A stretch of 62,642 nt of DNA from Nitrospira sp. bin75 (lineage in GTDB: Bacteria > Nitrospirota > Nitrospiria > Nitrospirales > UBA8639). The position numbers were made by a program, and so were the translations under genes. The notes beneath the pieces were generated by a model, which saw only the letters and a list, made by a program, of their open reading frames with translations, did no database searches and was not told the origin of the DNA. Numbering within the stretch: the first letter of the stretch is position 1; each line of letters opens with the position of its first letter. The stretch covers positions 1-62,642 of the forward strand of contig MPMZ01000011.1 of the NCBI GenBank assembly GCA_002238765.1, read 5' to 3'. Below are positions 1 through 62,642 of this stretch, piece after piece.

Positions 1-128
1 CTTGGCGGGCAAACGCCCGACCAAGTCTATTTCAACCAGCCCAAGCCAATCCCGGCGGCGGCATAACCAGAGCGGAGAGCCACTTATCAACAGCCTGCAA
101 CCTGTTCAAGGAAACCGAGCCACCTCTA
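1..128 (+). mobile_element. 3' end of an insertion sequence (IS3-like transposase C-terminus)
   Basis: Reading frame 1 is open from the window edge to a TAA at 64-66 and encodes LGGQTPDQVYFNQPKPIPAA. The TPD-VYF motif is typical of the C-terminus of integrase-core (rve) transposases of the IS3 group. About 60 bp of non-coding sequence follow, ending in GAGCCACCTCTA near 128, which I take as the right terminal repeat by analogy with such elements; the left end is outside the window. Homology to the DGQHR protein family begins directly after this point, so the IS probably sits inside that gene. IS family and exact end are inferences. Confidence 0.6.
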
Positions 129-131
129 ACT

Positions 132-2048
132 TTGCAGAAAGATATTCAAGAGACGATATCGCTTCAGTCCTATATTCGAACGGCCATCCATAGTCGATTT
201 TTACATAAGGCAAAACCAAAACTTATATGGATTTACGTAACGAACAATACTATATGGTCTGTCCCGGATATTGAGCGCGCGGAAGACGGCAAAATTGAGG
301 TTATAACGGAAAACGAACTTCAGTACTTTGAGACCTTTGTGAAGCACATGGGACCTGCTGCAAAGTACCAAATACTCGGTGAGTTCCTGAAGGGTCAGAA
401 AGTTCCGGGTCTAGCGAACGTGAGGTTGCCCGCTATCCGAGGAGAAATAGGCGGTGAAAAATTTTACAGCTTCGTCTCGACACCACGTAATTTGCTGAAG
501 ATTGCGTTTATTAATCACCAAGCACTTAATCACCCCGATGGGCGCCCAGCCTATCAGAGAATGATCTCGGCGTCGCGTATCAAGGAGATCGGTGAATTCA
601 TTATGAAGGGTGGGTTTTTCCCGACTAATATTCTGGTGAATTTCTCAGACGCACCCAGATTTGACCTCATCTCCAATCGGGAAAATACCGATTCGAGAAT
701 TAAGTTCGGCTGGCTCACGCTGCCTTCGAAGTATCGGTCCGCGTGGATTATTGATGGTCAGCATAGATTATACGGATTCTCTCGCCTAACAGATGCATAT
801 CTCGACCAAAGTCTTTTTGTCCTGGCGTTCGAGAACATGAACGTGCAGAAGGAAGCCGACTTATTCGTCACGATCAACCACAAGCAAAAAAACGTGCCCA
901 AAAGTCTACTAGTCAGCTTGCTTGCCGATATTCGGATGGGTAGTGGCGATCCTTCAACGGCATTATTAGCGCGAGCGTCAGGTGTCGTGCGGAAGCTAAA
1001 CATAGAAAAATCGAGCCCATTGGTTCGACGTTTTGCCACGCCGGGCGTGCCGCCTGAACCATCGCAAAACCTAACAATTTCCGAAACAGTGAACGGCTTG
1101 AGACGATCCGGCCTTATCGGCAAGCTTTCGGGCAAGACGCTAGCACCTGGACCGCTAATGGCCGCGACCGATGAAGAGACAGTGGACCGTGCGGCTAGTG
1201 TGCTGGGGGCTTACTTCGAAAAAGTCCGTGAAGCCAATCCAAAACGTTGGGAAGGTGGACGTGGTGACTTTATTGCTACAAACCCCGGTATACGCGCACA
1301 TTTGTCGATAATCGGGGAAGTCGTTTCCTATCTATCGTACAGACAATCGCTTGATTTCGAGTTAATGACGCCAGATAAGTTTTCAAGTCATATATCTGCA
1401 TTTTGCCAGCCTCTATTCGATTTCATCAGGACGGCCCCGGACGATGTGATCAAGGCGAAGTTTTCCCGTCGCTTCGGGGAAGGCGGGGTGAAAGAATACA
1501 CGTACTATCTGATGGAGATCCTAACTCAGGAGCACCACGATTTCGGTACCGAAGAGTTCCAAACATGGGCGCAACAGAGAGATTCGGAGAAGATCGACGA
1601 CGTGAATCAGTTTCTAATGAAACTCGCCGAACGCTTGACGAATTTTGTGATCGACACGCTGAAGCAGGTGCATGGTATCCATCGACTACCAAGCGACGAA
1701 CCCGCTTTTTGGGAGATTGGTGTTGAGAGCGATAGCATCCGCAAGAAAGCCTTTGAAAAACAACAAAAGGATAGGAGCCGACGTAAACCAAAGGAGGCGT
1801 ATCTCGACATAGTAGACCTTCCGGAAATCGTAAAGCAGAAAAATAATTGGCATCATTTCGAGCATGTTTTCAAAAATCCGAGACCAAATGAACGGTCCGG
1901 GCAAAAATACTACATGGGCTGGGTGAACACTTTTAACGACCTACGGAACATTGCGGCGCACAAAAATCAGCTCAAGACCTATTCCGATGAGGATCTGGAG
2001 TTTGTCGATTGGTTGCGCACAGAAGTATCTCCGAAAGTTCCAGAATGA
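132..2048 (+). CDS. DGQHR-domain protein with C-terminal HEPN-like motif, 5' end cut by an IS
   Basis: About 638 residues from a TTG at 132, which is only the first possible start after the IS end. The DGQHR signature lies at about residues 208-212, in the context SAWIIDGQHRLYGFS. DGQHR proteins include DndB and relatives, linked to DNA modification and defence islands. The N-terminal part (about 1-130) resembles the second half of the nuclease-like domain that often precedes DGQHR, so its catalytic half is probably missing. Near the C-terminus RNIAAH (about 605-610) fits the R-x4-H motif of HEPN domains. The stop overlaps the start of the next gene as ATGA, so the two are translationally coupled. 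Codon use is more AT-rich than in the core genes. Probably a truncated, possibly inactive gene. Confidence 0.7.
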   Translation: MQKDIQETISLQSYIRTAIHSRFLHKAKPKLIWIYVTNNTIWSVPDIERAEDGKIEVITENELQYFETFVKHMGPAAKYQILGEFLKGQKVPGLANVRLPAIRGEIGGEKFYSFVSTPRNLLKIAFINHQALNHPDGRPAYQRMISASRIKEIGEFIMKGGFFPTNILVNFSDAPRFDLISNRENTDSRIKFGWLTLPSKYRSAWIIDGQHRLYGFSRLTDAYLDQSLFVLAFENMNVQKEADLFVTINHKQKNVPKSLLVSLLADIRMGSGDPSTALLARASGVVRKLNIEKSSPLVRRFATPGVPPEPSQNLTISETVNGLRRSGLIGKLSGKTLAPGPLMAATDEETVDRAASVLGAYFEKVREANPKRWEGGRGDFIATNPGIRAHLSIIGEVVSYLSYRQSLDFELMTPDKFSSHISAFCQPLFDFIRTAPDDVIKAKFSRRFGEGGVKEYTYYLMEILTQEHHDFGTEEFQTWAQQRDSEKIDDVNQFLMKLAERLTNFVIDTLKQVHGIHRLPSDEPAFWEIGVESDSIRKKAFEKQQKDRSRRKPKEAYLDIVDLPEIVKQKNNWHHFEHVFKNPRPNERSGQKYYMGWVNTFNDLRNIAAHKNQLKTYSDEDLEFVDWLRTEVSPKVPE

Positions 2049-2851
2049 CTCAGCCACCCCTGAAACCTTTTCTCAGATGGGCCGGCGGAAAGCGGTGGCT
2101 ATTTGAGAGCGGTCAGCTTTCCTTGCCAAATTTCAAGGGTCGATACATCGAACCTTTTCTGGGTGGTGGTGCAGTTTTTTTCGAAGTCCAACCGACAAAT
2201 GCATTACTCAGCGATGCCAATGGGCGGCTGATTGAGCTCTACACCGTGGTTCGCGACGAATGGGAGAAGTTTGAGCGACTCCTCAGGCGTCACGCGGCCA
2301 TGCATTCGAAAGCCTATTACTATGAAATACGGTTAAAGCGTTTCCGCAGTCCGGTGAAGCGCGCCGCGCAATTGATGTACCTCAATCGCGTCTGCTGGAA
2401 CGGCCTATATCGAGAGAACAAGGAAGGCCAGTTCAACGTCCCGATCGGCACCAAACAAAAGGTAATTTTCCCTGATGATGATTTTGAGGCATGGTCAAAG
2501 GCCTTGGAGGGTACAACGCTCGTGCAACAGGATTTTGAGATTGCCATTGATACTGCGAGGCGCGGTGATTTTCTGTTCATCGATCCTCCCTACACGGTGC
2601 GGCACAACATGAACGGTTTCGTTAGGTATAACCAGGATATCTTCGCCTGGGGTGACCAGATTAGGCTTCGCGATGCCTTGGGTCGTGCCGTCAATCGTGG
2701 TGCGAGATTTGCCATGACAAACGCGGATCATAAGAGTGTGCGAGGGCTGTACATTGGCTTCGGTCAGCATACTCAGCTATCCAGATCCAGCGTCATAGCC
2801 GGCAATTCATTTTATCGTTCACTGTCTACTGAATTGTTGATTACAAAATAG
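2045..2851 (+). CDS. D12-class adenine-specific DNA methyltransferase (Dam-like)
   Basis: A 268-residue protein starting at the ATG of an ATGA overlap with the DGQHR gene; an in-frame upstream start at 2009 would overlap that gene more and is less likely. It should transfer a methyl group from S-adenosylmethionine to N6 of adenine in a short DNA target. Visible motifs are FLRWAGGK near the N-terminus (SAM binding), YIEPFLGGGAVFF, and the catalytic DPPY at about residues 180-183. Length and motif order fit the Dam/M.DpnII group. The coupling to a DGQHR protein suggests modification or defence rather than mismatch repair. No intact restriction gene is next to it, but a decayed convergent remnant follows. 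Confidence 0.85.
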   Translation: MTQPPLKPFLRWAGGKRWLFESGQLSLPNFKGRYIEPFLGGGAVFFEVQPTNALLSDANGRLIELYTVVRDEWEKFERLLRRHAAMHSKAYYYEIRLKRFRSPVKRAAQLMYLNRVCWNGLYRENKEGQFNVPIGTKQKVIFPDDDFEAWSKALEGTTLVQQDFEIAIDTARRGDFLFIDPPYTVRHNMNGFVRYNQDIFAWGDQIRLRDALGRAVNRGARFAMTNADHKSVRGLYIGFGQHTQLSRSSVIAGNSFYRSLSTELLITK

Positions 2852-3194
2852 GAAGAGTAATGTGTCCTCTATCCGGCATTTCTTGAATCGGGTTGGTGGC
2901 ATCCCCGTGAAGAAACGCATACCAAGTGCGTGACTTAATGTGGACGCCGGATGGTATCATTGTCCCGAACTTCCCTGTGGCTCTAAACGTGGCGACACGA
3001 GCTATGCTTGGATCGCCACCAGTGTCGACGGGGCCAAGATGGGGTAATACACTCTCTGCCAGAAGTGCTTTAAAGTACGGCGATAAATAACAGCCCTTAT
3101 AAATTTCCCGCCTCCTATCTCTCGTCAGAGACCCCTTTCCTATCTTGCCGATTCGCGTAGAGTAAGAGTAAGAAGAGCGGTGTGGCTTGCAGCG
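2841..3194 (-). pseudogene. Remnant of an unknown protein gene, converging on the methyltransferase
   Basis: On the minus strand a frame of about 117 codons runs from after a TAA at 3195-3197 to a TAA at 2841-2843, and has no ATG or GTG start. The translation looks like real protein: it includes SVLPHLGPVDTGGDPSIARV, FRATGKFGTMIPSGVHIKSR and TWYAFLHGDATNPIQEM. I do not recognise the family. It overlaps the end of the methyltransferase gene by 11 bp on the opposite strand. A lost restriction or partner gene is possible, but nothing seen proves it. Confidence 0.4.
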
Positions 3195-3200
3195 TTAATA

Positions 3201-3243
3201 TACAATCCCCTTTATAAGAAAGGGCAAAGGGGAGGGAGAGACT
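3201..3243 (+). repeat. Degenerate family A hairpin repeat
   Basis: A divergent copy of the family A repeat, with CCCCTTTATAAG in place of CCTTTGTAAGG followed by the GGGGAGGGAGAG arm. Assigned by resemblance only. Confidence 0.35.
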
Positions 3244-3276
3244 GGGGTTCCTTCTCGGGCTTGCGATGAGTGGGGA

Positions 3277-3531
3277 TCAGGCTTGGAGATCATCCTCTTC
3301 TTCGATGAGATCTTCGCTCTCCGGCATGCCATAAGCCACAAATTTCGCATAGGACAGAAAGATGCTGCTACTATCCCTCATGGCCTTTGTTCCGGCGGTC
3401 ATGCGTTCGAGCTTGGTGGCATCCGCCCCCTCCGTGGATTGGAGAGAAATCAGATAGTGATCAAGGACCTCATTATAGCGTTGCATGGAACGTTCAACTT
3501 CCAAGTAGGCCTGCATTAACGGATCAGTCAT
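3277..3531 (-). CDS. Small conserved-looking hypothetical protein
   Basis: An 84-residue protein beginning MTDPLMQAYLEVE. I chose this ATG because GGGAGG lies 7-8 bases upstream on the minus strand; a longer in-frame start at 3606 lacks such a site. The protein is largely helical in appearance, with heptad-like leucine and tyrosine spacing and a very acidic end (EEEDD). No membrane segment, signal peptide or known motif is seen. It stands alone among repeats. Function not recognised. Confidence 0.6.
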   Translation of the reverse strand: MTDPLMQAYLEVERSMQRYNEVLDHYLISLQSTEGADATKLERMTAGTKAMRDSSSIFLSYAKFVAYGMPESEDLIEEEDDLQA

Positions 3532-3664
3532 GAGCGCACCTCCCAAACGTAGCGGCTCACCATACACAAGGCTCCTCCCGTGGTCAATATCCGTAGGGTT
3601 CACCACTCTTCAATGACATTTGTCGGGGACAGGCTTTGGTACGCAGGTTAACGGACAAGGGTTT

Positions 3665-3701
3665 TCCTCCCCTTTGTAAGGGGAGGGTAGGTGGGGTAGA
3701 G
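3665..3701 (+). repeat. Family A hairpin repeat
   Basis: CCCCTTTGTAAGGGG forms a perfect stem with a TGT loop and is followed by the family's GTAGGTGGGGTAGAGC tail. One of about 14 copies in the window. Confidence 0.7.
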
Positions 3702-3740
3702 CCCGCTGAGCAACGGGAAGTTGCCGTTCTGTCCAAAGAC

Positions 3741-3802
3741 TCTACCTCCCCTCGCCCCTCCTTACCCTTCGACTTCGCTCAGGGCAGGCAAAGGAGGGGA
3801 AT
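3741..3802 (-). repeat. Family A repeat split by a family D element
   Basis: Reading the + strand, CTACCTCCCCT and CCCCTCCTTAC are followed by a 24-bp family D element and then AAAGGAGGGG. Removing the 24 bp restores CCCCTCCTTAC-AAAGGAGGGG, which is exactly the intact family A core seen at 37629-37649. This is direct evidence of nesting. Confidence 0.75.
3766..3789 (+). repeat. Family D 24-bp element, copy 1
   Basis: Begins CCTTCGAC, has the core TTCGCTCAGGG and ends CAGGC. It lies inside a family A hairpin, between TTAC and AAAGG. Confidence 0.7.
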
Positions 3803-3811
3803 CGGTCGGCC

Positions 3812-4594
3812 ATGAACTGGGAACTCCACGGATGGACCTTACTCTTGACCACACCCATGATGGTGGGGATGTGGTTGGGATACCGATGGGTGCATCGGAA
3901 TGCGTCGTTGGCGGATTTGGGGTTTTGTGCGGGCTTCGGGCTGGTGGCCATCGGCTTTGGTCTGATGACCACGGGTGACGTGAGTCATCGCCTGGTGGTG
4001 GCCGTCCTGGCAACGGTCTACGCGGTTCGCCTCGCGGTGCATATTGCCACCAATCGAATCCGTGGGGTTGTCGAAGATCAACGATACCGGTCGCTTCGTG
4101 AGAAATGGGGCAATCGGGCCGAGTTCTATTTCTTTGTGTATTTCGTCGGACAGGCCGTCGCCGTCGCCGTCTTCTCGGTTCCCTTGTTGGTTTTGATGTC
4201 CAATCCCGACCCGGCGTGGCAGGTATGGGAAGTCTTGGGGGTCATCGTCTGGGCCTTGGGGGTAGGAGGAGAAGCCGTGGCCGATGCGCAGTTGAAACGA
4301 TTTCGGCAAGACCCCGGTAATAGAGGCAAAACCTGTCGGCGGGGACTGTGGAGATATTCCCGGCACCCCAATTACTTTTGTGAAGGCGTGCACTGGTGCA
4401 CGTACGTGGTGATGAGTATCGGATTGCCTGACTGGTGGCTGACGCTCGTGGGGCCGGTCGTCATGATCGGAGCCTTGCTCAAAGTGAGCGGCATCCCCAT
4501 GGCCGAAGCCCAGGCCTTAGCCAGCCGGGGCGAGGACTACCGGGAGTATCAACGGACCACCAATGCGTTCATCCCATGGTTCCCCAGGGACTGA
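3812..4594 (+). CDS. DUF1295 / steroid 5-alpha-reductase-like membrane protein
   Basis: A 260-residue protein with about six hydrophobic segments along its length. The C-terminal part has the family signature: a GLWRYSRHPNYFCEGVHW stretch followed by another membrane helix and a conserved end (AQALASRGEDYREYQRTTNAFIPW). The SRHPNY motif is shared by DUF1295 proteins and the C-terminal domain of steroid 5-alpha reductases and isoprenylcysteine methyltransferases; it is thought to bind a cofactor. The substrate cannot be told from sequence. The start ATG follows a repeat ending AGGAGGGGAATCGG, which may supply the ribosome site. No operon partner is obvious. Confidence 0.75.
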   Translation: MNWELHGWTLLLTTPMMVGMWLGYRWVHRNASLADLGFCAGFGLVAIGFGLMTTGDVSHRLVVAVLATVYAVRLAVHIATNRIRGVVEDQRYRSLREKWGNRAEFYFFVYFVGQAVAVAVFSVPLLVLMSNPDPAWQVWEVLGVIVWALGVGGEAVADAQLKRFRQDPGNRGKTCRRGLWRYSRHPNYFCEGVHWCTYVVMSIGLPDWWLTLVGPVVMIGALLKVSGIPMAEAQALASRGEDYREYQRTTNAFIPWFPRD

Positions 4595-4619
4595 TCACTT
4601 CATGCGGCTCTCGGTTCCG

Positions 4620-4656
4620 CTCCTTTGTAAGGAGAGGAAAGGGGAGGCAGAGGCAT
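4620..4656 (+). repeat. Family A repeat, followed by a family E fragment
   Basis: CTCCTTTGTAAGGAG hairpin plus GGGGAGGCAGAGGCATTTG tail, downstream of the DUF1295 gene. A GGGTCAAAGCCCTGACAAGC stretch (4676-4695) after it resembles the family E repeat seen at 30698-30753 and 34474-34497. Confidence 0.6.
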
Positions 4657-4723
4657 TTGTTGAGACGGATCCCGGGTCAAAGCCCTGACAAGCCTGAGAA
4701 ACTTTTCTTGGAACACGAAGCGG

Positions 4724-4930
4724 CTAGTCGCCCTCAGGCTCGGTACTGCCGTGTTTGTGGGTCACTTCATCTTCGCCGAAGAGTTCAGCCATTTCCTGGG
4801 CAATCATGTCGTCATCGTGAGGAACCGAGACCACGTGAATTTCCTTCTTGGCTTTGGGCGAATCCGGCGAGGCGTCGTCTTTGTCGGGAACCGGTTCTTG
4901 GGGTGGGGTGGAGGGTTCGGAATCGTTCAT
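4724..4930 (-). CDS. Small acidic hypothetical protein
   Basis: A 68-residue protein beginning MNDSEPSTPPQEPVPDK. It is strongly acidic, with a proline-rich and probably disordered first half and a short helical segment (DDDMIAQEMAELFGEDE). It starts 5 bp after the stop of the zinc-ribbon gene 4936-5295, so the two are likely co-transcribed. No known domain; function not recognised. Confidence 0.55.
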   Translation of the reverse strand: MNDSEPSTPPQEPVPDKDDASPDSPKAKKEIHVVSVPHDDDMIAQEMAELFGEDEVTHKHGSTEPEGD

Positions 4931-4935
4931 GAGAA

Positions 4936-5295
4936 TTATTCAAAGACTTCCAAAAAAGATTGTTCGGTAAATGAATGCCGGCACTGCTCGCAGACCACGA
5001 AATAGCGGGACTCCCGCACGGACATGATAATGCGAAAGTCGAGCGTGACGCCCCGATGGCTACACAGGGGACAGGTAATCTCCTTGAGCCAATATTTCAC
5101 GTCGGGCTGGGTTCGGAGATAAAACTCCATATCCGTGTAGACCGGAAAGGTATAATAGCAGTCTAGGCAGAGCCCCTTCCATTCGCCGTCTTCCTTCATG
5201 GACCGGCTGTCGATGCAGAACCGGCTCTTTTTGCATATGGCGCATTTGGCTTCGCCGAGCCGGTCTTGAACGAATTGGACGTCGAGTTGGGACAT
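4936..5295 (-). CDS. Zinc-ribbon protein with four CxxC motifs
   Basis: A 119-residue protein with four Cys pairs: CAIC (about 17-20), CLDC (about 43-46), CPLC (about 75-78) and CEQC (about 101-104). The pairs could build two zinc ribbons, one per half. There is no signal peptide and no catalytic motif, so a role in binding nucleic acid or protein is a guess. It is first of a two-gene unit with the small acidic gene 4724-4930. Family not recognised. Confidence 0.7.
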   Translation of the reverse strand: MSQLDVQFVQDRLGEAKCAICKKSRFCIDSRSMKEDGEWKGLCLDCYYTFPVYTDMEFYLRTQPDVKYWLKEITCPLCSHRGVTLDFRIIMSVRESRYFVVCEQCRHSFTEQSFLEVFE

Positions 5296-5515
5296 AACCT
5301 GCTTTCCGATGAAGGGCAGTCAAGGACTGTCTCAACAGTATAGAAGCCGCAGAGGGTTCGCGCAACCGAGTGCCAAAGTTGGTGACCTTACAGGACCTAT
5401 ACATTACCCTATAGTGAGGAGTATCATCATGTATCATAAAGCAAAGATATGACTTCTTAATTTGCCAACCAAGACAGGAGTCGATAATTTCAGCCAGGCA
5501 TGCGACAAGAACAGC

Positions 5516-6334
5516 ATGGGTGACGAAGTATCCAAGAAAACAAGCCAGCCCGCCAAGTCGGTGCTCCCTGATGCGGTTGCAGTCGAAATCCAGCGCCGCT
5601 TCAATGAACTCGAAGGCAAGAAACTGGACAACAGGGCAGCATCTATCAATCATTGGCTCTCTTTAATGGGCGTTGTCTTTACATTCTTTGGCATTGTCAT
5701 TCCCGTGAGTATGTACATTGGCTATCAACGATTCGAGACACTGGAGACTAATGCTCAAGCACTCGTCAAAGATATTGAGAAGAACAAAGAGAAATCCGAC
5801 GTGATACTGCAAGCACTTGACGACGCACTCGATAAAGCCAAGCCTGCTGAACTCCTATCTACTCAAGACCAAAATGGGGGAAAGATAGATGATAACATTG
5901 CCTCAAAAATAAAAGAGGCCGATTCTTTTCAGAAGAATGACATGATAGATAAGGCAATTGAGAAATGGCGAGACATCGCCAACTCCGTAAAACAAAAGGA
6001 TAAAACTCTCGCCGCGAGAGCTTGGTTTTCCGTCGGTTACCTGACCAGGGAAAAAGTACGGGGAGACCCTGATAAAATAGTCCTGCAGGACAGCATAGCT
6101 GCCTATAGCAAAGCCATCCGCCTGAATCCGAAATACGCCGATGCTTACTATAACCGTGGCTTAGCGAAGGTCGAGTTGGGGCAATACCAAGATGCTATCA
6201 CTGATTATGAAAAAGCCATCCGCCTGAAACCAAATGACCTCAGCGCTTACTATAACCTGAGCAAAACGAAGCAACTTTTAGACCGTGAAGAGGAGGCAAA
6301 GCGAGACTTAGAGGGCGTGGACTATGAATGGTAA
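5516..6334 (+). CDS. Membrane-anchored tetratricopeptide-repeat protein
   Basis: A 272-residue protein from the ATG at 5516; an in-frame TTG at 5462 is possible. One hydrophobic segment lies at about residues 47-70, followed by a charged, probable coiled-coil stretch. At least two TPR units follow: one with AYSKAIRLNPKYADAYYNRG and one with DYEKAIRLKPNDLSAYYNLS. TPRs bind partner proteins, so this is probably a scaffold with its repeats on one side of the membrane. Codon use is more AT-rich than in the core genes. It is followed directly by an IS remnant on the other strand. Confidence 0.75.
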   Translation: MGDEVSKKTSQPAKSVLPDAVAVEIQRRFNELEGKKLDNRAASINHWLSLMGVVFTFFGIVIPVSMYIGYQRFETLETNAQALVKDIEKNKEKSDVILQALDDALDKAKPAELLSTQDQNGGKIDDNIASKIKEADSFQKNDMIDKAIEKWRDIANSVKQKDKTLAARAWFSVGYLTREKVRGDPDKIVLQDSIAAYSKAIRLNPKYADAYYNRGLAKVELGQYQDAITDYEKAIRLKPNDLSAYYNLSKTKQLLDREEEAKRDLEGVDYEW

Positions 6335-6571
6335 TTAGGGCGAAATATAACTGATTTTGCCAGCCGTGGCGTGGCCGCGTTGGCCTTTCCGACGGCCCCC
6401 GAAAGAATCCTCATCCAATTCGGTTTCCCCCTTCAGTTTTCCCGTTTCCAGTTTGGTCACATGATACAACGCTTCCCGTACGCGGTGATAGATGTGGGTC
6501 ACGACTTTGCCATCTAGGCTCAGATCCTGGCTCAACCGATAGGCGGGTGGCCATTGATAGAACCCTTGCAG
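6335..6571 (-). pseudogene. IS1595-family transposase fragment (ISXO2-like)
   Basis: The minus strand encodes GETELDEDSFGGRRKGQRGH, close to the ELDE-x-YFGGRRKGKRG motif at the start of the DDE domain of IS1595/ISXO2 transposases. The preceding frame (RILQGFYQWPPAYRLSQDLS) also fits but ends in an in-frame TAG upstream, and the rest of the catalytic domain is missing. It is a decayed fragment; no terminal repeats were recognised. Confidence 0.65.
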
Positions 6572-6679
6572 GATGCGGATCTCGCGGCGCTACAGCCGTC
6601 AGGACGCGTACGCGTGCACGACTTCGTTGACAGAACCAAAGCCTGCCTCCACCATACGGTCATTGGTATGAAACGAGCA

Positions 6680-6795
6680 CTTGCGGTCATTCCCGACGGT
6701 AGTAATCGGGAATCCAGTGTCTTTTGTCTTTACAGACGAAGAAAAAAGCAAAGACACTGGATCCTCGATTAAAGATGTCGAGGATGACAGAGTGG
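6680..6795. repeat. Two family C repeats in head-to-head orientation
   Basis: The first unit is CATTCCCGAC ... TCGGGAATCCAGTGTC, the second is the reverse form GACACTGGATCCTCGA ... TCGAGGATGAC. The two outward halves could pair to make a long stem. They occupy most of the gap between the IS1595 remnant and mutM. Confidence 0.65.
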
Positions 6796-6890
6796 AGAGA
6801 TGTGCCCTTTTCGTCCCTTGAAGTGCAGACGGCAATGCTGCGCGAGATTCGGAACGAAGTGAGGAATCTCGTCGTTAGTGGAGGATCGCA

Positions 6891-7718
6891 ATGCCGGAAC
6901 TTCCCGAAGCCGAAGTGGTTCGACGACAAGTACAGGCAGCCGTGGTCGGGTCCACAATTGACCGGATCTGGATCGGACGGGACGATATCATCCGGCAAGG
7001 TCTCGAGTCCCTCTCCTGGTATGCCGGCGCGCGCGTCGTGGAGGTGCAGCGGCATGGGAAGAGCGTCGTCCTGATCTGCGAACGGGACGCGGGGAGACGG
7101 GTGGTGGTGGCGGAGCTCGGCATGACGGGTCTGTTGCTCTTTGCGCGGGAGTCCGTGCCGAGTGAAAAGCACGTGCATATGATCATGAGGCTGGCAAACG
7201 GTCCGCAACCGGAGGTGTGGTATTGGAACGCCCGTCGATTCGGCCGGCTGTATCTCCTGGATCAGACGGCCTGGCAAGCCTATCGTCAACGCCGCTTCGG
7301 CTGCGATCCGTTCACGATGACCGAGGTGGAATTTGTGGACGTGATCAAGTCCTGTCGCGGCCGGATCAAGGCCGTGTTATTGAACCAACATCGGATCGCC
7401 GGCATCGGGAACATCTACGCCAACGAAGTGCTGTTTCGATCCGGTATCCATCCGCACGCACGCGGGTGCCGGTTGTCGAGAAGAAGAATCCGCGTCTTGT
7501 TTGACACCATGCAACGCGTGCTGGAGGAGGCGATCCGCCTGGGGGGCTCGTCGGTTCGTGATTTTGTGGCGCCGGATGGGACCCGGGGACAATTCCAGGA
7601 CCGGCATGTGGTGTATCAAAAGAAAGGCGCGCATTGTCCGAACGGGTGCGGGACCAGGATTCAGTGTTTCATGAACGAACGCTCGTCGTTTGTGTGCCCG
7701 GCCTGCCAGAAGCGGTAA
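6891..7718 (+). CDS. mutM: Formamidopyrimidine-DNA glycosylase
   Basis: A 275-residue bifunctional glycosylase/AP lyase that removes 8-oxoguanine and other oxidised purines. The start is fixed by the catalytic MPELPE end (Pro2 nucleophile, Glu3). Lys57 in RHGKSVVL fits the conserved lysine, and AELGMTG and RIAGIGNIYANEVLF match the helix-two-turn-helix region. The C-terminal zinc finger reads CPNGCGTRIQ ... FVCPACQ. The first pair is C-x3-C rather than the usual C-x2-C, a small oddity. It is followed by phoH and ybeY, about 85 bp away. Confidence 0.95.
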   Translation: MPELPEAEVVRRQVQAAVVGSTIDRIWIGRDDIIRQGLESLSWYAGARVVEVQRHGKSVVLICERDAGRRVVVAELGMTGLLLFARESVPSEKHVHMIMRLANGPQPEVWYWNARRFGRLYLLDQTAWQAYRQRRFGCDPFTMTEVEFVDVIKSCRGRIKAVLLNQHRIAGIGNIYANEVLFRSGIHPHARGCRLSRRRIRVLFDTMQRVLEEAIRLGGSSVRDFVAPDGTRGQFQDRHVVYQKKGAHCPNGCGTRIQCFMNERSSFVCPACQKR

Positions 7719-7803
7719 AGCGAAAGAGCCATGTTTGCGAACGACCTTGGCGGCGCGTCACGCGCTTGTCACACATCTTTGTCTTGTGGGTCCATGAGCC
7801 CCT

Positions 7804-8826
7804 TTGTTAAAATGTGTGAACGTGTCTCCTTTGGACCAGAACGCTTACGTAAAAAAAGTTTCACTCCGTGAAGGGGTCGATCTTTCCAACCTGTTCGGCC
7901 CGAGAGACCTGCATCTCCGGTTGATCGAAGACGGCCTGCACGTGCGCGTGTCGGCCCGCGGCAATGAAGTGACCCTGGAAGGGCCGTCTGAAGCGGTCGG
8001 GCAGGCCGAAGGGCTGCTGTGTGAACTGGCTGAACGCACGATCGGCCGGCGCCAGATACAATCGGAAGACGTCACCAGAGCCCTCAAGGCGGCGGAAGCG
8101 AACCAACCCGAAACGTCTGCCTCCCTGGAGACGGCGCACATTCTTACGCCCAAGGGGTGGGTGGTTCCGAAAACCCCCTCACAGCAGATCTATCTCGAAG
8201 CCATCCGGCAACATGACCTCGTGATCGGCATTGGTCCGGCGGGAACGGGGAAGACGTATATGGCCATGGCCATGGCCCTGGCGGCGCTGACGAAAAAGGA
8301 AGTGCAACGGATCGTCCTGGCCCGACCGGCCGTGGAGGCCGGTGAGCGATTGGGCTTTCTCCCGGGCGATATGTTCGCCAAGGTGCATCCGTACCTGCGT
8401 CCTTTGTATGATGCCTTGTATGCCATGATGGATATGGACCGGGCGAATCGCCTGATCGAACGCGGGGACATCGAAATGGCGCCCTTGGCGTTTATGCGGG
8501 GCCGGACCCTGAACGATGCGTTCGTCATTCTGGATGAAGCCCAAAATGCCACGGCGGAACAGATGAAAATGTTTCTCACGCGGTTGGGATTTAATTCCAA
8601 AGCCGTGGTGACGGGGGATATTACGCAAGTCGATTTGCCGCCCGATCGCCAGTCGGGGTTGATTCAGATTTCGGAAATTCTGCGACACGTGGACGGGATC
8701 AAATTCGTGTATTTTCAGGACAGTGACGTGGTCCGGCATCGATTGGTGCAAGAGATTATCAAGGCCTACAATCAACATGGAAATGGAACGGGCAAAGGTG
8801 GGGCTTCGGCGGCAACCGATGAATGA
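7804..8826 (+). CDS. phoH: PhoH-like ATPase
   Basis: A PhoH-family P-loop ATPase (also called YbeZ) thought to act with YbeY in ribosome or RNA metabolism. The N-terminal KH-like part (about 20-95) precedes the ATPase core: Walker A GPAGTGKT at about 144-151 and Walker B in AFVILDEAQNA. The start is uncertain: the listed start is TTG, and GTG codons at 7816 and 7822 are equally possible; none has a clear ribosome site. ybeY follows 68 bp downstream, the usual order. Confidence 0.9.
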   Translation: MLKCVNVSPLDQNAYVKKVSLREGVDLSNLFGPRDLHLRLIEDGLHVRVSARGNEVTLEGPSEAVGQAEGLLCELAERTIGRRQIQSEDVTRALKAAEANQPETSASLETAHILTPKGWVVPKTPSQQIYLEAIRQHDLVIGIGPAGTGKTYMAMAMALAALTKKEVQRIVLARPAVEAGERLGFLPGDMFAKVHPYLRPLYDALYAMMDMDRANRLIERGDIEMAPLAFMRGRTLNDAFVILDEAQNATAEQMKMFLTRLGFNSKAVVTGDITQVDLPPDRQSGLIQISEILRHVDGIKFVYFQDSDVVRHRLVQEIIKAYNQHGNGTGKGGASAATDE

Positions 8827-8893
8827 CCGTGACCGGGCAGTTCCCTCCATCAAGCCGGGTGAACGGGCTGTTCCCCGGACTCCGACGTGATTC

Positions 8894-9349
8894 GTGTCCG
8901 TCAGTATTCAATGTCGCGTGAACAGTGTGTCGGTACGTCAGGGGACGTTGCGTCGCGTCACCAGGAGACTCTTGCGGCTCCTTGACGAGGCCGAAGCCGA
9001 AGTCTGTATCGGGTTGGTCGGCGATACGAGGATGCGGCGGTTAAACCGGACGTATCGGAACCAGGATCGAACCACGGACGTCCTGGCGTTTGCGTATCGG
9101 GAAGCCCAAACCGGCGCGTCTCCCCTGCTCGGTGACGTCGTGATTTCGGTGCCCGCGGCCAGGCGCCAGGCAAAAGCGCGCAGCCATTCCCTGGATGAAG
9201 AAGTCCTGCGCTTGCTGATTCACGGAGTCCTGCATTTGGTCGGTTACGACCATGAGCGGAGCCAGTGGCAGGCCCGGCGGATGCGGCGAAAGGAAACCGA
9301 GTGTTTCGAAACATTCACCCCCCTGCCGTCGCTGGTGGTGGAGGCCTGA
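8894..9349 (+). CDS. ybeY: Endoribonuclease YbeY (rRNA maturation factor)
   Basis: A 151-residue metalloprotein needed for 16S rRNA 3' end maturation. The zinc motif HGVLHLVGYDHE (His110, His114, His120) is complete and is the family signature. An earlier conserved stretch, RTTDVLAFAYRE, is also present. The start used is GTG. Its place behind phoH is the standard neighbourhood. Confidence 0.93.
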   Translation: MSVSIQCRVNSVSVRQGTLRRVTRRLLRLLDEAEAEVCIGLVGDTRMRRLNRTYRNQDRTTDVLAFAYREAQTGASPLLGDVVISVPAARRQAKARSHSLDEEVLRLLIHGVLHLVGYDHERSQWQARRMRRKETECFETFTPLPSLVVEA

Positions 9350-9396
9350 TAAAGTGTCATTGGACTGCGTAACTGCCGCATCTTATGCGGCTCGTT

Positions 9397-9432
9397 CCTC
9401 CCCTTTGTAAGGGGAGGGTAGGTGGGGTAGAG
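9397..9432 (+). repeat. Family A repeat directly in front of ftsY
   Basis: CCCCTTTGTAAGGGG hairpin with the GTAGGTGGGGTAGAGC tail. The tail ends one base before the TTG start of ftsY, so the repeat forms the translation start region of this gene. Confidence 0.7.
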
Positions 9433-9433
9433 C

Positions 9434-10351
9434 TTGGGCTGGATTGATCGACTGAAAGAAGGATTGGGGAAAACGCGAACCGGCGTCCAGCGTTCATTGA
9501 GGCACTTGATGGGACGCGGCCTCGATCCCGAGGTGTTGGAGGAAGTCGAAGCGTCGCTGTTGGGAGCGGACGTCGGTGTGCGCACGGCGGATCGTTTGCT
9601 CGAACGGCTTCGGGCCACCGCGGGAGGCGACCCCCGGGAATCCATTCAGGAGTTGAAACGGGCGATGGCGGACATTCTGGCGTCCGTGGAATCCAAGCCG
9701 ATTGACGAACTTGTCCGAACGGGCCCCAAACCCTTCGTAATTTTGGCGGTGGGCGTCAATGGCGTGGGGAAAACCACGAGTATGGCGAAATTGGCCGGTC
9801 GCCTGCGCAAGCAGGGGTTGACCCCGCTCCTCGTCGCGGCGGATACCTTCCGGGCCGCGGCCATCGAACAGTTGGAAGTATGGGGCAAACGAATCGGGGC
9901 CGACGTGATCAAGCACCGGCAAGGAGCGGACCCGTCGGCCGTGGTGTTTGACGGGCTGGCGGCGGCCAAAGCCAGGGGCGTGGACGTCATGTTGATCGAC
10001 ACGGCCGGCCGGCTGCATACGAAAGTCAATTTAATGGATGAACTGAAAAAAATGAAACGGGTACTCGATCGTGAATATCCCGGGGCCCCGCATGAAGTGT
10101 TGCTCACGCTGGACGGCACCATCGGGCAAAATGCCGTGGCGCAGGCCAAACAATTTCACGAAGCCATCGGCGTCACGGGGTTGGCCCTCACAAAGTTGGA
10201 CGGCACGGCCAAAGGCGGGGTGGTGCTGGCTATTGCCGAGGAATTGGCCATCCCGGTGCGCTTGATCGGCATCGGCGAACAGGAAGAAGACTTGCAGGAC
10301 TTTCGCGCCCAAGCTTTCGCCGAGGCGCTGTTGGAGGTTCATCCCTCATGA
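9434..10351 (+). CDS. ftsY: Signal recognition particle receptor FtsY
   Basis: A 305-residue GTPase that receives SRP-bound ribosomes at the inner membrane. It consists of an N domain (about 1-95) and G domain with P-loop GVNGVGKTT (about 107-115), DTFRAAAIEQL, DTAGRLHTK and TKLDGTAKGG. It lacks the long acidic A domain found in E. coli FtsY. The start is a TTG abutting a family A repeat; no other start is nearer. The stop overlaps the following peptidase gene as ATGA, indicating coupling. Confidence 0.95.
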   Translation: MGWIDRLKEGLGKTRTGVQRSLRHLMGRGLDPEVLEEVEASLLGADVGVRTADRLLERLRATAGGDPRESIQELKRAMADILASVESKPIDELVRTGPKPFVILAVGVNGVGKTTSMAKLAGRLRKQGLTPLLVAADTFRAAAIEQLEVWGKRIGADVIKHRQGADPSAVVFDGLAAAKARGVDVMLIDTAGRLHTKVNLMDELKKMKRVLDREYPGAPHEVLLTLDGTIGQNAVAQAKQFHEAIGVTGLALTKLDGTAKGGVVLAIAEELAIPVRLIGIGEQEEDLQDFRAQAFAEALLEVHPS

Positions 10352-12477
10352 GGGCAGGCGTCGCGATCGCAGGCGCGTGGATCTTCAGTGGACTCATGAG
10401 CCTGACCGTGCAGGCTGCGGACGTCACCATCCGGCATCACGAGTTGCACGTTGAACTCCGGCCCGAAAGCCACACGATCATCGCCCGCGATACGATCCGG
10501 TTAACCGGTCATGGCGGGCAGGTGCTGCACCTACGATTGAACCCGGCATTGGAAATCGACGAAATCGTATTGGCGGATGCCGTGATCCCCTTTTGGGAAG
10601 AAGATTTGCCATCAGCCAAAAACAAGCTGGACGCGGGGACCCGCACCATCGACCTCCAGCTTCCGGAGGCGCTTCCTTCGTCAGACGAAATCCGCATACA
10701 CATATCCTATCGCGGTCGCATTCAGGACGCGCCCACGGCGTCGCCGGGCCTCCGGTTCGTGCGCCCGGATCGAACCCTGGGCTATATCGGAGCAGAAGGA
10801 ATCTATTTGACCTCGGAAACCTCCTGGTACCCTGAGATCCCCGGGTCGCTCGCCACGTTTCGCGTCACGGCCGTTGTCCCGGCGGGTTGGAGGGCGGTCA
10901 CGCATGGGCAAGAAGTTTCGTTCACCGAAGGGGAAACCACGGCCACGTCCGAGTGGAACGTGCGCGCCCGGACCGAAGCTCTGACGTTGGCGGCCAATCG
11001 ATTCGTGAAACGGGCGTCCCGGTGGAATGGAATCGAAATCGCGGCGTACGTCTTTCCCGAAGACGAGCCCGTCGCCGATCAGTACGTGGAAGCCACAACG
11101 CACTATCTCGAATGGTACACGAACCTGCTCGGCCCGTATCCCTTTCCCAAGTTCGCGGTCGTGGAAAATTTCTTTCCCAGCGGTATCGGACTGCCGTCCT
11201 TCACGTTGCTGGGCAGCCGGGTGATGAAGCGAGGCTATACCCAACCCTATTCCCTGGGGCATGAGGTCGTGCATTCGTGGCTCGGGAACTCGGTGCATAA
11301 TCATTTCGGAATGGGCAATTGGGTGGAGGGGCTGACGACCTATCTCGCCAACTACTATTACGACGAACGGACGGAAGGTGAGGACACGGCGCGCGCGCAT
11401 CGCAAACGGATGCTCATGGAATACAACTTGTACGTGCAGCCGGCCGACGACTATCCGGTAGCGGACTTTCATCATAAGGAGACCCGCGTGGATAACGCGA
11501 TCGGATACCAGAAGACCGCCCTGGTGTTTCACATGCTGCGGCGCGAACTCGGCGACCGGAACTTCTTCCGGGCTATTCGGGCGTTGATCGCCAGCTATTC
11601 GGGCGGGTATGCCGATTGGCCTCAGCTCCGGCGGGTCTTTGAAGATGCGTCGGGAAAGGAGTTGTCCTGGTTCTTCGACCAATGGGTGCACGGAAGAGGA
11701 ACACTGCATCTCCGGATTGCACAAGCCCACGTCGAACGCGATCCCCGAACGGGCTATTGGGTGTCCCTGACAGTCAAGCAAGAGGGGACGGCCTATCGCC
11801 TGGGCGTCCCCGTGGTGGTGCAGTTGGCACAGGGCGAGTATCCCACCCGGGTGGATATTCGGGGAAACGCGCAAACCATGGCCCTGTGGGTTCCGGCCAA
11901 ACCCATGCGGGTGCAACTCGATCCGGCGTATGACACCTTTCGACGGCTCGACCGGCAAGCCATGAGTCCGATCCTCAATGCCTGGGTCACGGATCAACGT
12001 CGAGCCGTGCTGTTGTCTTCGACCACGCCCGACCCTGAGCGGGAGGGTTTGCAGCCGGCGATTGACCGCATCCGATCGCAACATGACGACACGGCATGGC
12101 TGGATGAACGGGCCGCCTTGATCGGGCCGCAGTCGGTGCTGGCCATGGGGCTTCCCCAAACCAACCCATGGGTCGGTAGAATCCTTGAATGGTGCGGGCC
12201 GGAGGTCAGGCTGCAGGAACAGAGCATCACGATTCAGGGGACCACGTACTCGGGGGATCACGTGGCCGTGCTGGTCAATTGCGCCAATCCCGACCATCCC
12301 GGACACGTGGGCACGGTCTTCTTCGGATTTTCCCCCAACGCCGTTCGCGGGCTGTCCCGGCTGTTGTTTTTTTATGGATGGGATAGCTATCTTGTGTTCG
12401 AAAACAGAAAGGTCGTAGCGCGCGGTTCATTCGATCCACCAATGAATGATCTGACCGTCACGTTACACGAACCTTAA
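10348..12477 (+). CDS. Secreted M1-type zinc aminopeptidase
   Basis: A 709-residue protein with a signal peptide (MRAGVAIAGAWIFSGLMSL, cleavage near VQA-AD). The zinc site is HEVVH at about 305-309, with the third ligand Glu in GNWVEGLTTY at about 327. The spacing between second His and Glu is 17 residues, one fewer than in classic M1 enzymes. GYQKTALVFHMLRRELGD later fits the family's helical domain. The C-terminal 150 residues are unlike standard M1 domains. It is coupled to ftsY by a 4-bp overlap. A periplasmic peptidase role is likely; the substrate is unknown. Confidence 0.8.
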   Translation: MRAGVAIAGAWIFSGLMSLTVQAADVTIRHHELHVELRPESHTIIARDTIRLTGHGGQVLHLRLNPALEIDEIVLADAVIPFWEEDLPSAKNKLDAGTRTIDLQLPEALPSSDEIRIHISYRGRIQDAPTASPGLRFVRPDRTLGYIGAEGIYLTSETSWYPEIPGSLATFRVTAVVPAGWRAVTHGQEVSFTEGETTATSEWNVRARTEALTLAANRFVKRASRWNGIEIAAYVFPEDEPVADQYVEATTHYLEWYTNLLGPYPFPKFAVVENFFPSGIGLPSFTLLGSRVMKRGYTQPYSLGHEVVHSWLGNSVHNHFGMGNWVEGLTTYLANYYYDERTEGEDTARAHRKRMLMEYNLYVQPADDYPVADFHHKETRVDNAIGYQKTALVFHMLRRELGDRNFFRAIRALIASYSGGYADWPQLRRVFEDASGKELSWFFDQWVHGRGTLHLRIAQAHVERDPRTGYWVSLTVKQEGTAYRLGVPVVVQLAQGEYPTRVDIRGNAQTMALWVPAKPMRVQLDPAYDTFRRLDRQAMSPILNAWVTDQRRAVLLSSTTPDPEREGLQPAIDRIRSQHDDTAWLDERAALIGPQSVLAMGLPQTNPWVGRILEWCGPEVRLQEQSITIQGTTYSGDHVAVLVNCANPDHPGHVGTVFFGFSPNAVRGLSRLLFFYGWDSYLVFENRKVVARGSFDPPMNDLTVTLHEP

Positions 12478-12494
12478 CTTGTTATTTTTCTCCT

Positions 12495-12588
12495 TCTGTC
12501 ATCCCCGACCCGATCGGGGATCCAGTGTCTTTGCTTTTTGTCTTTATTCAGCCTCTCCCTTTGGGAGAGAGCTGGGGTGAGGGGGTGA
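12495..12588 (+). repeat. Family C repeat followed by family B repeat
   Basis: Family C unit GTCATCCCCGAC ... TCGGGGATCCAGTGTC, then family B unit CTCTCCCTTTGGGAGAG with the GCTGGGGTGAGGGGG tail. They fill the gap before the TolB-like gene. Confidence 0.65.
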
Positions 12589-12601
12589 ACCGAATCAACC
12601 A

Positions 12602-13714
12602 ATGAAAAAATCCAAGACATTTCTGTGCATGGGCCTGGTAACGCTGTCCGGTCTAATCTTGGCTGCAGGAACGCCGGCCTGGGCCGATGAACCGGCCGGT
12701 TCCGGCAAGGCCGAACGGCATCTACGCAACATCCGGCAACTGACCGCGGGCGGAAAAAATGCCGAAGCCTATTTTTCCTTTGACGGGTCGCGCCTGATTT
12801 TTCAATCCACCAAAGATCCGGCCAGCCAAACGCTCGGCGCGTGCTATCAGATATACGTGATGGATTTGGAGGGTGAAAATATCCACCGGGTGAGTACGGG
12901 ATACGGAACCACGACCTGCGGATACTTTTTCCCCGGCGGGCGGCGGGTCCTGTATTCCTCGACCCATTTGGCCGGGTTGCAATGTCCGCCCAAGCCCAAG
13001 CGGGGCCCCAAATATCGTTGGGTCCTGGATGACCATGATATTTTTTCCGCACGACTGGATGGCCGCGAACTCCAGCGTCTCACGTTTTCCCCCGGATACG
13101 ATGCGGAAGCCACCGTCTCGCCCAATGGAAGAAAAGTCGTGTTTACGTCGGTGCGGGACGGCGATATCGATCTGTATGCGATGAATATCGACGGAACCGG
13201 CGTCAAGCGGCTCACCGACGACGTGGGCTACGACGGCGGGGCGTTTTACTCTCCGGACAGCAAGCGGATCGTGTACCGGGCGCAGCACCCCAAAACGCCG
13301 GAGGAACGTGAGGCCTATCAAGAGTTACTCAGCCGGAATCTGGTGGAACCGGGGAACCTGGAACTGTTCGTCATGAACGCCGACGGGTCGGGCAAACAAC
13401 AGGTGACCCAAAACGGCGCTTCCAACTTCGCGCCCTATTTCCATCCCGACGGTCACCGGATCATCTTTGCGTCGAGCGGGCCTAATGCCGCTGAAGCAAA
13501 AGAGTCTGCCCAGAGCTTGTCGAAGGGCCGTCCATCGTTTCACCTCTATCTGGTCAACGACGACGGCACGGGGTTGGAACAAATCACCGTCGAAGGCCAC
13601 TTCAACAGCTTCCCCATGTTTTCCCCCAACGGCAAGCTGCTGGTCTGGGTCTCCGACCGAAACGCCAAAGAAAAAGGCGAATTCAACGTCTTCCTAGCCG
13701 ACTGGGTCCCCTGA
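12602..13714 (+). CDS. Secreted TolB-like beta-propeller (PD40) protein
   Basis: A 370-residue protein with a signal peptide (MKKSKTFLCMGLVTLSGLIL, cleavage near AWA-DE). Repeated blades of the TolB/PD40 type are visible: ISFxG-like turns such as AYFSFDGSRLIFQS, ATVSPNGRKVVFTSVRDGD, AFYSPDSKRIVYRA, PYFHPDGHRIIFAS and PMFSPNGKLLVWVSDRN. There is no N-terminal TolB D1 domain, so it is a TolB-like propeller rather than TolB itself. It probably binds a protein or glycan in the periplasm. No operon partner is seen downstream; a hairpin terminator candidate lies at 13810. Confidence 0.8.
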   Translation: MKKSKTFLCMGLVTLSGLILAAGTPAWADEPAGSGKAERHLRNIRQLTAGGKNAEAYFSFDGSRLIFQSTKDPASQTLGACYQIYVMDLEGENIHRVSTGYGTTTCGYFFPGGRRVLYSSTHLAGLQCPPKPKRGPKYRWVLDDHDIFSARLDGRELQRLTFSPGYDAEATVSPNGRKVVFTSVRDGDIDLYAMNIDGTGVKRLTDDVGYDGGAFYSPDSKRIVYRAQHPKTPEEREAYQELLSRNLVEPGNLELFVMNADGSGKQQVTQNGASNFAPYFHPDGHRIIFASSGPNAAEAKESAQSLSKGRPSFHLYLVNDDGTGLEQITVEGHFNSFPMFSPNGKLLVWVSDRNAKEKGEFNVFLADWVP

Positions 13715-13722
13715 AACCCTAT

Positions 13723-13793
13723 CTGTCATCCTCGACACCTGTCCCCGACGTTTGTAATCGGGGATCTAAATCGAGGATCCAGTGTCTTTGATC
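13723..13793 (+). repeat. Family C repeat nested inside another family C repeat
   Basis: Outer arms are GTCATCCTCGACA and AATCGAGGATCCAGTGTC. Between them lies a second unit, TGTCCCCGACGTTTGTAATC followed by GGGGATCT. The outer arms match the intact unit at 24041-24080. Confidence 0.6.
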
Positions 13794-13809
13794 TTTTGCA
13801 GTTGTAGCC

Positions 13810-13831
13810 GCGCGATCTCATCGCGCTTTTT
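13810..13831 (+). terminator. Hairpin followed by a T-run
   Basis: GCGCGAT-CTC-ATCGCGC (7-bp perfect stem) is followed by TTTTTATT. It lies downstream of the TolB-like gene and could end its transcript. The same 17-bp hairpin occurs in reverse at 35108-35124 without a T-run, so it may be a repeat that happens to work as a terminator. Confidence 0.5.
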
Positions 13832-14047
13832 ATTGCCCCGTAAATATCCGTTTATCGGTTGCCCAATAAAAGGGGCACAATCCCTGCGGCTCACCTGAAC
13901 TGGACGAAAGACCAAACCATACACTTCCTTGTGCAGGCAACAGGGGAGGCAATATAATAATTTATTGTCCATTTCCGTCATCAACAAGGCGGTTTGCTGC
14001 GACCTCTGGCTTTTTGAAATATTTCTGTGACAGTATGAGTCCTTGCG

Positions 14048-15256
14048 ATGAGACTGGATGATGCAGAGTTGGAAAGAATGATGAGTCAGGGTGAGAGTTT
14101 CCGCGTTGAATACAAGGAATCGCTGGACGGCAGCGCGTCGGTAGGCATCCAAGAGGCGGTTTGCGCATTTGCGAATGACTTGTCCGGTTCAGGTCAACCC
14201 GGTGTTGTTTTCGTTGGCGTTAAGAACAACGGTGAGCCGATCCGAATCGGCATTACCGACCAAATGTTGATTCAACTGAGCAGCATCAAGACGGACGGCA
14301 ACATCGTGCCCCCGCCTTCCATGCTGGTGGAAAAACGGACACTGAAAGGTGCGGATGTCGCGGTCATCACCGTGTTGCCTTCGGATTCCCCGCCTGTCCG
14401 ATACAAAGGCGACATTCACGTACGAATCAGCCCTCGAAAGGGAATTGCGACCGTGCAGGATGAACGCATTCTAAACGAGAAGCGGCGTGCTCACACGCTT
14501 CCGTTCGATATTCAACCCGTCCCTGGAGCGACGGTCTCCGACCTCAGTGTTCGCCGGTTTGACGAGGAATACCTTCCCAAGGCATTTAGCGCAGAGACCT
14601 TGGAAGCCAACGAGCGAAGCACAAATCAGCGCCTTGCCACGACCAAGATGATCGCCTCCGCGGAAGATCAGACGGCTACCGTACTTGGCCTTCTGGTGCT
14701 GGGCAAACAACCGCGAGACGTGATTCCCAATTCCTATATCCAGTTTCTGCGTATCGATGGGTCGGAATTATCGGATCCTATCGTCGACGATGAAACCATA
14801 GATGGAACGATTTTGGAGATATTGGGGCGCATCGACGACAAACTCAGAGCGCACATCAGTACGGGTGTTGACCTGACCGGTTCGGACAAGGAGCAGCGCA
14901 GATCCACCTACCCCCTCGCGGCGCTCCAACAGCTCATGCGCAATGCGGTGATGCACCGGGCCTATGAGGCCACAAATGCGCCCGTCCGAGTCACGTGGTT
15001 CAACGACCGCATCGAAATCCACAACCCGGGCGGCGCCTATGGAACCGTGACCAGGGAGAATTTCGGTCATCCCGGCGTGACCGACTATCGGAATCCAAAT
15101 TTGGCAGAGGCCATGAAGGTGATGGGGTATGTCCAACGGTTCGGTGTCGGTATCGCGACAGCCAAAAAGGAGTTGGAGAAAAATGGACATCCTGAACCAG
15201 AATTCGTCGTCGAAGACGCATTCGTACAGGTGACCATCCGTGGGCGCTCATCATGA
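14048..15256 (+). CDS. AlbA_2 (Schlafen-type) domain protein with C-terminal ATPase domain
   Basis: A 402-residue protein. The N-terminal AlbA_2 domain has ESFRVEYKESLDG and a GVVFVGVKNNGEPIRIGITD stretch, typical of Schlafen/AlbA_2 putative DNA-binding domains. The middle ends in LQQLMRNAVMHRAYEATNAP, and the C-terminus has IEIHNPGGAYG and GVGIATAKKELEKNGHPEPE, the pattern of the HATPase_c_4 module. Such proteins occur in accessory and defence loci. The stop overlaps the ParA-like gene as ATGA, so the two are coupled. A paralogue of the same architecture lies at 40042-41244. Confidence 0.75.
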   Translation: MRLDDAELERMMSQGESFRVEYKESLDGSASVGIQEAVCAFANDLSGSGQPGVVFVGVKNNGEPIRIGITDQMLIQLSSIKTDGNIVPPPSMLVEKRTLKGADVAVITVLPSDSPPVRYKGDIHVRISPRKGIATVQDERILNEKRRAHTLPFDIQPVPGATVSDLSVRRFDEEYLPKAFSAETLEANERSTNQRLATTKMIASAEDQTATVLGLLVLGKQPRDVIPNSYIQFLRIDGSELSDPIVDDETIDGTILEILGRIDDKLRAHISTGVDLTGSDKEQRRSTYPLAALQQLMRNAVMHRAYEATNAPVRVTWFNDRIEIHNPGGAYGTVTRENFGHPGVTDYRNPNLAEAMKVMGYVQRFGVGIATAKKELEKNGHPEPEFVVEDAFVQVTIRGRSS

Positions 15257-16290
15257 CGATTCCTGTTCTGACTTTCTTCAACAACAAGGGCGGTGTCGGA
15301 AAAACTTCTCTTGTCTACCATCTCGCCTGGATTTTGTCGCAAACTGGTCACCGAGTCCTCACCTGCGATCTGGACCCGCAAGCGAACCTGTCTGCCGCAT
15401 TTCTCGATGAAGAACAACTGGAAACGTTGTGGAAGGGAGAGAATGGGGATAAGGGCACGACCATTTTCAAATGCGTGCAACCGCTGTTGCAGGTCGGGGA
15501 TCTGCTCCCGCCAGCACTTCTGAAAATTACCCCGTCTTTGAGACTAATACCCGGCGACATGATGCTATCCGGCTTCGAGGATACGTTATCAGGCGAATGG
15601 CCGAAGTCGCTGGACTCTAGCAGCCTGTATCGGCCGTTTCGGATCCTCACGTCGTTTTGGACCGTGATGCAGAAGGGTGCGGAAGAGATGGACGCGACGG
15701 TCATTTTGGCTGATGTCGGCCCCAATCTTGGCGGTATCAATCGTTCCGCCCTGATCGCCACCGATCACGTCGTCGTTCCGCTCGGCGCCGATCTGTTTTC
15801 CCTCCAAGGCCTTCGCAACCTCGGGCCAACGCTGAGAAACTGGCGCAGGGAGTGGGAAAAAAGACGAGAACACTGGACGTCTCCGGAATTCAATTTGCCT
15901 GCGGGGAGAATGGAGCCGCTCGGGTATATCGTGCAACAGCATAGTGTCAGGCTCAGCCGTCCGGTCAAGGCGTATGACAGATGGGTCAACCAGATGCCGA
16001 AAGAGTACGCTGAAAATCTGCTCGATCGGAAAAACGGCCCGTTCCCCGCTTCTCCACAGGAAGACGAAAATTGTCTTGCAACCGTCAAGCATTACCGCAG
16101 CTTGGTTCCGATGGGACAAGAAAAACGCAAACCGATCTTCGATCTCACTGCGGCCGACGGCGCCATCGGTAGCCACGCTGCCTCGGCTATTGAGGCACGC
16201 CGGGACTTCCAAGCCTTGGCCAAGCTGATTACCGACAGAGCAGGGCTGATCCAAACGCGCCCGGAGACACCAGCACCTTTGTCGTCGTAG
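15253..16290 (+). CDS. ParA/Soj-like ATPase
   Basis: A 345-residue protein with the deviant Walker A motif NNKGGVGKTSL at about residues 10-20, CDLDPQANLSA after it, and LADVGPNLGGINRSAL as the switch/Walker B region. These define the ParA/MinD/Soj family. No parB gene or centromere-like sites are nearby, and its partner is instead the AlbA_2 gene it overlaps by 4 bp. A segregation role is therefore doubtful; an accessory role linked to the AlbA_2 protein is more likely, but that is inference. Confidence 0.75.
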   Translation: MTIPVLTFFNNKGGVGKTSLVYHLAWILSQTGHRVLTCDLDPQANLSAAFLDEEQLETLWKGENGDKGTTIFKCVQPLLQVGDLLPPALLKITPSLRLIPGDMMLSGFEDTLSGEWPKSLDSSSLYRPFRILTSFWTVMQKGAEEMDATVILADVGPNLGGINRSALIATDHVVVPLGADLFSLQGLRNLGPTLRNWRREWEKRREHWTSPEFNLPAGRMEPLGYIVQQHSVRLSRPVKAYDRWVNQMPKEYAENLLDRKNGPFPASPQEDENCLATVKHYRSLVPMGQEKRKPIFDLTAADGAIGSHAASAIEARRDFQALAKLITDRAGLIQTRPETPAPLSS

Positions 16291-16481
16291 CCCTCTCTCA
16301 TCGCGCTATCTTCCTCACTCCCGATATAGCGACCAAGCGCACCGCCGGAAAGCCACCCGCTCCGCGCGCTTGCAAAAGATTCGAAATGATCTACTTTCCC
16401 CCAGCCACCCCGGCAGATATAATTCTGCCAATCTCTCACTTTCGCTCTTACCCTCAATAGTGATGAAGGTCACACAGAATA

Positions 16482-17297
16482 ATGGACCGACCAATGCGCT
16501 CAGAACAGGCCATATTTGACGAACTCGCAACTGTTTGCAGTTCGAAAGGTTTTATCCACGCTATTGCGTTCCTCTACTTCCGCGACAATATGGTCCGCTT
16601 CAATGATGAACTCAGGGCTGAAGATATGGCTCACCTGTTCTCCGATACGCGCCTTATCCGTACAGAGATGACGACCCTGATTGGCCTCATGATGCGTGCG
16701 CCTATAGATTTTACGTTGCCGCCGCCCAAGGTCGTTTTCGGATATATTGAGCAAAGCGAGAAGTTGCTTCATGAACTGCATCAGGCAATGAGCGACGCTG
16801 GTGCGAAGAACATCACTCTGGAGAATTCCACGGAAGTGGGCGGCAATCCATTTACATCCGGTGGAGTTCTTCGCGAACCGATCTTTTATGGCGGAGAATC
16901 TGCTTATACCTTCCAGTATCGTGATTTAGCCTCTCGCAAATATAGAGCTGATGCGGCTTGGTTATTGCAAAACAAAAACATTGATATGGAAGTGGGCCGC
17001 GACGTTTGTCGCAATATTACGGCGCTATTGGACGAGAGACTCATTGAAACGCTCAAAAGTCTCCAAGACAAGCCACCACCGGAATGGACTGTCCTGCCGG
17101 GTTTCGTCTTTTCCTGTGATGAACTTGCGGCCTGCACGAGCTGTTCTCTCGAAAGTGTCAGGGCTGTCGTGGAGGCATTTACCCTGCCTGATGAAGAACC
17201 TAATGATACCTTCACATCACTGCACGCGTTCAATGCGGCTTATGCCTATCCTTTCATACGGAGAGGGACGGATGAGTTCCTCCTGTTACAATATTAA
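16482..17297 (+). CDS. N-terminal half of a NERD-like nuclease gene split by an in-frame stop
   Basis: A 271-residue reading frame ending QY-TAA at 17295-17297. The same frame continues after the stop as GISEALYETPFYWMCADKTY into the next feature, without a start signal between them. The join reads naturally as one protein of about 665 residues. This half is mostly helical, with no motif I can name. A nonsense change (for example TAT or TAC to TAA) or a sequencing error would explain it. It lies 190 bp after the ParA-like gene, on the same strand. Confidence 0.6.
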   Translation: MDRPMRSEQAIFDELATVCSSKGFIHAIAFLYFRDNMVRFNDELRAEDMAHLFSDTRLIRTEMTTLIGLMMRAPIDFTLPPPKVVFGYIEQSEKLLHELHQAMSDAGAKNITLENSTEVGGNPFTSGGVLREPIFYGGESAYTFQYRDLASRKYRADAAWLLQNKNIDMEVGRDVCRNITALLDERLIETLKSLQDKPPPEWTVLPGFVFSCDELAACTSCSLESVRAVVEAFTLPDEEPNDTFTSLHAFNAAYAYPFIRRGTDEFLLLQY

Positions 17298-17336
17298 GGA
17301 ATTTCGGAAGCCTTATACGAGACACCCTTCTATTGG

Positions 17337-18479
17337 ATGTGCGCCGACAAGACATATACTCCTATTGCGCTACAGCATCGTGGCGACTTCACCGAGTCGT
17401 TCGCAGCCGAGCGGCTTGCTCACGTGTTTGGCGCTGGCCGCGTGTTTCAGAATGTTGAAATATTCAAATCAAGAGGCGAGGCTCTAGGCGAGATTGATGT
17501 CCTCGTGCTTTTCGGGAATCGTGCCATCGTATTGCAAGCAAAATCCAAAAAACTGACGCATACAGCCCGAAAGGGAAATGATTTTCAACTGCAGGACGAC
17601 TTCAAGGCGGCGGTTCAAGACGCCGTTGACCAAGCGTTCTCGTGCGCCGAGTTGCTGGGCGACTCTTCTGTAACTTTGCGTTGCAGGGATGGGAAACCTG
17701 TTTCACTTTCCGAGCGCCCGAGGACCATCTTTCCGATATCGGTCGTCGCCGACCACTATCCAGCTCTGGCATTCCAGGCTCGCCAGTTCTTGAACGTAAC
17801 GCCTACTGAGCGAATTGTTCCCCCACTCGTCATTGATGTCTTCACGTTGGATACAATCACTGAGATGCTAGCCTCACCACTTAGGTTGCTGAGCTATCTG
17901 GACCGTCGTGCAGACATCGGTGACAAAATGATGGCAAGTCACGAAACTGTACTCTTGTCATACCACCTCAAGAACAACCTGTGGCTTGAGAACGATGTCG
18001 ATCTAATGATGCTTCACGACGATGTCTCCGCACCCCTTGATGTTGCGATGGCGGTCAGGCGTGACGGTATTTCGGGAGAGGCAACTCCTGATGGGATCCT
18101 GACGCGGTTCGAGGGAACACCCTTTGCGAGGATTGTTGCCGAGATAGAAGACCGGGAGAACTCGGCGGCGCTCGAACTTGGTTTGATGTTGCTTGAGTTG
18201 AGCGAGTTCACGGTTTGGGAAATTAATGGCGGTATTAGTCAGATCATAGCACGCACCATGCGAGATGGCGGCCTGCACGACATAACCATTGGTATTTCTT
18301 CTGCTTCCACGGGGCTGACGGTTCATTGCAGTTTGATGGACGACCGTGAAGCCGAGATCAGGTTACGAAACCACTGCGAGGTGCGACAAGACTCACAGAA
18401 GGCAAACAGTTGGTTTGGCCTCGCTATACGACCAGATGGATCGATTCGGTTTGCTGGAAAACTTCAGCGTCCCCAATAG
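17337..18479 (+). CDS. C-terminal half with PD-(D/E)xK (NERD-like) nuclease motif
   Basis: A 380-residue frame from an ATG at 17337 that has no ribosome site and is in frame with the previous feature. Near its start FTESFAAERLAHVFG is followed by GEIDVLVLFGNRAIVLQAKS. The D and Q-x-K spacing (EIDVLVL ... LQAK) matches restriction-endonuclease-fold proteins such as NERD and Mrr-like domains. The remaining 280 residues are well formed but not recognised. If made only as a fragment, the nuclease core could still fold. It ends the accessory island begun at 14048. Confidence 0.6.
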   Translation: MCADKTYTPIALQHRGDFTESFAAERLAHVFGAGRVFQNVEIFKSRGEALGEIDVLVLFGNRAIVLQAKSKKLTHTARKGNDFQLQDDFKAAVQDAVDQAFSCAELLGDSSVTLRCRDGKPVSLSERPRTIFPISVVADHYPALAFQARQFLNVTPTERIVPPLVIDVFTLDTITEMLASPLRLLSYLDRRADIGDKMMASHETVLLSYHLKNNLWLENDVDLMMLHDDVSAPLDVAMAVRRDGISGEATPDGILTRFEGTPFARIVAEIEDRENSAALELGLMLLELSEFTVWEINGGISQIIARTMRDGGLHDITIGISSASTGLTVHCSLMDDREAEIRLRNHCEVRQDSQKANSWFGLAIRPDGSIRFAGKLQRPQ

Positions 18480-18756
18480 CCAAAGGCGAGCGACGGATCA
18501 CAGCCCCTCAAATGCCATGGCCGAGCAGAAGCTGCGTTCCCGTCTTTCGCCGTCGTAACAGCAAACCAAGCAGCGCTTGAGCAGCACATCGCTCATATTT
18601 TCTCCGTCAGCAACGACTTCAGCCACTAGCCGGAAGTACTTCCCGGGTTTAACCTCGTACAGGTCAAGCGCCTTAGCTGTGCGCAATCACTGACTTAGCA
18701 CGTCTCGGGCTTCGCGTATTTATAGCGCGATCCATCCTAGCTTGTTTTGCAAGCCA

Positions 18757-18974
18757 CGCCATCCCATGGCGCCACGTGAGGGCGCCTGCGGGCGCGGCTG
18801 CGCCTCGGTCCCGATCTAATATGGGGGCGAGGACTGTCTGAGCGAAGCGAGTTCCGCAGCCCTAACAAACGGGACCGGGGCAAAGGCACCCGAAGGGCCG
18901 CGCCCGGGCGCCAATGGTTTTGGTTCCTTTTGCCGAAACAAAATGACCTCGTCGCGCGGGGGCGAAACCCCGCG
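18757..18974 (+). repeat. Two-part dispersed repeat F, copy 1
   Basis: The first part has CGCCATCCCATGGCGCCACG and CTGCGGGCGCGGCTGCGCC; the second (18900-18974) has GGGCGCCAATGGTTTTGGTT and CTTTTGCCGAAACAAAATGA. Both parts recur in the same order at 23966-24232. It lies just upstream of the PAP2 gene. No open reading frame with protein-like content was found between 18480 and 19043. Confidence 0.6.
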
Positions 18975-19043
18975 TTCTTCCCCCCTCCCGTTTTGTGATA
19001 CCATTCGGCGTAGCGGCGTGTTCAACAAGCAGCGAGAGGTCTC

Positions 19044-20042
19044 GTGTCTCGATTCAAAGCCCTCAGCGTGGTGTCCCTCTCCGGCGGCATTATTCTCTTC
19101 TGCCTGTACCAGCTTTCCCAATTGGATTTTCAGACCGTCTTACTGATTCGGTCCCTGCACGACCCGTTCGTGTCACGCCTGGCATCTGTCGGCAACCGGT
19201 TGGGAGACGGCCTCACGTTGGTAATCTTGTGCATCGGGCTGTGGGGCATCGGCTATCTGTGGAAGAAAAAGACATGGCAACAGGCCGGGATCGACGGGCT
19301 TGTGGCGCATGCACTGGTGGGAATCGCGGTCCAAGCTCTCAAGCACCTGATCGGGCGGCCCCGCCCGCGGTGGACGCATCAGGAAGCCTTTGAATATGGC
19401 CCGTCGTGGCAAGGGGGGCTTGACGCGTTTCCTTCCGGTCATGCCTCGGCGTCGTTTGCCGTGGCCGCGGTCCTGGCTCGCTATTTCCCTGAATGGAGGG
19501 GGCTCTGGTACGCCGCCGCGCTTTTCGTCGGCATGGCTCGCGTAGTGGGAGGGTCCCACTTTCCCACCGACGTGCTGGGTGGGGCGGTGTTGGGCTTCCT
19601 GATCGGCTACGTGTGGGCGCGCGCGCTCAAGGAGTGGCGGTGGAATGCTGTGCAGGCGTTGCCGTTGACCCTTCCATTGCTGATCGGTGGGTGCGCGTTG
19701 TTCTGGAGCATGTTCAGTCATCCGGCCTCCGATGGTGTCTCGGCCGGCCTGTTGTTGTTCGTGTCGGGGATCGGCGCCCGGTGGATCATGGCTTGGCAGG
19801 CGAGCGGGAACGGGTCTCGAACGCTATTGGCCAACAGCGTGATCGCGCTGGGCCTCGCGGCCGGCACTCAGGCGTTGTGGGTCGTCGCGGTGACTCTCCC
19901 GGCCTGCGTTGCCTGGTGGTTGAACGAGCAACCGGACCGGAAAGCAGGGGAGCCTCGCAGGCTGGTGCGCGAGGTATGGCTCACGAGCGCGTTGGTCGTC
20001 ACGCTGGTGACGTTACAGAGCCTCCAGGGCCTCGTGCCGTAG
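19044..20042 (+). CDS. PAP2-family membrane phosphatase
   Basis: A 332-residue protein with about eight hydrophobic segments. All three PAP2 motifs are present: KHLIGRPRP (Lys100 to Pro108), PSGH (130-133) and ARVVGGSHFPTD (Arg166, His172, Asp176). It should hydrolyse a lipid phosphate such as phosphatidate or undecaprenyl pyrophosphate at the outer face of the inner membrane. The C-terminal third adds extra membrane segments without a known motif. The GTG start has AGAGGT a few bases upstream. It converges with the ArnT-like gene, 8 bp apart. Confidence 0.85.
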   Translation: MSRFKALSVVSLSGGIILFCLYQLSQLDFQTVLLIRSLHDPFVSRLASVGNRLGDGLTLVILCIGLWGIGYLWKKKTWQQAGIDGLVAHALVGIAVQALKHLIGRPRPRWTHQEAFEYGPSWQGGLDAFPSGHASASFAVAAVLARYFPEWRGLWYAAALFVGMARVVGGSHFPTDVLGGAVLGFLIGYVWARALKEWRWNAVQALPLTLPLLIGGCALFWSMFSHPASDGVSAGLLLFVSGIGARWIMAWQASGNGSRTLLANSVIALGLAAGTQALWVVAVTLPACVAWWLNEQPDRKAGEPRRLVREVWLTSALVVTLVTLQSLQGLVP

Positions 20043-20050
20043 GGGGCCCG

Positions 20051-21772
20051 TTACGGCTGACCCGCCGGTGCGCCTCCCACCATCGGCTCACGAGACAGGA
20101 GCAGAAACCCGTATCGCTGGAGGATCGGCGTAAAAGAGTCGACGGGATGGGGCAGGCGCGCACGAAGGTTGGCCGGCAGGATGACCATGATGCGGCCGTC
20201 CTTTTCGAGATGCGGCCCAAATTTTTCATGTTCGCCAGGGTTGATGAACTGCACTTTCCGTTTGGCATAAAACGTCAATGAGGGCAGTTTTCGTCCATAG
20301 TGAATGAGCGTGTCCTGAGGACCGAGGTTGAATCCGGCGATGGTCGCCAATTCCTGGGGCGGGTTGATGAAATATTTCCCGAAGCGCGGCAAGGCAAACA
20401 GGATCACGATGAGCAGGAACAGCCCCATCATCCCCGATAGCACCCAAAACGCCTGTGGCCGGCGGGTTTCTTCCCGGGCAAGGTGACGAAAGATCATCAC
20501 GCCCAACAGGACGACGACGGCCAACACGACCGGCGTCGCTCCCAGGCCGACCTTTTCCGCAGCCGGAAAATCTACGGCAATCTGGTGTTTCACGTTTGCA
20601 TAGATGACCGGTGCAAAAGCCAGCACGAGGCTGAACACGTACCCGGTGAGGAGGATAATGCGCGTTGAGACGGTCAGGCCGGCGGGCCGGGTGTTCTTCA
20701 AGAACCGGGACCAGAGCACGGCCACCAGCAGGCTGGCCGGCGGAAACAGGGGCAGGACGTAGTGGGGAAGCCGGGTGGCGGAGAGCGTGAAAAAGAGAAA
20801 ATTGGCGCAGACCCAGAGGGCGCAGAACACCAACAGTCCGTCCTCGCCTCGAGCGTTCGTCTCGCCCGACCGGAACGACTTCCACTCTTTCAGCGTCTGC
20901 CATAAGGCGGCAGGGAGCAATCCGCTCCACGGGAAAAACCCGAGCAGGAGAATGGGGAAATAAAACAGCAGGGTTCCGCCGTGCCCCTCCATGGGATTCG
21001 CGAATCGCCCGGTGGTGTTGGCTTGGGCCGCGGCGGCATAGTCCGCTCCGTGGATGGCCAGCATGGCGAGGTACCAGGGCGCGGCAATGAGAAAACAGAG
21101 GGTCCAACCGAGTAGCGGCCGGCCTTCCGCGAAATAGGTCTTCCACTGCCGGGTGAGGGTCAGGTACGGGACGATGGCCAACAGGGGAACGAGAATACCC
21201 AACGGGCCTTTGGCCAACGTGCCCAGTGCCATGCCGATATAGAACAGCCACAGATACCGGCGATTCCGATCCGCGTCGCAAAAGCCCAGCCAGAAGCCGT
21301 AGGTCGCCAGCGTGGTGAAGAACACCAATTCCGGGTCGGTCAGGACCAAGCGGTGAATGCCCACGAATTCCACGTTCAACAGGAGAACGAGCGAGCCGCA
21401 AAACGCGAGGGCCGGTCCCAGCAGGCGATGCAGAAAGAGGTACTGGAGGACGAGCAGCGCGAGACCGAACACGGCCGAGGGCAGCCGGGCCGTCAGGTCA
21501 TTGACGCCGAACAGGGCATAGGTGCCGGCGATGATCCAGTATGACAACGCCGGCTTAGCGTACCGCGGCTCATAATTCAGCGTGGGGGAAATCCAGTCCC
21601 CGGTTTCGAGCATTTCGCGTGCGGCGCCCGCGTTGCTGCCTTCGTCGCGATCCGTCAGGCCCATGTCCCCAAGCCCGGGCAGGAGCAACAGGCACCCGCA
21701 GATAAGCAGGAACACCAGGTGAAGGGTGCGCGTGGAAAACGGGGAGGCGTCAACCGCTGAGGAATCAGTCAC
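20051..21772 (-). CDS. ArnT-like glycosyltransferase (PMT/GT83 family)
   Basis: A 573-residue polytopic protein. Near the N-terminus it has LTDRDEGSNAGAAREMLETG, with the paired acidic residues of the first periplasmic loop of PMT/ArnT enzymes, and RYAKPALSYWIIA after it. About 11-12 membrane helices follow, then a soluble C-terminal domain. It should transfer a sugar from a polyprenyl-phosphate donor to lipid A or a similar acceptor at the periplasmic side. Its start overlaps the end of the LAB_N gene by 8 bp, and a GT2 pseudogene of the DPM/ArnC type lies upstream, so the three once formed one glycolipid unit. Confidence 0.8.
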   Translation of the reverse strand: MTDSSAVDASPFSTRTLHLVFLLICGCLLLLPGLGDMGLTDRDEGSNAGAAREMLETGDWISPTLNYEPRYAKPALSYWIIAGTYALFGVNDLTARLPSAVFGLALLVLQYLFLHRLLGPALAFCGSLVLLLNVEFVGIHRLVLTDPELVFFTTLATYGFWLGFCDADRNRRYLWLFYIGMALGTLAKGPLGILVPLLAIVPYLTLTRQWKTYFAEGRPLLGWTLCFLIAAPWYLAMLAIHGADYAAAAQANTTGRFANPMEGHGGTLLFYFPILLLGFFPWSGLLPAALWQTLKEWKSFRSGETNARGEDGLLVFCALWVCANFLFFTLSATRLPHYVLPLFPPASLLVAVLWSRFLKNTRPAGLTVSTRIILLTGYVFSLVLAFAPVIYANVKHQIAVDFPAAEKVGLGATPVVLAVVVLLGVMIFRHLAREETRRPQAFWVLSGMMGLFLLIVILFALPRFGKYFINPPQELATIAGFNLGPQDTLIHYGRKLPSLTFYAKRKVQFINPGEHEKFGPHLEKDGRIMVILPANLRARLPHPVDSFTPILQRYGFLLLSREPMVGGAPAGQP

Positions 21773-22082
21773 GAGCCGGTCGCTTTCGGTGGATCAGCAT
21801 CAGGTTTCGCAGGTAGACCAACGTGCCGGTTCCCTGTCCGATAATGAACACCGGGTCGTGGCGATGGATGGCATAGGCCAGCACGATCAGGCTGCCGGCC
21901 AGACTCATGTGCCAAAACGCCACGGGGATTTGACTCTCCGCTTTCCGTTCGGATGCGATCCACTGGACCAGCCAACGGGAAAAGAACAGGCCTTGCCCGA
22001 AAAAGCCGATGCCCAGCCAGATGCTTTCCGCCGTCGTCAGGTTGGCGAAGTAGGCGTTGATACCGGACAGAAGCTCGTTCAT
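21765..22082 (-). CDS. LAB_N domain membrane protein (lipid A biosynthesis N-terminal domain)
   Basis: A 105-residue protein with three membrane helices. SIWLGIGFFGQGLFFSRWLV and QWIASERKAESQIPVAFWHM match the LAB_N domain, found at the N-terminus of some LpxB proteins and as free proteins next to glycosyltransferases. Its C-terminal end (LVYLRNLMLIHRKR) is also typical. It overlaps the ArnT-like gene, so joint translation is likely. Its role in flipping or presenting a lipid-linked sugar is an inference from context. Confidence 0.85.
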   Translation of the reverse strand: MNELLSGINAYFANLTTAESIWLGIGFFGQGLFFSRWLVQWIASERKAESQIPVAFWHMSLAGSLIVLAYAIHRHDPVFIIGQGTGTLVYLRNLMLIHRKRPARD

Positions 22083-22214
22083 TGATTAAGACAAGGGGTG
22101 AAAGGGTGTGAGGACGAAGAGTTCGTCTAATGCACTCGTCCGTGCTTCGTCGAGTGGAATGACGCGTTGGCAGGGGGGCAATTCAATACTGTGGTTTTGA
22201 CGTGGTTCGGCAGA

Positions 22215-22478
22215 TCAAGCAACCTTCAAACGCGCTTCCCACAGATCATATTCCGCCTGCATACGGACCCACATCTCTGCGCTGGTTCCAAGTGCGGACT
22301 CAAGGGCGATGGCAAAAGCAGGTGAAATGCCGCGCCTGCCATTCACGATCTCGTTGATCTTTCCGGTCGAGCACCCACAGCGTTTTGCCAGACGGGTCTG
22401 GTTGAGACCCATCTCTGTCATATAAATTTCAGAGAGTACTTTGCCGGGATGGAGTGGCAGTGGATTGGAAATCATCAT
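22215..22478 (-). CDS. higA: HigA-family antitoxin
   Basis: An 87-residue Xre-type helix-turn-helix protein. LPLHPGKVLSEIYMTEMGLN is the usual HigA N-terminus and is followed by the HTH (QTRLAKRCGCSTGKINEIV) and GRRGISPAFAIALESALGTS. It neutralises HigB and represses the operon. The HigB stop and this start overlap by one base (TAATG). A second in-frame ATG follows the first directly. The module lies between a GT2 pseudogene and the LAB_N gene, outside its usual kind of neighbourhood. Confidence 0.9.
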   Translation of the reverse strand: MMISNPLPLHPGKVLSEIYMTEMGLNQTRLAKRCGCSTGKINEIVNGRRGISPAFAIALESALGTSAEMWVRMQAEYDLWEARLKVA

Positions 22479-22774
22479 TAGCCCCGATGATAGTTGTTGA
22501 TCTTGACTTCTGAAAATTCACCGTCTTTAAACTTGAAGGTAATGCACCACGGCAACTTGATTGTTATGCTCCAATATCCTCTCATGTCACCTGATAACTT
22601 ATGCAACCTGATATCGGGCGGTTCACCCTGAATGCGTAAATCATCAAAGGTTGATGTTGCGTGCATGATAGTCAGAAGTGCTTTTGCCCGCATCCAGAGA
22701 TCTTTGGAAATGGTTTTAGATTGATTGATTTCCCAAATGTCTTTGGCAATCTTCCCTTTAAAACTGACAATCAT
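22478..22774 (-). CDS. higB: HigB-family toxin (RelE-like mRNA interferase)
   Basis: A 98-residue protein from the ATG at 22774 (MIVSFKGKIAKDIWE). Longer in-frame starts would read into the upstream gap. It shows the HigB pattern: DLWMRAKALLTIMHATSTFD, then IQGEPPDIRLHKLSGDMRGY and the C-terminal WCITFKFKDGEFSEVKINNY. It should cleave mRNA on the ribosome. Toxin-first order and the one-base overlap with higA are typical of HigBA. Confidence 0.88.
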   Translation of the reverse strand: MIVSFKGKIAKDIWEINQSKTISKDLWMRAKALLTIMHATSTFDDLRIQGEPPDIRLHKLSGDMRGYWSITIKLPWCITFKFKDGEFSEVKINNYHRG

Positions 22775-22879
22775 GTGGCAAGTGGAGTACCTCTGAGACT
22801 TCCAAGACAGTGTAATTTGCAGCCGCAGGTAACGCAAGCTGCCATTTCCCGAAGAACCGAATGGTTGGGAAAGAGACGG

Positions 22880-23693
22880 TCATTTCGGCGGTGCGTCGGA
22901 AGGGTCGATCGGCTCATTGACGATGGTGTAGTGAAAACAGCGTGTTTGCATCCATCGGACGGCCAGGAGATCGTACAGGCCGGCAAAGAGGCGATTGCCG
23001 ATTCCGTATTTGGAACGCCCATGGGCTCGCGGGAAATGTTGAACGGGCACTTCGGTGACGGAAAACCCGTGCATCCTGGCGAGCGCGGGGAAAAACCGGT
23101 GCATGTTGCGGAACAACGGAATGCGTTCGACGACCGGCCGCCGGAAGATCTTCAGGGAACACCCGGAGTCGTGAATGCCGTCGCGGAGGACGACGTTCCG
23201 GGCCAGGTACGCGAGGCGGGAGGGGGGGCGCCGGAGCGACGCAGTAGCGGGCGGCGTCGGGGACCCGTGAGGAGAGACGCCGGATCAGCGTATCGAGCCG
23301 CTGCCGGCGGCGTCCGCACACGAGGTCGTAGTCCTTGATCAACGGCAGCAGCAGGGAAATATCCGCGGGATCGTATTGCAGATCGCCGTCCAACGTGGCA
23401 ATCAATTCGCCCTGGGCATGGCGGAAGCCTGCGGCAAAGGCCGCGGTTTGCCCGTAGTTGCGATCGAAATGGAGCACCCGGACTTCCGGAGTCTGCCGGC
23501 GGATCTCATCCAGTAAAACGGAACTGCCGTCCGTGCTGCCGTCATCCACGTACAGAATTTCAAACGGAGCCTCGTGCGACGGCTCCAGGCTTCCCAGGGC
23601 CTTCGTCAATTGATTGGTCAATGGCTGCAGGTTGTCCCGTTCATCCTTGATGGGGATCACCATGGAGAGCCAGGGTGGTGGAGATTGAGTCAT
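22880..23693 (-). pseudogene. GT2 glycosyltransferase (DPM1/ArnC-like), frameshifted
   Basis: Frame 1 begins MTQSPPPWLSMVIPIKDERD and has VDDGSTDGS and ATLDGDLQYDPAD, the donor-binding motifs of polyprenyl-phosphate GT2 enzymes. After about residue 150 the frame turns to nonsense. The correct continuation (YLARNVVLRDGIHDSGCSLK and on to HGRSKYGIGNRLFAGLYDLL) is in another frame, ending at 22880. Removing one base from the seven-C run at 23222-23228 joins both halves cleanly. The gene would supply the sugar-phospholipid donor for the ArnT-like enzyme. Real mutation, slippage-based switching and a sequencing error are all possible. Confidence 0.75.
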
Positions 23694-23764
23694 ACGCGGG
23701 GAACGTTCGGTTTCACGTGCAGGGTGTCAACGGGAGGCGAACCGGGAGGAACGTTGTTCACGAA

Positions 23765-23787
23765 GCCTGCCCTGAACTTGTCGAAGG
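23765..23787 (-). repeat. Family D element, copy 2 (reverse)
   Basis: On the minus strand it begins CCTTCGAC, has AAGTTCAGGG and ends CAGGC (23 bp). It lies between the GT2 pseudogene and repeat F copy 2. Confidence 0.6.
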
Positions 23788-23965
23788 GTTGTGCGCGTAT
23801 TCTACGCATCGCCCCCAAACGGGTCAAACCAATGTACTCGTTCAGGACAGATGAAACAGACCCCAACCCCGCCCTCTCTTCTTCCCCGACGCTTGTCCTC
23901 GCTTTTGTTTTCAGTTGTAGGGGCCGCATCTAATGCGCCCCCCACTTTTCCTTATGCATTCGTAG

Positions 23966-24232
23966 CGCGCCATCCCATGGCGCCACGTGAGGGCACCTGC
24001 GGGCGCGGCTGCGCCCCGGTCCCGAAATTTCCTTCCCCCTCTGTCATCCTCGACATTAGTAATCGAGGATCCAGTGTCATTTCTTTTTCCTCCGTTCGCA
24101 ACGACAACAACCCTGGATCCCCGATCAAGCCGGGGATGACAAGAAAGGCAAGGGCCTCGCCCGGGCGCCCATGGTTTTGGGTCCTTTTGCCGAAACAAAA
24201 GGACCTCGTCGTGTGGGGCCGAAACCCCGCAC
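23966..24232 (+). repeat. Two-part dispersed repeat F, copy 2, with family C repeats inside
   Basis: First part 23966-24025 (CGCGCCATCCCATGGCGCCA and on), second part 24158-24232 (GGGCGCCCATGGTTTTGGGT and on). In the second part GGTCCTTTTG-CCGAAA-CAAAAGGACC is a perfect 10-bp hairpin. Between the parts lie two family C units, one at 24040-24080 and a reverse one near 24109-24142, in place of the sequence found in copy 1. Confidence 0.6.
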
Positions 24233-24244
24233 GCATCCCCTCCC

Positions 24245-24859
24245 TCAAGCTTTCGGCGTCACCGTGAAGCGCAGGGTCCCCATGCGGGTGACGTCACTGG
24301 CGACGAATCCCACGAAGATGTCGACCCGGTAGAGTCCCGGAATCCAGCCGGCCTCCGACGGCGCGAAGAACTTGAGAAACCCGCTTTCGTCTTCCACTGC
24401 CAGGTAGGCGGTTTCTTCGTCGGTGAAAGTCTCCCCGGAAAAGCCCGGCACCTTCTCCGGAAACAAGCGCCCGATGACCTGGTACGCGCTATAGTGCTTG
24501 AACACGCGAAAGACCACGTGCACCGCCAGCGCATCAGGAGAAAATTCCTTGGTGGGATGGATGGGGTAATAGCGGTGACCGCTCCGCAAATCCAGATCTT
24601 CTTCGAAACTTTCCGCCAGGGTGATATGCAGGAACAATCCCTCTGGCGTCTCGTCCGGGACGCCGGCCGAATCGAGTGCCGGGTTCTTGTAATAGTCCAT
24701 GGGATCGGGAGCCATGTCCTCCGGAGCCACGGGAATGTTATCGAACTGGGAAAAGCCGTGCTGTTTGTCGTCAGGAGTGAAGGGAGCCGGCGGCCCGTCC
24801 TGAGCCCGGACCACACCCGCAAGGCACAGGAAGAAAAGGATGAGGTGGCCAATGTGCAT
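24245..24859 (-). CDS. Secreted hypothetical protein
   Basis: A 204-residue protein with a clear signal peptide (MHIGHLILFFLCLAGVVRAQ, cleavage near VRA-QD). The mature part has no Cys pairs, no repeats and no motif I recognise; its C-terminal half is rich in beta-type segments (LYRVDIFVGFVASDVTRMGT). Periplasmic or outer-surface location is likely. It has no close operon partner; repeat F copy 2 follows its stop. Confidence 0.65.
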   Translation of the reverse strand: MHIGHLILFFLCLAGVVRAQDGPPAPFTPDDKQHGFSQFDNIPVAPEDMAPDPMDYYKNPALDSAGVPDETPEGLFLHITLAESFEEDLDLRSGHRYYPIHPTKEFSPDALAVHVVFRVFKHYSAYQVIGRLFPEKVPGFSGETFTDEETAYLAVEDESGFLKFFAPSEAGWIPGLYRVDIFVGFVASDVTRMGTLRFTVTPKA

Positions 24860-24907
24860 ACGAAATGTTCCAGGCCAGTACCCGGAATGGTGATCTATAT
24901 ATTCGGC

Positions 24908-25198
24908 TTACATTCTCTGTTTCCAGTAATCTGGTTCCCGCTGCAGATGCATCACGGCAACAATGTAAATCTTCTCTCCATCTTCTGCATACAGGATTCC
25001 ATATGGAAATCTTCTCACCAACGATCTTCTTATATGCTCTTCTATGACTGGCCATGCCTTTGGGTACGCAAGTATTCTTTCAATCGTCGCATAGATCTCT
25101 ACCGCAAAATCGTGTCCCAAACCTTCTTCACGTTCTTCATAGTATTCAACGGCCTTGACGAATTCGGTCTCGGCCTCCGGATGAAAGACGTATCTCAC
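24908..25198 (-). CDS. ParE/RelE-family toxin
   Basis: A 96-residue toxin-like protein. I chose the GTG at 25198 because it forms a GTGA overlap with the antitoxin stop; a longer frame exists. FHPEAETEFVKAVEYYEERE is the classic ParE N-terminal helix pair, and RRFPYGILYAEDGEKIYIVA matches the strands that follow, with AVMHLQREPDYW at the end. It pairs with the antitoxin gene just upstream, antitoxin first. Target (gyrase or mRNA) cannot be told. Confidence 0.85.
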   Translation of the reverse strand: MRYVFHPEAETEFVKAVEYYEEREEGLGHDFAVEIYATIERILAYPKAWPVIEEHIRRSLVRRFPYGILYAEDGEKIYIVAVMHLQREPDYWKQRM

Positions 25199-25419
25199 GA
25201 GGAAAATCTTTTCCAGGTCCTTTGAAAGATGTCGTCTCCCGGAATACCCTCTACCTCGCCGGACTTCAATTCTTTCAATCGCCGTCTGGCAACGGCAGCC
25301 CATTTCTTGTCAATGTCCGATTGCGTCGGGTTGAGGCTTTTCAGAATCGAATCGACAACCATCGCCCGTTCCTCTACTGGAAGGTCAATCACTTCTGTTA
25401 TTAAGTCTTTTGTCTTCAT
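25195..25419 (-). CDS. Addiction-module antitoxin (PF09720 type)
   Basis: A 74-residue protein from the ATG at 25419, which has GGAGAG 4-9 bases upstream. MKTKDLITEVIDLPVEERAM and VVDSILKSLNPTQSDIDKKW fit the small helical antitoxins that pair with ParE-type toxins. The remaining part (RRLKELKSGEVEGIPGDDIF) is also typical of this family. It overlaps the toxin gene by 4 bp. Confidence 0.85.
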   Translation of the reverse strand: MKTKDLITEVIDLPVEERAMVVDSILKSLNPTQSDIDKKWAAVARRRLKELKSGEVEGIPGDDIFQRTWKRFSS

Positions 25420-25554
25420 GGTCTCTCCACCAATGCATGTAGTGAGCAAAAAAAGAGACAATCACACCGCTTGTAAGTCGTCACTATAACAGGCCCAAGC
25501 GTTCCCTTGCGAGGCGAAAAACGCCTTTGCTAAAATCGCCTTCCTTTCGGAACG

Positions 25555-25612
25555 TCCTGTATGTGTTCAGTCATTCCCTTCGACTGCGCTCAGGGCAGGC
25601 GTTGACAATTTT
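25555..25612 (+). repeat. Repeat X, occupied by a family D element
   Basis: Left arm TCCTGTATGTGTTCAGTCAT-TC, then a 24-bp family D element, then GTTGACAATTTT. The same two arms occur directly joined at 37727-37760 on the other strand, so this copy is the filled version of that site. Confidence 0.75.
25577..25600 (+). repeat. Family D element, copy 3
   Basis: CCTTCGACTGCGCTCAGGGC then AGGC (24 bp), lying inside repeat X. Its edges are given by comparison with the empty site at 37727-37760. Confidence 0.8.
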
Positions 25613-25615
25613 CAC

Positions 25616-25651
25616 TCCCTCGTCCCTTGAGGGAGAGGGCTGGGGTGAGGG
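25616..25651 (+). repeat. Family B repeat
   Basis: CTCCCT-CGTCCCTTG-AGGGAG hairpin with the GGGCTGGGGTGAGGGGG tail, 34 bp before the methyltransferase-like gene. Confidence 0.6.
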
Positions 25652-25685
25652 GGGCTTAGGCATGCCCCGAGGTAGAGGCTAAGGC

Positions 25686-27128
25686 GTGGTTGATCAAATT
25701 GCCGAACAAGTCGCGGAGAACGAAGAAGCGTTACCCCAATTGTTGGGGGATTTTGCGCCGATCGACGTGTGGCAACAGCATATGAATGCCGTGTTCTACG
25801 GCTTGCACGGCGAACGCCTGCGGGAACTCTATCAGACCTTTGCCGCGGCGGATTACCGCCTGGCGTATGCCCTGGCCGCGGATTACGTGGAACGGGCCGT
25901 CCGACGCCGAAGGGCCAATCCCGAGACCGGAGCCGCGCCGCTCACCATTATGGAGTGGGGCTGCGGCAACGGCAATTTGGCCGCCTGCTTCCTCGATCAC
26001 GTCAAGGCCCTGGATCAGGACGCGACGCTCTACCCGCGCGTGCAGTACGTGCTCATCGATGCCTCGGAGACCGTGCTGGCGAGCGCCAGGGCGAATGCGG
26101 AGTTGTCCCGGCATCAAGACCGCGTGCAATTCGTGCAGGCGACGGTGCAGGAACTGCAATCGTATCCCGACGGGTCGGTCGACCGGATTTTGTGCAATGA
26201 ACTGTGGAGCGAGTTGCCGACCAAACTTCTGCTGCGCAAGGCCGGGGACGTCATGGAAGAACACATCCGGCCCAATCTGAAGGAAACCCGGCTTCCTGAC
26301 TTTCCCGATTGGCCGGGCTTGGTGCAGGCGTTCGATCAAATCGATATCGCCGGGCTCAAATCGCTGCCGGCCTTTCTGGAAGACATCCTGTGGGAACGGG
26401 AATATCACAAAGTCGAAGCCAAAGACGTGCCGTTCCGTCGTCTGATCCTGGACTTTTTGAAGCTCTTCGATGAGGAACTCCTGATGCCCGTGAACGTCGG
26501 CGCGGCCGCCTCCCTCAGGGAAGCGCACCGGTTGCTGGCCCCGGACGCGATCGGGTTCAGCAGCTTCGATGCCGGTACCGCGGACGAGGACGTCCTCAAT
26601 GATCCCGAAAAACCCTGCTACAACCTGGTGGGCGGCCAATTCAGTTTCATGGTGAACGTGGCGCTGTTGGAAGACGTGGCCAAACAGGTCGGCGGCGGAA
26701 TGGTGACGGTCGAGCCGCAAAAAGAATTCGTCGGGCGAAGCCTCGGGGCCAACGTCATGAGCTTCATGGACGTGCTGGCTTCCCATCCCGACTTGCCGCA
26801 GGACGGACCATGGGCCATCGACAGGTTGATCCTGAAAACCATCGAGGCGGTGAATGCCGGCTATGCGAGTCCCTATGAGCGAACCATCGAATTGCCCATA
26901 GCGCCCGGGACCCCGGAGGAGACGCGCAGGGAATTGGAACAGTTGCTGGAACGACTGGCAAAACACGGCGTCGCGGATACCGTGGCCTACCTCACCGAAG
27001 AGGAAGTCATGAGTGCGGCCGGTCGACTGGAGGAGTTGGGCTACGACCGGAACACCCTCCGGGCTGCGTTTCTGGCACCGCCGCAACCCGTTGACTATTT
27101 TCACTTCCGGATGGGACCGGCAGACTAA
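25686..27128 (+). CDS. SAM-dependent methyltransferase-like protein (COG1565/NDUFAF7-like)
   Basis: A 480-residue protein starting at GTG. The motif MEWGCGNGNLAACFLDHVKA is a SAM-binding glycine loop; VQYVLIDASETVLASARANA is the acidic second motif, and a VDRILCNELWSELPTKLLLR stretch resembles motif IV of MidA-type arginine methyltransferases. The C-terminal part is longer than usual. It is cytoplasmic with no signal peptide. Its substrate is unknown and the family link is moderate. It stands between repeats with no partner. Confidence 0.65.
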   Translation: MVDQIAEQVAENEEALPQLLGDFAPIDVWQQHMNAVFYGLHGERLRELYQTFAAADYRLAYALAADYVERAVRRRRANPETGAAPLTIMEWGCGNGNLAACFLDHVKALDQDATLYPRVQYVLIDASETVLASARANAELSRHQDRVQFVQATVQELQSYPDGSVDRILCNELWSELPTKLLLRKAGDVMEEHIRPNLKETRLPDFPDWPGLVQAFDQIDIAGLKSLPAFLEDILWEREYHKVEAKDVPFRRLILDFLKLFDEELLMPVNVGAAASLREAHRLLAPDAIGFSSFDAGTADEDVLNDPEKPCYNLVGGQFSFMVNVALLEDVAKQVGGGMVTVEPQKEFVGRSLGANVMSFMDVLASHPDLPQDGPWAIDRLILKTIEAVNAGYASPYERTIELPIAPGTPEETRRELEQLLERLAKHGVADTVAYLTEEEVMSAAGRLEELGYDRNTLRAAFLAPPQPVDYFHFRMGPAD

Positions 27129-27150
27129 AGATTCGTAGCGACCTCTCTGT

Positions 27151-27280
27151 GTTCCCCTCCTTTGTAAGGACGGGAACTTTTTCCGAAGAGGGAAAAGTTG
27201 GGAGGTAGAGGCATTTGCAGTCACCCGGCGTTAGGGTTCTACCCCACCTATCCTCCCCTTACAAAGGGGAGGAACCAGAC
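27151..27280. repeat. Two family A repeats, facing each other
   Basis: The first (27151-27218) is the long variant with CCGAAGAGGGAAAAGTTGGG in its tail. The second (27236-27280) is on the minus strand, with CCCCTTACAAAGGGG. The long variant recurs at 37654-37716 in reverse. Confidence 0.65.
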
Positions 27281-27326
27281 CGCTCTACCCCACCCGCATT
27301 CCCTCTTCGGAAATGCGCCCACTTAC

Positions 27327-27350
27327 CCTGCGACTCCGCTCAGGACAGGC
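27327..27350 (+). repeat. Family D element, copy 4
   Basis: CCTGCGACTCCGCTCAGGAC then AGGC (24 bp), preceded by CTTAC as in copy 1. The rest of the gap to 27647 shows no further repeat; a TATACT box (27573-27578) is a weak promoter candidate for the Tat genes. Confidence 0.6.
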
Positions 27351-27647
27351 GTAGCGTAACCCGACAGCGAATCTGATAGGGGGCCAGGCCTGTGTGCCTG
27401 CCCTTCGCCCCGTTTCAGAACGTTCGTTTTGGATTGTGCAGAATGGCCGTTCCGAAAAAGCAGCCGCTTTCCCCCGACAGCCCCTTGGTAAAAGGAAGGG
27501 TTGGCCCGGAAAGCATGAAGTGTCAAGTCAAATCAATGTAAATTTCTTGTGGACATCTTCATTGTGGGCGAGTATACTGCCCGCACGTACAGACCCGTAA
27601 GAGTCTGGTCTATGTGTCGGCATTAAGTCACTTCGAGAGGTTGAAAC

Positions 27648-27974
27648 ATGATTGGTTCCTTTGGGTGGATGGAACTCCTGCTCATCCTGTTCATCGTCCT
27701 CATAATTTTCGGGGCGGGAAAAATCCCGCAATTGGGAGAAGGATTGGGGAAAGCCATCAAAGGGTTCAAAAAGTCGATTAACGAACCGGAGGCCATGGAC
27801 GTGACTCCGCAGGAAGAGGCGGACATGAGTACGACGGCGCCGCCGCAGCCTGGCCAAATCCAGGAACCCGCCATGGCGCAAACCGCCGCGGTTCCGCCGG
27901 CCGGGGAACCGGTACAACAGGCGGCACCGGCACCGCAGCCCGAAGCGCAAGTCCAGGAAACCAGGCAGGCATAG
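27648..27974 (+). CDS. tatA: Sec-independent protein translocase TatA
   Basis: A 108-residue protein with one N-terminal membrane helix ([20 protein letters not shown]) followed by the amphipathic helix LPQ-type segment [17 protein letters not shown] and a long disordered Pro/Ala/Gln tail. FG and the glycine hinge are conserved. TatA subunits assemble into the pore for folded proteins. It is 138 bp upstream of a second TatA/B-type gene. No tatC is in the window. Confidence 0.9.
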
Positions 27975-27982
27975 CGCAAGCC

Positions 27983-28070
27983 ACCCCCTCCTAAAAAGGA
28001 AGGAGTGAGGGGAGGTAGAGCATAGCGATCTCCCTCTCCCCTGGAGGGAGAGGGTTGGGGTGAGGGGGGA
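27983..28070 (+). repeat. Family A-like and family B repeats between the two Tat genes
   Basis: A degenerate family A unit (CTCCTAAAAAGGAAGGAG, GAGGGGAGGTAGAG tail) is followed by a family B unit (CTCTCCCCTGGAGGGAGAGG with GGGTGAGGGGGG tail). Confidence 0.6.
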
Positions 28071-28112
28071 AATTTCACCCCTCAAAAGAACGCGTACCGA
28101 TGGAGAAGAAAA

Positions 28113-28406
28113 ATGTTCGGCCTGGGGGGAATGGAAATCCTGATTATTCTGATCATTGCCTTCTTGTTGTTCGGGCCCAAGGAATTACCGGAAATCGGAA
28201 AGCAGGTCGGGAAAGCCGTCAAGGGATTTAAAGAGACGGCCGATGATTTGCGGCAGTCGGTCGAGCCGGAAATCAATATGATTCAGCAGGAAGTGAAAAC
28301 GGTGGAGCAGGATCTGCAATCATCCATGAAAGAAGCGGAAGACTCCATCAAAGGGGCGGGCGACGCGGCAACCGCCGGGATTAACGAAGGCAACAAACCC
28401 GCGTGA
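28113..28406 (+). CDS. tatB: Second TatA/TatB-family protein
   Basis: A 97-residue protein beginning MFGLGGMEILIILIIAFLLF with GPKELPEIGKQVGKAVKGFK after it. The acidic residue in the first helix and the longer charged helix (EPEINMIQQEVKTVEQDLQS) point to a TatB-like role, contacting TatC and the twin-arginine signal, though TatA is not excluded. It follows tatA on the same strand. Confidence 0.8.
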   Translation: MFGLGGMEILIILIIAFLLFGPKELPEIGKQVGKAVKGFKETADDLRQSVEPEINMIQQEVKTVEQDLQSSMKEAEDSIKGAGDAATAGINEGNKPA

Positions 28407-28416
28407 CGAAGAGCCT

Positions 28417-28461
28417 GACTTCCGCTCCCTTGGCGGGAGAGGGCAGGGTGAGTGGGAGACA
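28417..28461 (+). repeat. Family B repeat
   Basis: CTCCCTTGGCGGGAG hairpin with AGGGTGAGTGGGAG tail. The following sequence to 28780 is AT-rich (28490-28700) and is probably the promoter region of the porin gene; no clear boxes were assigned. Confidence 0.55.
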
Positions 28462-28780
28462 AAAAAAGAAACAAATTCCGTAAAACTCTTGCAATAAAAT
28501 CCATTTTGGAATAGATTAACCAAAATTCTGAATATGACCAGAAATCCGGGAAACATGAAACAGGACAGGCAACCCGATAACGTCATGCAATCGAACAAAG
28601 GAGGTGGAAGGAAACAAGAAGAAAAAGGGAAATGCCGTACTGAAGAAATTCTGAAGAATATGTAGTGCCGTATCGTGTGCGGCAATGAAGGAAGCAACAC
28701 ATTTATAGAAGTCATCATAATTGGGTTGGCAGGAGTCACGCGCTGCCCGCAGGGGGAATCAACTTACAGGAGGAGTCACA

Positions 28781-30289
28781 ATGAAACGATTGAATGACGG
28801 TATCAAATGGACGCTGGTCGCGGTCCTGTTTGCAGGGCTCACGGCGGTTCCGGCCATGGCCGAGAAGACCACGCCGGCCACGGGTAAGAACTCGGCAGTG
28901 CCGGCCGTGCCGCGTGCGATTCCGGATTTGCTGCCATATCACAAATTCGATCCGCCCAAGAGTAAACTGTTCGACATCAGCAAGCTCACCATTTCCGGCG
29001 ACCTGAGGGTCCGTCCGGAATTCCGGAACAACACCACCTTTGGGGCAAGAAAGGCCAACACGTTCTTCGTGCAGCAATGGGCGCGGTTGGGCTTCAACTA
29101 CTCCATCTCCCCGGACGTGACGTTCTTCTTCCAACCCCAGTACTCCAAGAACTGGGGGGTGAACAATGTGGCCGACGCCAACGGGACAGGTGGGACCATC
29201 TTCGCCCGGCAGGGTTTCCTGCTGGTGCGGAACTTCCTGGTGCCGAACCTGACCGTGAAAGCCGGGCGGCAACTGGTAGTCTGGGGCAACCACCGCATGT
29301 TCGGGCATTTCGACTGGAACAACGTTGGCTGGGCCCACGACGGCTTGACCATGAACTACAAGATCAGCAAGAGCACCACCCTCCAAGTGGGTTGGTTGCG
29401 GACGGCTGATCGTCGTGACTGTCCTTCTCCGACGTCTGGTGGATGTATTAACACGGCCCCCGCTAATCTGCCTGACGGGACTCCGAATCCTCGCGCTCCT
29501 GGCATAGGAACCGATGATGGTAACGTCGTCTATGTGCGGGCGCCCATGAAGGTCGCGGGCGTGGTGCTCGAACCCACCTACATCTGGCATGACGGTGGAA
29601 CGGGTGGAAACATCAATGCGCCTCGTCCTATGAACCAATCCAGGCATACCGTCGGCGGCCGGGCAGTCAAGAAGTTCGCTGCGGGAAGCGCCCGGGTTGA
29701 TGCTACGCTGGAAGGCTACTACCAATTCGGGGAAATCGGTATGGGTACAGGCGCCAAGGACATGGATGTCGAGGCCTTTGCCTTCCATTTCGACGCTGGC
29801 GTGACCCTGCCGGTGCCCATGCAGCCTCGTTTGAGCGCCGAGTTCAACGCGGCATCCGGTAACAAAGACGACGGCAAATGGAGAAGCTTCGATCAATTGT
29901 ATCCCACCAACCACATTCACTTCGGGTACATGGACCGCATGTCCTGGAAGAACATGAACCATCTGGCGTTCGGCCTCCAAATGCGGCCCAACGCGGACAG
30001 CCACTTTGAAGTGACCGGCCACCTGTTTTCTAAACAGGAGGCAACGGACGGGTGGTATCATGCTGGTCAAGGTGCCATTATAGCAGGGGCTGGTGGTGCC
30101 AACAGCACCTCGACCGACCTTGGGGAAGAAATCGATGTGGTCTACACTCATTTCTTCACCCCCGGGAACCACGTGGCTTGGCAAATCGGCGGCGGGGTGT
30201 TCCTCCCGGGTGAATTTGTCGATGACAATCGTGGTGGAAGTGCTTCCGAACAAACTTGGGGCTATACCCAACTCTGGGTGAACTTCTAA
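28781..30289 (+). CDS. Outer-membrane porin of the alginate-export family
   Basis: A 502-residue protein with a signal peptide (cleavage near AMA-EK). The ATG at 28781 has AGGAGG 8 bases upstream; a longer upstream frame lacks this. ISGDLRVRPEFRNN and FFFQPQYSKNWG, with alternating residues and many aromatic strand ends, fit the AlgE-like beta-barrels (PF13372) common in Nitrospira. The C-terminus QTWGYTQLWVNF ends in Phe, as expected for the assembly signal of barrel proteins. It probably allows anions or small solutes through the outer membrane. A strong terminator follows at 30363. Confidence 0.8.
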   Translation: MKRLNDGIKWTLVAVLFAGLTAVPAMAEKTTPATGKNSAVPAVPRAIPDLLPYHKFDPPKSKLFDISKLTISGDLRVRPEFRNNTTFGARKANTFFVQQWARLGFNYSISPDVTFFFQPQYSKNWGVNNVADANGTGGTIFARQGFLLVRNFLVPNLTVKAGRQLVVWGNHRMFGHFDWNNVGWAHDGLTMNYKISKSTTLQVGWLRTADRRDCPSPTSGGCINTAPANLPDGTPNPRAPGIGTDDGNVVYVRAPMKVAGVVLEPTYIWHDGGTGGNINAPRPMNQSRHTVGGRAVKKFAAGSARVDATLEGYYQFGEIGMGTGAKDMDVEAFAFHFDAGVTLPVPMQPRLSAEFNAASGNKDDGKWRSFDQLYPTNHIHFGYMDRMSWKNMNHLAFGLQMRPNADSHFEVTGHLFSKQEATDGWYHAGQGAIIAGAGGANSTSTDLGEEIDVVYTHFFTPGNHVAWQIGGGVFLPGEFVDDNRGGSASEQTWGYTQLWVNF

Positions 30290-30302
30290 GACACCACAAT
30301 CC

Positions 30303-30346
30303 TCCTTCTTCCCCTCCTTTGTAAGGAAGGGTGAGGGGAGGTAGAG
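30303..30346 (+). repeat. Family A repeat downstream of the porin gene
   Basis: CCCCTCCTTTGTAAGGAAGG hairpin and the GAGGGGAGGTAGAG tail, between the porin stop and its terminator. Confidence 0.7.
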
Positions 30347-30362
30347 TGGCTCGAAAGTATGT

Positions 30363-30398
30363 CCCCGCTGAGGCTCATCCCTCAGCGGGGATTTTTTT
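30363..30398 (+). terminator. Strong Rho-independent terminator
   Basis: CCCCGCTGAGG and CCTCAGCGGGG form a perfect 11-bp stem with a 6-base loop, followed by ATTTTTTTATTTTTT. It closes the porin transcript. Confidence 0.9.
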
Positions 30399-30410
30399 AT
30401 TTTTTCTCCA

Positions 30411-30672
30411 TCCGTCATTCCCGACAATATGAACTGGATCCCCGCTAACAACTGCGGGGACGAATCCAGCGTCTTTGCCTTTGGTCCTTGCTTTTGGTCT
30501 TCGTCTCTTTCCGTCATCCACGACCTGATCGGGGAACGCGCCTATTTGTTTAGCCGTTTTTTCCCTGTCATCCTCGACAGTTTTAATCGGAGATCCAGCG
30601 TCTTTTCTATTTCCTTTGTTTTTATCTGTCATTCTCGACATTAGTAATCGAGAATCCAGTGTCTTTGGTCTT
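30411..30672 (+). repeat. Cluster of four family C repeats
   Basis: Units near 30415-30475, 30513-30540, 30569-30606 and 30628-30672 share CATTC/TCCCGAC ... GGATCCAGTGTC or its variants. The first is broken in the middle by GGATCCCCGC ... GCGGGG. No gene is present from 30400 to 30860. Confidence 0.6.
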
Positions 30673-30700
30673 TTGTATTTGTAGCCGCGCGATCGCGGGT

Positions 30701-30753
30701 CAAAGCCCGGGACATGCCTTATCACGCCATCTGTTGGCATGTCCCGGGCTTTG
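30701..30753. repeat. 18-bp perfect inverted repeat (family E)
   Basis: CAAAGCCCGGGACATGCC (30701-30718) and GGCATGTCCCGGGCTTTG (30736-30753) are perfect reverse complements with a 17-base loop. Related single arms occur at 4676-4695 and 34474-34497. Confidence 0.8.
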
Positions 30754-30865
30754 AACAGGAACCGTGTGGCTACAAGAAATGTAGAAGAAGGCACGGTCCT
30801 TCATGAAGGAATGAATAAATGGTCACAGACATGTTATAAAGATTCGTTCCTTTTGAGGTCGAAGA

Positions 30866-31128
30866 ATGAAGGACGTGATTACCCGCCAAACAGTTGTCGA
30901 TAAGCTCGCTGCCTATTTGCACCACGAGCTTTCACTTTCGTCGCGTGGGCGGAAACCTCCCTCATGGATGTTGAATTTGACGACAACCATTTCGGAGAAA
31001 TTCGAGACGTCGTGGCTCGGGTGGGGGTCGCCGACGTATGAGCGTTCGGCCTGACCTGGGAAGACTGCGAACACCTGCTCCGGCGATTAGGCTATTCAGC
31101 CCATATCAAAATTGAAGCCACCCGGTAA
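30866..31128 (+). pseudogene. Decayed small gene, copy 1 (about 85 residues)
   Basis: The frame starts MKDVITRQTVVDKLAAYLHH, then after about residue 30 the sense moves to another frame: WAETSLMDVEFDDNHFGEIR, DVVARVGVADV, a TGA, then AFGLTWEDCEHLLRRLGYSA and HIKIEATR. So there is one frameshift and one nonsense codon. A second copy with the same frameshift lies at 33828-34111. The protein family is not recognised; context suggests a small accessory protein such as an antitoxin, but this is unproven. Confidence 0.65.
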
Positions 31129-31279
31129 CGTGTCCGGCCGGAACATACGGTCATTGTCTGCTGCCCAGATTCTTGTCATTCCGAAGCAAAGCGAGGAATC
31201 TCGTTTTTCAACGACGAGTAATCTCAACGTGGGAGTGCCCAAGATGCTTATCCTGAAATCGACAGCGGGAAGGTTCAAC

Positions 31280-32329
31280 TCAGTTTGTATGAAGCGACGA
31301 TACTTGGCATTGTGGACGGTGGATTTCAATCTTCATGATGCCGTGGTTGTTCTTATAGCGTATGTCGTTGACCAATAGCACAAGCTCGACCCCGTCAGTA
31401 GTGAACGAGTAGGGTTGCCGGGGATGGTTCTTGTCGAGAACCGGAAACACGTCACGTTCCTCCTTGATGTGGCCAACGACTTGGAACCAGAGGCCCGCAG
31501 GATATGGCCTCAGCCACTGCGCCCACCAGAAGCGGGGCAATCCGACCCAGTTTTTTTCGAACTGGAATCCTTCCGGCGCGACCTCACGCTTATCATCTCG
31601 CCACTCGGCTTTCTCAACGAACTGTGCTGTGTAGGGAATACCGGTATCGAGAATCACACCCGTATTGTTAGGCACACGGTCCGAGCGGACCGTGACCGTT
31701 ACCGCTTCTCCTGCCTTCAACCTGCAGGGATATGTCGCATTGGCGCAGGCGTATGTCGTCTCTTCTACGTCGCTGGTTGTACACGCGTGGCTGGCCCCGC
31801 TCAGCGGCGGATAGAAACAATCCGGTATATCCAGTAGAATCAGCAGCACGAATACAACGGCCACGGTCCAAGTGAGTAGCTGTGGCGGGGAAATCGTCTC
31901 AATGAGCCTCACGAATTTGCTGGGTTCTGGAATCGGAAGTTTCAGCCTGTTTATACCAGCCATTGGAGTGCGTTGCCACGCCTGAAATGCATACTCCCAC
32001 CTGGCAGCCTTGATCAAAGAACTCATCCGTCGAATCAATACGTACGTCAGTAGGAGTGCACCCACTACCATTGGCCTCCTCACGGCGGCATCAACAAGGT
32101 TCTCCGGAAGTCCCGGTATGAGGAAGCCTATGAACTTGGGCAACCATCGCAAGTCCCATATTGGTTCAATCGCATCAACCGGAACCAGAAATATCATTGC
32201 AGCCGTGAACAAGCTCCATACAACGAACAGGTAATACAGCTTTGCCTGTGTCTTCGCGAGCATGCGAAGCCGACCGATGACGGCGGCAGGCAAGCCCGCA
32301 GGATTAACTGCAACCTTAGGTGGGCACAT
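31280..32329 (-). CDS. Membrane protein with possible LecA (PA-IL)-like C-terminal domain
   Basis: A 349-residue protein from the ATG at 32329, with GGGGGAG 11 bases upstream. Three or so membrane helices lie in the first half (LYYLFVVWSLFTAAMIFLVP, VVGALLLTYVLIRR, LLTWTVAVVFVLLILLDIPD). The C-terminal half is probably outside the membrane. It starts with three Cys residues and then shows a beta-rich part with a ITVTVRSD-like start, LWFQVVGH, and GVELVLLVNDIRYKNNHGIM. The end resembles the strand and Asn-rich calcium/galactose-binding loop of the LecA fold. That link is tentative. It begins 5 bp after the DUF2235 stop, so the two are one unit. Confidence 0.6.
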   Translation of the reverse strand: MCPPKVAVNPAGLPAAVIGRLRMLAKTQAKLYYLFVVWSLFTAAMIFLVPVDAIEPIWDLRWLPKFIGFLIPGLPENLVDAAVRRPMVVGALLLTYVLIRRMSSLIKAARWEYAFQAWQRTPMAGINRLKLPIPEPSKFVRLIETISPPQLLTWTVAVVFVLLILLDIPDCFYPPLSGASHACTTSDVEETTYACANATYPCRLKAGEAVTVTVRSDRVPNNTGVILDTGIPYTAQFVEKAEWRDDKREVAPEGFQFEKNWVGLPRFWWAQWLRPYPAGLWFQVVGHIKEERDVFPVLDKNHPRQPYSFTTDGVELVLLVNDIRYKNNHGIMKIEIHRPQCQVSSLHTN

Positions 32330-32334
32330 TTGCG

Positions 32335-33606
32335 CTATTCGTCTCCCCCTTGTGGTTCCGCATACGGACCGCGATCGGTCCACGTGACCGTGTAATCGTT
32401 TTCTTGAATCACTTTCGGGGCGTAGTAATCGGTCCCTCGCTGAATCCGTTCGAACACGCTTCCATGGATTGCCGGAGTGGGCAACGGCTTCATCTTCTTC
32501 CTCTTGAAGAGTCTCCCAAGTGTATATAGCAGGACCTTTAAGAATTTCTCATTATCTGGTAAAGGGTTCTCCGGTTGCTCATAGAGATTGCGAGGCTCGT
32601 AGCGGTAGAATGCGCCCAGACCGGCACGTGAGTCATAGAGCCGGCCATGCACATCGGCGTTGCGCTGGAATTCCTCACGCACTCCGTTCACGAACTGCAG
32701 CCCACCCGCTTCGGCCTTCCCCATCATCCAGTCAAGCGAAACGAACGACAATGAGTCTTTTGGATATCCACCACCCACGTTCGAATGTACGCCGGCAAAC
32801 CATACTTGCTCGATGATTTGTTTCGTTGACCCATTTTCTGCACAATCGGCATTACGGTCTGGGCACGTCTTTGGATCTTCCCAGATGAGAGGATGGAAGG
32901 TCTTACGTTCATCATCGAGTGCTAGAGCCTGGTAGGCGTGATGTATATGAGGCCCCAGTTTGCGATCGTGAAAACCCCACCGCCGGCGTTCGAAGACTCG
33001 TCGCCAGATGGCGTCTATCAATTTCATCTCATCGAAAGGCATCCCGACGGCGTCTACCGTATCCCAAACCCCTATGAAGTGAATCGGTATCGGAGCCTCG
33101 TGAAAGCACAGATCATCAATGTTCAGGGCCTTTCGAATACATTCGGCTTTTTCCACCTCACTCGCGTTTCGGGGGGTATCTACCGTCTTTGCGCTTCTGT
33201 AAGCGTTGAGAACTCGCTTCAGTACTCTTCGCCGTCGCCTTCCCGCGTTGATAACGGTCTCACGCTTGATCAGCCCACAGCGGTTGATCATGCCGGCGAG
33301 TGAACGCACGGTATACGCTCCGCGGCTGAAACCAAAGAGAAATATCCTGTCGCCCGGTTCATAGTTCATGGCGAGGAAGGCGTAGGCGCTTCGGATGTTT
33401 CGGCTGAGTCCCCAACCGAAGGCGCCACTGAGAAGCCTTATCCAGCGCAGGTCGTCGGTTCCGACGCCGTCGTCATAGTGGGTAATCTGTTTGATAGAGT
33501 CATTATGGCGGTCGACAGCGCTGAAGATACGCCAGACGTTGGAGCCTCGCGTTTTCCCTCCCCGGTTGCCGGTCCCGTCTGAGCAAATTACGATGTTTTT
33601 GGCCAT
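32335..33606 (-). CDS. DUF2235 alpha/beta hydrolase (Tle1-like phospholipase family)
   Basis: A 423-residue protein from the ATG at 33606, with AGAGGAAAG upstream. MAKNIVICSDGTGNRGGKTR at the N-terminus, the nucleophile elbow GFSRGAYTVRSLAG with catalytic Ser, and WFAGVHSNVGGGYP with the catalytic His are all family hallmarks. VWDTVDAVGMP is the usual segment between them. DUF2235 members include type VI secretion phospholipase effectors (Tle1), but no secretion genes are near. The likely substrate is a lipid or lipid-linked ester. It precedes the membrane protein gene 31280-32329 in the same unit. Confidence 0.85.
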   Translation of the reverse strand: MAKNIVICSDGTGNRGGKTRGSNVWRIFSAVDRHNDSIKQITHYDDGVGTDDLRWIRLLSGAFGWGLSRNIRSAYAFLAMNYEPGDRIFLFGFSRGAYTVRSLAGMINRCGLIKRETVINAGRRRRRVLKRVLNAYRSAKTVDTPRNASEVEKAECIRKALNIDDLCFHEAPIPIHFIGVWDTVDAVGMPFDEMKLIDAIWRRVFERRRWGFHDRKLGPHIHHAYQALALDDERKTFHPLIWEDPKTCPDRNADCAENGSTKQIIEQVWFAGVHSNVGGGYPKDSLSFVSLDWMMGKAEAGGLQFVNGVREEFQRNADVHGRLYDSRAGLGAFYRYEPRNLYEQPENPLPDNEKFLKVLLYTLGRLFKRKKMKPLPTPAIHGSVFERIQRGTDYYAPKVIQENDYTVTWTDRGPYAEPQGGDE

Positions 33607-33827
33607 AACGCTTTCCTCTTTGGGTACATAGACACCGCTGCCAGAAAAAAGGTGCATATTTCGTCGGCCTTCAATTAAGCGCCTGGGGGCGCTACGATGC
33701 ACGGTCGAACATGTTGATGAAGTGTACTATACCGGAAAACGTAGGTTAACGAAATGCAGTGCGGCCGGTGTTAGTGTTAAAGAAGAGGAGCCAGTTATCC
33801 CATTGATTACGGTCATCAGGTCGAAGA

Positions 33828-34111
33828 ATGAAGGACGTGATTACTCGCCAAACAGTTGTCGATAAGCTCGCTGCCTATTTGCACCACGAGCTTTCACTTT
33901 CGTCGCGTGGGCGGAAACCTCCCTCATGGATGGTGAATTTGACGACAACCATTTCAGCGTCATTCGAGACGTCGTGGCCCGAGTGGGCGTGCCGATGTGC
34001 GAGCATTCGGCCTGATCCTTCGACAAGCTCGGGACAGGCCTGGGAGACTGCGAACACCTGCTCCGGCCATTAGGCTTTCAGCCCATGTCCAGATCGCAGC
34101 CAGCCGACTGA
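33828..34111 (+). pseudogene. Decayed small gene, copy 2, with a family D insertion
   Basis: About 85% similar by eye to 30866-31128, with the same early frameshift, so the damage precedes the duplication. It then differs: after CATTCGGCCTGA a 23-bp family D element is inserted and the rest continues as CTGGGAGACTGCGAACACCT. The two copies lie in the same direction and flank the DUF2235 region as direct repeats. Confidence 0.65.
34017..34039 (+). repeat. Family D element, copy 5
   Basis: CCTTCGACAAGCTCGGGACA then GGC (23 bp). Its edges follow from comparison with the empty sister sequence at 31051-31055 (GACCTGGG). Confidence 0.75.
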
Positions 34112-34214
34112 TTGACAATCTATAAACAGGATGATACACGATAACATCTATACAAACGGTATACGCTAAGAATTTAAAAATCCATGCATCTGAGCGTAAG
34201 AAGGAGGAGGTGAC

Positions 34215-34472
34215 ATGGGTCAAGTGAACTTCCGAATGACAGACGAACGTCTGGCACTCATTGATCGGGCGGCTGCGATTCGAGGCGTCACGCGCACCGA
34301 GTTCGTGCTCAGATCGAGTGAGGCGGCGGCGATCGAGACGTTGAACGAACGCCCCGTCATTGCGCTTGATGACGAGGCTTACGAGGCCTTTGTTGCCGCG
34401 CTCGATGCGCCGGTCCAACCGAACGACCGCTTGAAAGAACGGTTTGCCCGCCGGCCGCTGTGGGAACGATAA
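34215..34472 (+). CDS. tacA: DUF1778 antitoxin (TacA-like)
   Basis: An 85-residue protein starting MGQVNFRMTDERLALIDRAA, a ribbon-helix-helix DNA-binding N-terminus, followed by the flexible toxin-binding tail (IALDDEAYEAFVAALDAPVQ). GGAGGAGG lies 5-8 bases upstream. It neutralises the GNAT toxin encoded next and represses the operon. The stop overlaps the toxin start by 13 bp. Confidence 0.88.
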   Translation: MGQVNFRMTDERLALIDRAAAIRGVTRTEFVLRSSEAAAIETLNERPVIALDDEAYEAFVAALDAPVQPNDRLKERFARRPLWER

Positions 34473-34990
34473 TCCCGGGTCGAGCCCGGGGCAAGCCTGA
34501 TACTCCTGAGCCGCTAGGCCCACGTCATGACGTCTCGCAGTTCGACTCCGGAATCGACAGCCTCAATACGTGGCTACAACGTAAGGCCAGGCTGAACGAA
34601 GCCAAGGGTGGCGCACGGACGTACGTCGTCTGTGACGGCGACCGGGTGATCGCGTTCTACAGCCTTGCCGCCAGTTCCGTGGAAAGGCGACGCATCTCCT
34701 CGCGCGTTGGCAGGAACATGCCCGAACCGATGCCGGTGATCCTGTTGGGACAACTGGCTGTGGACGTGAACTATCAGGGAGGCGGCTTGGGATCAGACCT
34801 GTTGATTGATGCAGGGAAGAGAGCGTTGGCGGCGGCTGATGTGGTTGGTGCGCGCGCTATCGTTGTCCAAGCGTTCAACGAAGAGGTCAAGACGTTCTAC
34901 GAGCAGTTCGGCTTCTTGCCATTCTCGGATCGCGAACCACTCATGTTGCTCCTTCGGATTTCCGAACTGAAGGCGGTGCTTCAGGCTTAG
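34460..34990 (+). CDS. tacT: GNAT-family tRNA-acetylating toxin (TacT-like)
   Basis: A 176-residue GNAT acetyltransferase. PLGPRHDVSQFDSGIDSLNT is the standard start of TacT-type toxins, and VILLGQLAVDVNYQGGGLGS is the acetyl-CoA binding motif (the Q-x-x-G-x-G loop reads QGGGLG). Such toxins acetylate aminoacyl-tRNA. The GTG start lies inside the antitoxin end. Odd: codons 6-16 contain a family E repeat (GGGTCGAGCCCGGGGCAAGC) that adds about 12 residues in frame (PGRARGKPDTPE) before the conserved PLGPRHD. Confidence 0.85.
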   Translation: MGTIIPGRARGKPDTPEPLGPRHDVSQFDSGIDSLNTWLQRKARLNEAKGGARTYVVCDGDRVIAFYSLAASSVERRRISSRVGRNMPEPMPVILLGQLAVDVNYQGGGLGSDLLIDAGKRALAAADVVGARAIVVQAFNEEVKTFYEQFGFLPFSDREPLMLLLRISELKAVLQA

Positions 34991-35032
34991 ACACGCTTCC
35001 GGCCTTTTGATGACCATTCCCGCAGTCTCCTT

Positions 35033-35075
35033 CTGTCATTCCCGACATTTGTAATCGGGAATCCAGTGTCTTTGT
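35033..35075 (+). repeat. Family C repeat and a GCGCGAT hairpin
   Basis: GTCATTCCCGACATTTGTAA and TCGGGAATCCAGTGTC form one unit. A GCGCGAT-GAG-ATCGCGC hairpin follows at 35108-35124, the exact reverse of the one at 13810-13826. Confidence 0.65.
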
Positions 35076-35213
35076 AGCCATGACATTTCATGATGCCTGA
35101 AACCGGCGCGATGAGATCGCGCGACTACACGAAGGAAGAGGAAGGAGGACGTACCATTCTTCCTTTTGTCTGTCTATTAACATTTCCCGCATTGTGTAAA
35201 GTTTGTAAAGTTC

Positions 35214-35265
35214 TTGACAAAGCGTACAAATTGTACAATATGTACACTTCAGCATGTTTTGTACA
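35214..35265 (+). promoter_or_regulatory. Orphan operator with TGTACA boxes and a TTGACA box
   Basis: TTGACA at 35214-35219 is followed by GTACAAATTGTAC, a 13-bp palindrome, and by TGTACA at 35232 and 35241, and GTACA again at 35261. TGTACA pairs are the known operator core of YefM/Phd antitoxin promoters. No antitoxin gene follows; the next complete gene is the antisense caspase-like gene. A left-over promoter of a lost module is likely but not proven. Confidence 0.4.
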
Positions 35266-35322
35266 GAATGAAGTGCTTGGCCTGAATCTGGCGAAGGAAA
35301 AAACTCGTGAGTCGTGGGAAGA

Positions 35323-37284
35323 TTACCGTGCGAGGGGAAGGCTCAGGAGCGGCGAGGAATCGGGCAGCAGCAGGGAAACCTCGGTCGATTCAGACGCGTT
35401 GTTGATAAATTCGCGGACGGTGATGGTCCCGTTCTTGTTGGCGTCCGCACTGCCCAACAGCCCGGCCAGGATACCGGCCGGTTCCTTGTTTTCGCTCCCT
35501 GGACGCTTGCGCAGTTGGATGACGGTCGTTTGGGCCTGCTGGGACAAGCCGCTGGTCCAGTGCGCCTCGGAGGATCCATCGGTCGATGCGTTAGGTCCGC
35601 CTTGTTTCGCAAGGGGAGCATCGAGGATCAGCAGGGTCAACCGGTTGTCGAGTTTTCCCAGGAGACGTTGGAGCGTTCGAAGGGAGACCAACTGTTTGGT
35701 CGATGCCTCGGGCGACCCTTCATAGGGTACCAAATAGACCTCGCCGTTTCTCCCATCTTTGACGGCCTGACCGGAAAAATACACGACCAGCACGGATTCC
35801 TTGCCGATTCGTTGCCGGACCCACGTGAGCAGCGTGTCTGCAATGTGTGATTTTGCGGCCCGGCTTCCCTGAAGGACGCGGACGTTGTGGTTGGCGAAGA
35901 GACCGGTTGTTTGCAAAGTGTCCCGTATTGTCATGAGGTGATCTTTGGGAATGCGATAGGCCTGCGGCCAGGGCTCCTGATATGTATCCATCCCGACGAG
36001 CATGGCCACGTGTGCATCCGTGTCAGGCGCCTTTTCCTTCATCTTCGTAGCCGCCGGCTTCTGTTTTCGGATGCCGGTCTGTGGCTTGGACGGACGGGTT
36101 TGGGAACGCAAGGCCGGGTTTCCCGGCTGGAGTGGCGCCACAATGCGGTGAGATCCGATGTGGGTACCGTCTTCCAGTTGCAGGGAAACCACGAGTTCCG
36201 CCTTTTGTCCGGGCACGTCGAGCGGCATCCGGCCTCGAATCTCCGTGGTCCTGGTTTCTCCGGGCTGGAACGTGCCCATGGAGATGGGCAGCGTCGTCAT
36301 TTGTGCAAAGGCCCCGATCAGGATCGTGTTCCCCACTACGTTGGCATTGGCCGTGGTGACGGTGGTGCTCCCCAAATTGGTGGCTTCGATGATCAGGACG
36401 ATGGCTTCCCCGCCTTCCAGAATCAGATTGTCGTTGCCATCTTTCAGCATCGTGCGAAACGTAAAGAACGGCCGGTTTCCCGGCGCGGCGGGAGCCGGAG
36501 CCGAGAACCGTGGGGCGACTGGTGCGGTACGGGGCGTGGATGGCGGTGCATATTGAGGCGTGGCCGGCGTGAATGCCGGTTGCTGACCCTGTTGCGCCGT
36601 CAGGGATTGCGTGCCGCCGTCCTTCAACACTTGCGGAACCACCCCCACGAGTTGCTCGGCCAGTTCCGCGGCCGCCCCGTTGATTTTGGCATCGTATTGT
36701 CCGGTGGTGCAGGTGACGGACTGGCCGGTGATGGTCGGCGCCCAGACCCTGACCTGGCCGCCGTAATTCAATGGGATCTGCCCCAATTGGGCTCCGTTTC
36801 TATCGATAAACACCGCTTGCAGCTTGAAGTCGAGGTAAGCGAGATAATTGTCTTCCTCCGCCATACGGTCGACTTCCTGAAACTCTTGGTTGACCATGCT
36901 GATCTGGATAATCAAATCACTCGGCCTGGTAGTTTGAACAGCCTCTCCGGTTCCTGCATAGGCCGTCACGGATTGAAAGGTCTCCTGTCCCAGGGTGAGA
37001 AAGTTCTGGACAATACTCTCTCCGGTTTCCAGGGTATACGGAAGGTCGCAGGCCTGAATTTCGATCGTGGCATCCGTGACGCTCGGATCAAAGGCATAGG
37101 CCACCGAGATGGGAATGGCCGGCTCCTTGGGTTTTTCTTCTTCTCCAAATCCGAAGCGGGGCAGGCTGATGTCCGGGAAGTCCAGGTCCGGCATACTGAC
37201 GTCCGGGAGGTATGAGCAGCTTGAAAATTGGAGGATCGAAAGGAGAAGCAGAAGCCTCGGAAGGGTACGTATTTTGAGATTCAT
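35323..37284 (-). CDS. Lipoprotein with caspase-like domain lacking catalytic residues, plus an EF-hand
   Basis: A 653-residue protein from the ATG at 37284; its signal ends in the lipobox FSSC. The first 230 residues are a beta-rich region of unknown type; then a Pro/Ala linker (about 230-290) and a beta-sandwich-like part (GDGNDNLILEGGEAIVLIIE). A caspase-like (C14) domain begins near HVAMLVGMDTYQEPWPQAYR. The catalytic histidine site reads YFSGQAV (Gln506 instead of His) and the cysteine site reads LLILDAPLAK (Pro557 instead of Cys), so peptidase activity is not expected. An EF-hand-like loop DANKNGTITVREF (614-626) follows. Probably a periplasmic binding or scaffold protein. Confidence 0.75.
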   Translation of the reverse strand: MNLKIRTLPRLLLLLSILQFSSCSYLPDVSMPDLDFPDISLPRFGFGEEEKPKEPAIPISVAYAFDPSVTDATIEIQACDLPYTLETGESIVQNFLTLGQETFQSVTAYAGTGEAVQTTRPSDLIIQISMVNQEFQEVDRMAEEDNYLAYLDFKLQAVFIDRNGAQLGQIPLNYGGQVRVWAPTITGQSVTCTTGQYDAKINGAAAELAEQLVGVVPQVLKDGGTQSLTAQQGQQPAFTPATPQYAPPSTPRTAPVAPRFSAPAPAAPGNRPFFTFRTMLKDGNDNLILEGGEAIVLIIEATNLGSTTVTTANANVVGNTILIGAFAQMTTLPISMGTFQPGETRTTEIRGRMPLDVPGQKAELVVSLQLEDGTHIGSHRIVAPLQPGNPALRSQTRPSKPQTGIRKQKPAATKMKEKAPDTDAHVAMLVGMDTYQEPWPQAYRIPKDHLMTIRDTLQTTGLFANHNVRVLQGSRAAKSHIADTLLTWVRQRIGKESVLVVYFSGQAVKDGRNGEVYLVPYEGSPEASTKQLVSLRTLQRLLGKLDNRLTLLILDAPLAKQGGPNASTDGSSEAHWTSGLSQQAQTTVIQLRKRPGSENKEPAGILAGLLGSADANKNGTITVREFINNASESTEVSLLLPDSSPLLSLPLAR

Positions 37285-37367
37285 GGCGAGTAACCTACCC
37301 GATGCCCTCAATGGATTGCAACTTTTCGATCTGCTTCGCTCGCAACAATCCTCTGTTTTTATTTGCC

Positions 37368-37432
37368 ATTTCCGACGCTTGTCCCCGACATTTTGTAATC
37401 GGGGATCCAAGCGATTATAGAATCCAGTGTCT
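37368..37432 (+). repeat. Nested family C repeat
   Basis: Outer arms TTCCGACGCTTG and CAAGCGATTATAGAATCCAG enclose TCCCCGACATTTTGTAATCG and GGGATC, an inner unit of the same family. It covers the upstream region of the caspase-like gene. Confidence 0.55.
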
Positions 37433-37549
37433 TTGCTTTTCCCTCTCTTTGCGAAAGAAACGACCCTGGATTTCTGCTTTCGCAGGATTGTAGATGTTCA
37501 ATGATTTGTTGACAGAATGGTTAGCCTTAGCGAGTGTTCATGGGTTCTT

Positions 37550-37720
37550 TCCCTCCCCTTTGTAAGGGGAGGTCAGGTGGGGTAGAGTCCGGCCTTCGGA
37601 TGACTGCAAATGCCTCTACCTCCCCTACCCCTCCTTACAAAGGAGGGGAATAGATGCCTCTACCTCCCAACTTTTCCCTCTTCGGAAAAAGTTCCCGTCT
37701 TTACAAAGGAGGGGAAGGAA
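37550..37720. repeat. Three family A repeats in a row
   Basis: One + copy (37550-37588), one - copy (37611-37650) and one long - variant (37654-37716). The middle one, CCCCTCCTTAC-AAAGGAGGGG, is the intact form used to define the nested insertion at 3766. Confidence 0.7.
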
Positions 37721-37726
37721 AAGGCC

Positions 37727-37760
37727 AAAATTGTCAACGAATGACTGAACACATACAGGA
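37727..37760 (-). repeat. Repeat X, empty site
   Basis: On the minus strand TCCTGTATGTGTTCAGTCAT-TC is followed directly by GTTGACAATTTT. It is the unoccupied form of the sites at 25555-25612 and 46712-46755. Confidence 0.75.
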
Positions 37761-37892
37761 ATGACTGTTCGGGATGTATTGACTATTTTCGTGATTCGGA
37801 GTGGCATTGGCTGTTTTCTTACCAATATAATAGAGGAGAGGGCTTGATCTCTTTTGGGATTGGAGAATCCATTGACCTCGTGCCGAAAGACT

Positions 37893-38669
37893 ATGCTTGA
37901 CGAGCAGGGCGACCGGGTGCCGCTCCCGTGTCTTCTCCCCGCCATCCTGGGAATCCTGGTCCTCGTCTCCGGCGGCTGCGGTGAATGGCCACAGGCCCGT
38001 CTCGATGCGTACCTCGGCCAGCAGCCGGCAGTCGATGGCCCACGGTTTGAGAGCCTGCCGGGCGCGGTACAGGCCGGGCTCGTGGTGTTCAACGATACGA
38101 CCGCTCCGGATTCCGCGCCCAAGCTTTCAGACGCCTCTTTCGATGCATTGACCGAGCACGTGCGACAGCAACTGATGCATGCCGTTCCCCTCGATGTGGT
38201 GCACGTCATTCATTCCCCGAATCCCGGAGCCTCGCCTCCGCCGTTCGCGACGGTGCTGCAATGGGCAAAAGACCGGCAGGTCGATTACCTCGTGATGGCC
38301 GTTCTCTCGAGTTCGGAAATCGAAGTGCCGGAACGACTCCCCTGGCGAGGATCGACCCTGGGGGCGGTCGCGCGCGGCTTGCTGTTAGGGTATCGCGCGG
38401 AAAACCTGGCGCTTGCCGAAATGGCGTTGATCGACGCGCGTACCGGCCACGTGTTGGCCAGGGTCGAGGGGAATGCCTGGGCTTCCCTGGAACGGCTGGA
38501 CATGCCCCTCGAGTCCAACGTCTATCCGGTGGTTCGACGAAACGTGGAGGATCCGGCGATTTATCCCGAAAAGGAAGAAGACGCCCACGACGTCATGCGA
38601 GCGGTCGCCGACAATGATGCCGTGAATCAGGCCGTGATGCATCTGAAGGAAGTCTGGGGTGGATCCTGA
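37893..38669 (+). CDS. Lipoprotein of unknown function
   Basis: A 258-residue protein from the ATG at 37893; an in-frame TTG at 37854 is possible and neither has a good ribosome site. The signal sequence ends in LVSGGC, a lipobox. The mature part includes VDYLVMAVLSSSEIEVPERL and ALIDARTGHVLARVEGNAWA, a pattern of small periplasmic lipoproteins that detect or assemble envelope structures. It resembles in layout the lipoprotein in the his cluster (57097-57867), both having a predicted A-x-A-D-I/VDAVLEG-like alpha/beta core, but I see no clear identity. Family not recognised. Confidence 0.55.
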   Translation: MLDEQGDRVPLPCLLPAILGILVLVSGGCGEWPQARLDAYLGQQPAVDGPRFESLPGAVQAGLVVFNDTTAPDSAPKLSDASFDALTEHVRQQLMHAVPLDVVHVIHSPNPGASPPPFATVLQWAKDRQVDYLVMAVLSSSEIEVPERLPWRGSTLGAVARGLLLGYRAENLALAEMALIDARTGHVLARVEGNAWASLERLDMPLESNVYPVVRRNVEDPAIYPEKEEDAHDVMRAVADNDAVNQAVMHLKEVWGGS

Positions 38670-38731
38670 ACAGGATTGTGCATGCCACGAAATAATGTTT
38701 GAGACGTTCGGCAAATCCGAGCATGAAGTCT

Positions 38732-38956
38732 CTATTCAAGAAATCCCTGAAACTCTTCGACCGTCAATCCCGCTTTTCGGATTGGGCTGCGAAGGAGGCC
38801 GGGGCCCAACTCTCGATGGAGAGGTACCGTTAAGACAACAGCCATGCCTTCTTTGATGAGTGTGACGTGACTTCCGCGTTGGCGGTCCTGAATCCACCCG
38901 GCCTTCTTGAGAACTCGGATTGCATCCTCGCCGGAGCAGACCGGGAGTTTGGTCAC
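38732..38956 (-). CDS. hicA: HicA-family mRNA interferase toxin
   Basis: A 74-residue protein: KLPVCSGEDAIRVLKKAGWI, then QDRQRGSHVTLIKEG with the catalytic His in GSH, and VVLTVPLHRELGPGLLRSPI. This is the double-stranded RNA-binding-like HicA fold that cleaves mRNA. The start overlaps the hicB stop as ATGA. The order hicB-hicA is the reverse of the classical order. Confidence 0.9.
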   Translation of the reverse strand: MTKLPVCSGEDAIRVLKKAGWIQDRQRGSHVTLIKEGMAVVLTVPLHRELGPGLLRSPIRKAGLTVEEFQGFLE

Positions 38957-39162
38957 GCCACTCCTACTTCAATTTCCCTGACTTCGACGTGATCGGGCAA
39001 ACCTTGGGCCCGGCGGGTTTCGAGACTGGCCAGAATGGCTTCTTCAATATTAGCTAATGCTTCTTCGCGGGTTTGTCCCTGAGAGACGCAACCGGGAAGG
39101 GCCGGACAATCGACGACGTAATACCCGCCTTCGTCCTGTTCGATTGTGACGAGAAATCGCAT
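38953..39162 (-). CDS. hicB: HicB-family antitoxin
   Basis: A 69-residue protein from the ATG at 39162, with AAGGAGAAG just upstream. MRFLVTIEQDEGGYYVVDCP and ALPGCVSQGQTREEALANIE are the partial RNase H-like HicB domain. There is no C-terminal DNA-binding domain, as in the short HicB group. It neutralises HicA. Confidence 0.9.
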   Translation of the reverse strand: MRFLVTIEQDEGGYYVVDCPALPGCVSQGQTREEALANIEEAILASLETRRAQGLPDHVEVREIEVGVA

Positions 39163-39313
39163 GGTCTTCTCCTTTGCAGTAGGCCTTCTAGCATAACTCC
39201 ATCGTAGGCAGGGCGACAAGCCGGTGAACGGGCCTGTAATAGGATGATGAAAAAGACAGGGCGCGCGCTGTGACCCAGGTTTTGGCCCGCCAATTACTGA
39301 GAGAGGATTGCGT

Positions 39314-39811
39314 CTAGCGGTAATTGACGAACTGCAGGTCGATGCCGAAGTCTTCCTGCTTCAGAAAACCGATGACGGCCTGCAGTTCGTCTTTGTTCTT
39401 GCTCTGCACGCGCACCTGGTCTCCTTGAATCTGCGCCTGCGCCTTGAACTTTTTCTCCTTCAGCCGTTTCACGATGGCCTTGGCTTTGTCTTCGACGATC
39501 CCGCTTTGCACCGTGACGTTCTGCCGGACGGCTCCGCCAAGGGCCTGTTCCACCTTGCCGTAGTCGAGGGCTTTCAACGACACGCTACGTTTCACGCATT
39601 TTCCCTTGAGGATGTCGATGACCGCCTTGAGTTTGTAGTCGTCGTCCGCCACGATCTCCAGGACGTGCTCTTTTTCCTTGAGCGTGACCCTGGATTGTGA
39701 CCCTTTGAAATCGAAGCGTTGCCCGATTTCTTTCATGGTTTGATCAACCGCGTTCTTGACTTCCTGCATGTCCACCGTGGACGTCACGTCAAACGAATAC
39801 GAATCCGCCAT
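39314..39811 (-). CDS. yajQ: YajQ-family nucleotide-binding protein
   Basis: A 165-residue protein beginning MADSYSFDVTSTVDMQEVKN, with RFDFKGSQSRVTLKEKE and KFKAQAQIQGDQVRVQSKNK later, the UPF0234/YajQ signature. Some members bind cyclic di-GMP and act in signalling; others bind nucleic acid. It is cytoplasmic. It is next to hicBA but separated by about 150 bp. Confidence 0.92.
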   Translation of the reverse strand: MADSYSFDVTSTVDMQEVKNAVDQTMKEIGQRFDFKGSQSRVTLKEKEHVLEIVADDDYKLKAVIDILKGKCVKRSVSLKALDYGKVEQALGGAVRQNVTVQSGIVEDKAKAIVKRLKEKKFKAQAQIQGDQVRVQSKNKDELQAVIGFLKQEDFGIDLQFVNYR

Positions 39812-40041
39812 GAAACTTTCTCCTTGTTATCTGTCGCTGCAGCGCCATTTTTGCTGGACGGCATGTCCCAGGATGCGGTCGGCACGCCTTCATCTCGCCC
39901 TGGCAGGTCTTGCCGCTTAGGAAAGCGGGCAATTGGATGGCTCGTGGTTATATGATGCCAGTCGTTACGCGCTTCGTGGCTTGGAACCATTCAACTCAAT
40001 AGAAAGCGTATGTTTCCATGGATGTCTGATGGCGAGGTTTA

Positions 40042-41244
40042 TTACTGTTTCTTCCATAGCGTCACCTTGAAATGATCTTCGGTCGCTTCAAAATCCGGCT
40101 CTCTTTCGTTGTGTTGCTGCATTAATGGAATGACCTTTCGGCGAATGCCTATACCCTGATCTTCAACGTAGCCGTAATCTCTAAAAATCCTGACGGACGA
40201 TGGATTGCGTTGTAATTGCGCGCCGCTCTTGATTCTTTCGGTTGTCATACCATTCGGCAGAGCTCCCGGGCTGATTATTTCCATGCGATTATCGTAGACG
40301 ACTACGCGTACATAATTTTGTTTTGTCCAATCTCTGTGAATAAAGGCATTAATCAAAAGCTCTCTTATGGCCTCAAACGGATAATCCCAAACCCGTCTGC
40401 GACTCATTCCTTGTAAAGTTTCATTACTGACATACGGTTGAACAAGTGTACTGACTCTCTCATGCAGAGCCGGTTCAATGGGATCATTAGCACCGCCGCT
40501 TCCTCGGCGTTCCAGCAAAGGTCCGTCCAATACTCTGTCAAATTTTGTGTTGTAATCCTTGTCATTCCCTTCGAAAACAGAAAGCCTTACACCGGCTTGT
40601 GGCAACCTCAACTGGGGTTTTTTCGCAAATAACGCATAAGCAAAATAGCTACAAGCAAGGGGTCTGACGTCGTCGACCAAAAGACTGTGGTTAACCATCA
40701 TTTCCTGCATATCCTCGTCCGGAGATTGGATCAGGATATCTCGAAAATATTCCTTGTAACGATGTTCATCCAAATCTGAAATTGAAGATCCGTGCACGGG
40801 AAATTTTTCCGCTGATAGCAGGCCGCCCAAATCAAACAATCGCGCCTGTTGTTCACGCCCCGCCAGTTGTGAGGTGTTGCCGTATCGGACATAGATATCT
40901 TGGCGGTCGTTGTATTTGAGGACATAGGGTTTACTGTTACCTTGAGGAATTTTCACGACGGCCACGCGCTTCCCTTCAACAACGATCTCCTCGTAATCCG
41001 GTAAGATAAAGGGATGAACATGCCGACCGATGACCGTATCCATTAGCCACTCTTGAAGATTGTTCCGCTGAATGCCACTAATGCTGCCGTCATCCTCGAC
41101 ACCAACTAAAACGATACCGCCATTCATGTTGGCAAAAGCAACGACTTCTTTGGCAAATTTTTCTGGGCGCTCATCATCACGCTTAAACTCCAGCTTTGCG
41201 CCTTCAAGCTGATTGGTTAATTCCAGCAGATCACCGATTAACAT
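40042..41244 (-). CDS. AlbA_2 domain protein with HATPase-like C-terminus, partner of the TrlF-like gene
   Basis: A 400-residue protein. The N-terminal domain has GAKLEFKRDDERPEKFAKEV and ANMNGGIVLVGVEDDGSISG, the AlbA_2 pattern. AIRELLINAFIHRDWTKQNY and MEIISPGALPNGMTTERIKS in the C-terminal third mark the HATPase_c_4 module, and DQGIGIRRKVIPLMQQHNER the end. It lies 15 bp after the TrlF-like gene, so they are one unit. Its base composition is clearly more AT-rich than that of neighbouring core genes, which suggests transfer. A paralogue lies at 14048-15256. Confidence 0.75.
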   Translation of the reverse strand: MLIGDLLELTNQLEGAKLEFKRDDERPEKFAKEVVAFANMNGGIVLVGVEDDGSISGIQRNNLQEWLMDTVIGRHVHPFILPDYEEIVVEGKRVAVVKIPQGNSKPYVLKYNDRQDIYVRYGNTSQLAGREQQARLFDLGGLLSAEKFPVHGSSISDLDEHRYKEYFRDILIQSPDEDMQEMMVNHSLLVDDVRPLACSYFAYALFAKKPQLRLPQAGVRLSVFEGNDKDYNTKFDRVLDGPLLERRGSGGANDPIEPALHERVSTLVQPYVSNETLQGMSRRRVWDYPFEAIRELLINAFIHRDWTKQNYVRVVVYDNRMEIISPGALPNGMTTERIKSGAQLQRNPSSVRIFRDYGYVEDQGIGIRRKVIPLMQQHNEREPDFEATEDHFKVTLWKKQ

Positions 41245-41259
41245 GGGAAACCGTTTCTA

Positions 41260-43929
41260 TTAGAAACCATATTTATTCTTACGCATATCAAAGGCTTCTC
41301 TGCCACCTTCCAAAATTGATGCAGCTTGTTCGCGTATTTCTGATTTGTCGATGGAACCTGCATTCGCAATTTTGCCTTTGTCTTTCCTGCTCTTTAATAC
41401 CGCGATTAACTCAGCGTCACCGAAGACAGGTATATTGGCATTGTGAGTGGCAAATAAAAACTGGCGGTTGGTTTTGTGGTACCTTAAATCCTGCACGATG
41501 CGTTCAGCTATGAAAGCATTATCCAGATGCTCTTCTGGTTGATCTATAATCAAGGGGGCGTCTCGGCTTAATAGCAAGAGATTCAATATTGCAGTACACT
41601 TTTGTCCGGTTGAAAGGTCTTCTAGTGGTACGAAGTGTTCATCCGCATCGTCATGTGCAGTATTAAGTTGGATTTCCACGCTATCCTTTAATTCGATCTC
41701 TTCCAGTTGAAGCCTTTCTTCCAAGCTCAATCCCAATAATTTGTCGACAGTACCTGAAGTCAACCCCTTTTCTTTATACTTAGCCAAGAAGGCCGTCTTA
41801 TCTTTGTTTCTTATCCACTTCGACCACTCCAATAAATCCAAATCTCCTTCCAGTTGCCTTAACCACTGAATTTTGGAACTTCCAATTCCATCAATAGCAC
41901 GCAAGAATGACTCAAGTTGCTCCAAATTCCCTGCGCGCTTGATGTCAATTTTTAGTTTGCCGACGAGATTCTTGTTCAGTTTTTCTATTGCCTGACTCAT
42001 TGATTCGAATCGAGCAAAGGCGGTATCGCGATATTCTTTCAATACTTCTTTTCTCTTGTTGTCAGCATCACGGCCAATAAGCTTTTGTTTTTCGTGGGTT
42101 GTTTTGTTCTTTCGAATGTTTACCAATTTGGCAATAATGTTTTTATATTCCGCCCCCAACGCCCTACCGCTTTTTCCGGCATGATCAGGCAATTGTGCAA
42201 TTGCTTGATTCAGTTCATCAAGAATTTCCCGGGAGTGACTTTGCCAGGCCGAATGTATGGAATCGTAGTCTGATTTGGCTTGGTTATAGCGATTAACAAT
42301 ATTGCCAACTAATTGATTCAAATCGCTTTGAAGGGTTTCAAAAATCTTTCTTGCTCTTAGTATCGATGCCTTGTTCGGTAATTGATCAATATCATCTCGT
42401 TGCAGAAATAACAGATCAAAAATTTCCTGATAGCTGTTCGACCATTGTAAAATGGCTTCAAATTGTCCTGCGATTCTCGCTTCAATTTCTCTTTCTTGTT
42501 CGAGCAATTGGGCATTTTTCAGTTTATTTGCTATTCCCAAATTTTCAAACTGTTTCACTTTTTCGTCCAAAACCGGTTCTTGCGCGACTACTTCATCAAT
42601 TCGTTCAAACTCCTTATGGGCTTCAACAATCTTTTTGCGACTCAACTCCAAACGACGCTTTATTTCATCCATTCTTCTGTCAAATTGACCGCTGTCTTGG
42701 AGGAAACAATTTATCAAATTCAGCTTGGCATCCTCATCCTTTTCCAGTGCAAGAATTTCATTCTGACCAAGTAGCTCAATATCGGGCAGGATGTCTCTAG
42801 GGGTCAGGTGAGAAATGTCACCTTGTTGGTTTTCTACGACAGGCTGCTCGCCATAGCGCCTGCTGATGCGATAGACTTGTCCTTGCTGGGCTTTTGAGAG
42901 TACTTCCAAGGTGATTTGCGAATCGCCTAAATTTTTTTTGCGAAGAGCCTCTACACCTCTGTCATCTCCTCCACGAATTGATAGGTTTAGAACATAGCGA
43001 ATACTTTCTATCAAGGTGGATTTACCTGTGCCTCGACCACCAATAACAGCATTTAGATTTTTGGAAAAAGCTAAGTCGTGGCTGGTAAAAAACCCTGCTC
43101 CTCGCCACTGTATAGAATTGATGACCGAATAGGGATTATCGGGAGTCTGATGAATAAGCCGAATTCGTGATTCAGGATCAAAAAAAGCCTGCCTGAATGC
43201 TGAAAAATCAGGCTGGATCATTTTAATCAAACAAAAAGCTGAAAGATCTGATAGCGTTTCTGGACGTTTTATGTCTTTGGCATTGATTATCGCGATAGGC
43301 TTTTTTCTCCTATAATCGTGATTTTTATTTCGAATAATTTTTTGGTATTTATCCGGTAAGTCTTCTATCGGACCGGGAATCTGTCCGGCTCTGACCAATT
43401 CTTCTTTTTTCCACAATTGAACATAGTTTCCGCCACCGCTATCCAGCTTTAGTAGGCCATTGTTTCCGGTTATATGCGCAGCGTACCAAAAGCCGTCTTG
43501 ATGAGTTATCACCTTATTTGCGATTTGTTCGCAGCTTAATGAAGATGGATGGGTTGGTTCTTGAGCAAGCTTAGTGCTGTTTTCTCCCATCAATTGTCCA
43601 AGATGCTGATTGAGGTCTGCTAATAAATGATCTTCGGGGTAGAGGCAGACCATATGAATTTTTTCAGAACTGGTAATCTCAAATCCTGGAAACACGGTGA
43701 CGCCGTTCTGTCTCAATAGATTACGTAACCCTTCTGAGTCTTCAACTTTTCCATGATCTGCAAGCCCCACAACTTCGATACGATTGTCCTGGCACTGCTG
43801 CAAAATTTGTCGGTTGTAGTCTGCTTCTTGGAGAGTTGTTTCTCCCTGATACTGGGCATAGCTAAAGGGATTGACCTGCAATGCGCATCTGTAGAAGCGA
43901 GACCCTAGATATTGAATTTCGGTACTCAT
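41260..43929 (-). CDS. TrlF-family protein: PHP domain fused to an SMC/Rad50-like ATPase
   Basis: An 889-residue protein. The first 250 residues resemble a PHP domain: VGLADHG and FPGFEITSSEKIHMVCLYPE fit the second and third motifs, but the first motif reads CALQVN where classical PHP enzymes have an H-x-H pair. Then comes an ABC/SMC ATPase: Walker A IGGRGTGKST with Lys303, a long coiled coil (about 430-720), signature LEDLSTGQKC and Walker B LIIDQPEEHLDN. Such proteins act on DNA or phosphate esters and are found in accessory loci. It has low G+C and is followed by the AlbA_2 gene. A two-gene defence system is a reasonable hypothesis, not proof. Confidence 0.75.
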   Translation of the reverse strand: MSTEIQYLGSRFYRCALQVNPFSYAQYQGETTLQEADYNRQILQQCQDNRIEVVGLADHGKVEDSEGLRNLLRQNGVTVFPGFEITSSEKIHMVCLYPEDHLLADLNQHLGQLMGENSTKLAQEPTHPSSLSCEQIANKVITHQDGFWYAAHITGNNGLLKLDSGGGNYVQLWKKEELVRAGQIPGPIEDLPDKYQKIIRNKNHDYRRKKPIAIINAKDIKRPETLSDLSAFCLIKMIQPDFSAFRQAFFDPESRIRLIHQTPDNPYSVINSIQWRGAGFFTSHDLAFSKNLNAVIGGRGTGKSTLIESIRYVLNLSIRGGDDRGVEALRKKNLGDSQITLEVLSKAQQGQVYRISRRYGEQPVVENQQGDISHLTPRDILPDIELLGQNEILALEKDEDAKLNLINCFLQDSGQFDRRMDEIKRRLELSRKKIVEAHKEFERIDEVVAQEPVLDEKVKQFENLGIANKLKNAQLLEQEREIEARIAGQFEAILQWSNSYQEIFDLLFLQRDDIDQLPNKASILRARKIFETLQSDLNQLVGNIVNRYNQAKSDYDSIHSAWQSHSREILDELNQAIAQLPDHAGKSGRALGAEYKNIIAKLVNIRKNKTTHEKQKLIGRDADNKRKEVLKEYRDTAFARFESMSQAIEKLNKNLVGKLKIDIKRAGNLEQLESFLRAIDGIGSSKIQWLRQLEGDLDLLEWSKWIRNKDKTAFLAKYKEKGLTSGTVDKLLGLSLEERLQLEEIELKDSVEIQLNTAHDDADEHFVPLEDLSTGQKCTAILNLLLLSRDAPLIIDQPEEHLDNAFIAERIVQDLRYHKTNRQFLFATHNANIPVFGDAELIAVLKSRKDKGKIANAGSIDKSEIREQAASILEGGREAFDMRKNKYGF

Positions 43930-44109
43930 AAATTTATCTCCATCACCTTCAAAAACCAGCTCACCACCTTGCTAACAGATCTCGATAGTCATCTTGAATG
44001 CTTTAATTTCGTGAGGTGCGGGTCGTACGTATTATACCATATCGCAGCCACGATTTTATCTATCGTGTCCTGTAGACGTCGTTTCCGGAGCCTAAGCAGG
44101 GCATGAGTC

Positions 44110-46062
44110 CTAACAACACTTTCCATCCGGCATCCGAATGCCGTCGCCGTCGAGAATTTCCGTGGTGGCATAGGGTTGTTTCAGGACCAGGTGCCGGTAC
44201 CATTTCATTGCGCTTTCGGTCAGGACCACGAGTGCCAGGACGGCGACCAAGCCGACCAGCGCCGCATTCAGCGTCATCGTGACGCGCGCCACCGGGTCCG
44301 CGGCGGTTCGCGCCCGGTCCAGAAAGATCCACCACAGGTCATGACAGCCCGTCAAGGTGACGATGCCCACGAACACCATCGGGACGGCCGTGACCCACAG
44401 GTAGCGGGCTTTGCCCATTTTGATGAACAGGGTCGTGCCGATACAGAGCGCCAGGGTTCCCAATAACTGGTTGGCGGCGCCGAACATGGGCCAGACCGTG
44501 GAAATCGTTCCCGTGGCGATGAGCCATCCCCAGGCCCCGACCACGAGCGCGCTCGACAGGACGACGCCGGGCCACCAATTGATCCGGCGAAGCGGAGCAT
44601 AGACGTGCCCGCCCATTTCCTGAACGAGGTATCGCGCCACGCGCGTACCCGCGTCGATGGTCGTCAGGATAAACAGGGCTTCGAACAGGAGCGCGAATTG
44701 ATACCAATAGGCCATGAGCCCGGCCATCCCCGGCAGGGCGGAAAAAATCCAGGCCATGCCCACGGCCAACGAGACCGCGCCTCCCGGCCGGCCCGAGACG
44801 TCCACTTCGACCAGTTGCGAGAGCGTGTGAATGTTTTGAACGGGGAACCCCATGGCCGCCAGCGCCTCGGCCGACAGGCGCGTGTTGATCGCAAAATAAT
44901 CGCCCGGGATGAGCAGGGACGCCGAGATCAACGCGACCACTCCGACAAAGCTTTCCAGCAACATGGCGCCATAGCCCACCATGGCCTGGGATTCGCGGGC
45001 GATCATTTTCGGCGTGGTGCCCGATGACACGAGCGAATGGAATCCCGAGATGGCGCCGCAGGCGATCGTGATGAACAGAAACGGAAACAGGGGGCCGGGG
45101 ATAATCGGGCCTCCTCCGGAAATGAAGCCGGTGACTGCCGGCATGTGCAGGTCGGGTGCCAGAATGATCACGCCGACCGCCAGCAGCCCGATGACCCCGA
45201 GTTTCATGAACGTGGAGAGGTAGTCTCGCGGCACCAACAGCATCCACATCGGCAACACCGAGGCCAGAAATCCGTATCCGGCCAACAGCCAGACCAGCGT
45301 GGTCCGGTCATGGGTAAACCAGAGCGCCACGTCCGATTGCGCCACCACTTTGCCCAGGGCCACGGACAGCACGAGCAGCACGATGCCGATGAGGGACATT
45401 TCTCCCACGCGTCCGGGGCGAACGTCGTGATGGTACCAGCCCATGAGCAAGGCGATGGGGATGGTCATGGCAATGGTAAACGTGCCCCAGGGATTGGCCA
45501 CGAGCGCGTTGACCACGGCCAGTCCCAGACCGGCCAAGGCCACGATCACGATGAACAACACGGCCACGGCCGTGGCCGTGCCGGTGATCCATCCGATCTC
45601 CGCGCGGGCGATTTCCGGCAGGGACCGGCCATTGCGACGCAGGGAGCCGACCAGGATGACGAAATCCTGTACCGCGCCCGCCAGCACGGCCCCGATCACA
45701 ATCCAGAGAAACCCCGGCAAAAACCCGAACTGTGCCGCCAGGACCGGACCCAATAACGGCCCGGCGCCGGCAATGGCGGCGAAATGGTGTCCGAAGAGCA
45801 CGTATTTGTTCGCGGGATAATAATTCGTGCCGTCTTCCAGTCGAAAGGCCGGAGTCCGGCGCTCGTCATCGAGCTGCATGACGCGCCGGCTTAAGAATCC
45901 TCCGTAAAACCGGTAGGCCAGCACGTAAAAACAGCCGGCCGCCGTCACCAGCCAGAGCCCGTTGACTTTTTCCTCAGGGTTCAACAGGCCGGTGACGAAG
46001 CCGAAGGACACGGCGCACAGGAGGGAGACGAGAATCCACGCGGTCGTCTTCACGGTTTTCAT
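44110..46062 (-). CDS. cstA: Carbon starvation protein CstA (peptide/pyruvate transporter family)
   Basis: A 650-residue protein with about 16-18 membrane segments. LDDERRTPAFRLEDGTNYYP and HHFAAIAGAGPLLGPVLAAQ are the CstA signatures, followed by conserved stretches such as ISGFHSLVSSGTTPKMIARE and MAWIFSALPGMAGLMAYWYQ. It imports peptides or pyruvate at the inner membrane under carbon limitation. The C-terminal five-helix part is also present. The next gene upstream on the same strand (46154-46588) may be co-transcribed, 91 bp away. Confidence 0.95.
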   Translation of the reverse strand: MKTVKTTAWILVSLLCAVSFGFVTGLLNPEEKVNGLWLVTAAGCFYVLAYRFYGGFLSRRVMQLDDERRTPAFRLEDGTNYYPANKYVLFGHHFAAIAGAGPLLGPVLAAQFGFLPGFLWIVIGAVLAGAVQDFVILVGSLRRNGRSLPEIARAEIGWITGTATAVAVLFIVIVALAGLGLAVVNALVANPWGTFTIAMTIPIALLMGWYHHDVRPGRVGEMSLIGIVLLVLSVALGKVVAQSDVALWFTHDRTTLVWLLAGYGFLASVLPMWMLLVPRDYLSTFMKLGVIGLLAVGVIILAPDLHMPAVTGFISGGGPIIPGPLFPFLFITIACGAISGFHSLVSSGTTPKMIARESQAMVGYGAMLLESFVGVVALISASLLIPGDYFAINTRLSAEALAAMGFPVQNIHTLSQLVEVDVSGRPGGAVSLAVGMAWIFSALPGMAGLMAYWYQFALLFEALFILTTIDAGTRVARYLVQEMGGHVYAPLRRINWWPGVVLSSALVVGAWGWLIATGTISTVWPMFGAANQLLGTLALCIGTTLFIKMGKARYLWVTAVPMVFVGIVTLTGCHDLWWIFLDRARTAADPVARVTMTLNAALVGLVAVLALVVLTESAMKWYRHLVLKQPYATTEILDGDGIRMPDGKCC

Positions 46063-46153
46063 GGGGCTTCAGCACGTCGAGTGAACGCTACGTGTACGCC
46101 GGGTGGCGCGAAACGACATGTCGCCCTCGTGGGCTCGGCTGTCAGCCCGGCGT

Positions 46154-46588
46154 TCATGCCTGCGTCGAAAACGGAGGCTTGCCGAACTTTTGTCGAATGG
46201 CGTTCATGGCCTGGAAGACCATGGGTTTCGTGAGCAGCCGATGCTCGATCGTTCGCTTGCCTGGAAAATCGAGTAAGGATACTCCAATGACCATGGTGAG
46301 TAAACCTTGGCCCGGGAGGACGAGCATGGCGATCCCTGCCAGGAAAAACACGAGGCCGACCGTGTTCTTGACGGCCAACCCCGCGTAGCGCAGGACCGGA
46401 TGGTAGCCCTCCATCCACACGTGTTCTTCATCGTGCAAAAAGTAATCCACGGGCAGGCGGATGATGATGATGGGAATGAGCAGGATGGTCCCGAAAAACA
46501 TGACGACCGAGACGATGGTGATGGCGATCAGGGCCTCCGGGGGGATCAGAGCGGTCAGGTCGTCGTAGAAAGTCTGAATGGCGTTCAT
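46154..46588 (-). CDS. PGPGW-type transmembrane protein
   Basis: A 144-residue protein from the ATG at 46588, with GGGAG 9-13 bases upstream; a longer frame to 46693 lacks one. Two or three membrane helices: LIAITIVSVVMFFGTILLIP and a second around VGLVFFLAGIAMLVLPGQGL, with LTMVIGVSLLDFPGKRTIEH after it. The LPGQG-LT-IG-SLLDFPGKR pattern is the PGPGW family. Function is unknown. Same strand as cstA. Confidence 0.7.
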   Translation of the reverse strand: MNAIQTFYDDLTALIPPEALIAITIVSVVMFFGTILLIPIIIIRLPVDYFLHDEEHVWMEGYHPVLRYAGLAVKNTVGLVFFLAGIAMLVLPGQGLLTMVIGVSLLDFPGKRTIEHRLLTKPMVFQAMNAIRQKFGKPPFSTQA

Positions 46589-46711
46589 CGGGCGCGCTCC
46601 CTGCGTCGCAAGGGGACATAGCACGTTCTCGACAATTCGACAAGCGCCCCATCCCAGGCGATTCATCGCCGGGAAGCATTGAATGGCCGTCATCGAACAG
46701 GATAGGATTTG

Positions 46712-46818
46712 ATGTGTTCAGTCATTCCCTTCGACAGGCTCAGGACAGGCGTTGACGATCTCTGCCTTGTCATTCCCCTCCTTTGTAAGGAAGGGCGAGG
46801 GGAGGTAGGGGCATTCGG
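46712..46818 (+). repeat. Repeat X with a family D element, then a family A repeat
   Basis: ATGTGTTCAGTCATTC (46712-46727) is followed by a 23-bp family D element (46728-46750, CCTTCGACAGGCTCAGGACA then GGC) and GTTGACGAT. A family A hairpin (46774-46810) follows, just upstream of the EVE-domain gene. Confidence 0.7.
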
Positions 46819-46829
46819 AGGCCCAGGCG

Positions 46830-47315
46830 ATGCCCGGTTACTGGTTGCTCAAATCGGAACCTTCGACGTTTTCCATTGCGGATTTGGCGCGTTCTCCCAA
46901 ACGGACGACCTGCTGGGAAGGCGTGAGAAATTATCAGGCGCGTAACTTTCTGCGAGCCATGGCCGTCGGGGATCTGGCTTTCTTTTATCATAGCAATGCC
47001 GATCCTCCGGCGATCGTGGGTATTGTCGAGATCGTCAAGGCCGCGTATCCCGATTATTTTGCCTGGCGGCCGGGCAGCCGGTATTTCGATGACAAAAGTT
47101 CAAAACAGAATCCGCGATGGGTGATGGTCGACGTTCGATTAAAGGAGATACTGCGAGCGCCGCTTTCTTTGGAAAGCCTCAGGAGCGTAAGAGGTCTCGA
47201 ACGGATGGAACTGCTCAGAAAAGGATCGCGCCTCTCGGTTCAACCGGTCCGTGAAAACGAATGGAAGATTATTGTGCAGTTGTCGCAGGCAAAACCCGTT
47301 TCTCCTCCTTTGTAA
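46830..47315 (+). CDS. EVE-domain protein
   Basis: A 161-residue single-domain protein. MPGYWLLKSEPSTFSIADLA, then WEGVRNYQARNFLRAMAVGD and LAFFYHSNADPPAIVGIVEI are the EVE/PUA-like core, with DPRWVMVD-like spacing in KQNPRWVMVDVRLKEIL. EVE domains bind modified bases in DNA or RNA; some are linked to restriction. The ATG has GGAGG 8 bases upstream. It stands alone. Confidence 0.9.
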   Translation: MPGYWLLKSEPSTFSIADLARSPKRTTCWEGVRNYQARNFLRAMAVGDLAFFYHSNADPPAIVGIVEIVKAAYPDYFAWRPGSRYFDDKSSKQNPRWVMVDVRLKEILRAPLSLESLRSVRGLERMELLRKGSRLSVQPVRENEWKIIVQLSQAKPVSPPL

Positions 47316-47338
47316 GGAGGGGTAGGGGAGGTAGAGTC
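47297..47338 (+). repeat. Family A repeat overlapping the end of the EVE gene
   Basis: CTCCTCCTTTGTAAGGAGGGG followed by AGGGGAGGTAGAG. The last codons and stop of the EVE gene (SPPL-TAA) are made from the hairpin itself. Confidence 0.65.
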
Positions 47339-47351
47339 TGCGGAGGCGAAA

Positions 47352-47636
47352 TTATTCCCCTGGTTGACTGGGGAAGACCTGTTTAAACGGATGGATTTCG
47401 ACTCGTTCGAATATTCCGTGGGTGACGTAGGGGTCACCGTTGGCAATGCGTTCCGCCTGCTCCATGGTGTCCGCCTCAATGATGACCAGACTTCCGGCTT
47501 TATCCGTAAAGGGTCCGGCACAGACCAATCGGTCCTGCTGCTGTAAGTGTTCAAGATAGTCCAGGTGGGCGGGTCGATGGTGCGGGCGCTTGCTCTGGCC
47601 TTCCGGTCCGTCCCATCCAATGATTACGTACGTCAT
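47352..47636 (-). CDS. YciI-family protein
   Basis: A 94-residue protein from the ATG at 47636. MTYVIIGWDGPEGQSKRPHH, then HLDYLEHLQQQDRLVCAGPF and SLVIIEADTMEQAERIANGD are the YCII/ferredoxin-like fold, with the conserved H and D positions. YciI-like proteins are dehydrogenase- or lyase-like small enzymes of uncertain role. It follows the DUF2203 gene with a 14-bp gap. Confidence 0.9.
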   Translation of the reverse strand: MTYVIIGWDGPEGQSKRPHHRPAHLDYLEHLQQQDRLVCAGPFTDKAGSLVIIEADTMEQAERIANGDPYVTHGIFERVEIHPFKQVFPSQPGE

Positions 47637-47650
47637 ACACTTTCCGTCGG

Positions 47651-48067
47651 TCACGTGTTCTCTTTGGGCAGGGCTTGCCGCCCTTTGTAGCCGTCGTCGA
47701 TTTCATGCCACCATTCGATGGTGTCTTCACCGAGCCGCCAGCAGAGATACACCACGCGTCCTTCCATGAGATACGGGAAGTCGCATAAGCCCATTTCCAG
47801 ATCTTTGACGATCACTCCCATTTCATTGACGCTGTTGAGGTTTTCATAAATCGCTTCGAGTGCTTTGATGTAACGAGGGCCCTCGCAACTCCCGCCTCCG
47901 TACGAAGCGTTGGCGCTCGCTTTTTTGATTTCTTCTTTTGTTTCCAGCAGGATGGTTTTGCCGGCTTTGGCTTTGGTCAGGTGCGTCGCCAATTTGGGGA
48001 TCAACTCCGTCGCCTCGGCAAAGGAGAAAATCCGTCCATGTGAGAAAGGCTCTTCGGGCTTGGCCAT
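47651..48067 (-). CDS. DUF2203-family protein
   Basis: A 138-residue protein. FSFAEATELIPKLATHLTKA and VIVKDLEMGLCDFPYLMEGR, then YLCWRLGEDTIEWWHEIDDG are the DUF2203 signature. It is helical and cytoplasmic; its function is unknown. It heads a unit with the YciI gene. A promoter candidate lies at 48250-48277. Confidence 0.85.
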   Translation of the reverse strand: MAKPEEPFSHGRIFSFAEATELIPKLATHLTKAKAGKTILLETKEEIKKASANASYGGGSCEGPRYIKALEAIYENLNSVNEMGVIVKDLEMGLCDFPYLMEGRVVYLCWRLGEDTIEWWHEIDDGYKGRQALPKENT

Positions 48068-48249
48068 TGTCGCGCGGGTGTGTTAGATTGTGACGCAGAG
48101 AAGGTTCCCCTGCTTCCGTTTTCTTTATCACAACAATCGTGGCATCGCAAACCGACAATGTTTGAAAACAAGGGAATGCCCCGCAACAGTCCGCACAAAG
48201 AGAGCGGCATTCCTTCCATGACGGCTTCGCGAATAGTGCCGGATGTAAG

Positions 48250-48298
48250 ATTAGATAACACAAGAAACTATTGACAATCAGGAGATTCATGTTATACA
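48250..48298. promoter_or_regulatory. Overlapping divergent promoters
   Basis: On the + strand TTGACA (48271-48276) and TATACA (48293-48298) are 16 bp apart and point to rho. On the - strand TTGTCA (48272-48277) and TCTAAT (48250-48255) are 16 bp apart and point to DUF2203. The two -35 boxes share the same seven bases (TTGACAA). The rest of the 720-bp gap (48068-48791) shows no gene I can support; 48300-48790 would be a long rho leader. Confidence 0.5.
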
Positions 48299-48791
48299 AA
48301 ATAAATATACCTTCCAAATTGAAGAGGCAGTTACTTCTTCCTACATGAGTTTTCAAGTTCCAAAATTGTAAATCCGGTTTTCACGTTATCCAAAACGCCA
48401 ACACTTTTTTGCCCAGATACATGATGAATAGGTTTCCTGCATTGTATGCATTTGTGGAATTGTCTGAATGACTGTTCCGGAACAACGGCAGGACAGCCCG
48501 TTCATCACCTGTGAATAGTTTGCAAACCCGTCAATACCCAGCAGGATACGTTTCGGCTCGTCGTAACGCCACGAAGCCGGCGACGGGAAATGTTTGAACC
48601 ACCCACTTCCATGCCTGCCTCATCCGTCAACCGGCCCGGGCGGTGTCAGCCGTCGGTTCGACGCGATGAAGGAGAAAAGAGTGAAGACAATGGGAAGTGC
48701 TTGTAGGCTGCTTCAGGCTACATGTGTTGAAAGGCCGGCAATGGTATCAAACCCTTTCGGCTTCATGATCACCCACCTTTAGGAGAAGGTT

Positions 48792-50042
48792 ATGCATCTT
48801 GCGGAATTGAAACAAAAATCCATCGGCGACCTTGCGGATCTGGCCCGTTCATTGAAAATTGAAGGGTGCGCCAATCTGAGGAAACAGGAACTGATCTTTG
48901 CCATCCTGCAGGGGCAGGCGGAGAAAAACGGAGTCATTTTTGGAGAAGGGGTCCTGGAAACCCTTTCCGACGGCTTCGGGTTTTTGCGTGCGCCGGATTC
49001 GAATTATTTTCCGGGTCCCGATGATATTTACATTTCACCTTCTCAAATCCGTCGCTTCGGCCTGCGGACGGGCGACATCATTTCCGGTCAGGTTCGTCCC
49101 CCCAAAGGCGGGGAGCGGTATTTTGCCCTCCTGAAGGTCGAGAAAATCAATTATGACGAACCGGAAATGCAGCGGGACAAAATTCTGTTCGACAACCTGA
49201 CGCCCCTCTATCCCGAAGAACGCATTTCCCTGGAGTTTGATCAGGAAGAGTACTGCACGCGGGTGATGGAACTGACCACGCCCATCGGGAAGGGACAACG
49301 CGGGCTCATCGTGGCTGCCCCGCGAACGGGCAAAACCATGCTGCTTCAAGCGATTGCCCGTGCGATTCTGCACAATCACCCGGAAACCCTGCTCATTGTC
49401 TTACTCATCGACGAACGTCCGGAAGAAGTCACGGACTGGCAGCGCCAGGTCAAGAGCGCGGAGGTCATCAGCTCCACGTTCGACGAACCGGCCCAACGCC
49501 ACGCGCAAGTGGCCGAGATCGTGATGGAAAAGGCGAAGCGATTGGTCGAGCATAAACGCGACGTGGTGATTTTGCTGGACAGTATCACCCGGTTGGCCCG
49601 GGCCTATAATACGATTGCGCCTCCGAGCGGAAAGGTGCTGTCCGGCGGGCTGGATTCCAACGCGCTGCAACGGCCCAAACGGTTTTTCGGTTCGGCTCGA
49701 AACATCGAGGACGGCGGGAGCCTCACGATTCTGGCCACGGCCCTGGTGGATACGGGCAGTCGCATGGACGACGTGATTTTTGAAGAATTCAAAGGGACGG
49801 GGAACATGGAAGTCCATTTGGATCGTCGATTGGCGGACAAACGCATCTTCCCGGCCATCGATATCAGCCAATCGGGGACCCGGAAAGAAGAGTTGCTGGT
49901 CGATCGTGACCGCTTGAACAAAATGTGGGTGTTACGCAAGGTGTTGAGCCCCCTGGGGACGATGGAGGCCATGGAGTTTCTCATCGACAAGATCGCCGGG
50001 ACCAAGGATAATCAGGACTTTCTCCAGTCCATGAATCGATAA
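48792..50042 (+). CDS. rho: Transcription termination factor Rho
   Basis: A 416-residue hexameric RNA helicase. [20 protein letters not shown] and the RNA-binding domain ([10 protein letters not shown]-like stretch, [20 protein letters not shown]) come first, then Walker [24 protein letters not shown] and [14 protein letters not shown]. No extra insertion is seen. Length and motif order are standard. It is the first gene of the right-hand core cluster; rpmE follows 79 bp on. Confidence 0.97.
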
Positions 50043-50121
50043 CCATCACGCCTTTGCCAACCCCCGGTCTTTCATGGTACATATAGAGGGGTTGATACAG
50101 GCGTGAGGGAGAATCGGCATC

Positions 50122-50331
50122 ATGAAAACAGACATTCATCCTGAATATTCCGAGGCGACGGTCAGTTGCGCATGCGGCATGAAGTTCCAAACCCGTTCAA
50201 CCGTGGGTGATCTCAAGGTGGACATTTGTTCCGCCTGTCATCCTTTCTTTACCGGTACGCAGAAAATCGTTGACACCGAAGGACGCGTGGAACGATTTAA
50301 GAAAAAGTACGCCAAGAAGTCCAAAGCCTAG
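50122..50331 (+). CDS. rpmE: Ribosomal protein L31, zinc-binding type
   Basis: A 69-residue protein beginning [20 protein letters not shown]. The four cysteines C16, C18, C36 and C39 (CAC ... CSAC) are those of the zinc-containing L31 form. The [20 protein letters not shown] end is standard. It binds the 50S/30S bridge region. Confidence 0.96.
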
Positions 50332-50456
50332 CCTGCCCGCTCGACGCGATCTCGCGCTCCTCGATTTTCTCGCATACGTTCTTCCAATTGTAGAGAAGTG
50401 TAAATGGCAAGAGAAGGCAGGGTGCCTGTGTAGGACCGCATCTCATGCCTTATAGA

Positions 50457-50591
50457 ACCCTCTCCCCTGGCGGGAGAGGGCTGGGGTGAGGGGGAAAAGA
50501 AAAAGACGTGGTCTTGGCCGTAACCGTGGCGTGCGACCTTGCACAACGCATCACCCTCACCTTAATCCTCTCCCATCAAGGGAGAGGAAAC
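50457..50591. repeat. Two family B repeats in opposite orientation upstream of prfA
   Basis: CTCTCCCCTGGCGGGAGAGG (50461-50480) with the GGGTGAGGG tail, and its reverse form CCCTCACCTTAATCCTCTCC-CATCAAGGGAGAGG (50558-50591). The two can pair to a long stem. The second one ends in GGGAGAGGAAACGAGAGA, which is a possible ribosome site for prfA. Confidence 0.65.
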
Positions 50592-50607
50592 GAGAGAATG
50601 AACGCCT

Positions 50608-51726
50608 ATGTCCGACGACAAGAGAGTGAACCAGTTTGAGGGCTGGCTTGCCCAGTGGGAAGCCGTGGCGCACCGCTACGACGAGTTGACCCATCGCCTG
50701 GCGGACCCGACGGTTCTCCGCCAGCCGCCGGTGGTGATTGCCTACAACAAAGAGCGGGCTGAGATTGCAGAAGCCAGCGGGCTGTTTGCAGACTATCAGC
50801 GCCTGCTCCGGGAAATCGCCAATACGTCGCGGATGCTCGATGACCCGCAATTGGATTCGGAACTCAGGGCGATGGCCGACGATGAATTGGGGACGTTGCA
50901 AGAGCAACGCGCGCAGGTTGAGGAACGTGCGCTGCAACTCCTGCATCCTCGCAACGCCGAGGATGATAAGAATTCATTCGTCGAAATACGTGCCGGAACC
51001 GGCGGCGAAGAGGCCGGGTTGTTCGCCGGTGAGTTGTTACGCATGTATCTGCGATACGCGGAACACCATGGGTTGCGGGTGCAGATGATTGATGCCAAGG
51101 AGACGGGCATCGGCGGAATCAAGGAAGCCACTTTTCTGGTTGAGGGCAAAGGGGCGTACGGCGCCTTCCAGTACGAGAGCGGGGTGCACCGTGTCCAGCG
51201 AGTCCCGAGTACGGAGGCGAGCGGGCGCATTCACACGTCCACGGCGACCGTGGCGGTCATGCCCGAGGTCGAAGACGTGGAGATCCATCTGGACCCGAGA
51301 GATCTTCGCATCGATACGTTTTGTTCCTCCGGCGCCGGGGGCCAGAGCGTCAACACCACCTACTCGGCCGTGCGCATTACCCATATTCCCACCGGCTTGG
51401 TGGTCACGTGTCAGGATGAACGGTCGCAACTCAAGAATCGGGAAAAAGCCATGAGGACCCTGCGAACCCGCATCGGCGACGCCGAACGGGAAAAGCAGGA
51501 TGCCTCGATTGCCGAGCATCGGCGTTCTCAAGTCGGGACGGGTGAGCGAAGTGAAAAGATCCGCACCTACAATTATCCGCAAAATCGCGTCACGGATCAT
51601 CGGATAGGGCTGAGTTTGCATAAGTTGGACGCGATCCTTGACGGAGATCTCGAGGAATTGGTGAAAGCGCTAAACGATGCCCGTGAGCCGGCGGGTCGCG
51701 GGGCTGAAATCGCGTCCAACACCTGA
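50608..51726 (+). CDS. prfA: Peptide chain release factor 1
   Basis: A 372-residue class I release factor. The anticodon-like [14 protein letters not shown] contains PST in place of the PAT of E. coli RF1, and the catalytic GAGGQSVN is intact. HRVTDHRIG-like spacing and the [20 protein letters not shown] end are typical. It recognises UAA and UAG. The start is the ATG following the repeat; an earlier in-frame ATG is absent. Confidence 0.96.
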
Positions 51727-51728
51727 TC

Positions 51729-52637
51729 ATGAAGACTGAGACGACGGATCTGACGGATTCTTCTTGTCCCCCGGCCACCCTCCTGTCCGCCTATCAACGG
51801 GGTGTGGCAATCCTGCGCGCCGCCGGGGTGGCCAATTCGGACAATGAAGCGTTCTGGCTGTTGGAAGCCGGTATGGGGGAGGCGCGTCTCAGGGTGTATT
51901 CCGACCCGCAACACGAGATCGGGCCGGAAGATTGGCCACGAACCGAGTCGCTGTTTCGCCGCCGGGCGTTACACGAACCCCTGCAATATATTATCGGCAC
52001 CCAGGCTTTTCGATGCCGCGACTTTCTCGTGAACCCGCACGTGTTGATCCCACGGCCTGAAACCGAGTTGATCATCGAAGAAGTCCTGGCTTCACGCTTC
52101 TCGGCCGATCCCTGTCACATGGTGGATATGGGAACGGGGTCGGGATGCCTGGCCGTTTCCTTGGCGTTGGACTGTCCGGGGGCAACCGTCCTGGCGACGG
52201 ATTGCAGTGCTCCGGCTCTTCACGTGGCCGGGGACAACGCGCAACGTCATGGCGTGGCCGGCAGGATACGGTTTATTGAGGGCGAGTGCCTCGAACCGTT
52301 GTCCGGTCGTGCGCTTGCAGGAACGATTTCGGTCATGGTCTCGAATCCGCCCTATATTCCGTCCGATCAATGCGACCTGCTGCCACGGGAAGTCCGGGCG
52401 TTTGAACCGCTCCCTGCCCTCGATGGCGGCCCGAACGGCTTGAAGTTTTATGATCGTCTGCTGGCGGAGAGTCCGTCACTCTTGCACCCGGGCGGGATCC
52501 TGGTCATGGAAATGGGCATCAACCAAGCCGATGACGTCCGTCGAAAGGTCAGCCGCAGCAAAGCGTTCATCGTCAAATCGATCCGGCGCGATCCGGCGGG
52601 TATTGATCGCGTGATCTGCCTGGAGCGAACGTCGTAA
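51729..52637 (+). CDS. prmC: Release factor glutamine methyltransferase
   Basis: A 302-residue enzyme that methylates the GGQ glutamine of release factors. VDMGTGSGCLAVSLALDCPG is the SAM site and SNPPYIPSD is the catalytic NPPY. The N-terminal helical domain (about 1-90) with RRALHEPLQYIIGTQAFRCR is standard. It begins 2 bp after the prfA stop, matching the common prfA-prmC unit. Confidence 0.95.
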   Translation: MKTETTDLTDSSCPPATLLSAYQRGVAILRAAGVANSDNEAFWLLEAGMGEARLRVYSDPQHEIGPEDWPRTESLFRRRALHEPLQYIIGTQAFRCRDFLVNPHVLIPRPETELIIEEVLASRFSADPCHMVDMGTGSGCLAVSLALDCPGATVLATDCSAPALHVAGDNAQRHGVAGRIRFIEGECLEPLSGRALAGTISVMVSNPPYIPSDQCDLLPREVRAFEPLPALDGGPNGLKFYDRLLAESPSLLHPGGILVMEMGINQADDVRRKVSRSKAFIVKSIRRDPAGIDRVICLERTS

Positions 52638-52639
52638 CC

Positions 52640-53902
52640 ATGGACAGTCTGGTCATCACGGGCGGGCAACGCCTCAATGGACGTGTCAGGATCGGCGGCG
52701 CCAAAAATGCGGCGCTCCCCATCTTGGCGGCGACCCTGCTAGGGGGAGGAGAGTGTACGATATCCAACCTGCCCCAGGTGCGAGACGTCGCCACCATGTT
52801 GATGCTGCTCAGCTTACTCGGTGTCTCCGTCAAGCAGGAGGAGGGGCGGGTGGTGATCGACGCGACCCGTGTCCACTCTCTCGAGGCTCCCTATGATCTG
52901 GTCAAAACCATGAGGGCCTCCATCCTGGTGTTGGGTCCGTTGTTGACCCGATTCGGGGAAGCCGTCGTTTCCCTCCCGGGGGGATGCGCCATCGGCCCCA
53001 GACCGGTCGACCTGCATTTGGAGGGACTGCGAAAGTTGGGGGCTACGGTCTCCGTCGATTACGGCTATATCCGGGCGCGCGCCGCGAAGTTGGAAGGCCG
53101 GCGTATTGATTTCGAAATTCCGACCGTCACCGGAACCGAAAATTTGATGATGGCCGCCTGTCTCGCGAAAGGCACGACGGTGATCAACAATGCCGCGATG
53201 GAGCCAGAAATTGTCGATTTGGCCGATTTCCTGATCAAACGTGGCGCCAGAATTTCAGGGGCGGGATCCGGGCGTCTCGTCGTCGAAGGGGTCCCGGCGT
53301 TGCATGGCGCGGAGCACGAGGTGATTCCCGACCGGATCGAAGCCGGTACGTATTTGATGGCCGGTGCGATGACGGGGGGGCGGGTCGAAGTGGACCGGTG
53401 CGTGCCCGAACACCTGGACGTCGTGATTTCCAAACTCAGGCAATGCGGCGCGGAGCTGTCGGAGGAAGCACGGTCGATTGCCATCGAGGCCGAACCCCGG
53501 TTACGGGCCCAGGACGTGCAAACGTTTCCCTATCCGGGATTTCCCACAGACCTGCAAGCGCAAATGATGGCGTTGCTGTGTCTGGCGGAAGGGACGAGCG
53601 TGATGACCGAATCGGTGTTTGCCGGGAGGTTCTTGCACGTTCCGGAATTGCGACGCATGGGTGCGGCGATTACGGTTGATGGACACCGTGCCGTTGTGAA
53701 AGGATTAGGCCGGTTGACGGGCGCGCCGGTCATGGCATCGGATTTGCGTGCCAGTGCCGCGCTGTTGTTGGCCGGGTTGGCTGCCGAGGGTGAAACGCGG
53801 ATTTCCAGGATTTATCACTTGGAACGGGGATACGAGCGCATCGAAGACAAACTGCAAGGCTTGGGCGCGTCGGTTCGACGAGAGGGCTCCGGTCATGAGT
53901 GA
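52640..53902 (+). CDS. murA: UDP-N-acetylglucosamine 1-carboxyvinyltransferase
   Basis: A 420-residue enzyme of the first committed step of peptidoglycan synthesis. KNAALPILAATLLGGGECTI and the catalytic loop PGGCAIGPRPVDLHLEGLRK with the active Cys are clear, as are GRFLHVPELRRMGA and DLRASAALLLAGLAAEGETR. It begins 2 bp after prmC and its end overlaps hisG by 8 bp. Confidence 0.97.
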   Translation: MDSLVITGGQRLNGRVRIGGAKNAALPILAATLLGGGECTISNLPQVRDVATMLMLLSLLGVSVKQEEGRVVIDATRVHSLEAPYDLVKTMRASILVLGPLLTRFGEAVVSLPGGCAIGPRPVDLHLEGLRKLGATVSVDYGYIRARAAKLEGRRIDFEIPTVTGTENLMMAACLAKGTTVINNAAMEPEIVDLADFLIKRGARISGAGSGRLVVEGVPALHGAEHEVIPDRIEAGTYLMAGAMTGGRVEVDRCVPEHLDVVISKLRQCGAELSEEARSIAIEAEPRLRAQDVQTFPYPGFPTDLQAQMMALLCLAEGTSVMTESVFAGRFLHVPELRRMGAAITVDGHRAVVKGLGRLTGAPVMASDLRASAALLLAGLAAEGETRISRIYHLERGYERIEDKLQGLGASVRREGSGHE

Positions 53903-54545
53903 GATGGTGACCGTCGCCCTGTCGAAAGGGAAACTCCTGGATCCGACGCTGGCCCTGTTTCAGCAAGCGGGCTATCTTGGCCCGGAATTGTCGTCCGACG
54001 ATCGCAAACTGGCGTTCGACGTGCCGCAGTCCGGGCTGTCTTTTTTGGTTGTCCGCCCCACTGACGTGCCCACGTACGTGGAGTATGGAGCGGCCGACGT
54101 GGGAGTGGCGGGGAAAGATTTGTTATTGGAGCAGCAACTGGACGTCTATGAACCCTTGGATCTGCGGATCGGGTGGTGCCGGATCTCCGTCGCGGCCCTG
54201 GCGGGACTTGATGAGCGCACGCGTTTATCGTCAAAACTCCGGGTCGCCACAAAATATCCCAACATCACGGAATTGCATTTTAACCGGCAGGGAATTCCGG
54301 TCGAGATCATCAAGTTGTACGGGTCGATCGAGTTGGCGCCGGTGGTGGGCTTGGCGGATCGGATCGTGGATCTGGTCTCGAGCGGGGAAACGCTGAAAGC
54401 CAACAACCTGCAGGAAATGGAAACAATTGCCGAATCGACGGCCCGCTTGATCGTAAATCGTGCCAGTTTGAAAATGAAGCATCAGGCCATTACCACCATG
54501 ATCAACAGGCTGCGCAAGAGTCGTCCCAAGACGGCTTGCGCCTGA
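53895..54545 (+). CDS. hisG: ATP phosphoribosyltransferase, short form
   Basis: A 216-residue HisG from the ATG at 53895 (MSEMVTVALSKGKLL); longer frames run into murA. SGLSFLVVRPTDVPTYVEYG, DVGVAGKDLLLEQ and LADRIVDLVSSGETLKANNL are the catalytic parts. It lacks the C-terminal regulatory domain of the long form, so it should need HisZ, which is not in the window. It performs the first step of histidine synthesis. Confidence 0.95.
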   Translation: MSEMVTVALSKGKLLDPTLALFQQAGYLGPELSSDDRKLAFDVPQSGLSFLVVRPTDVPTYVEYGAADVGVAGKDLLLEQQLDVYEPLDLRIGWCRISVAALAGLDERTRLSSKLRVATKYPNITELHFNRQGIPVEIIKLYGSIELAPVVGLADRIVDLVSSGETLKANNLQEMETIAESTARLIVNRASLKMKHQAITTMINRLRKSRPKTACA

Positions 54546-54552
54546 CGTCGTG

Positions 54553-55836
54553 ATGAACGTTATTTCTTCAAAAGATAAAACCTATCCCGAGGCGTTGGCC
54601 GAGGTCTGCAATCGTGCCGCCTGCCAGCACGCCAAGATCGAAGGTCGCGTGAAACGTATTCTGAAAAACGTCGAACGCAACGGCGATGCCGCGGTTTCGC
54701 GATACGTCAAAAAGTTTGACGGCCTGACCTTGTCGCCGAAAAAGTTTCGCGTGTCCTCGAAAGAAATTCAGCAGGCGTATGCCGGCGTGCAACGGGCGGA
54801 TCTGCAAGCTTTACAATTTGCCGCGAGACGCATTCGTGCGTTTCATCGCAAACAACGGGTGCCGACGTGGGTGAGTGAGGAAAAGGGTGTGAAGCTCGGG
54901 CAGTTCATCACTCCCCTGGACGTCGTGGGGTTGTACGTGCCCGGCGGGAAAGCGTTGTATCCCTCGACGGTGTTGATGAACGCCATCCCCGCCAAAGTCG
55001 CCGGGGTGCCGCGGGTCATCATGTGCAGTCCCACCACGTCCGGGTCCATCGATCCCCATTTGTTGGTCGCGGCGGATCTCGCGGGCGTCGATGAAGTGTA
55101 CCGGGTCGGAGGCGTGCAGGCGATCGGGGCGTTGGCCTACGGGACCAAGCAGATACCCCGGGCGGATAAAATCGTCGGTCCGGGCAACATGTACGTGGCC
55201 GCGGCCAAACGAGCGGTGTACGGGACCGTCGATATTGACATGATTGCCGGACCGAGCGAACTGCTGGTGATTGCGGATGAATCCGCCAACCCCGCCCATT
55301 GCGCAGCCGACCTGTTGTGTGAAGCCGAACACGATGAAGAAGCACGCGTCTATCTGGTGACGACTGCGCCGTCGTTCGCCAAGAAGGTTGCGAGGGAAAT
55401 CCGCCTTCAATTACCCAAACTGACGCGTCGACATATTGCCACGTATTCCGTCGGCCGTTATGGTAAAATTTTTGTCGTCTCGAATCTGGACGAAGCCTTT
55501 GACGTGGCCAATGCCATTGCTCCCGAACATTTGGAGGTCCTGTTGCCCAGGCCCTTCGACTACGTGAAAAAAATCAGGCATGCCGGTGCGGTGTTTATGG
55601 GGAGCTATACCCCGCCGGCCGTGGCGGATTACGTGGCCGGTCCCAATCACGTGCTGCCGACCGGGGGCTCCGCACGGTTTTTTTCGGCTTTGTCGCTCGA
55701 TGATTACGTGAAACGAACGAACGTCGTGGCGTATAACAAGGCACAACTGAAGGTCGTCACCCCCTACGTCACGCGGTTGGCCGCCATGGAGGGGTTACAA
55801 GCGCATGCCCGCTCCATAGAAAGCCGGGGGTCATGA
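54553..55836 (+). CDS. hisD: Histidinol dehydrogenase
   Basis: A 427-residue enzyme of the last two steps of histidine synthesis. [40 protein letters not shown] with [14 protein letters not shown], and [20 protein letters not shown] are its family stretches. I prefer the ATG at 54553 to the GTG three bases before. It is in the middle of the his cluster, 7 bp after hisG. Confidence 0.96.
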
Positions 55837-56438
55837 GTCTTTCAGAAAACCCGCGATGGGCGGCAGTCGACCGGTCCACCTCCGAGACGTCCATTCGCGT
55901 GGAATTGGGCTTGGATGGGACCGGGCAACGCCGGATTGCCACGCCCGTTCCGTTCGTGGACCACATGTTGGATGCCTTCGCGCGACACGGGTTGTTCGAT
56001 CTCGTGCTTGAAGCCAAGGGTGATACCCATATTGACGATCACCACACGGTTGAGGATATCGGCATGGTGTTGGGGAGTGCCTTCAAGGAAGCACTGGGAG
56101 ACAGAGCCGGAATCCGCCGGTTTGGGTGGGCCACGGTCCCTCTCGATGAAACGTTGGCGGAAGTCGTGGTCGATCTCAGCGGGCGGCCGTTTCTGGTGTA
56201 TAACGTGACGCTGTCTCATCGGGAAGTGAAAGGGTTTGATCTCGGCCTGTTTGAAGATTTTTTCCAGGCCCTGTCGAATCAAGGCGGGTTGAATCTTCAC
56301 GTCAACGTTCGGTACGGCCGGAATCCTCACCATATGATTGAAGCCGTATTCAAGGCGTTTGCCAAAGCCATGGATCAGGCGACTCGGCAGGACGAGCGGG
56401 TGGTCGGGGTTCCTTCCACGAAAGGAGTCCTCGCCTAG
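55833..56438 (+). CDS. hisB: Imidazoleglycerol-phosphate dehydratase
   Basis: A 201-residue single-domain His[18 protein letters not shown], the metal-binding [10 protein letters not shown] and [19 protein letters not shown] are all conserved. There is no histidinol-phosphate phosphatase domain, so that step is done by another protein. It overlaps hisD by 4 bp (ATGA). Confidence 0.96.
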
Positions 56439-56473
56439 CGGTTCGCACGTGAAACGAATCCGGAACGCGGGGG

Positions 56474-57106
56474 ATGAAGCGAGCCATGATCGCCATTATC
56501 GATTATGAGAGAGGGAATTTGCGAAGCGTCCAAAAAGGATTTCAAACCGTCGGGCATCACGCGGTCGTGACGAGAGATCCTGCGGTCATTGATCGAGCAA
56601 CCCACGTGGTGCTTCCCGGGGTGGGGGCATTTGGCGATTGCGTGAACAATCTCCAACGGTTTGATTTGGTCGAGCCGTTGCGCCGGACGATTGCTCAAGG
56701 CAAGCCGTTTCTGGGTATTTGCGTGGGGTTCCAAGTCCTGTTTTCGGAAAGCGAGGAATTCGGCGTGCACCGGGGGCTGAATATTTTCAAGGGAAAAGTC
56801 AAACGGTTTCCTGCGGGATCGGCCCAGGCGTCGCCGTTGAAGATTCCGCATATGGGGTGGAACACGATCCAGGTCAAACAGCCGATGCCGTTATTGGAAG
56901 GAATCGATTCGGAAGCCCACGTGTATTTTGTCCATTCGTATTACGTGGAACCTGAAGAGGAGGAAGTGGTCTGCACCGAAACACGGTATGGCGTGCCTTT
57001 TGTGTCGAGTGTGACCAAAGGGAAGGTGTTTGCCTGTCAATTTCATCCGGAAAAAAGTCAGAAGGTCGGGCTTCAACTGCTCAAGAATTTCGGGGCATGG
57101 CATTGA
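56474..57106 (+). CDS. hisH: Imidazole glycerol phosphate synthase, glutaminase subunit
   Basis: A 210-residue class I glutamine amidotransferase. IIDYERGNLRSVQKGFQ, the nucleophile LGICVGFQVLF with Cys, and the His/Glu pair in FACQFHPEKSQKVG are present. It passes ammonia to HisF. The ATG at 56474 follows a short gap after hisB; the stop overlaps the lipoprotein gene by 10 bp. Confidence 0.96.
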   Translation: MKRAMIAIIDYERGNLRSVQKGFQTVGHHAVVTRDPAVIDRATHVVLPGVGAFGDCVNNLQRFDLVEPLRRTIAQGKPFLGICVGFQVLFSESEEFGVHRGLNIFKGKVKRFPAGSAQASPLKIPHMGWNTIQVKQPMPLLEGIDSEAHVYFVHSYYVEPEEEEVVCTETRYGVPFVSSVTKGKVFACQFHPEKSQKVGLQLLKNFGAWH

Positions 57107-57867
57107 GCGTCTTCAGCACCACCGGCGCGCGCCGGCGACGAACGCGTTGGCTGTCGGCGACGCTCCTCCTGCTGTGGAGTTGTGGGGGGTGCGCCCCTGA
57201 TACGGTCACTATCAAATCGCATCCGCATTTTGCAGCACGAGCCATCAACAAGGTGGCGATTGCGCCGTTTCGCGTCGTCAGAAGTGAGCGGGGGATCTCG
57301 CTCGCGTTCAGAACGCCCCCTCCGGCGGACCTTGAGCATCCTCAAATCCATCAGTCGTTGGGGAGCGTCAGCGGTTCCTCTGTTCCCGGCCGGTCTCGCG
57401 CGGTCCAGGTTTCCGTGCCGGACTCCGCGCCTGACATGATCCGGCATATGGTGTATTCCCAGTTACGGCTCAAGCCCCGGGTTCACGTCGTCCCGCCTGA
57501 CACCGTCGGACGGATCCTCGATAGTCAGGAGGGCTCCGCCCTTGCCGGTGATCGTCGGGAGACGGCTCGGCTCCTGGGACAACGGTTGGCCGTGGATGCG
57601 GTCCTCGAAGGTGTGATTCGAGTGTATCGTGAACGGGAAGGCACGAAGTTCGCCGCTGATCCCGCCGCCGTCGGGTTCGAGATCCGATTGATCGGAGCCC
57701 GGGACGGCAAGGTGTTGTGGGTGGGCGATTTTTTCGAAGAGCAGAAACCGCTGACTCATGATTTCAAGGGATTCCTGGAACGAGGGGGAACGTTTGTCAC
57801 GGCCGAGGAGTTGGCGCGGGCGGGAGTGGCCCGCGTGCTGCAAAGCTTACCGTTGGGTGCGGATTAG
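57097..57867 (+). CDS. Lipoprotein of unknown function inside the his cluster
   Basis: A 256-residue protein overlapping hisH by 10 bp. The signal sequence has a basic start (ARRRRTRWL) and ends in LLLWSCGGCAP, with two possible lipobox cysteines, so it is a lipoprotein. The mature part includes FRVVRSERGISLAFRTPPPA, then IRHMVYSQLRLKPRVHVVPP and RLAVDAVLEGVIRVYRE, AAVGFEIRLIGARDGKVLWV and GDFFEEQKPLTHDF. This alpha/beta layout resembles periplasmic lipoproteins of the CsgG/GNA1162 type, but the link is weak. Its place in a biosynthetic operon is odd. Confidence 0.7.
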   Translation: MALSVFSTTGARRRRTRWLSATLLLLWSCGGCAPDTVTIKSHPHFAARAINKVAIAPFRVVRSERGISLAFRTPPPADLEHPQIHQSLGSVSGSSVPGRSRAVQVSVPDSAPDMIRHMVYSQLRLKPRVHVVPPDTVGRILDSQEGSALAGDRRETARLLGQRLAVDAVLEGVIRVYREREGTKFAADPAAVGFEIRLIGARDGKVLWVGDFFEEQKPLTHDFKGFLERGGTFVTAEELARAGVARVLQSLPLGAD

Positions 57868-57900
57868 AACGCGTTTCCGGCCCTCCTCACTTCAAAGGAG

Positions 57901-57955
57901 ATGCCTCTTTCGAGGCATACACTCAAGACAAGCATGACCCGGGCCATGGCCCGGG
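57901..57955. promoter_or_regulatory. Hairpin and perfect palindrome upstream of hisA
   Basis: ATGCCTC-TTTC-GAGGCAT (57901-57918) is a 7-bp stem. CCCGGGCCATGGCCCGGG (57938-57955) is a perfect 18-bp palindrome, 16 bp before the hisA start. Neither has a T-run. They may be repeats, a weak attenuator or a protein-binding site; nothing decides between these. Confidence 0.5.
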
Positions 57956-57970
57956 AATGGTGTTCCGGTC

Positions 57971-58693
57971 ATGATGGTCATCCCGGCAATTGATTTAAAA
58001 GACGGGCGGTGCGTCCGCCTCCGGCAAGGCGACATGGCGCAGGAGACGACCTATTCTGACGATCCGGCGGCCATGGCCAGGCAATGGGAAGCCTTGGGTG
58101 CCCAGCGGTTGCACGTCGTCGATCTCAATGGTGCGGTGAACGGGAAACCGCAGAATATGGAGCACGTGCGTGCCATTGCCGGCGCCGTGTCCATCCCGAT
58201 CCACGTCGGCGGAGGGATACGATCGTTGGACGTCGTCAAATACTATTTTTCCCATGGCGTCAGCCGGGTGGTGTTGGGAACGGCCGCGTTGGAAAATACG
58301 GCGTTTCTCGCCGACGCCTGTGCCTGCTTCCCCGATAAAATTTTCGTCGGCGTCGACGTCAAACAGGGAAGAGTCGCCGTGCATGGCTGGACGAACGTCT
58401 CCGAGTCGACGGCCGAGCCCGTGTTGGCTTCCTTGAAGGAGTATCCGCTTGCCGGGGTTATCTTTACGGAGATCAGCCGTGACGGGATGTTGGAGGGGCC
58501 GAACGTGGCGGCCCTGCGTGACGCGGTCCGGGCTTCTCCGGTTCCTCTGATCGCTTCGGGAGGAGTCACGCGAGTGGAGGATATCCGTGCGATCAAACGG
58601 TTGGGGCAAAAGATCATCGGCGTCATTGTCGGCAAGGCCTTATACGAAGGGACGCTGGATCTTCCCGCGGCGTTGGCCGAGGCTCGTGCGTGA
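57971..58693 (+). CDS. hisA: Phosphoribosylformimino-5-aminoimidazole carboxamide ribotide isomerase
   Basis: A 240-residue TIM barrel. [40 protein letters not shown] with [10 protein letters not shown], and [16 protein letters not shown] are the two phosphate-binding half-barrel signatures. It catalyses the fourth step of histidine synthesis. hisF follows 7 bp after its stop. Confidence 0.97.
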
Positions 58694-58700
58694 AACGGAG

Positions 58701-59492
58701 ATGTTGACCAAACGTATCATTCCCTGTTTGGACGTGAAGGATGGCCGGGTGGTCAAGGGCGTCAGCTTCGTGAATCTTCGTGACGCCGGTGACCCGGTCG
58801 AGGTCGCAAAGGTCTACGATCAGGCCGGTGCGGATGAACTGTGCTTTTTGGATATCACCGCTTCTCATGAAAATCGGGAGACCCTGTTGGATATCGTGTC
58901 CCGGACGGCGGAGCAGGTGTTCATGCCGCTCACGGTCGGCGGCGGGGTCCGAACCCTCGAGAACATTCGGCAACTGCTGAATGCGGGGGCGGATAAAGTC
59001 AGCATCAACACGGCCGCGGTCGAAAACCCGGAGTTCGTGACGGCCGCCGCCCATCGATTCGGCTCCCAATGTATTGTGGTGGCGATCGATGCGAAACAGG
59101 TCCCCTCCAAGGAAGCGGGCCTCGATCGATGGGAGATGTTCACCCATGGCGGTCGTAAGCCCACGGGATTGGATGCCGTGGCATGGGCACGACACATGGA
59201 GCAGAAAGGGGCCGGTGAAATCCTGTTGACCTCGATGGATCAGGACGGCACCAAAGACGGCTATGACCTGCCGCTGACCAGGGCCGTTTCGGAAGCCGTT
59301 TCCATTCCGGTCATCGCGTCCGGTGGAGCCGGTACCGTGGCTCATCTGTGCGAGGCTTTGGGAGAAGGGAAAGCCGATGCCGTGCTCGCGGCCTCGATTT
59401 TTCATTATCAAACCTACAGCATCAGTGACGTGAAAACCTATCTCAAGGAACACGGGCTTCCCGTGCGTATCGTGAATGGCCGTGGAATCTGA
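58701..59492 (+). CDS. hisF: Imidazole glycerol phosphate synthase, cyclase subunit
   Basis: A 263-residue TIM barrel from the ATG at 58701 ([20 protein letters not shown]); a longer frame enters hisA. The family stretches [35 protein letters not shown] and [20 protein letters not shown] are present. It works with HisH. It overlaps hisIE by 17 bp. Confidence 0.97.
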
Positions 59493-60180
59493 CCGGAGCG
59501 CGATCCCCAACGACCTCGGGATTCAGTTTGATGAACGCGGGCTGGTGCCTGCCGTTGTCCAGGATTGGCGTGACGGCGCAATCCTGATGTTGGCCTATAT
59601 GAACCGGGAAGCACTCGATCAGACGTTGCAAACCGGTTACGTGCACTTCTGGAGCCGATCAAGACGGAAGCTTTGGAAAAAAGGGGAAACCTCCGGCCAT
59701 TATCTGCTCTGCAAACGTGTATTTCTTGATTGTGACGGGGACGTCTTGTTAGTCAAGGCCGAACCCACGGGGCCCACGTGTCATACGAACGCCCGCACGT
59801 GTTTTTTTGCGGAAGTGACGTCCCGGGGTGTGACGACGACTCAGGTCGGTGAAGAGGCAAACGGAGGAATTTTCGATCGGCTGTATGAAATGGTCCTGCA
59901 ACGGAAAGCCCAGCCGCAAGAGCATTCGTATGTGTCCGCCTTGATGAAAGACGGGCCCGATCGTATTCTGAAAAAAGTCGTGGAGGAAGCCGGGGAAGTC
60001 GTGTTGGCCGTGAAGAAGGAGCACCGGGAAGAAGTCATCCACGAGGTGGCGGACTTGATCTTTCACTCCATCGTGGCCTTGGGCCATTGTGAAATTCCCA
60101 TGACGGCGATTCAGCAGGAACTTGGCAAACGCTTCGGTCAATCGGGTATCAGGGGGACGGGACCGGAGTCCTCCCGTTAA
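59476..60180 (+). CDS. hisIE: Bifunctional PR-AMP cyclohydrolase / PR-ATP pyrophosphatase
   Basis: A 234-residue fusion of HisI and HisE. His[40 protein letters not shown] and the metal site [20 protein letters not shown]. His[21 protein letters not shown] with [20 protein letters not shown] and [12 protein letters not shown]. It catalyses steps two and three. It is the last his gene here and dnaG follows after 133 bp. Confidence 0.96.
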
Positions 60181-60313
60181 GAAACGGCGGTCCCCGCCGG
60201 TTGACTTGTCGTCCTATCCCTGGTAAAGTATGTAAAGCATTATTTTCCAACAAGTTGCGTCCGATTAGCTCTTCCAAAACAGAGGGTACCAACAAAGGCT
60301 TCGGAGAAGAGCC

Positions 60314-62146
60314 TTGACTACGGCACGAGCTGGAATCCCTCCTGCTACCCTTCAACAGATCCGTGACTCCGTTGACATCGTGGATGTGGTGTCCCGCTAT
60401 GTCACGTTGTCGAAGACGGGACAAAACCTTCGTGGGCTTTGCCCGTTCCACCAGGAAAAAACGCCGTCGTTTACCGTGACCCCCGCGCGCCAAATGTTTT
60501 ACTGCTTTGGGTGTGGAGTGGGGGGAGATATCTTCACGTTCCTGATGCGGAAAGAAGGGTTGGAATTCCTGGAGACGGTGAAAGACCTTGCCGAACGGGC
60601 GGGCATTCCTCTTCCCCGGAACGCGTCACAGGGCTTGACGCCATCACAAACGGGTCAACGAAAAAGGTTGGAAGGCCTCCATGCATTGGCCGATACGTGG
60701 TTTCAGCAAAATCTGCATGACCCGTCCAAAGGCCGGCCGGCTTTGGCTTACCTGACCGGTCGAGGTCTTGAATTGGAGACCCTGAAAGAGTTCGGCATGG
60801 GGTATGCGCCGCCATCGTGGGATGGGCTCACCAACCATTTGACCAGACAGGGAGCGACCCCATCAGATCTGGAAGCTTCGGGTCTGGTGGCGGTAAAAGA
60901 TGCTCAGGGTCGCTCGAAGCCTGCGAGATTTTATGACCGGTTTCGCGGCCGGGTCATGCTCCCGATCCATGACCTTCGCGCGAACGTGATTGCCTTCGGC
61001 GGCCGCGTGTTCGAAGAAGGCACCCCCAAGTATCTTAATTCTCCGGATACCGCGCTCTTTCAGAAGGGTCGTGTGTTGTATGCATTGCACAAGGCGCGTG
61101 AGACGAACCCTCATCTGGACTCTCTGATGCTCGTCGAAGGCTACTTCGACGTGTTGGCGATGCATCAGGCGGGTATTCGTCAGGTTGCCGCGCCCTTGGG
61201 AACCGCACTCACGCCCGAGCATGCCGTGTTGCTCCGTCGATTCGCCAACACCGTGGTGCTGATCTTTGACGGCGATGCGGCGGGGACAGGTGCAGTCTTG
61301 CGCGCGCTGGACGTGTTTCGTGATAGTGGGGTGACGGTCAAAGTCGTCGTCATGCCTCCGGGGCATGACCCTGATTCATACGTGCGGGCTCATGGGGCGG
61401 AGCGTTTTCTGGCGTTGCGGGACCGGGCCCTGACGTTGTTGGAGTTCGCCGTGGCCCAACGTCTGGAAGGGGCCACGCACGCGACGATTGAAGAACGTAC
61501 CCGGCGAGTCGACGACATACTCGGCATCCTGGCCAAAGTCTCAAACCCTATTGAAAAGAACGAACAGGTCCAGCGTGTCGCCGAGCGACTGGGTGTCAGG
61601 CCACAGCTGCTTCTCGATCGCTATTCTGCGGTGCTCGGCCGTCGTCAAGACGTGGCCCGGCGTCGCGGGAACTCGATGCCCGCCGGCAATCGACGTAGCG
61701 AAAAACGGGAATTTCGAGAAGAACGCGACATCGTCTCGTTCATGGTGCAGGGGAGTTTTCATGCGGAACAGCTTAAGGGTCTGCGGCCTGAGGATTTTCG
61801 ATCGCCCCTCTATCGCCGGCTTGTCGAGATCGGGCTGCGACATCTCGATACGGAAGGCGGTCTTGATGTGTCGGGGTTTATCGCTGAAACCGGGCTGGAT
61901 GAAACGTGTCGCGATTCGGTTGCGGAGTTGGCGGTGTCCGGGACCCATTTTGAGGATCGGGATGAGTATATTCAGGGTTGTTTGAGAGCGTTGGAACAAC
62001 GAAACTTGAGAACCCGTCTTGATGAATTGATTGCTCAGCTTCGAATCGCTGAGCGAGAGCAACGAACGGATGACGCGGATTCTCTGAATTCCCAAATCGA
62101 AACGTTGCGTGGAAGAAAAGCCGGGTTAGCCTCCTCCACTTCATGA
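60314..62146 (+). CDS. dnaG: DNA primase
   Basis: A 610-residue primase starting at TTG. Zinc finger: LCPFHQEKTPSFTVTP and MFYCFGCGVGGDIFTFLM. Toprim domain: MLVEGYFDVLAMHQAGI and LIFDGDAAGTGAVLRALDVF. The C-terminal helicase-binding part (about 460-610) is present but weakly conserved. It precedes rpoD in the common dnaG-rpoD unit. Confidence 0.96.
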   Translation: MTTARAGIPPATLQQIRDSVDIVDVVSRYVTLSKTGQNLRGLCPFHQEKTPSFTVTPARQMFYCFGCGVGGDIFTFLMRKEGLEFLETVKDLAERAGIPLPRNASQGLTPSQTGQRKRLEGLHALADTWFQQNLHDPSKGRPALAYLTGRGLELETLKEFGMGYAPPSWDGLTNHLTRQGATPSDLEASGLVAVKDAQGRSKPARFYDRFRGRVMLPIHDLRANVIAFGGRVFEEGTPKYLNSPDTALFQKGRVLYALHKARETNPHLDSLMLVEGYFDVLAMHQAGIRQVAAPLGTALTPEHAVLLRRFANTVVLIFDGDAAGTGAVLRALDVFRDSGVTVKVVVMPPGHDPDSYVRAHGAERFLALRDRALTLLEFAVAQRLEGATHATIEERTRRVDDILGILAKVSNPIEKNEQVQRVAERLGVRPQLLLDRYSAVLGRRQDVARRRGNSMPAGNRRSEKREFREERDIVSFMVQGSFHAEQLKGLRPEDFRSPLYRRLVEIGLRHLDTEGGLDVSGFIAETGLDETCRDSVAELAVSGTHFEDRDEYIQGCLRALEQRNLRTRLDELIAQLRIAEREQRTDDADSLNSQIETLRGRKAGLASSTS

Positions 62147-62158
62147 TAAGGGCCCTTT

Positions 62159-62642
62159 ATGGCAAAGACGATCGCCTCCAAGTCACGGAAAGAAGCGTTG
62201 GTATTTGAGAAAAAGAACGAACGGGGGAAGAAGGGACGTTCATCATCCGCAACGGTTCGTCCCTCTGAAGTCCAACCCCGGAAGCTGCCCGAACCCGTCG
62301 GGAGCCCTGTTCCCGGACGCAGGGCGGCACAGTCTCAATCTCGTCTCGAAGCGCCGATTGAGCCGGAGTCCGTTTCCGACAAGACTGAGGAACAGGAAGA
62401 TGTGCTGGAAAAGAACGCCCCGGAAATTGATCTCACCCCCGGTGATTTGAGTCGAACGGATGATCCCGTTCGTCTGTATTTGCGAGAGATGGGGAGCGTC
62501 TCGTTGCTGAGCCGCGAAGGGGAGATCGAGTTGGCGAAGAAGATCGAAGAAGGCAAGGAAGAGATGACGCGGGCGATAGCGGGGATGCCGATGACGCTGC
62601 AGACGCTGGACGGGCTCCGGGGCCGGCTGAAGAAGCGGGAAG
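62159..62642 (+). CDS. rpoD: RNA polymerase sigma factor RpoD, 5' part (cut by window end)
   Basis: The frame from the ATG at 62159 is open to the window end (about 161 codons). A basic, disordered first part (KKNERGKKGRSSSATVRP) is followed by the sigma-70 region 1.2 signature DDPVRLYLREMGSVSLLSRE with GEIELAKKIEEGKEEM. AAGGGCCCTTT precedes the ATG. It is 12 bp after the dnaG stop. Confidence 0.95.
   Translation, partial: MAKTIASKSRKEALVFEKKNERGKKGRSSSATVRPSEVQPRKLPEPVGSPVPGRRAAQSQSRLEAPIEPESVSDKTEEQEDVLEKNAPEIDLTPGDLSRTDDPVRLYLREMGSVSLLSREGEIELAKKIEEGKEEMTRAIAGMPMTLQTLDGLRGRLKKRE

What the first reader, a model, noticed from the sequence alone, without database searches (positions are those of the whole stretch)
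25555..25612. A 23-24 bp element with both occupied and empty sites in the same window
Repeat X at 25555-25612 is split by a 24-bp family D element. On the other strand at 37727-37760 the same two arms (TCCTGTATGTGTTCAGTCAT plus TC, and GTTGACAATTTT) are joined without it. The edges are exact to the base: ATTC then element then GTTG. A third X copy at 46712-46755 holds a 23-bp version with different inner bases. So the element is either a very short mobile unit or a unit that is cleanly lost. Six copies are present (3766, 23765, 25577, 27327, 34017, 46728), all beginning CCTTCGAC or CCTGCGAC and ending CAGGC, with a variable centre. I am aware that sequences of this look occur in many environmental bacterial genomes, without an accepted mechanism that I know of.
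Basis: seen in the sequence. Interest (0 to 1): 0.85.

Follow-up and report, generated by a model that had tools for sequence, protein, structure and literature searches.

The report
Tiny 23-24 base jumping hairpin
A DNA snippet of only 23-24 letters, built to fold into a hairpin, has repeatedly inserted itself at exact positions in a group of Nitrospirales bacteria and occurs in many other microbes, with no enzyme yet known to move it, which makes it one of the smallest mobile DNA units described.

Summary
Element E is Y-CCTTCGAC-N-CTCAGG-R-CAGG (23 or 24 bp), inserted directly 5' of a C. Gains are shown by exact empty sites at the same locus in relatives: window 25576 (empty in G010), 34016 (G010, L147, and a paralogous segment of the window), 46727 (L147, L148), 23766 (G010, G005, G004), plus sites outside the window. 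The genome holds 63 strict copies; 57 of 296 Nitrospirota genomes sampled carry E, and it also occurs in IMG/VR contigs. E sits at one exact point of several unrelated palindromic repeats, often in the hairpin loop, and inside itself. Two positions covary: T..A 45, C..G 46, C..A 78, T..G 0. That fits base pairing only on the reverse strand, so E is a strand-specific hairpin with a 5' CCTG tag. The obvious movers do not explain it: no Y1 (RAYT/IS200) gene detected in four E-rich genomes, no reverse transcriptase in five, no orientation bias. Closest kinds are the cyanobacterial small dispersed repeats and tagged REP hairpins; E differs in tag and range. Mobility is near certain; the enzyme is unknown and the mechanism is inferred.

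The parts
25576..25599 (+). Element E, 24 bp, CCCTTCGACTGCGCTCAGGGCAGG, inside repeat X
   Evidence: orthologous locus empty in G010, and X empty there in G001, G011, G013
46727..46749 (+). Element E, 23 bp, CCCTTCGACAGGCTCAGGACAGG, inside repeat X
   Evidence: empty in L147 and L148
34016..34038 (+). Element E, 23 bp, TCCTTCGACAAGCTCGGGACAGG, T-starting copy that fixes the edges
   Evidence: empty in G010, L147 and in the window's paralogous segment
23766..23788 (-). Element E, 23 bp, CCCTTCGACAAGTTCAGGGCAGG, in flanks where no repeat was found
   Evidence: empty in G010, G005, G004
3765..3788 (+). Element E, 24 bp, in the loop of palindrome Y (CCCCTCCTTA^CAAAGGAGGGG)
27326..27349 (+). Element E, 24 bp, with a Y-type left flank and a W-type right flank (recombinant junction)
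37727..37760 (-). Repeat X without element; empty junction between 37740 and 37739
31042..31065 (+). Empty paralogous site of 34016; junction between 31054 and 31055 (GGCCTGA^CCTGGG)
37628..37650 (+). Palindrome Y without element (empty form of 3765)

Best explanation
E is a mobile hairpin of 23-24 bp. SHOWN: (1) it has been gained at exact positions, immediately 5' of a C, with nothing else added; (2) the same point in several unrelated palindromes has been hit repeatedly, with different E variants; (3) two of its bases covary as a pair that exists only on the reverse strand, giving 5'-CCTG-[Y CCT ... AGG R]-3', a 4-base tag followed by an imperfect hairpin. INFERRED: E moves as a single strand. 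Its reverse strand folds into the hairpin while single-stranded, and a nuclease/strand-transferase that reads tag plus hairpin joins it 3' of a G in another exposed strand, preferably the loop of an extruded palindrome; replication then fixes it as duplex. Because several E-rich genomes have no detectable Y1 transposase and no reverse transcriptase, the actor is probably an unrecognised protein acting in trans. Part of the copy number in families Y and W is inferred to come from spread of the composite (palindrome plus E).
For: Exact orthologous empty sites. 169 distinct sites: first base C/T in all, following base C in 159. Covariation T..A 45, C..G 46, C..A 78, T..G 0, p = 7e-8, repeated in IMG/VR contigs (T..G 1 of 117, p = 2e-5). 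Hairpin tips C-GNA-G in 87 and CYTG in 47 of 169. Junction in the loop of a perfect inverted repeat (stem 6 or more) in 11 of 43 host clusters against 1.8% background, p = 2.5e-10. Unconditioned search: all 24-bp inserts in Y (14), W (7) and X 23/24-bp inserts (4) are E. Nine E variants in eight genomes at the same Y point.
Against: No enzyme identified. No orientation bias with respect to contig or replication arc, whereas lagging-strand single-strand transposons usually show one; power is low. The thermodynamic loop test over all host clusters is not significant. Wobble tolerance would fit RNA as well as single-stranded DNA. Energy models give only weak folds for E alone, and the inner stem was fixed by the search patterns.
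Confidence: 0.5

Rival explanations
1. No dedicated enzyme: short hairpin fragments released by general hairpin processing (for example SbcCD) or replication template switching are captured into hairpin loops or other breaks.
For: Scattered occurrence across the phylum and beyond with no detectable Y1 or RT in several E-rich genomes; preference for palindrome loops. That SbcCD cuts hairpins is my own knowledge.
Against: Such capture should not always use one sequence with exact ends; every 24-bp insert in Y and W is E, and the covariation implies a recognised structure.
Confidence: 0.2
2. E spreads through an RNA copy: the hairpin RNA is reverse transcribed and the copy integrated, as was proposed for cyanobacterial SDRs (from memory of Elhai 2008).
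For: Pairing with G.U wobble on one strand; comparable size and nesting.
Against: No reverse transcriptase (PF00078) detected in G000, G003, G004, G008, G010; tips are mostly C-GNA-G, which I recall as especially stable in DNA.
Confidence: 0.15
3. E is a REP moved in trans by a RAYT (Y1/HUH transposase), resident or recently lost.
For: Tag-plus-imperfect-hairpin layout as in REPs; RAYT relatives occur in G005 and G008-G013.
Against: None detected in E-rich G000, G001, G003, G004 by profile or by protein. The RAYT of G009 lies among its own, different GTAG-tagged palindromes, and G009 has one E. The tag is CCTG, not GTAG.
Confidence: 0.1
4. E is not mobile; copies spread only because the host repeats that contain it are copied or converted.
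For: E variants are partly tied to host family (W mostly TACG, Y mostly TTCG..G); 27326 is a recombinant junction.
Against: Exact gains in flanks where no repeat was found, and the same E in many unrelated hosts.
Confidence: 0.04

Closest known systems
Small dispersed repeats (SDRs) of Nostoc and relatives, Elhai et al. 2008, doi 10.1101/gr.074336.107 (paper not held; known from citing papers PMC4390886, PMC3116915, PMC2884548 and from memory)
   Same: Size (21-27 nt, from memory), hairpin with compensatory changes, precise insertion at a defined point of another repeat (SDR5 in HIP1, PMC4390886), nested copies, no known enzyme.
   Different: E is in Nitrospirota and in IMG/VR contigs of varied origin, not confined to cyanobacteria; its target is a 3' C and palindrome loops, not HIP1; the gain is shown here by orthologous empty sites. 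Sequences were not compared.
GTAG-tagged REPs / REPINs with RAYT transposases (PMC3733652, PMC3116915)
   Same: Short tag 5' of an imperfect hairpin, many copies; T. roseum GTAG-23 elements lie inside small palindromes that also occur empty.
   Different: E has CCTG instead of GTAG, no RAYT was detected in four E-rich genomes, and the unit is a single 23-24 bp hairpin, often not paired into a dimer.
CGTC-tagged REPs (PMC3733652)
   Same: Tagged hairpins without a dedicated transposase (abstract).
   Different: Tag and stem sequence differ.
Insertion sequences that target REPs or their loops (PMC1525189; IS1397 from memory)
   Same: Insertion into palindromes (loop targeting from memory).
   Different: Those are full transposons with a gene; E has no gene and no target duplication of more than the one ambiguous base.

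Membership tests
Cyanobacterial SDR (very small mobile repeats) | Unit of about 21-27 nt with exact ends | tested here: met
   23/24 bp
Cyanobacterial SDR (very small mobile repeats) | Hairpin supported by compensatory changes | tested here: met
   Y-R covariation, (one pair only; inner stem untested)
Cyanobacterial SDR (very small mobile repeats) | Nested in itself and in other repeats | tested here: met
Cyanobacterial SDR (very small mobile repeats) | Same sequence families, confined to cyanobacteria | tested here: not met
   Host is Nitrospirales, E across Nitrospirota; SDR sequences themselves not held
GTAG REP / REPIN | GTAG tag 5' of the hairpin | tested here: not met
   Tag is CCTG
GTAG REP / REPIN | RAYT (PF01797) in the genome | tested here: not met
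   Not detected in G000, G001, G003, G004
CGTC-tagged REP | CGTC tag | tested here: not met
Retroelement (RNA intermediate with resident RT) | Reverse transcriptase in carrier genomes | tested here: not met
   PF00078 not detected in G000, G003, G004, G008, G010
MITE / classical transposon remnant | Target site duplication of 2 bp or more | tested here: not met
   Rejoined flanks align without surplus bases
IS200/IS605-type single-strand transposition | Orientation bias with replication | tested here: inconclusive
   No bias, p = 0.45 and 0.81, low power
Known structured RNA (Rfam) | Match to a family at gathering score | tested here: not met
   No hit in the window

The most novel reading that the evidence does not exclude
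E is a mobile hairpin found in many lineages that inserts into single-stranded hairpin loops through an unknown strand-transfer activity, unrelated to Y1 transposases and reverse transcriptases; it would be the smallest self-standing mobile DNA unit with proven exact gains.
Probability: 0.4. Interest if true: 0.9.

Novelty: new variant of a known kind. Interest (0 to 1): 0.7.

Why it matters
No paper in the held open library prints any of the E core strings that were searched, although copies are found in 57 of 296 sampled Nitrospirota genomes and in IMG/VR contigs. Here the unit gets exact ends, a strand, a structure, a target rule, empty sites in relatives, and negative results on the two obvious enzymes. 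That turns an open question (how can 20-odd base pairs be mobile?) into a testable one. It also warns annotators that such inserts add spurious peptide stretches when read in frame (for example DRLRTG or STGSGQ in the frames).

Tried and rejected
RAYT and RT: searched and not found where needed. Replication-strand orientation bias: none seen. Loop preference as a thermodynamic probability over all hosts: not significant, whereas the perfect-inverted-repeat test is; an earlier version was modest, p = 0.006. Folding E alone by energy is weak and ambiguous inside, so the inner stem is only a reading of the tip variants. Literature search for the sequence strings: nothing.

Full report
WHAT WAS CHECKED. 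The window is contig C108 of a 3.04-Mb assembly, G000; the nearest named genomes are Nitrospira sp. / Nitrospirales MAGs (87-89% amino-acid identity for one protein). The strict pattern CCTTCGACN2-8CTCAGGNCAGG occurs 63 times in the genome and its reversed control 0 times; a looser core occurs 83 times against 2. Of 30 exact copies of the X arm, 27 carry no element.

EXACT EMPTY SITES. The decisive data are orthologous loci. At window 25576 species G010 has the same neighbours, the same X and Z repeats and no element; G001, G011 and G013 also have X empty there. At 23766, G010, G005 and G004 are empty; at 34016, G010 and L147; at 46727, L147 and L148; and two copies on contig C2 (L031) are empty in G010. 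In the pairs named here the rejoined flanks align with no gap at the junction. For 34016 the window itself holds an empty paralogous site at 31054/31055. Palindrome Y next to the G001 and G013 orthologues is occupied there and empty in G011. The two L031 loci also hold elements in G003, so for those the direction is not settled; for the others the empty state is the common one, hence gain. A decayed copy in G010 opposite an intact one in G008 leaves CAGGACAGG behind, so decay is not clean. Window 3765 is not informative in G010, where the whole Y region is missing.

EDGES. If the first base of the unit is C the edge is ambiguous by one base. Copies starting with T break the tie: GGCCTGA[TCCTTCGACAAGCTCGGGACAGG]CCTGGG against GGCCTGACCTGGG, and outer E CTTCGCT[TCCTTCGAC...CAGG]CAGG. 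The unit is therefore YCCTTCGAC-N-CTCAGG-R-CAGG placed 5' of C. Of 169 distinct sites the first base is C (124) or T (45) in all, and the next base is C in 159.

HAIRPIN ON ONE STRAND. First base Y and inner base R show T..A 45, C..G 46, C..A 78, T..G 0 (Fisher p = 7e-8). On the reverse strand these are U-A, C-G, U.G, and the missing class is C.A. On the forward strand the missing class would be a tolerable U.G and the commonest class a C.A mismatch, so the pairing strand is the reverse one. Neutral decay of C..G would make T..G as readily as C..A, so the absence is not a simple mutation effect (inference). The same holds in 117 sites of IMG/VR contigs (T..G 1, p = 2e-5). That GNA tips and PyGAPu tandem mismatches are stable is my own knowledge; the inner stem was fixed by the search patterns and is not tested by covariation, and energy models give only weak folds.

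TARGETS. E lies at one point in X (GTCATT^CGTTGAC), Y (CCTTA^CAAAGG), W (GGATTAG^CGTAGCGTAATCC), Z (CACCCCAGCC^CTCTCC), in itself (CGCT^CAGG) and in others. Asked without any condition on the insert, all 14 inserts of 24 bp in Y, 4 of 4 inserts of 23-24 bp in X and 7 of 7 of 24 bp in W in retrieved sequence are E. Of 27 listed non-empty matches of CCTTA..CAAAGG in two genomes, the ten of length 24 are all E-like and the other lengths are scattered. Nine E variants in eight genomes use the same Y point, so the point was hit repeatedly, although W and Y also show one dominant variant each, which suggests some spread of composites. In 43 host clusters, 11 junctions lie in the loop of a perfect inverted repeat (stem 6 or more) against 1.8% of random ^C positions (p = 2.5e-10) and 9 of 356 neighbouring ^C positions (p = 5e-7); several of these clusters are W relatives, and a thermodynamic version over all clusters is not significant. 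The fair statement is that palindrome loops are preferred targets, not obligatory ones.

RANGE AND ACTORS. Counts per genome in the genus run 0-77. PF01797 (Y1, RAYT/IS200) is not detected in G000, G001, G003, G004; RAYT relatives occur in G005 and G008-G013. The RAYT of G009 lies among GTAG-tagged GGCCGCAT-CTC-ATGCGGCC palindromes, a different REP, in a genome with one E. Reverse transcriptase (PF00078) is not detected in G000, G003, G004, G008, G010. Orientation shows no arc or contig bias, at low power. These are negative results on draft assemblies that are 90-100% complete; a diverged or recently lost enzyme remains possible.

HOW IT MOST LIKELY WORKS. Shown: a unit with exact ends is gained; it pairs on one strand; it prefers palindrome loops and a neighbouring C. 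Inferred: a single-stranded hairpin is joined 3' of a G (on the hairpin strand) in exposed single-stranded DNA by an unidentified activity in trans. The rivals (enzyme-free hairpin capture, RNA copy, RAYT, conversion of host repeats) are scored in their sections.

WHAT IS KNOWN. The SDRs of Nostoc (Elhai 2008; paper not held, cited in PMC4390886, PMC3116915, PMC3733652, PMC2884548) are the nearest kind; [quoted passage not shown] PMC3733652 already reports REPs placed inside small palindromes that also exist empty. E fails the GTAG and CGTC tag tests and the RAYT test, so it is not filed as a REP. I call it a new variant of the known kind of very small mobile hairpins.

Noticed in passing
G000:C115:48465-48578 (L078): Tandem array of at least five E copies with a 23-bp period; two-copy tandems also in other genomes (G115, G198, G323).
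   Followed up: partly
L042, L053, L054, L074, L198, L241 and others: E inserted into E always at CGCT^CAGG, and all nine such inner copies start with T.
   Followed up: partly
L247 (G009:C1:2633097-2633570): A 158-aa RAYT-like gene (PNHLH motif) surrounded by GTAG-tagged palindromes GGCCGCAT-CTC-ATGCGGCC and GGTGCCAT-CTC-ATGGCACC, at the locus orthologous to window 24.8-25.5 kb.
   Followed up: partly
L007/L085 (C41) and L024/L084 (C98): Two contigs of the same assembly share exactly 127 bases ending at X and then differ (element versus another X-like unit): an assembly branch that may reflect strain variation at this locus.
   Followed up: no
window 30856-31028 and 33818-33990: A 173-nt duplication, 95% identical, one side with E downstream and one without.
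   Followed up: partly
window: families D1/D5 (Y), D6 (Z), D2/D9; W in other loci: Several unrelated high-copy palindromic families coexist; W (GTAGGTCGGATTAGCGTAGCGTAATCCGACA) is GTAG-tagged like a REP although no RAYT was detected in this genome.
   Followed up: no

Follow-up and report, generated by a model that had tools for sequence, protein, structure and literature searches.

A trlF-trlG-Type Gene Pair with a Remodelled PHP Site in Nitrospira: a Candidate Abortive-Infection Module

Introduction

The temperature-restriction locus trlF-trlG-trlR of Photorhabdus was reported in 2020 (PMC7554251), with trlF annotated as a histidinol phosphatase gene and TrlG assigned an AlbA_2 domain (residues 14-128) and a HATPase_c_4 domain (residues 298-365). 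According to that report, deletion of the operon allowed Photorhabdus to grow at 36°C, and stable tolerant isolates carried mutations in trlG, none being seen in trlF in the part of the report available to us. Relief of the arrest through mutation of trlG is counted here as a sign of TrlG toxicity. The Yersinia ruckeri plasmid TrlF is named there as part of a syntenic trl set. The literature search returned the trlF-trlG locus in PMC7554251 only, and Krishnan et al. 2020 (ABC ATPases) or a bioRxiv paper on bacterial Schlafen proteins may also describe the pair.

Several other systems share parts of this architecture. The related PHP-NTPase Ppl acts in defence as an exonuclease whose activity is gated by 3' ends and by the depletion of NTPs, as summarized in the accessible part of a review. 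A Schlafen RNase with a minimal histidine kinase, associated with BREX and allied systems across at least 1017 taxa, is described in PMC12839542; neither PHP nor histidinol occurs in its main text as available to us, and thus a TrlF partner is not named there. In SLFN13, residues E205, E210, and D248 are required for cleavage.

In this study, a trlF-trlG-type pair was analyzed in a 62,642-nt stretch of Nitrospira sp. bin75 (contig MPMZ01000011.1), hereafter the window. On the basis of sequence, structure models, and analogy, we put at about 50% the probability that it is an abortive-infection pair, in which a TrlF ATPase sensor would control a TrlG Schlafen-like RNase effector within a mobile conflict module of the trlF-trlG type. 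The pair type itself is known; a clade combining a remodelled PHP site with an intact Schlafen-like partner is defined here.

Results and Discussion

The trl Locus of the Window

The trlF gene (41260-43929, minus strand) encodes an 889-amino-acid PHP-SMC/Rad50-type ATPase, assigned by its NF045780 score and structure model, and trlG (40042-41244, minus strand) encodes a 400-amino-acid Schlafen-type protein with AlbA_2 and HATPase_c_4 domains. The range given in the initial annotation, 41260-43929, located trlF properly and excluded the partner gene. The spacing of 15 bp on one strand that it had reported was exact (41245-41259, minus strand, from the trlF stop to the trlG start), and this spacer is retained in four trlF-less relatives. 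The TrlF C-terminal residues KYGF with the stop codon (41260-41274, minus strand) persist as a scar in three relatives. A conserved leader containing TATAAT (44028-44064, minus strand), a putative promoter, also precedes trlG in the trlF-less genomes G173 and G356 and is partially present in G199 and G187.

The pair is flanked by genes that we take to be yajQ (39314-39811, minus strand) and a cstA-like permease gene (44110-46062, minus strand), both of which are core genes syntenic across the genus. As had been claimed, the pair is more AT-rich than these flanks: the GC content is 41.6% for trlF and 46.1% for trlG, and GC3 is 0.40 and 0.47, respectively, versus 0.76 for yajQ and 0.81 for cstA. 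The accessory zone with toxin-antitoxin modules described initially is real as far as the modules are concerned (a TacA-like/GNAT pair at 34215-34990 and a HicAB pair at 38732-39219), but it does not extend to the immediate flanks. No BREX, R-M, or Wadjet genes flank the window pair directly, and no ORF corresponding to trlR (79 aa) was found in the 180 bp separating cstA and trlF.

Elsewhere in the window, repeats of about 40 bases lie at about 3662-3704, 30305-30346, 37609-37655, and 50552-50593; they are dispersed through the genus loci, and one sits in the trlG-cstA gap of G356. A gene for a DndB-domain protein (132-2851, plus strand) overlaps a D12-class adenine methyltransferase gene.

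Comparison with Photorhabdus trl

On sequence grounds, the window pair is homologous to Photorhabdus trlF-trlG, which it resembles in gene order (trlG directly after trlF, in the same orientation), in the TrlF family, and in the AlbA_2 and HATPase_c_4 domains of TrlG, as far as the published description available to us extends. The published TrlG was matched to locus L184 of Photorhabdus genome G395 (P. namnaonensis), in which 13/13 published wild-type residues agree and the Pfam ranges (14-128 and 298-364) are close to the published ones. The P. luminescens locus L168 was rejected as the published TRL, since only 4/13 mutated residues were found in L163, L168, and L176. The Yersinia TrlG has 2/13 of them. 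Genome G395 holds both a Q-x-N pair (L156; the Q-x-N motif is described below) and the TRL-type TrlG (L184).

Five TrlG residues mutated in Photorhabdus (V35, A36, P318, N335, and G354) correspond to identical residues V35, A36, P330, N347, and G366 in the window, of which N347 and G366 are invariant wherever a letter is present in the alignment. The L184 TrlG is, however, only 30% identical to the window TrlG, and the TrlF of the Yersinia ruckeri plasmid is 24% identical to the window TrlF and carries H-x-H; the window pair therefore represents a distinct clade of the trl kind. Photorhabdus trl further differs, in its available description, by a Q at the second Schlafen position, the presence of trlR, and the phenotype studied, which is temperature. 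The initial annotation knew of no assigned role for this exact pair; PMC7554251, in the part available, provides one, though for another clade and for temperature restriction rather than phage defence. No phage assay of the window's clade was found in print.

TrlF and Its Altered PHP Motif

The window TrlF scored 490.1 bits against NCBIfam NF045780 over residues 9-888 (cut-off 350) and is thus a TrlF family member. Pfam detected AAA_23/AAA_21/SMC_N, and no Pfam PHP domain was found at E<=0.1. The structure model (mean pLDDT 86.6, 49-sequence alignment) revealed the PHP fold: by VIA-align, residues 11-264 matched EndoQ 5zb8 (Z 18.4, 223 aligned, rmsd 3.6) and residues 10-260 matched the PHP phosphoesterase 2anu (Z 16.1, 188 aligned, rmsd 2.8), which places the domain at residues 10-264 (43138-43902, minus strand). 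The remainder of the model aligns with SMC/Rad50 heads. It comprises the Walker A motif GGRGTGKST (residues 297-305; 43015-43041, minus strand), a long coiled coil seen as helices of the model (residues about 413-654; 41968-42693, minus strand), and the ABC signature and Walker B region (residues 772-804; 41518-41616, minus strand). The domain reading of the initial annotation, a PHP-like domain joined to an SMC/Rad50-type ATPase with a long coiled coil, is borne out by these results, which include the structure prediction of the PHP region that it had proposed.

The H-x-H of PHP motif I is absent. Instead, Q18-V19-N20 occurs within CALQVN at residues 15-20 (43870-43887, minus strand), in place of D-x-H-x-H, exactly the altered metal motif noted initially. 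This alteration is not peculiar to the window protein but a clade signature, present in 78/80 of the closest genome loci (best 80 of at least 552 GTDB relatives) and in 14/34 first-round TrlF rows. H59, H152, and D219 never vary among the 94 Q-x-N rows, and E84 and H92 are kept in 92/94 and 93/94, respectively. The last PHP motif is also changed in Q-x-N TrlF, and S-D-x-H is found in several H-x-H rows. Judging from these residues, the PHP pocket of Q-x-N TrlF is conserved, not lost; both decay of the motif and chance juxtaposition of the two genes were ruled out by conservation. Because the metal site is remodelled, the PHP head probably serves to bind or sense nucleotide or DNA.

By family profiles, the only basis of this comparison, TrlF resembles Ppl (NF042955) in combining PHP and an ABC-type ATPase within one protein, with 169 bits, far under the cut-off of 1000. 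Ppl differs further in being a single gene with an active PHP exonuclease, according to the available review text.

TrlG and the Schlafen Triad

In accordance with the partner domains named in the initial annotation, Pfam identified SLFN_AlbA_2 (40864-41205, minus strand) and the GHKL-like HATPase_c_4 (40057-40311, minus strand) in the window TrlG. The best structural match of its model (pLDDT 77.4) was 3lmm, followed by SAMD9/Schlafen domains and GHKL kinases. The Foldseek E-values were 1.4e-4 for the SAMD9 tRNase domain and 8.9e-4 for SLFN14, with low TM-scores (0.18 of query) for the AlbA_2 matches. A weak phmmer alignment (E 0.53) pairs residues E14, E19, and D51 with E205, E210, and D248, the catalytic residues of SLFN13, with the SLFN13 residue offset derived by hand from the E-x4-E pattern. 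All three are invariant in 15/15 aligned TrlGs, and a Schlafen-type E/E/D triad is thus present in the window TrlG. The effector architecture is the same as that of the Schlafen RNase in PMC12839542, which differs, in the text available, by an added wHTH.

The middle of TrlG also hits two Argonaute-linked PADLOC models (E 1.4e-13 and 6.2e-13). A second AlbA_2/HATPase_c_4 gene of the window (14048-15256, plus strand), 27% identical to trlG, has no TrlF beside it and lies directly before a gene that is presumably ParA-like.

The triad was compared between the two kinds of pairs. In Q-x-N pairs, E14 and E19 are kept in 66/66 (aligned letters) and D51 also in 64; L152 and L164, which have gaps, are outside the 66. 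In H-x-H pairs, E19 is replaced by Q or D in 8/15 and kept in 7/15, and the published TRL type has Q at this position. The pairs counted are related by descent, and the figures are no more than suggestive. Given the Q or D at triad position 2 in 8/15 H-x-H pairs and the Q in TRL, RNase activity cannot be a property of TrlG in general. A strict reciprocal rule, by which one site is broken and the other intact, was rejected as a general law, since 7/15 H-x-H pairs keep the second Schlafen glutamate. Quite tentatively, the cutting role may have moved between the proteins, with the Q-x-N TrlF head as sensor and TrlG as sole RNase in one clade, and the head as nuclease beside a catalytically damaged TrlG in the H-x-H/TRL type. 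If so, temperature restriction in Photorhabdus would amount to an abortive-infection system misfiring, and the trlG genes that stand without trlF in the Nitrospira genus would be former immune effectors turned free-standing host regulators.

Another explanation makes TrlF the nuclease effector, in the manner of Ppl, with its remodelled PHP site still binding metal and degrading DNA ends while TrlG regulates. The exonuclease described for Ppl in the review, the closeness of the PHP fold to EndoQ, the near-complete retention of the four pocket residues H59, E84, H152, and D219, and the existence of standalone Q-x-N TrlFs all agree with it. Yet both motif I histidines are replaced, the last motif is changed too, and the first two catalytic glutamates of TrlG are kept throughout the Q-x-N pairs, so that we regard this explanation as unlikely.

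Pairing across Genomes

In the phylum sample, the window TrlF had matches (E<=1e-20) in 18/395 genomes at 20 places, the window included, and a TrlG-type ORF followed TrlF directly on the same strand at 17/20. Of the unpaired places, G137 has a TrlF without the PHP part, and the contigs of G302 and G366 end 638 and 539 bases, respectively, after the TrlF ORF. A search of GTDB contigs with TrlF alone returned no relative, whereas the query alignment A1 returned at least 552. Among the best 80 of these, a TrlG-type gene directly follows TrlF in 62, a count that takes in L156 and L175, whose trlG runs off the contig, and L164 and L171, where trlG is split over two frames. Three of the 18 unpaired loci (L118, L119, and L159) have less than 1 kb behind TrlF, which gives 62/77 testable loci paired and 15/77 with TrlF alone. 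TrlF matches were found in 94 plasmid records; of 14 examined, 3 were paired and 11 had no TrlG. Accordingly, given the unpaired genome and plasmid loci, Q-x-N TrlF may act alone.

On a 98-row TrlF tree, pairing as a label requires 10 changes versus a shuffled mean of 22.3, and TrlF and TrlG identities are correlated at r 0.87 over 65 Q-x-N loci, the highest of 500 permutations being 0.21. The Citrobacter pair had no match at the DNA level in E. coli genomes. Matches were found in 5/50,697 records of the phage search, and viral contigs gave 4 loci, 1 of them paired. The pair is a widespread mobile two-gene module.

A further Q-x-N trlF-trlG pair occurs in G173 and G356 (L037, 5674-11059; L038); that of L037 is preceded by an N6 methylase that has an HSDR_N domain.

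Defence Genes beside the Pair

On a Citrobacter plasmid the pair lies within a type I R-M operon (hsdM-hsdS-trlF-trlG-hsdR), and on a Vibrio plasmid it lies between BREX genes (pglX-trlF-trlG-pglZ-brxL); a Klebsiella plasmid carries TrlF alone after brxL. For the best 80 of at least 552 GTDB loci, simple ORF calls (minimum 100 aa) gave an immediate upstream neighbour at 73 loci and a downstream one at 74; PglX models matched up to 10/73 of the upstream genes, and PglZ models up to 9/74 of the downstream genes. The order PglX, pair, PglZ was found in at least L102, L105, and L108, and other immediate neighbours in this set of 80 were type I, IIG, and III R-M genes and JetB/JetC (Wadjet). The R-M, BREX, and Wadjet models gave 0 matches to 74 control genes drawn from one genus, that of the window, rather than matched by species, with one trlG among them; the control genes matched seven models in all, two of which were Argonaute-linked and also match TrlG.

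The two surveys answer the checks suggested in the initial annotation. The pair is conserved (17/20 phylum places, 62/80 closest GTDB loci, best 80 of at least 552), with strong co-occurrence rather than none, and it has BREX, R-M, and Wadjet genes among its immediate neighbours, its neighbourhood elsewhere being not consistently housekeeping. The designation as a candidate defence system gains from pairing, co-inheritance, and defence neighbours, but not from the core genes directly flanking the window pair. Anti-phage gene clusters are thereby connected with a locus whose one known phenotype was heat-dependent growth arrest.

These data, together with analogy to WonAB, PARIS, PrrC, and Ppl, led to the reading as an ATPase with a toxic effector. 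WonAB and PARIS, as far as the sources available describe them, likewise join an ATPase sensor to a nuclease hitting translation, and PrrC and PARIS-like modules are located in R-M or BREX loci; WonAB, PARIS, and PrrC have another ATPase subfamily and other nuclease folds and serve as analogies only. In the proposed abortive-infection mechanism, TrlF would sense a sign of infection, possibly DNA ends that are free or unusual, a shortage of nucleotides, or a blocked R-M/BREX system, and would then switch on TrlG through a presumed signal. The AlbA_2 domain of TrlG may cut tRNA or other RNA, as Schlafen/SAMD9 proteins do, with its own GHKL ATP-binding domain controlling the cutting, and growth would stop before the phage multiplies, if the system indeed acts against phages. 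In the window's clade, the Q-x-N head would bind or sense nucleotide or DNA and TrlG would supply the cut.

Loss of trlF in the Genus

Among 14 genomes of the genus, TrlG matches (E<=1e-100) were found in 8, and this TrlF in the window genome only; other TrlFs are present in G173, G356, and G229. Five species (G173, G356, G278, G199, and G187) have yajQ-trlG-cstA without trlF at the same site, and three of the five lack any TrlF match. The final KYGF codons, stop, and spacer are still in place in G356, G199, and G278, and G173 has a degraded version. Across 290,994 bases of ten genus loci, with both strands read, KYGF-stop is found 3 times, which equals the number of scars. In G187, a longer piece of the TrlF C-terminus survives with frame damage (profile E 2e-6, versus 1.3 for the best of 3000 control fragments). 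In G229, G081, G202, G065, and G179, yajQ adjoins cstA with no trl gene between. One genus thus offers the intact pair, a trlF remnant with trlG, and the empty site, which makes the roles of the two genes separately testable.

The trlF-less trlG genes have dN/dS of 0.08-0.13 at dS 0.23-0.41, near the values of flanking genes, and are under purifying selection. In the TrlG tree, the paired locus L100 branches outside the group of window and orphans, within which the window is sister to all five orphans; this fits one early trlF loss followed by further erosion. Separate acquisition or recombination of the window trlG is also possible, given that its silent-site distance from the orphans (dS 0.70-0.74) exceeds that of cstA (0.34-0.44) and that the window groups with the trl-free G081 and G229 in the yajQ and cstA tree (91/95, not starred).

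A toxin-antitoxin system with TrlF as obligate antitoxin of TrlG would account for the two-gene operon and for an arrest relieved by mutating TrlG, as reported in the available part of PMC7554251. Since five sister species lost trlF and kept an intact trlG under purifying selection (two of them, G173 and G356, have another trlF at a different location), the role of an obligate antitoxin does not hold for trlF. In the same partial account, moreover, the whole Photorhabdus operon was deletable and no trlF mutants were selected, and we consider such a system highly improbable.

The same retention in five species, three of them without any TrlF match, implies that TrlG must do something without TrlF, and orphan trlGs together with standalone TrlFs weigh against a strict obligate two-part machine. 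TrlG could accordingly be autonomous, as a growth regulator triggered by stress or as an RNA-binding ATPase, with TrlF an accessory that modulates it and phage defence secondary or absent. The temperature-induced arrest and lack of trlF suppressors in the accessible text of PMC7554251, and the trlG homologues of G244 and G340 that adjoin other genes, point the same way, but the strong pairing, the co-inheritance, and the insertion inside BREX and R-M operons do not; we hold this alternative to be rather doubtful, and the abortive-infection pair is retained as the preferred reading.

Two trlG homologues with 56-58% identity to the window trlG were seen in further loci. In L081 (5778-11690), an AAA_21 ATPase gene and a 195-aa ORF precede trlG and a ResIII helicase gene follows it, and in L080 (7506-9928), trlG is preceded by a 410-aa ORF without a Pfam match.
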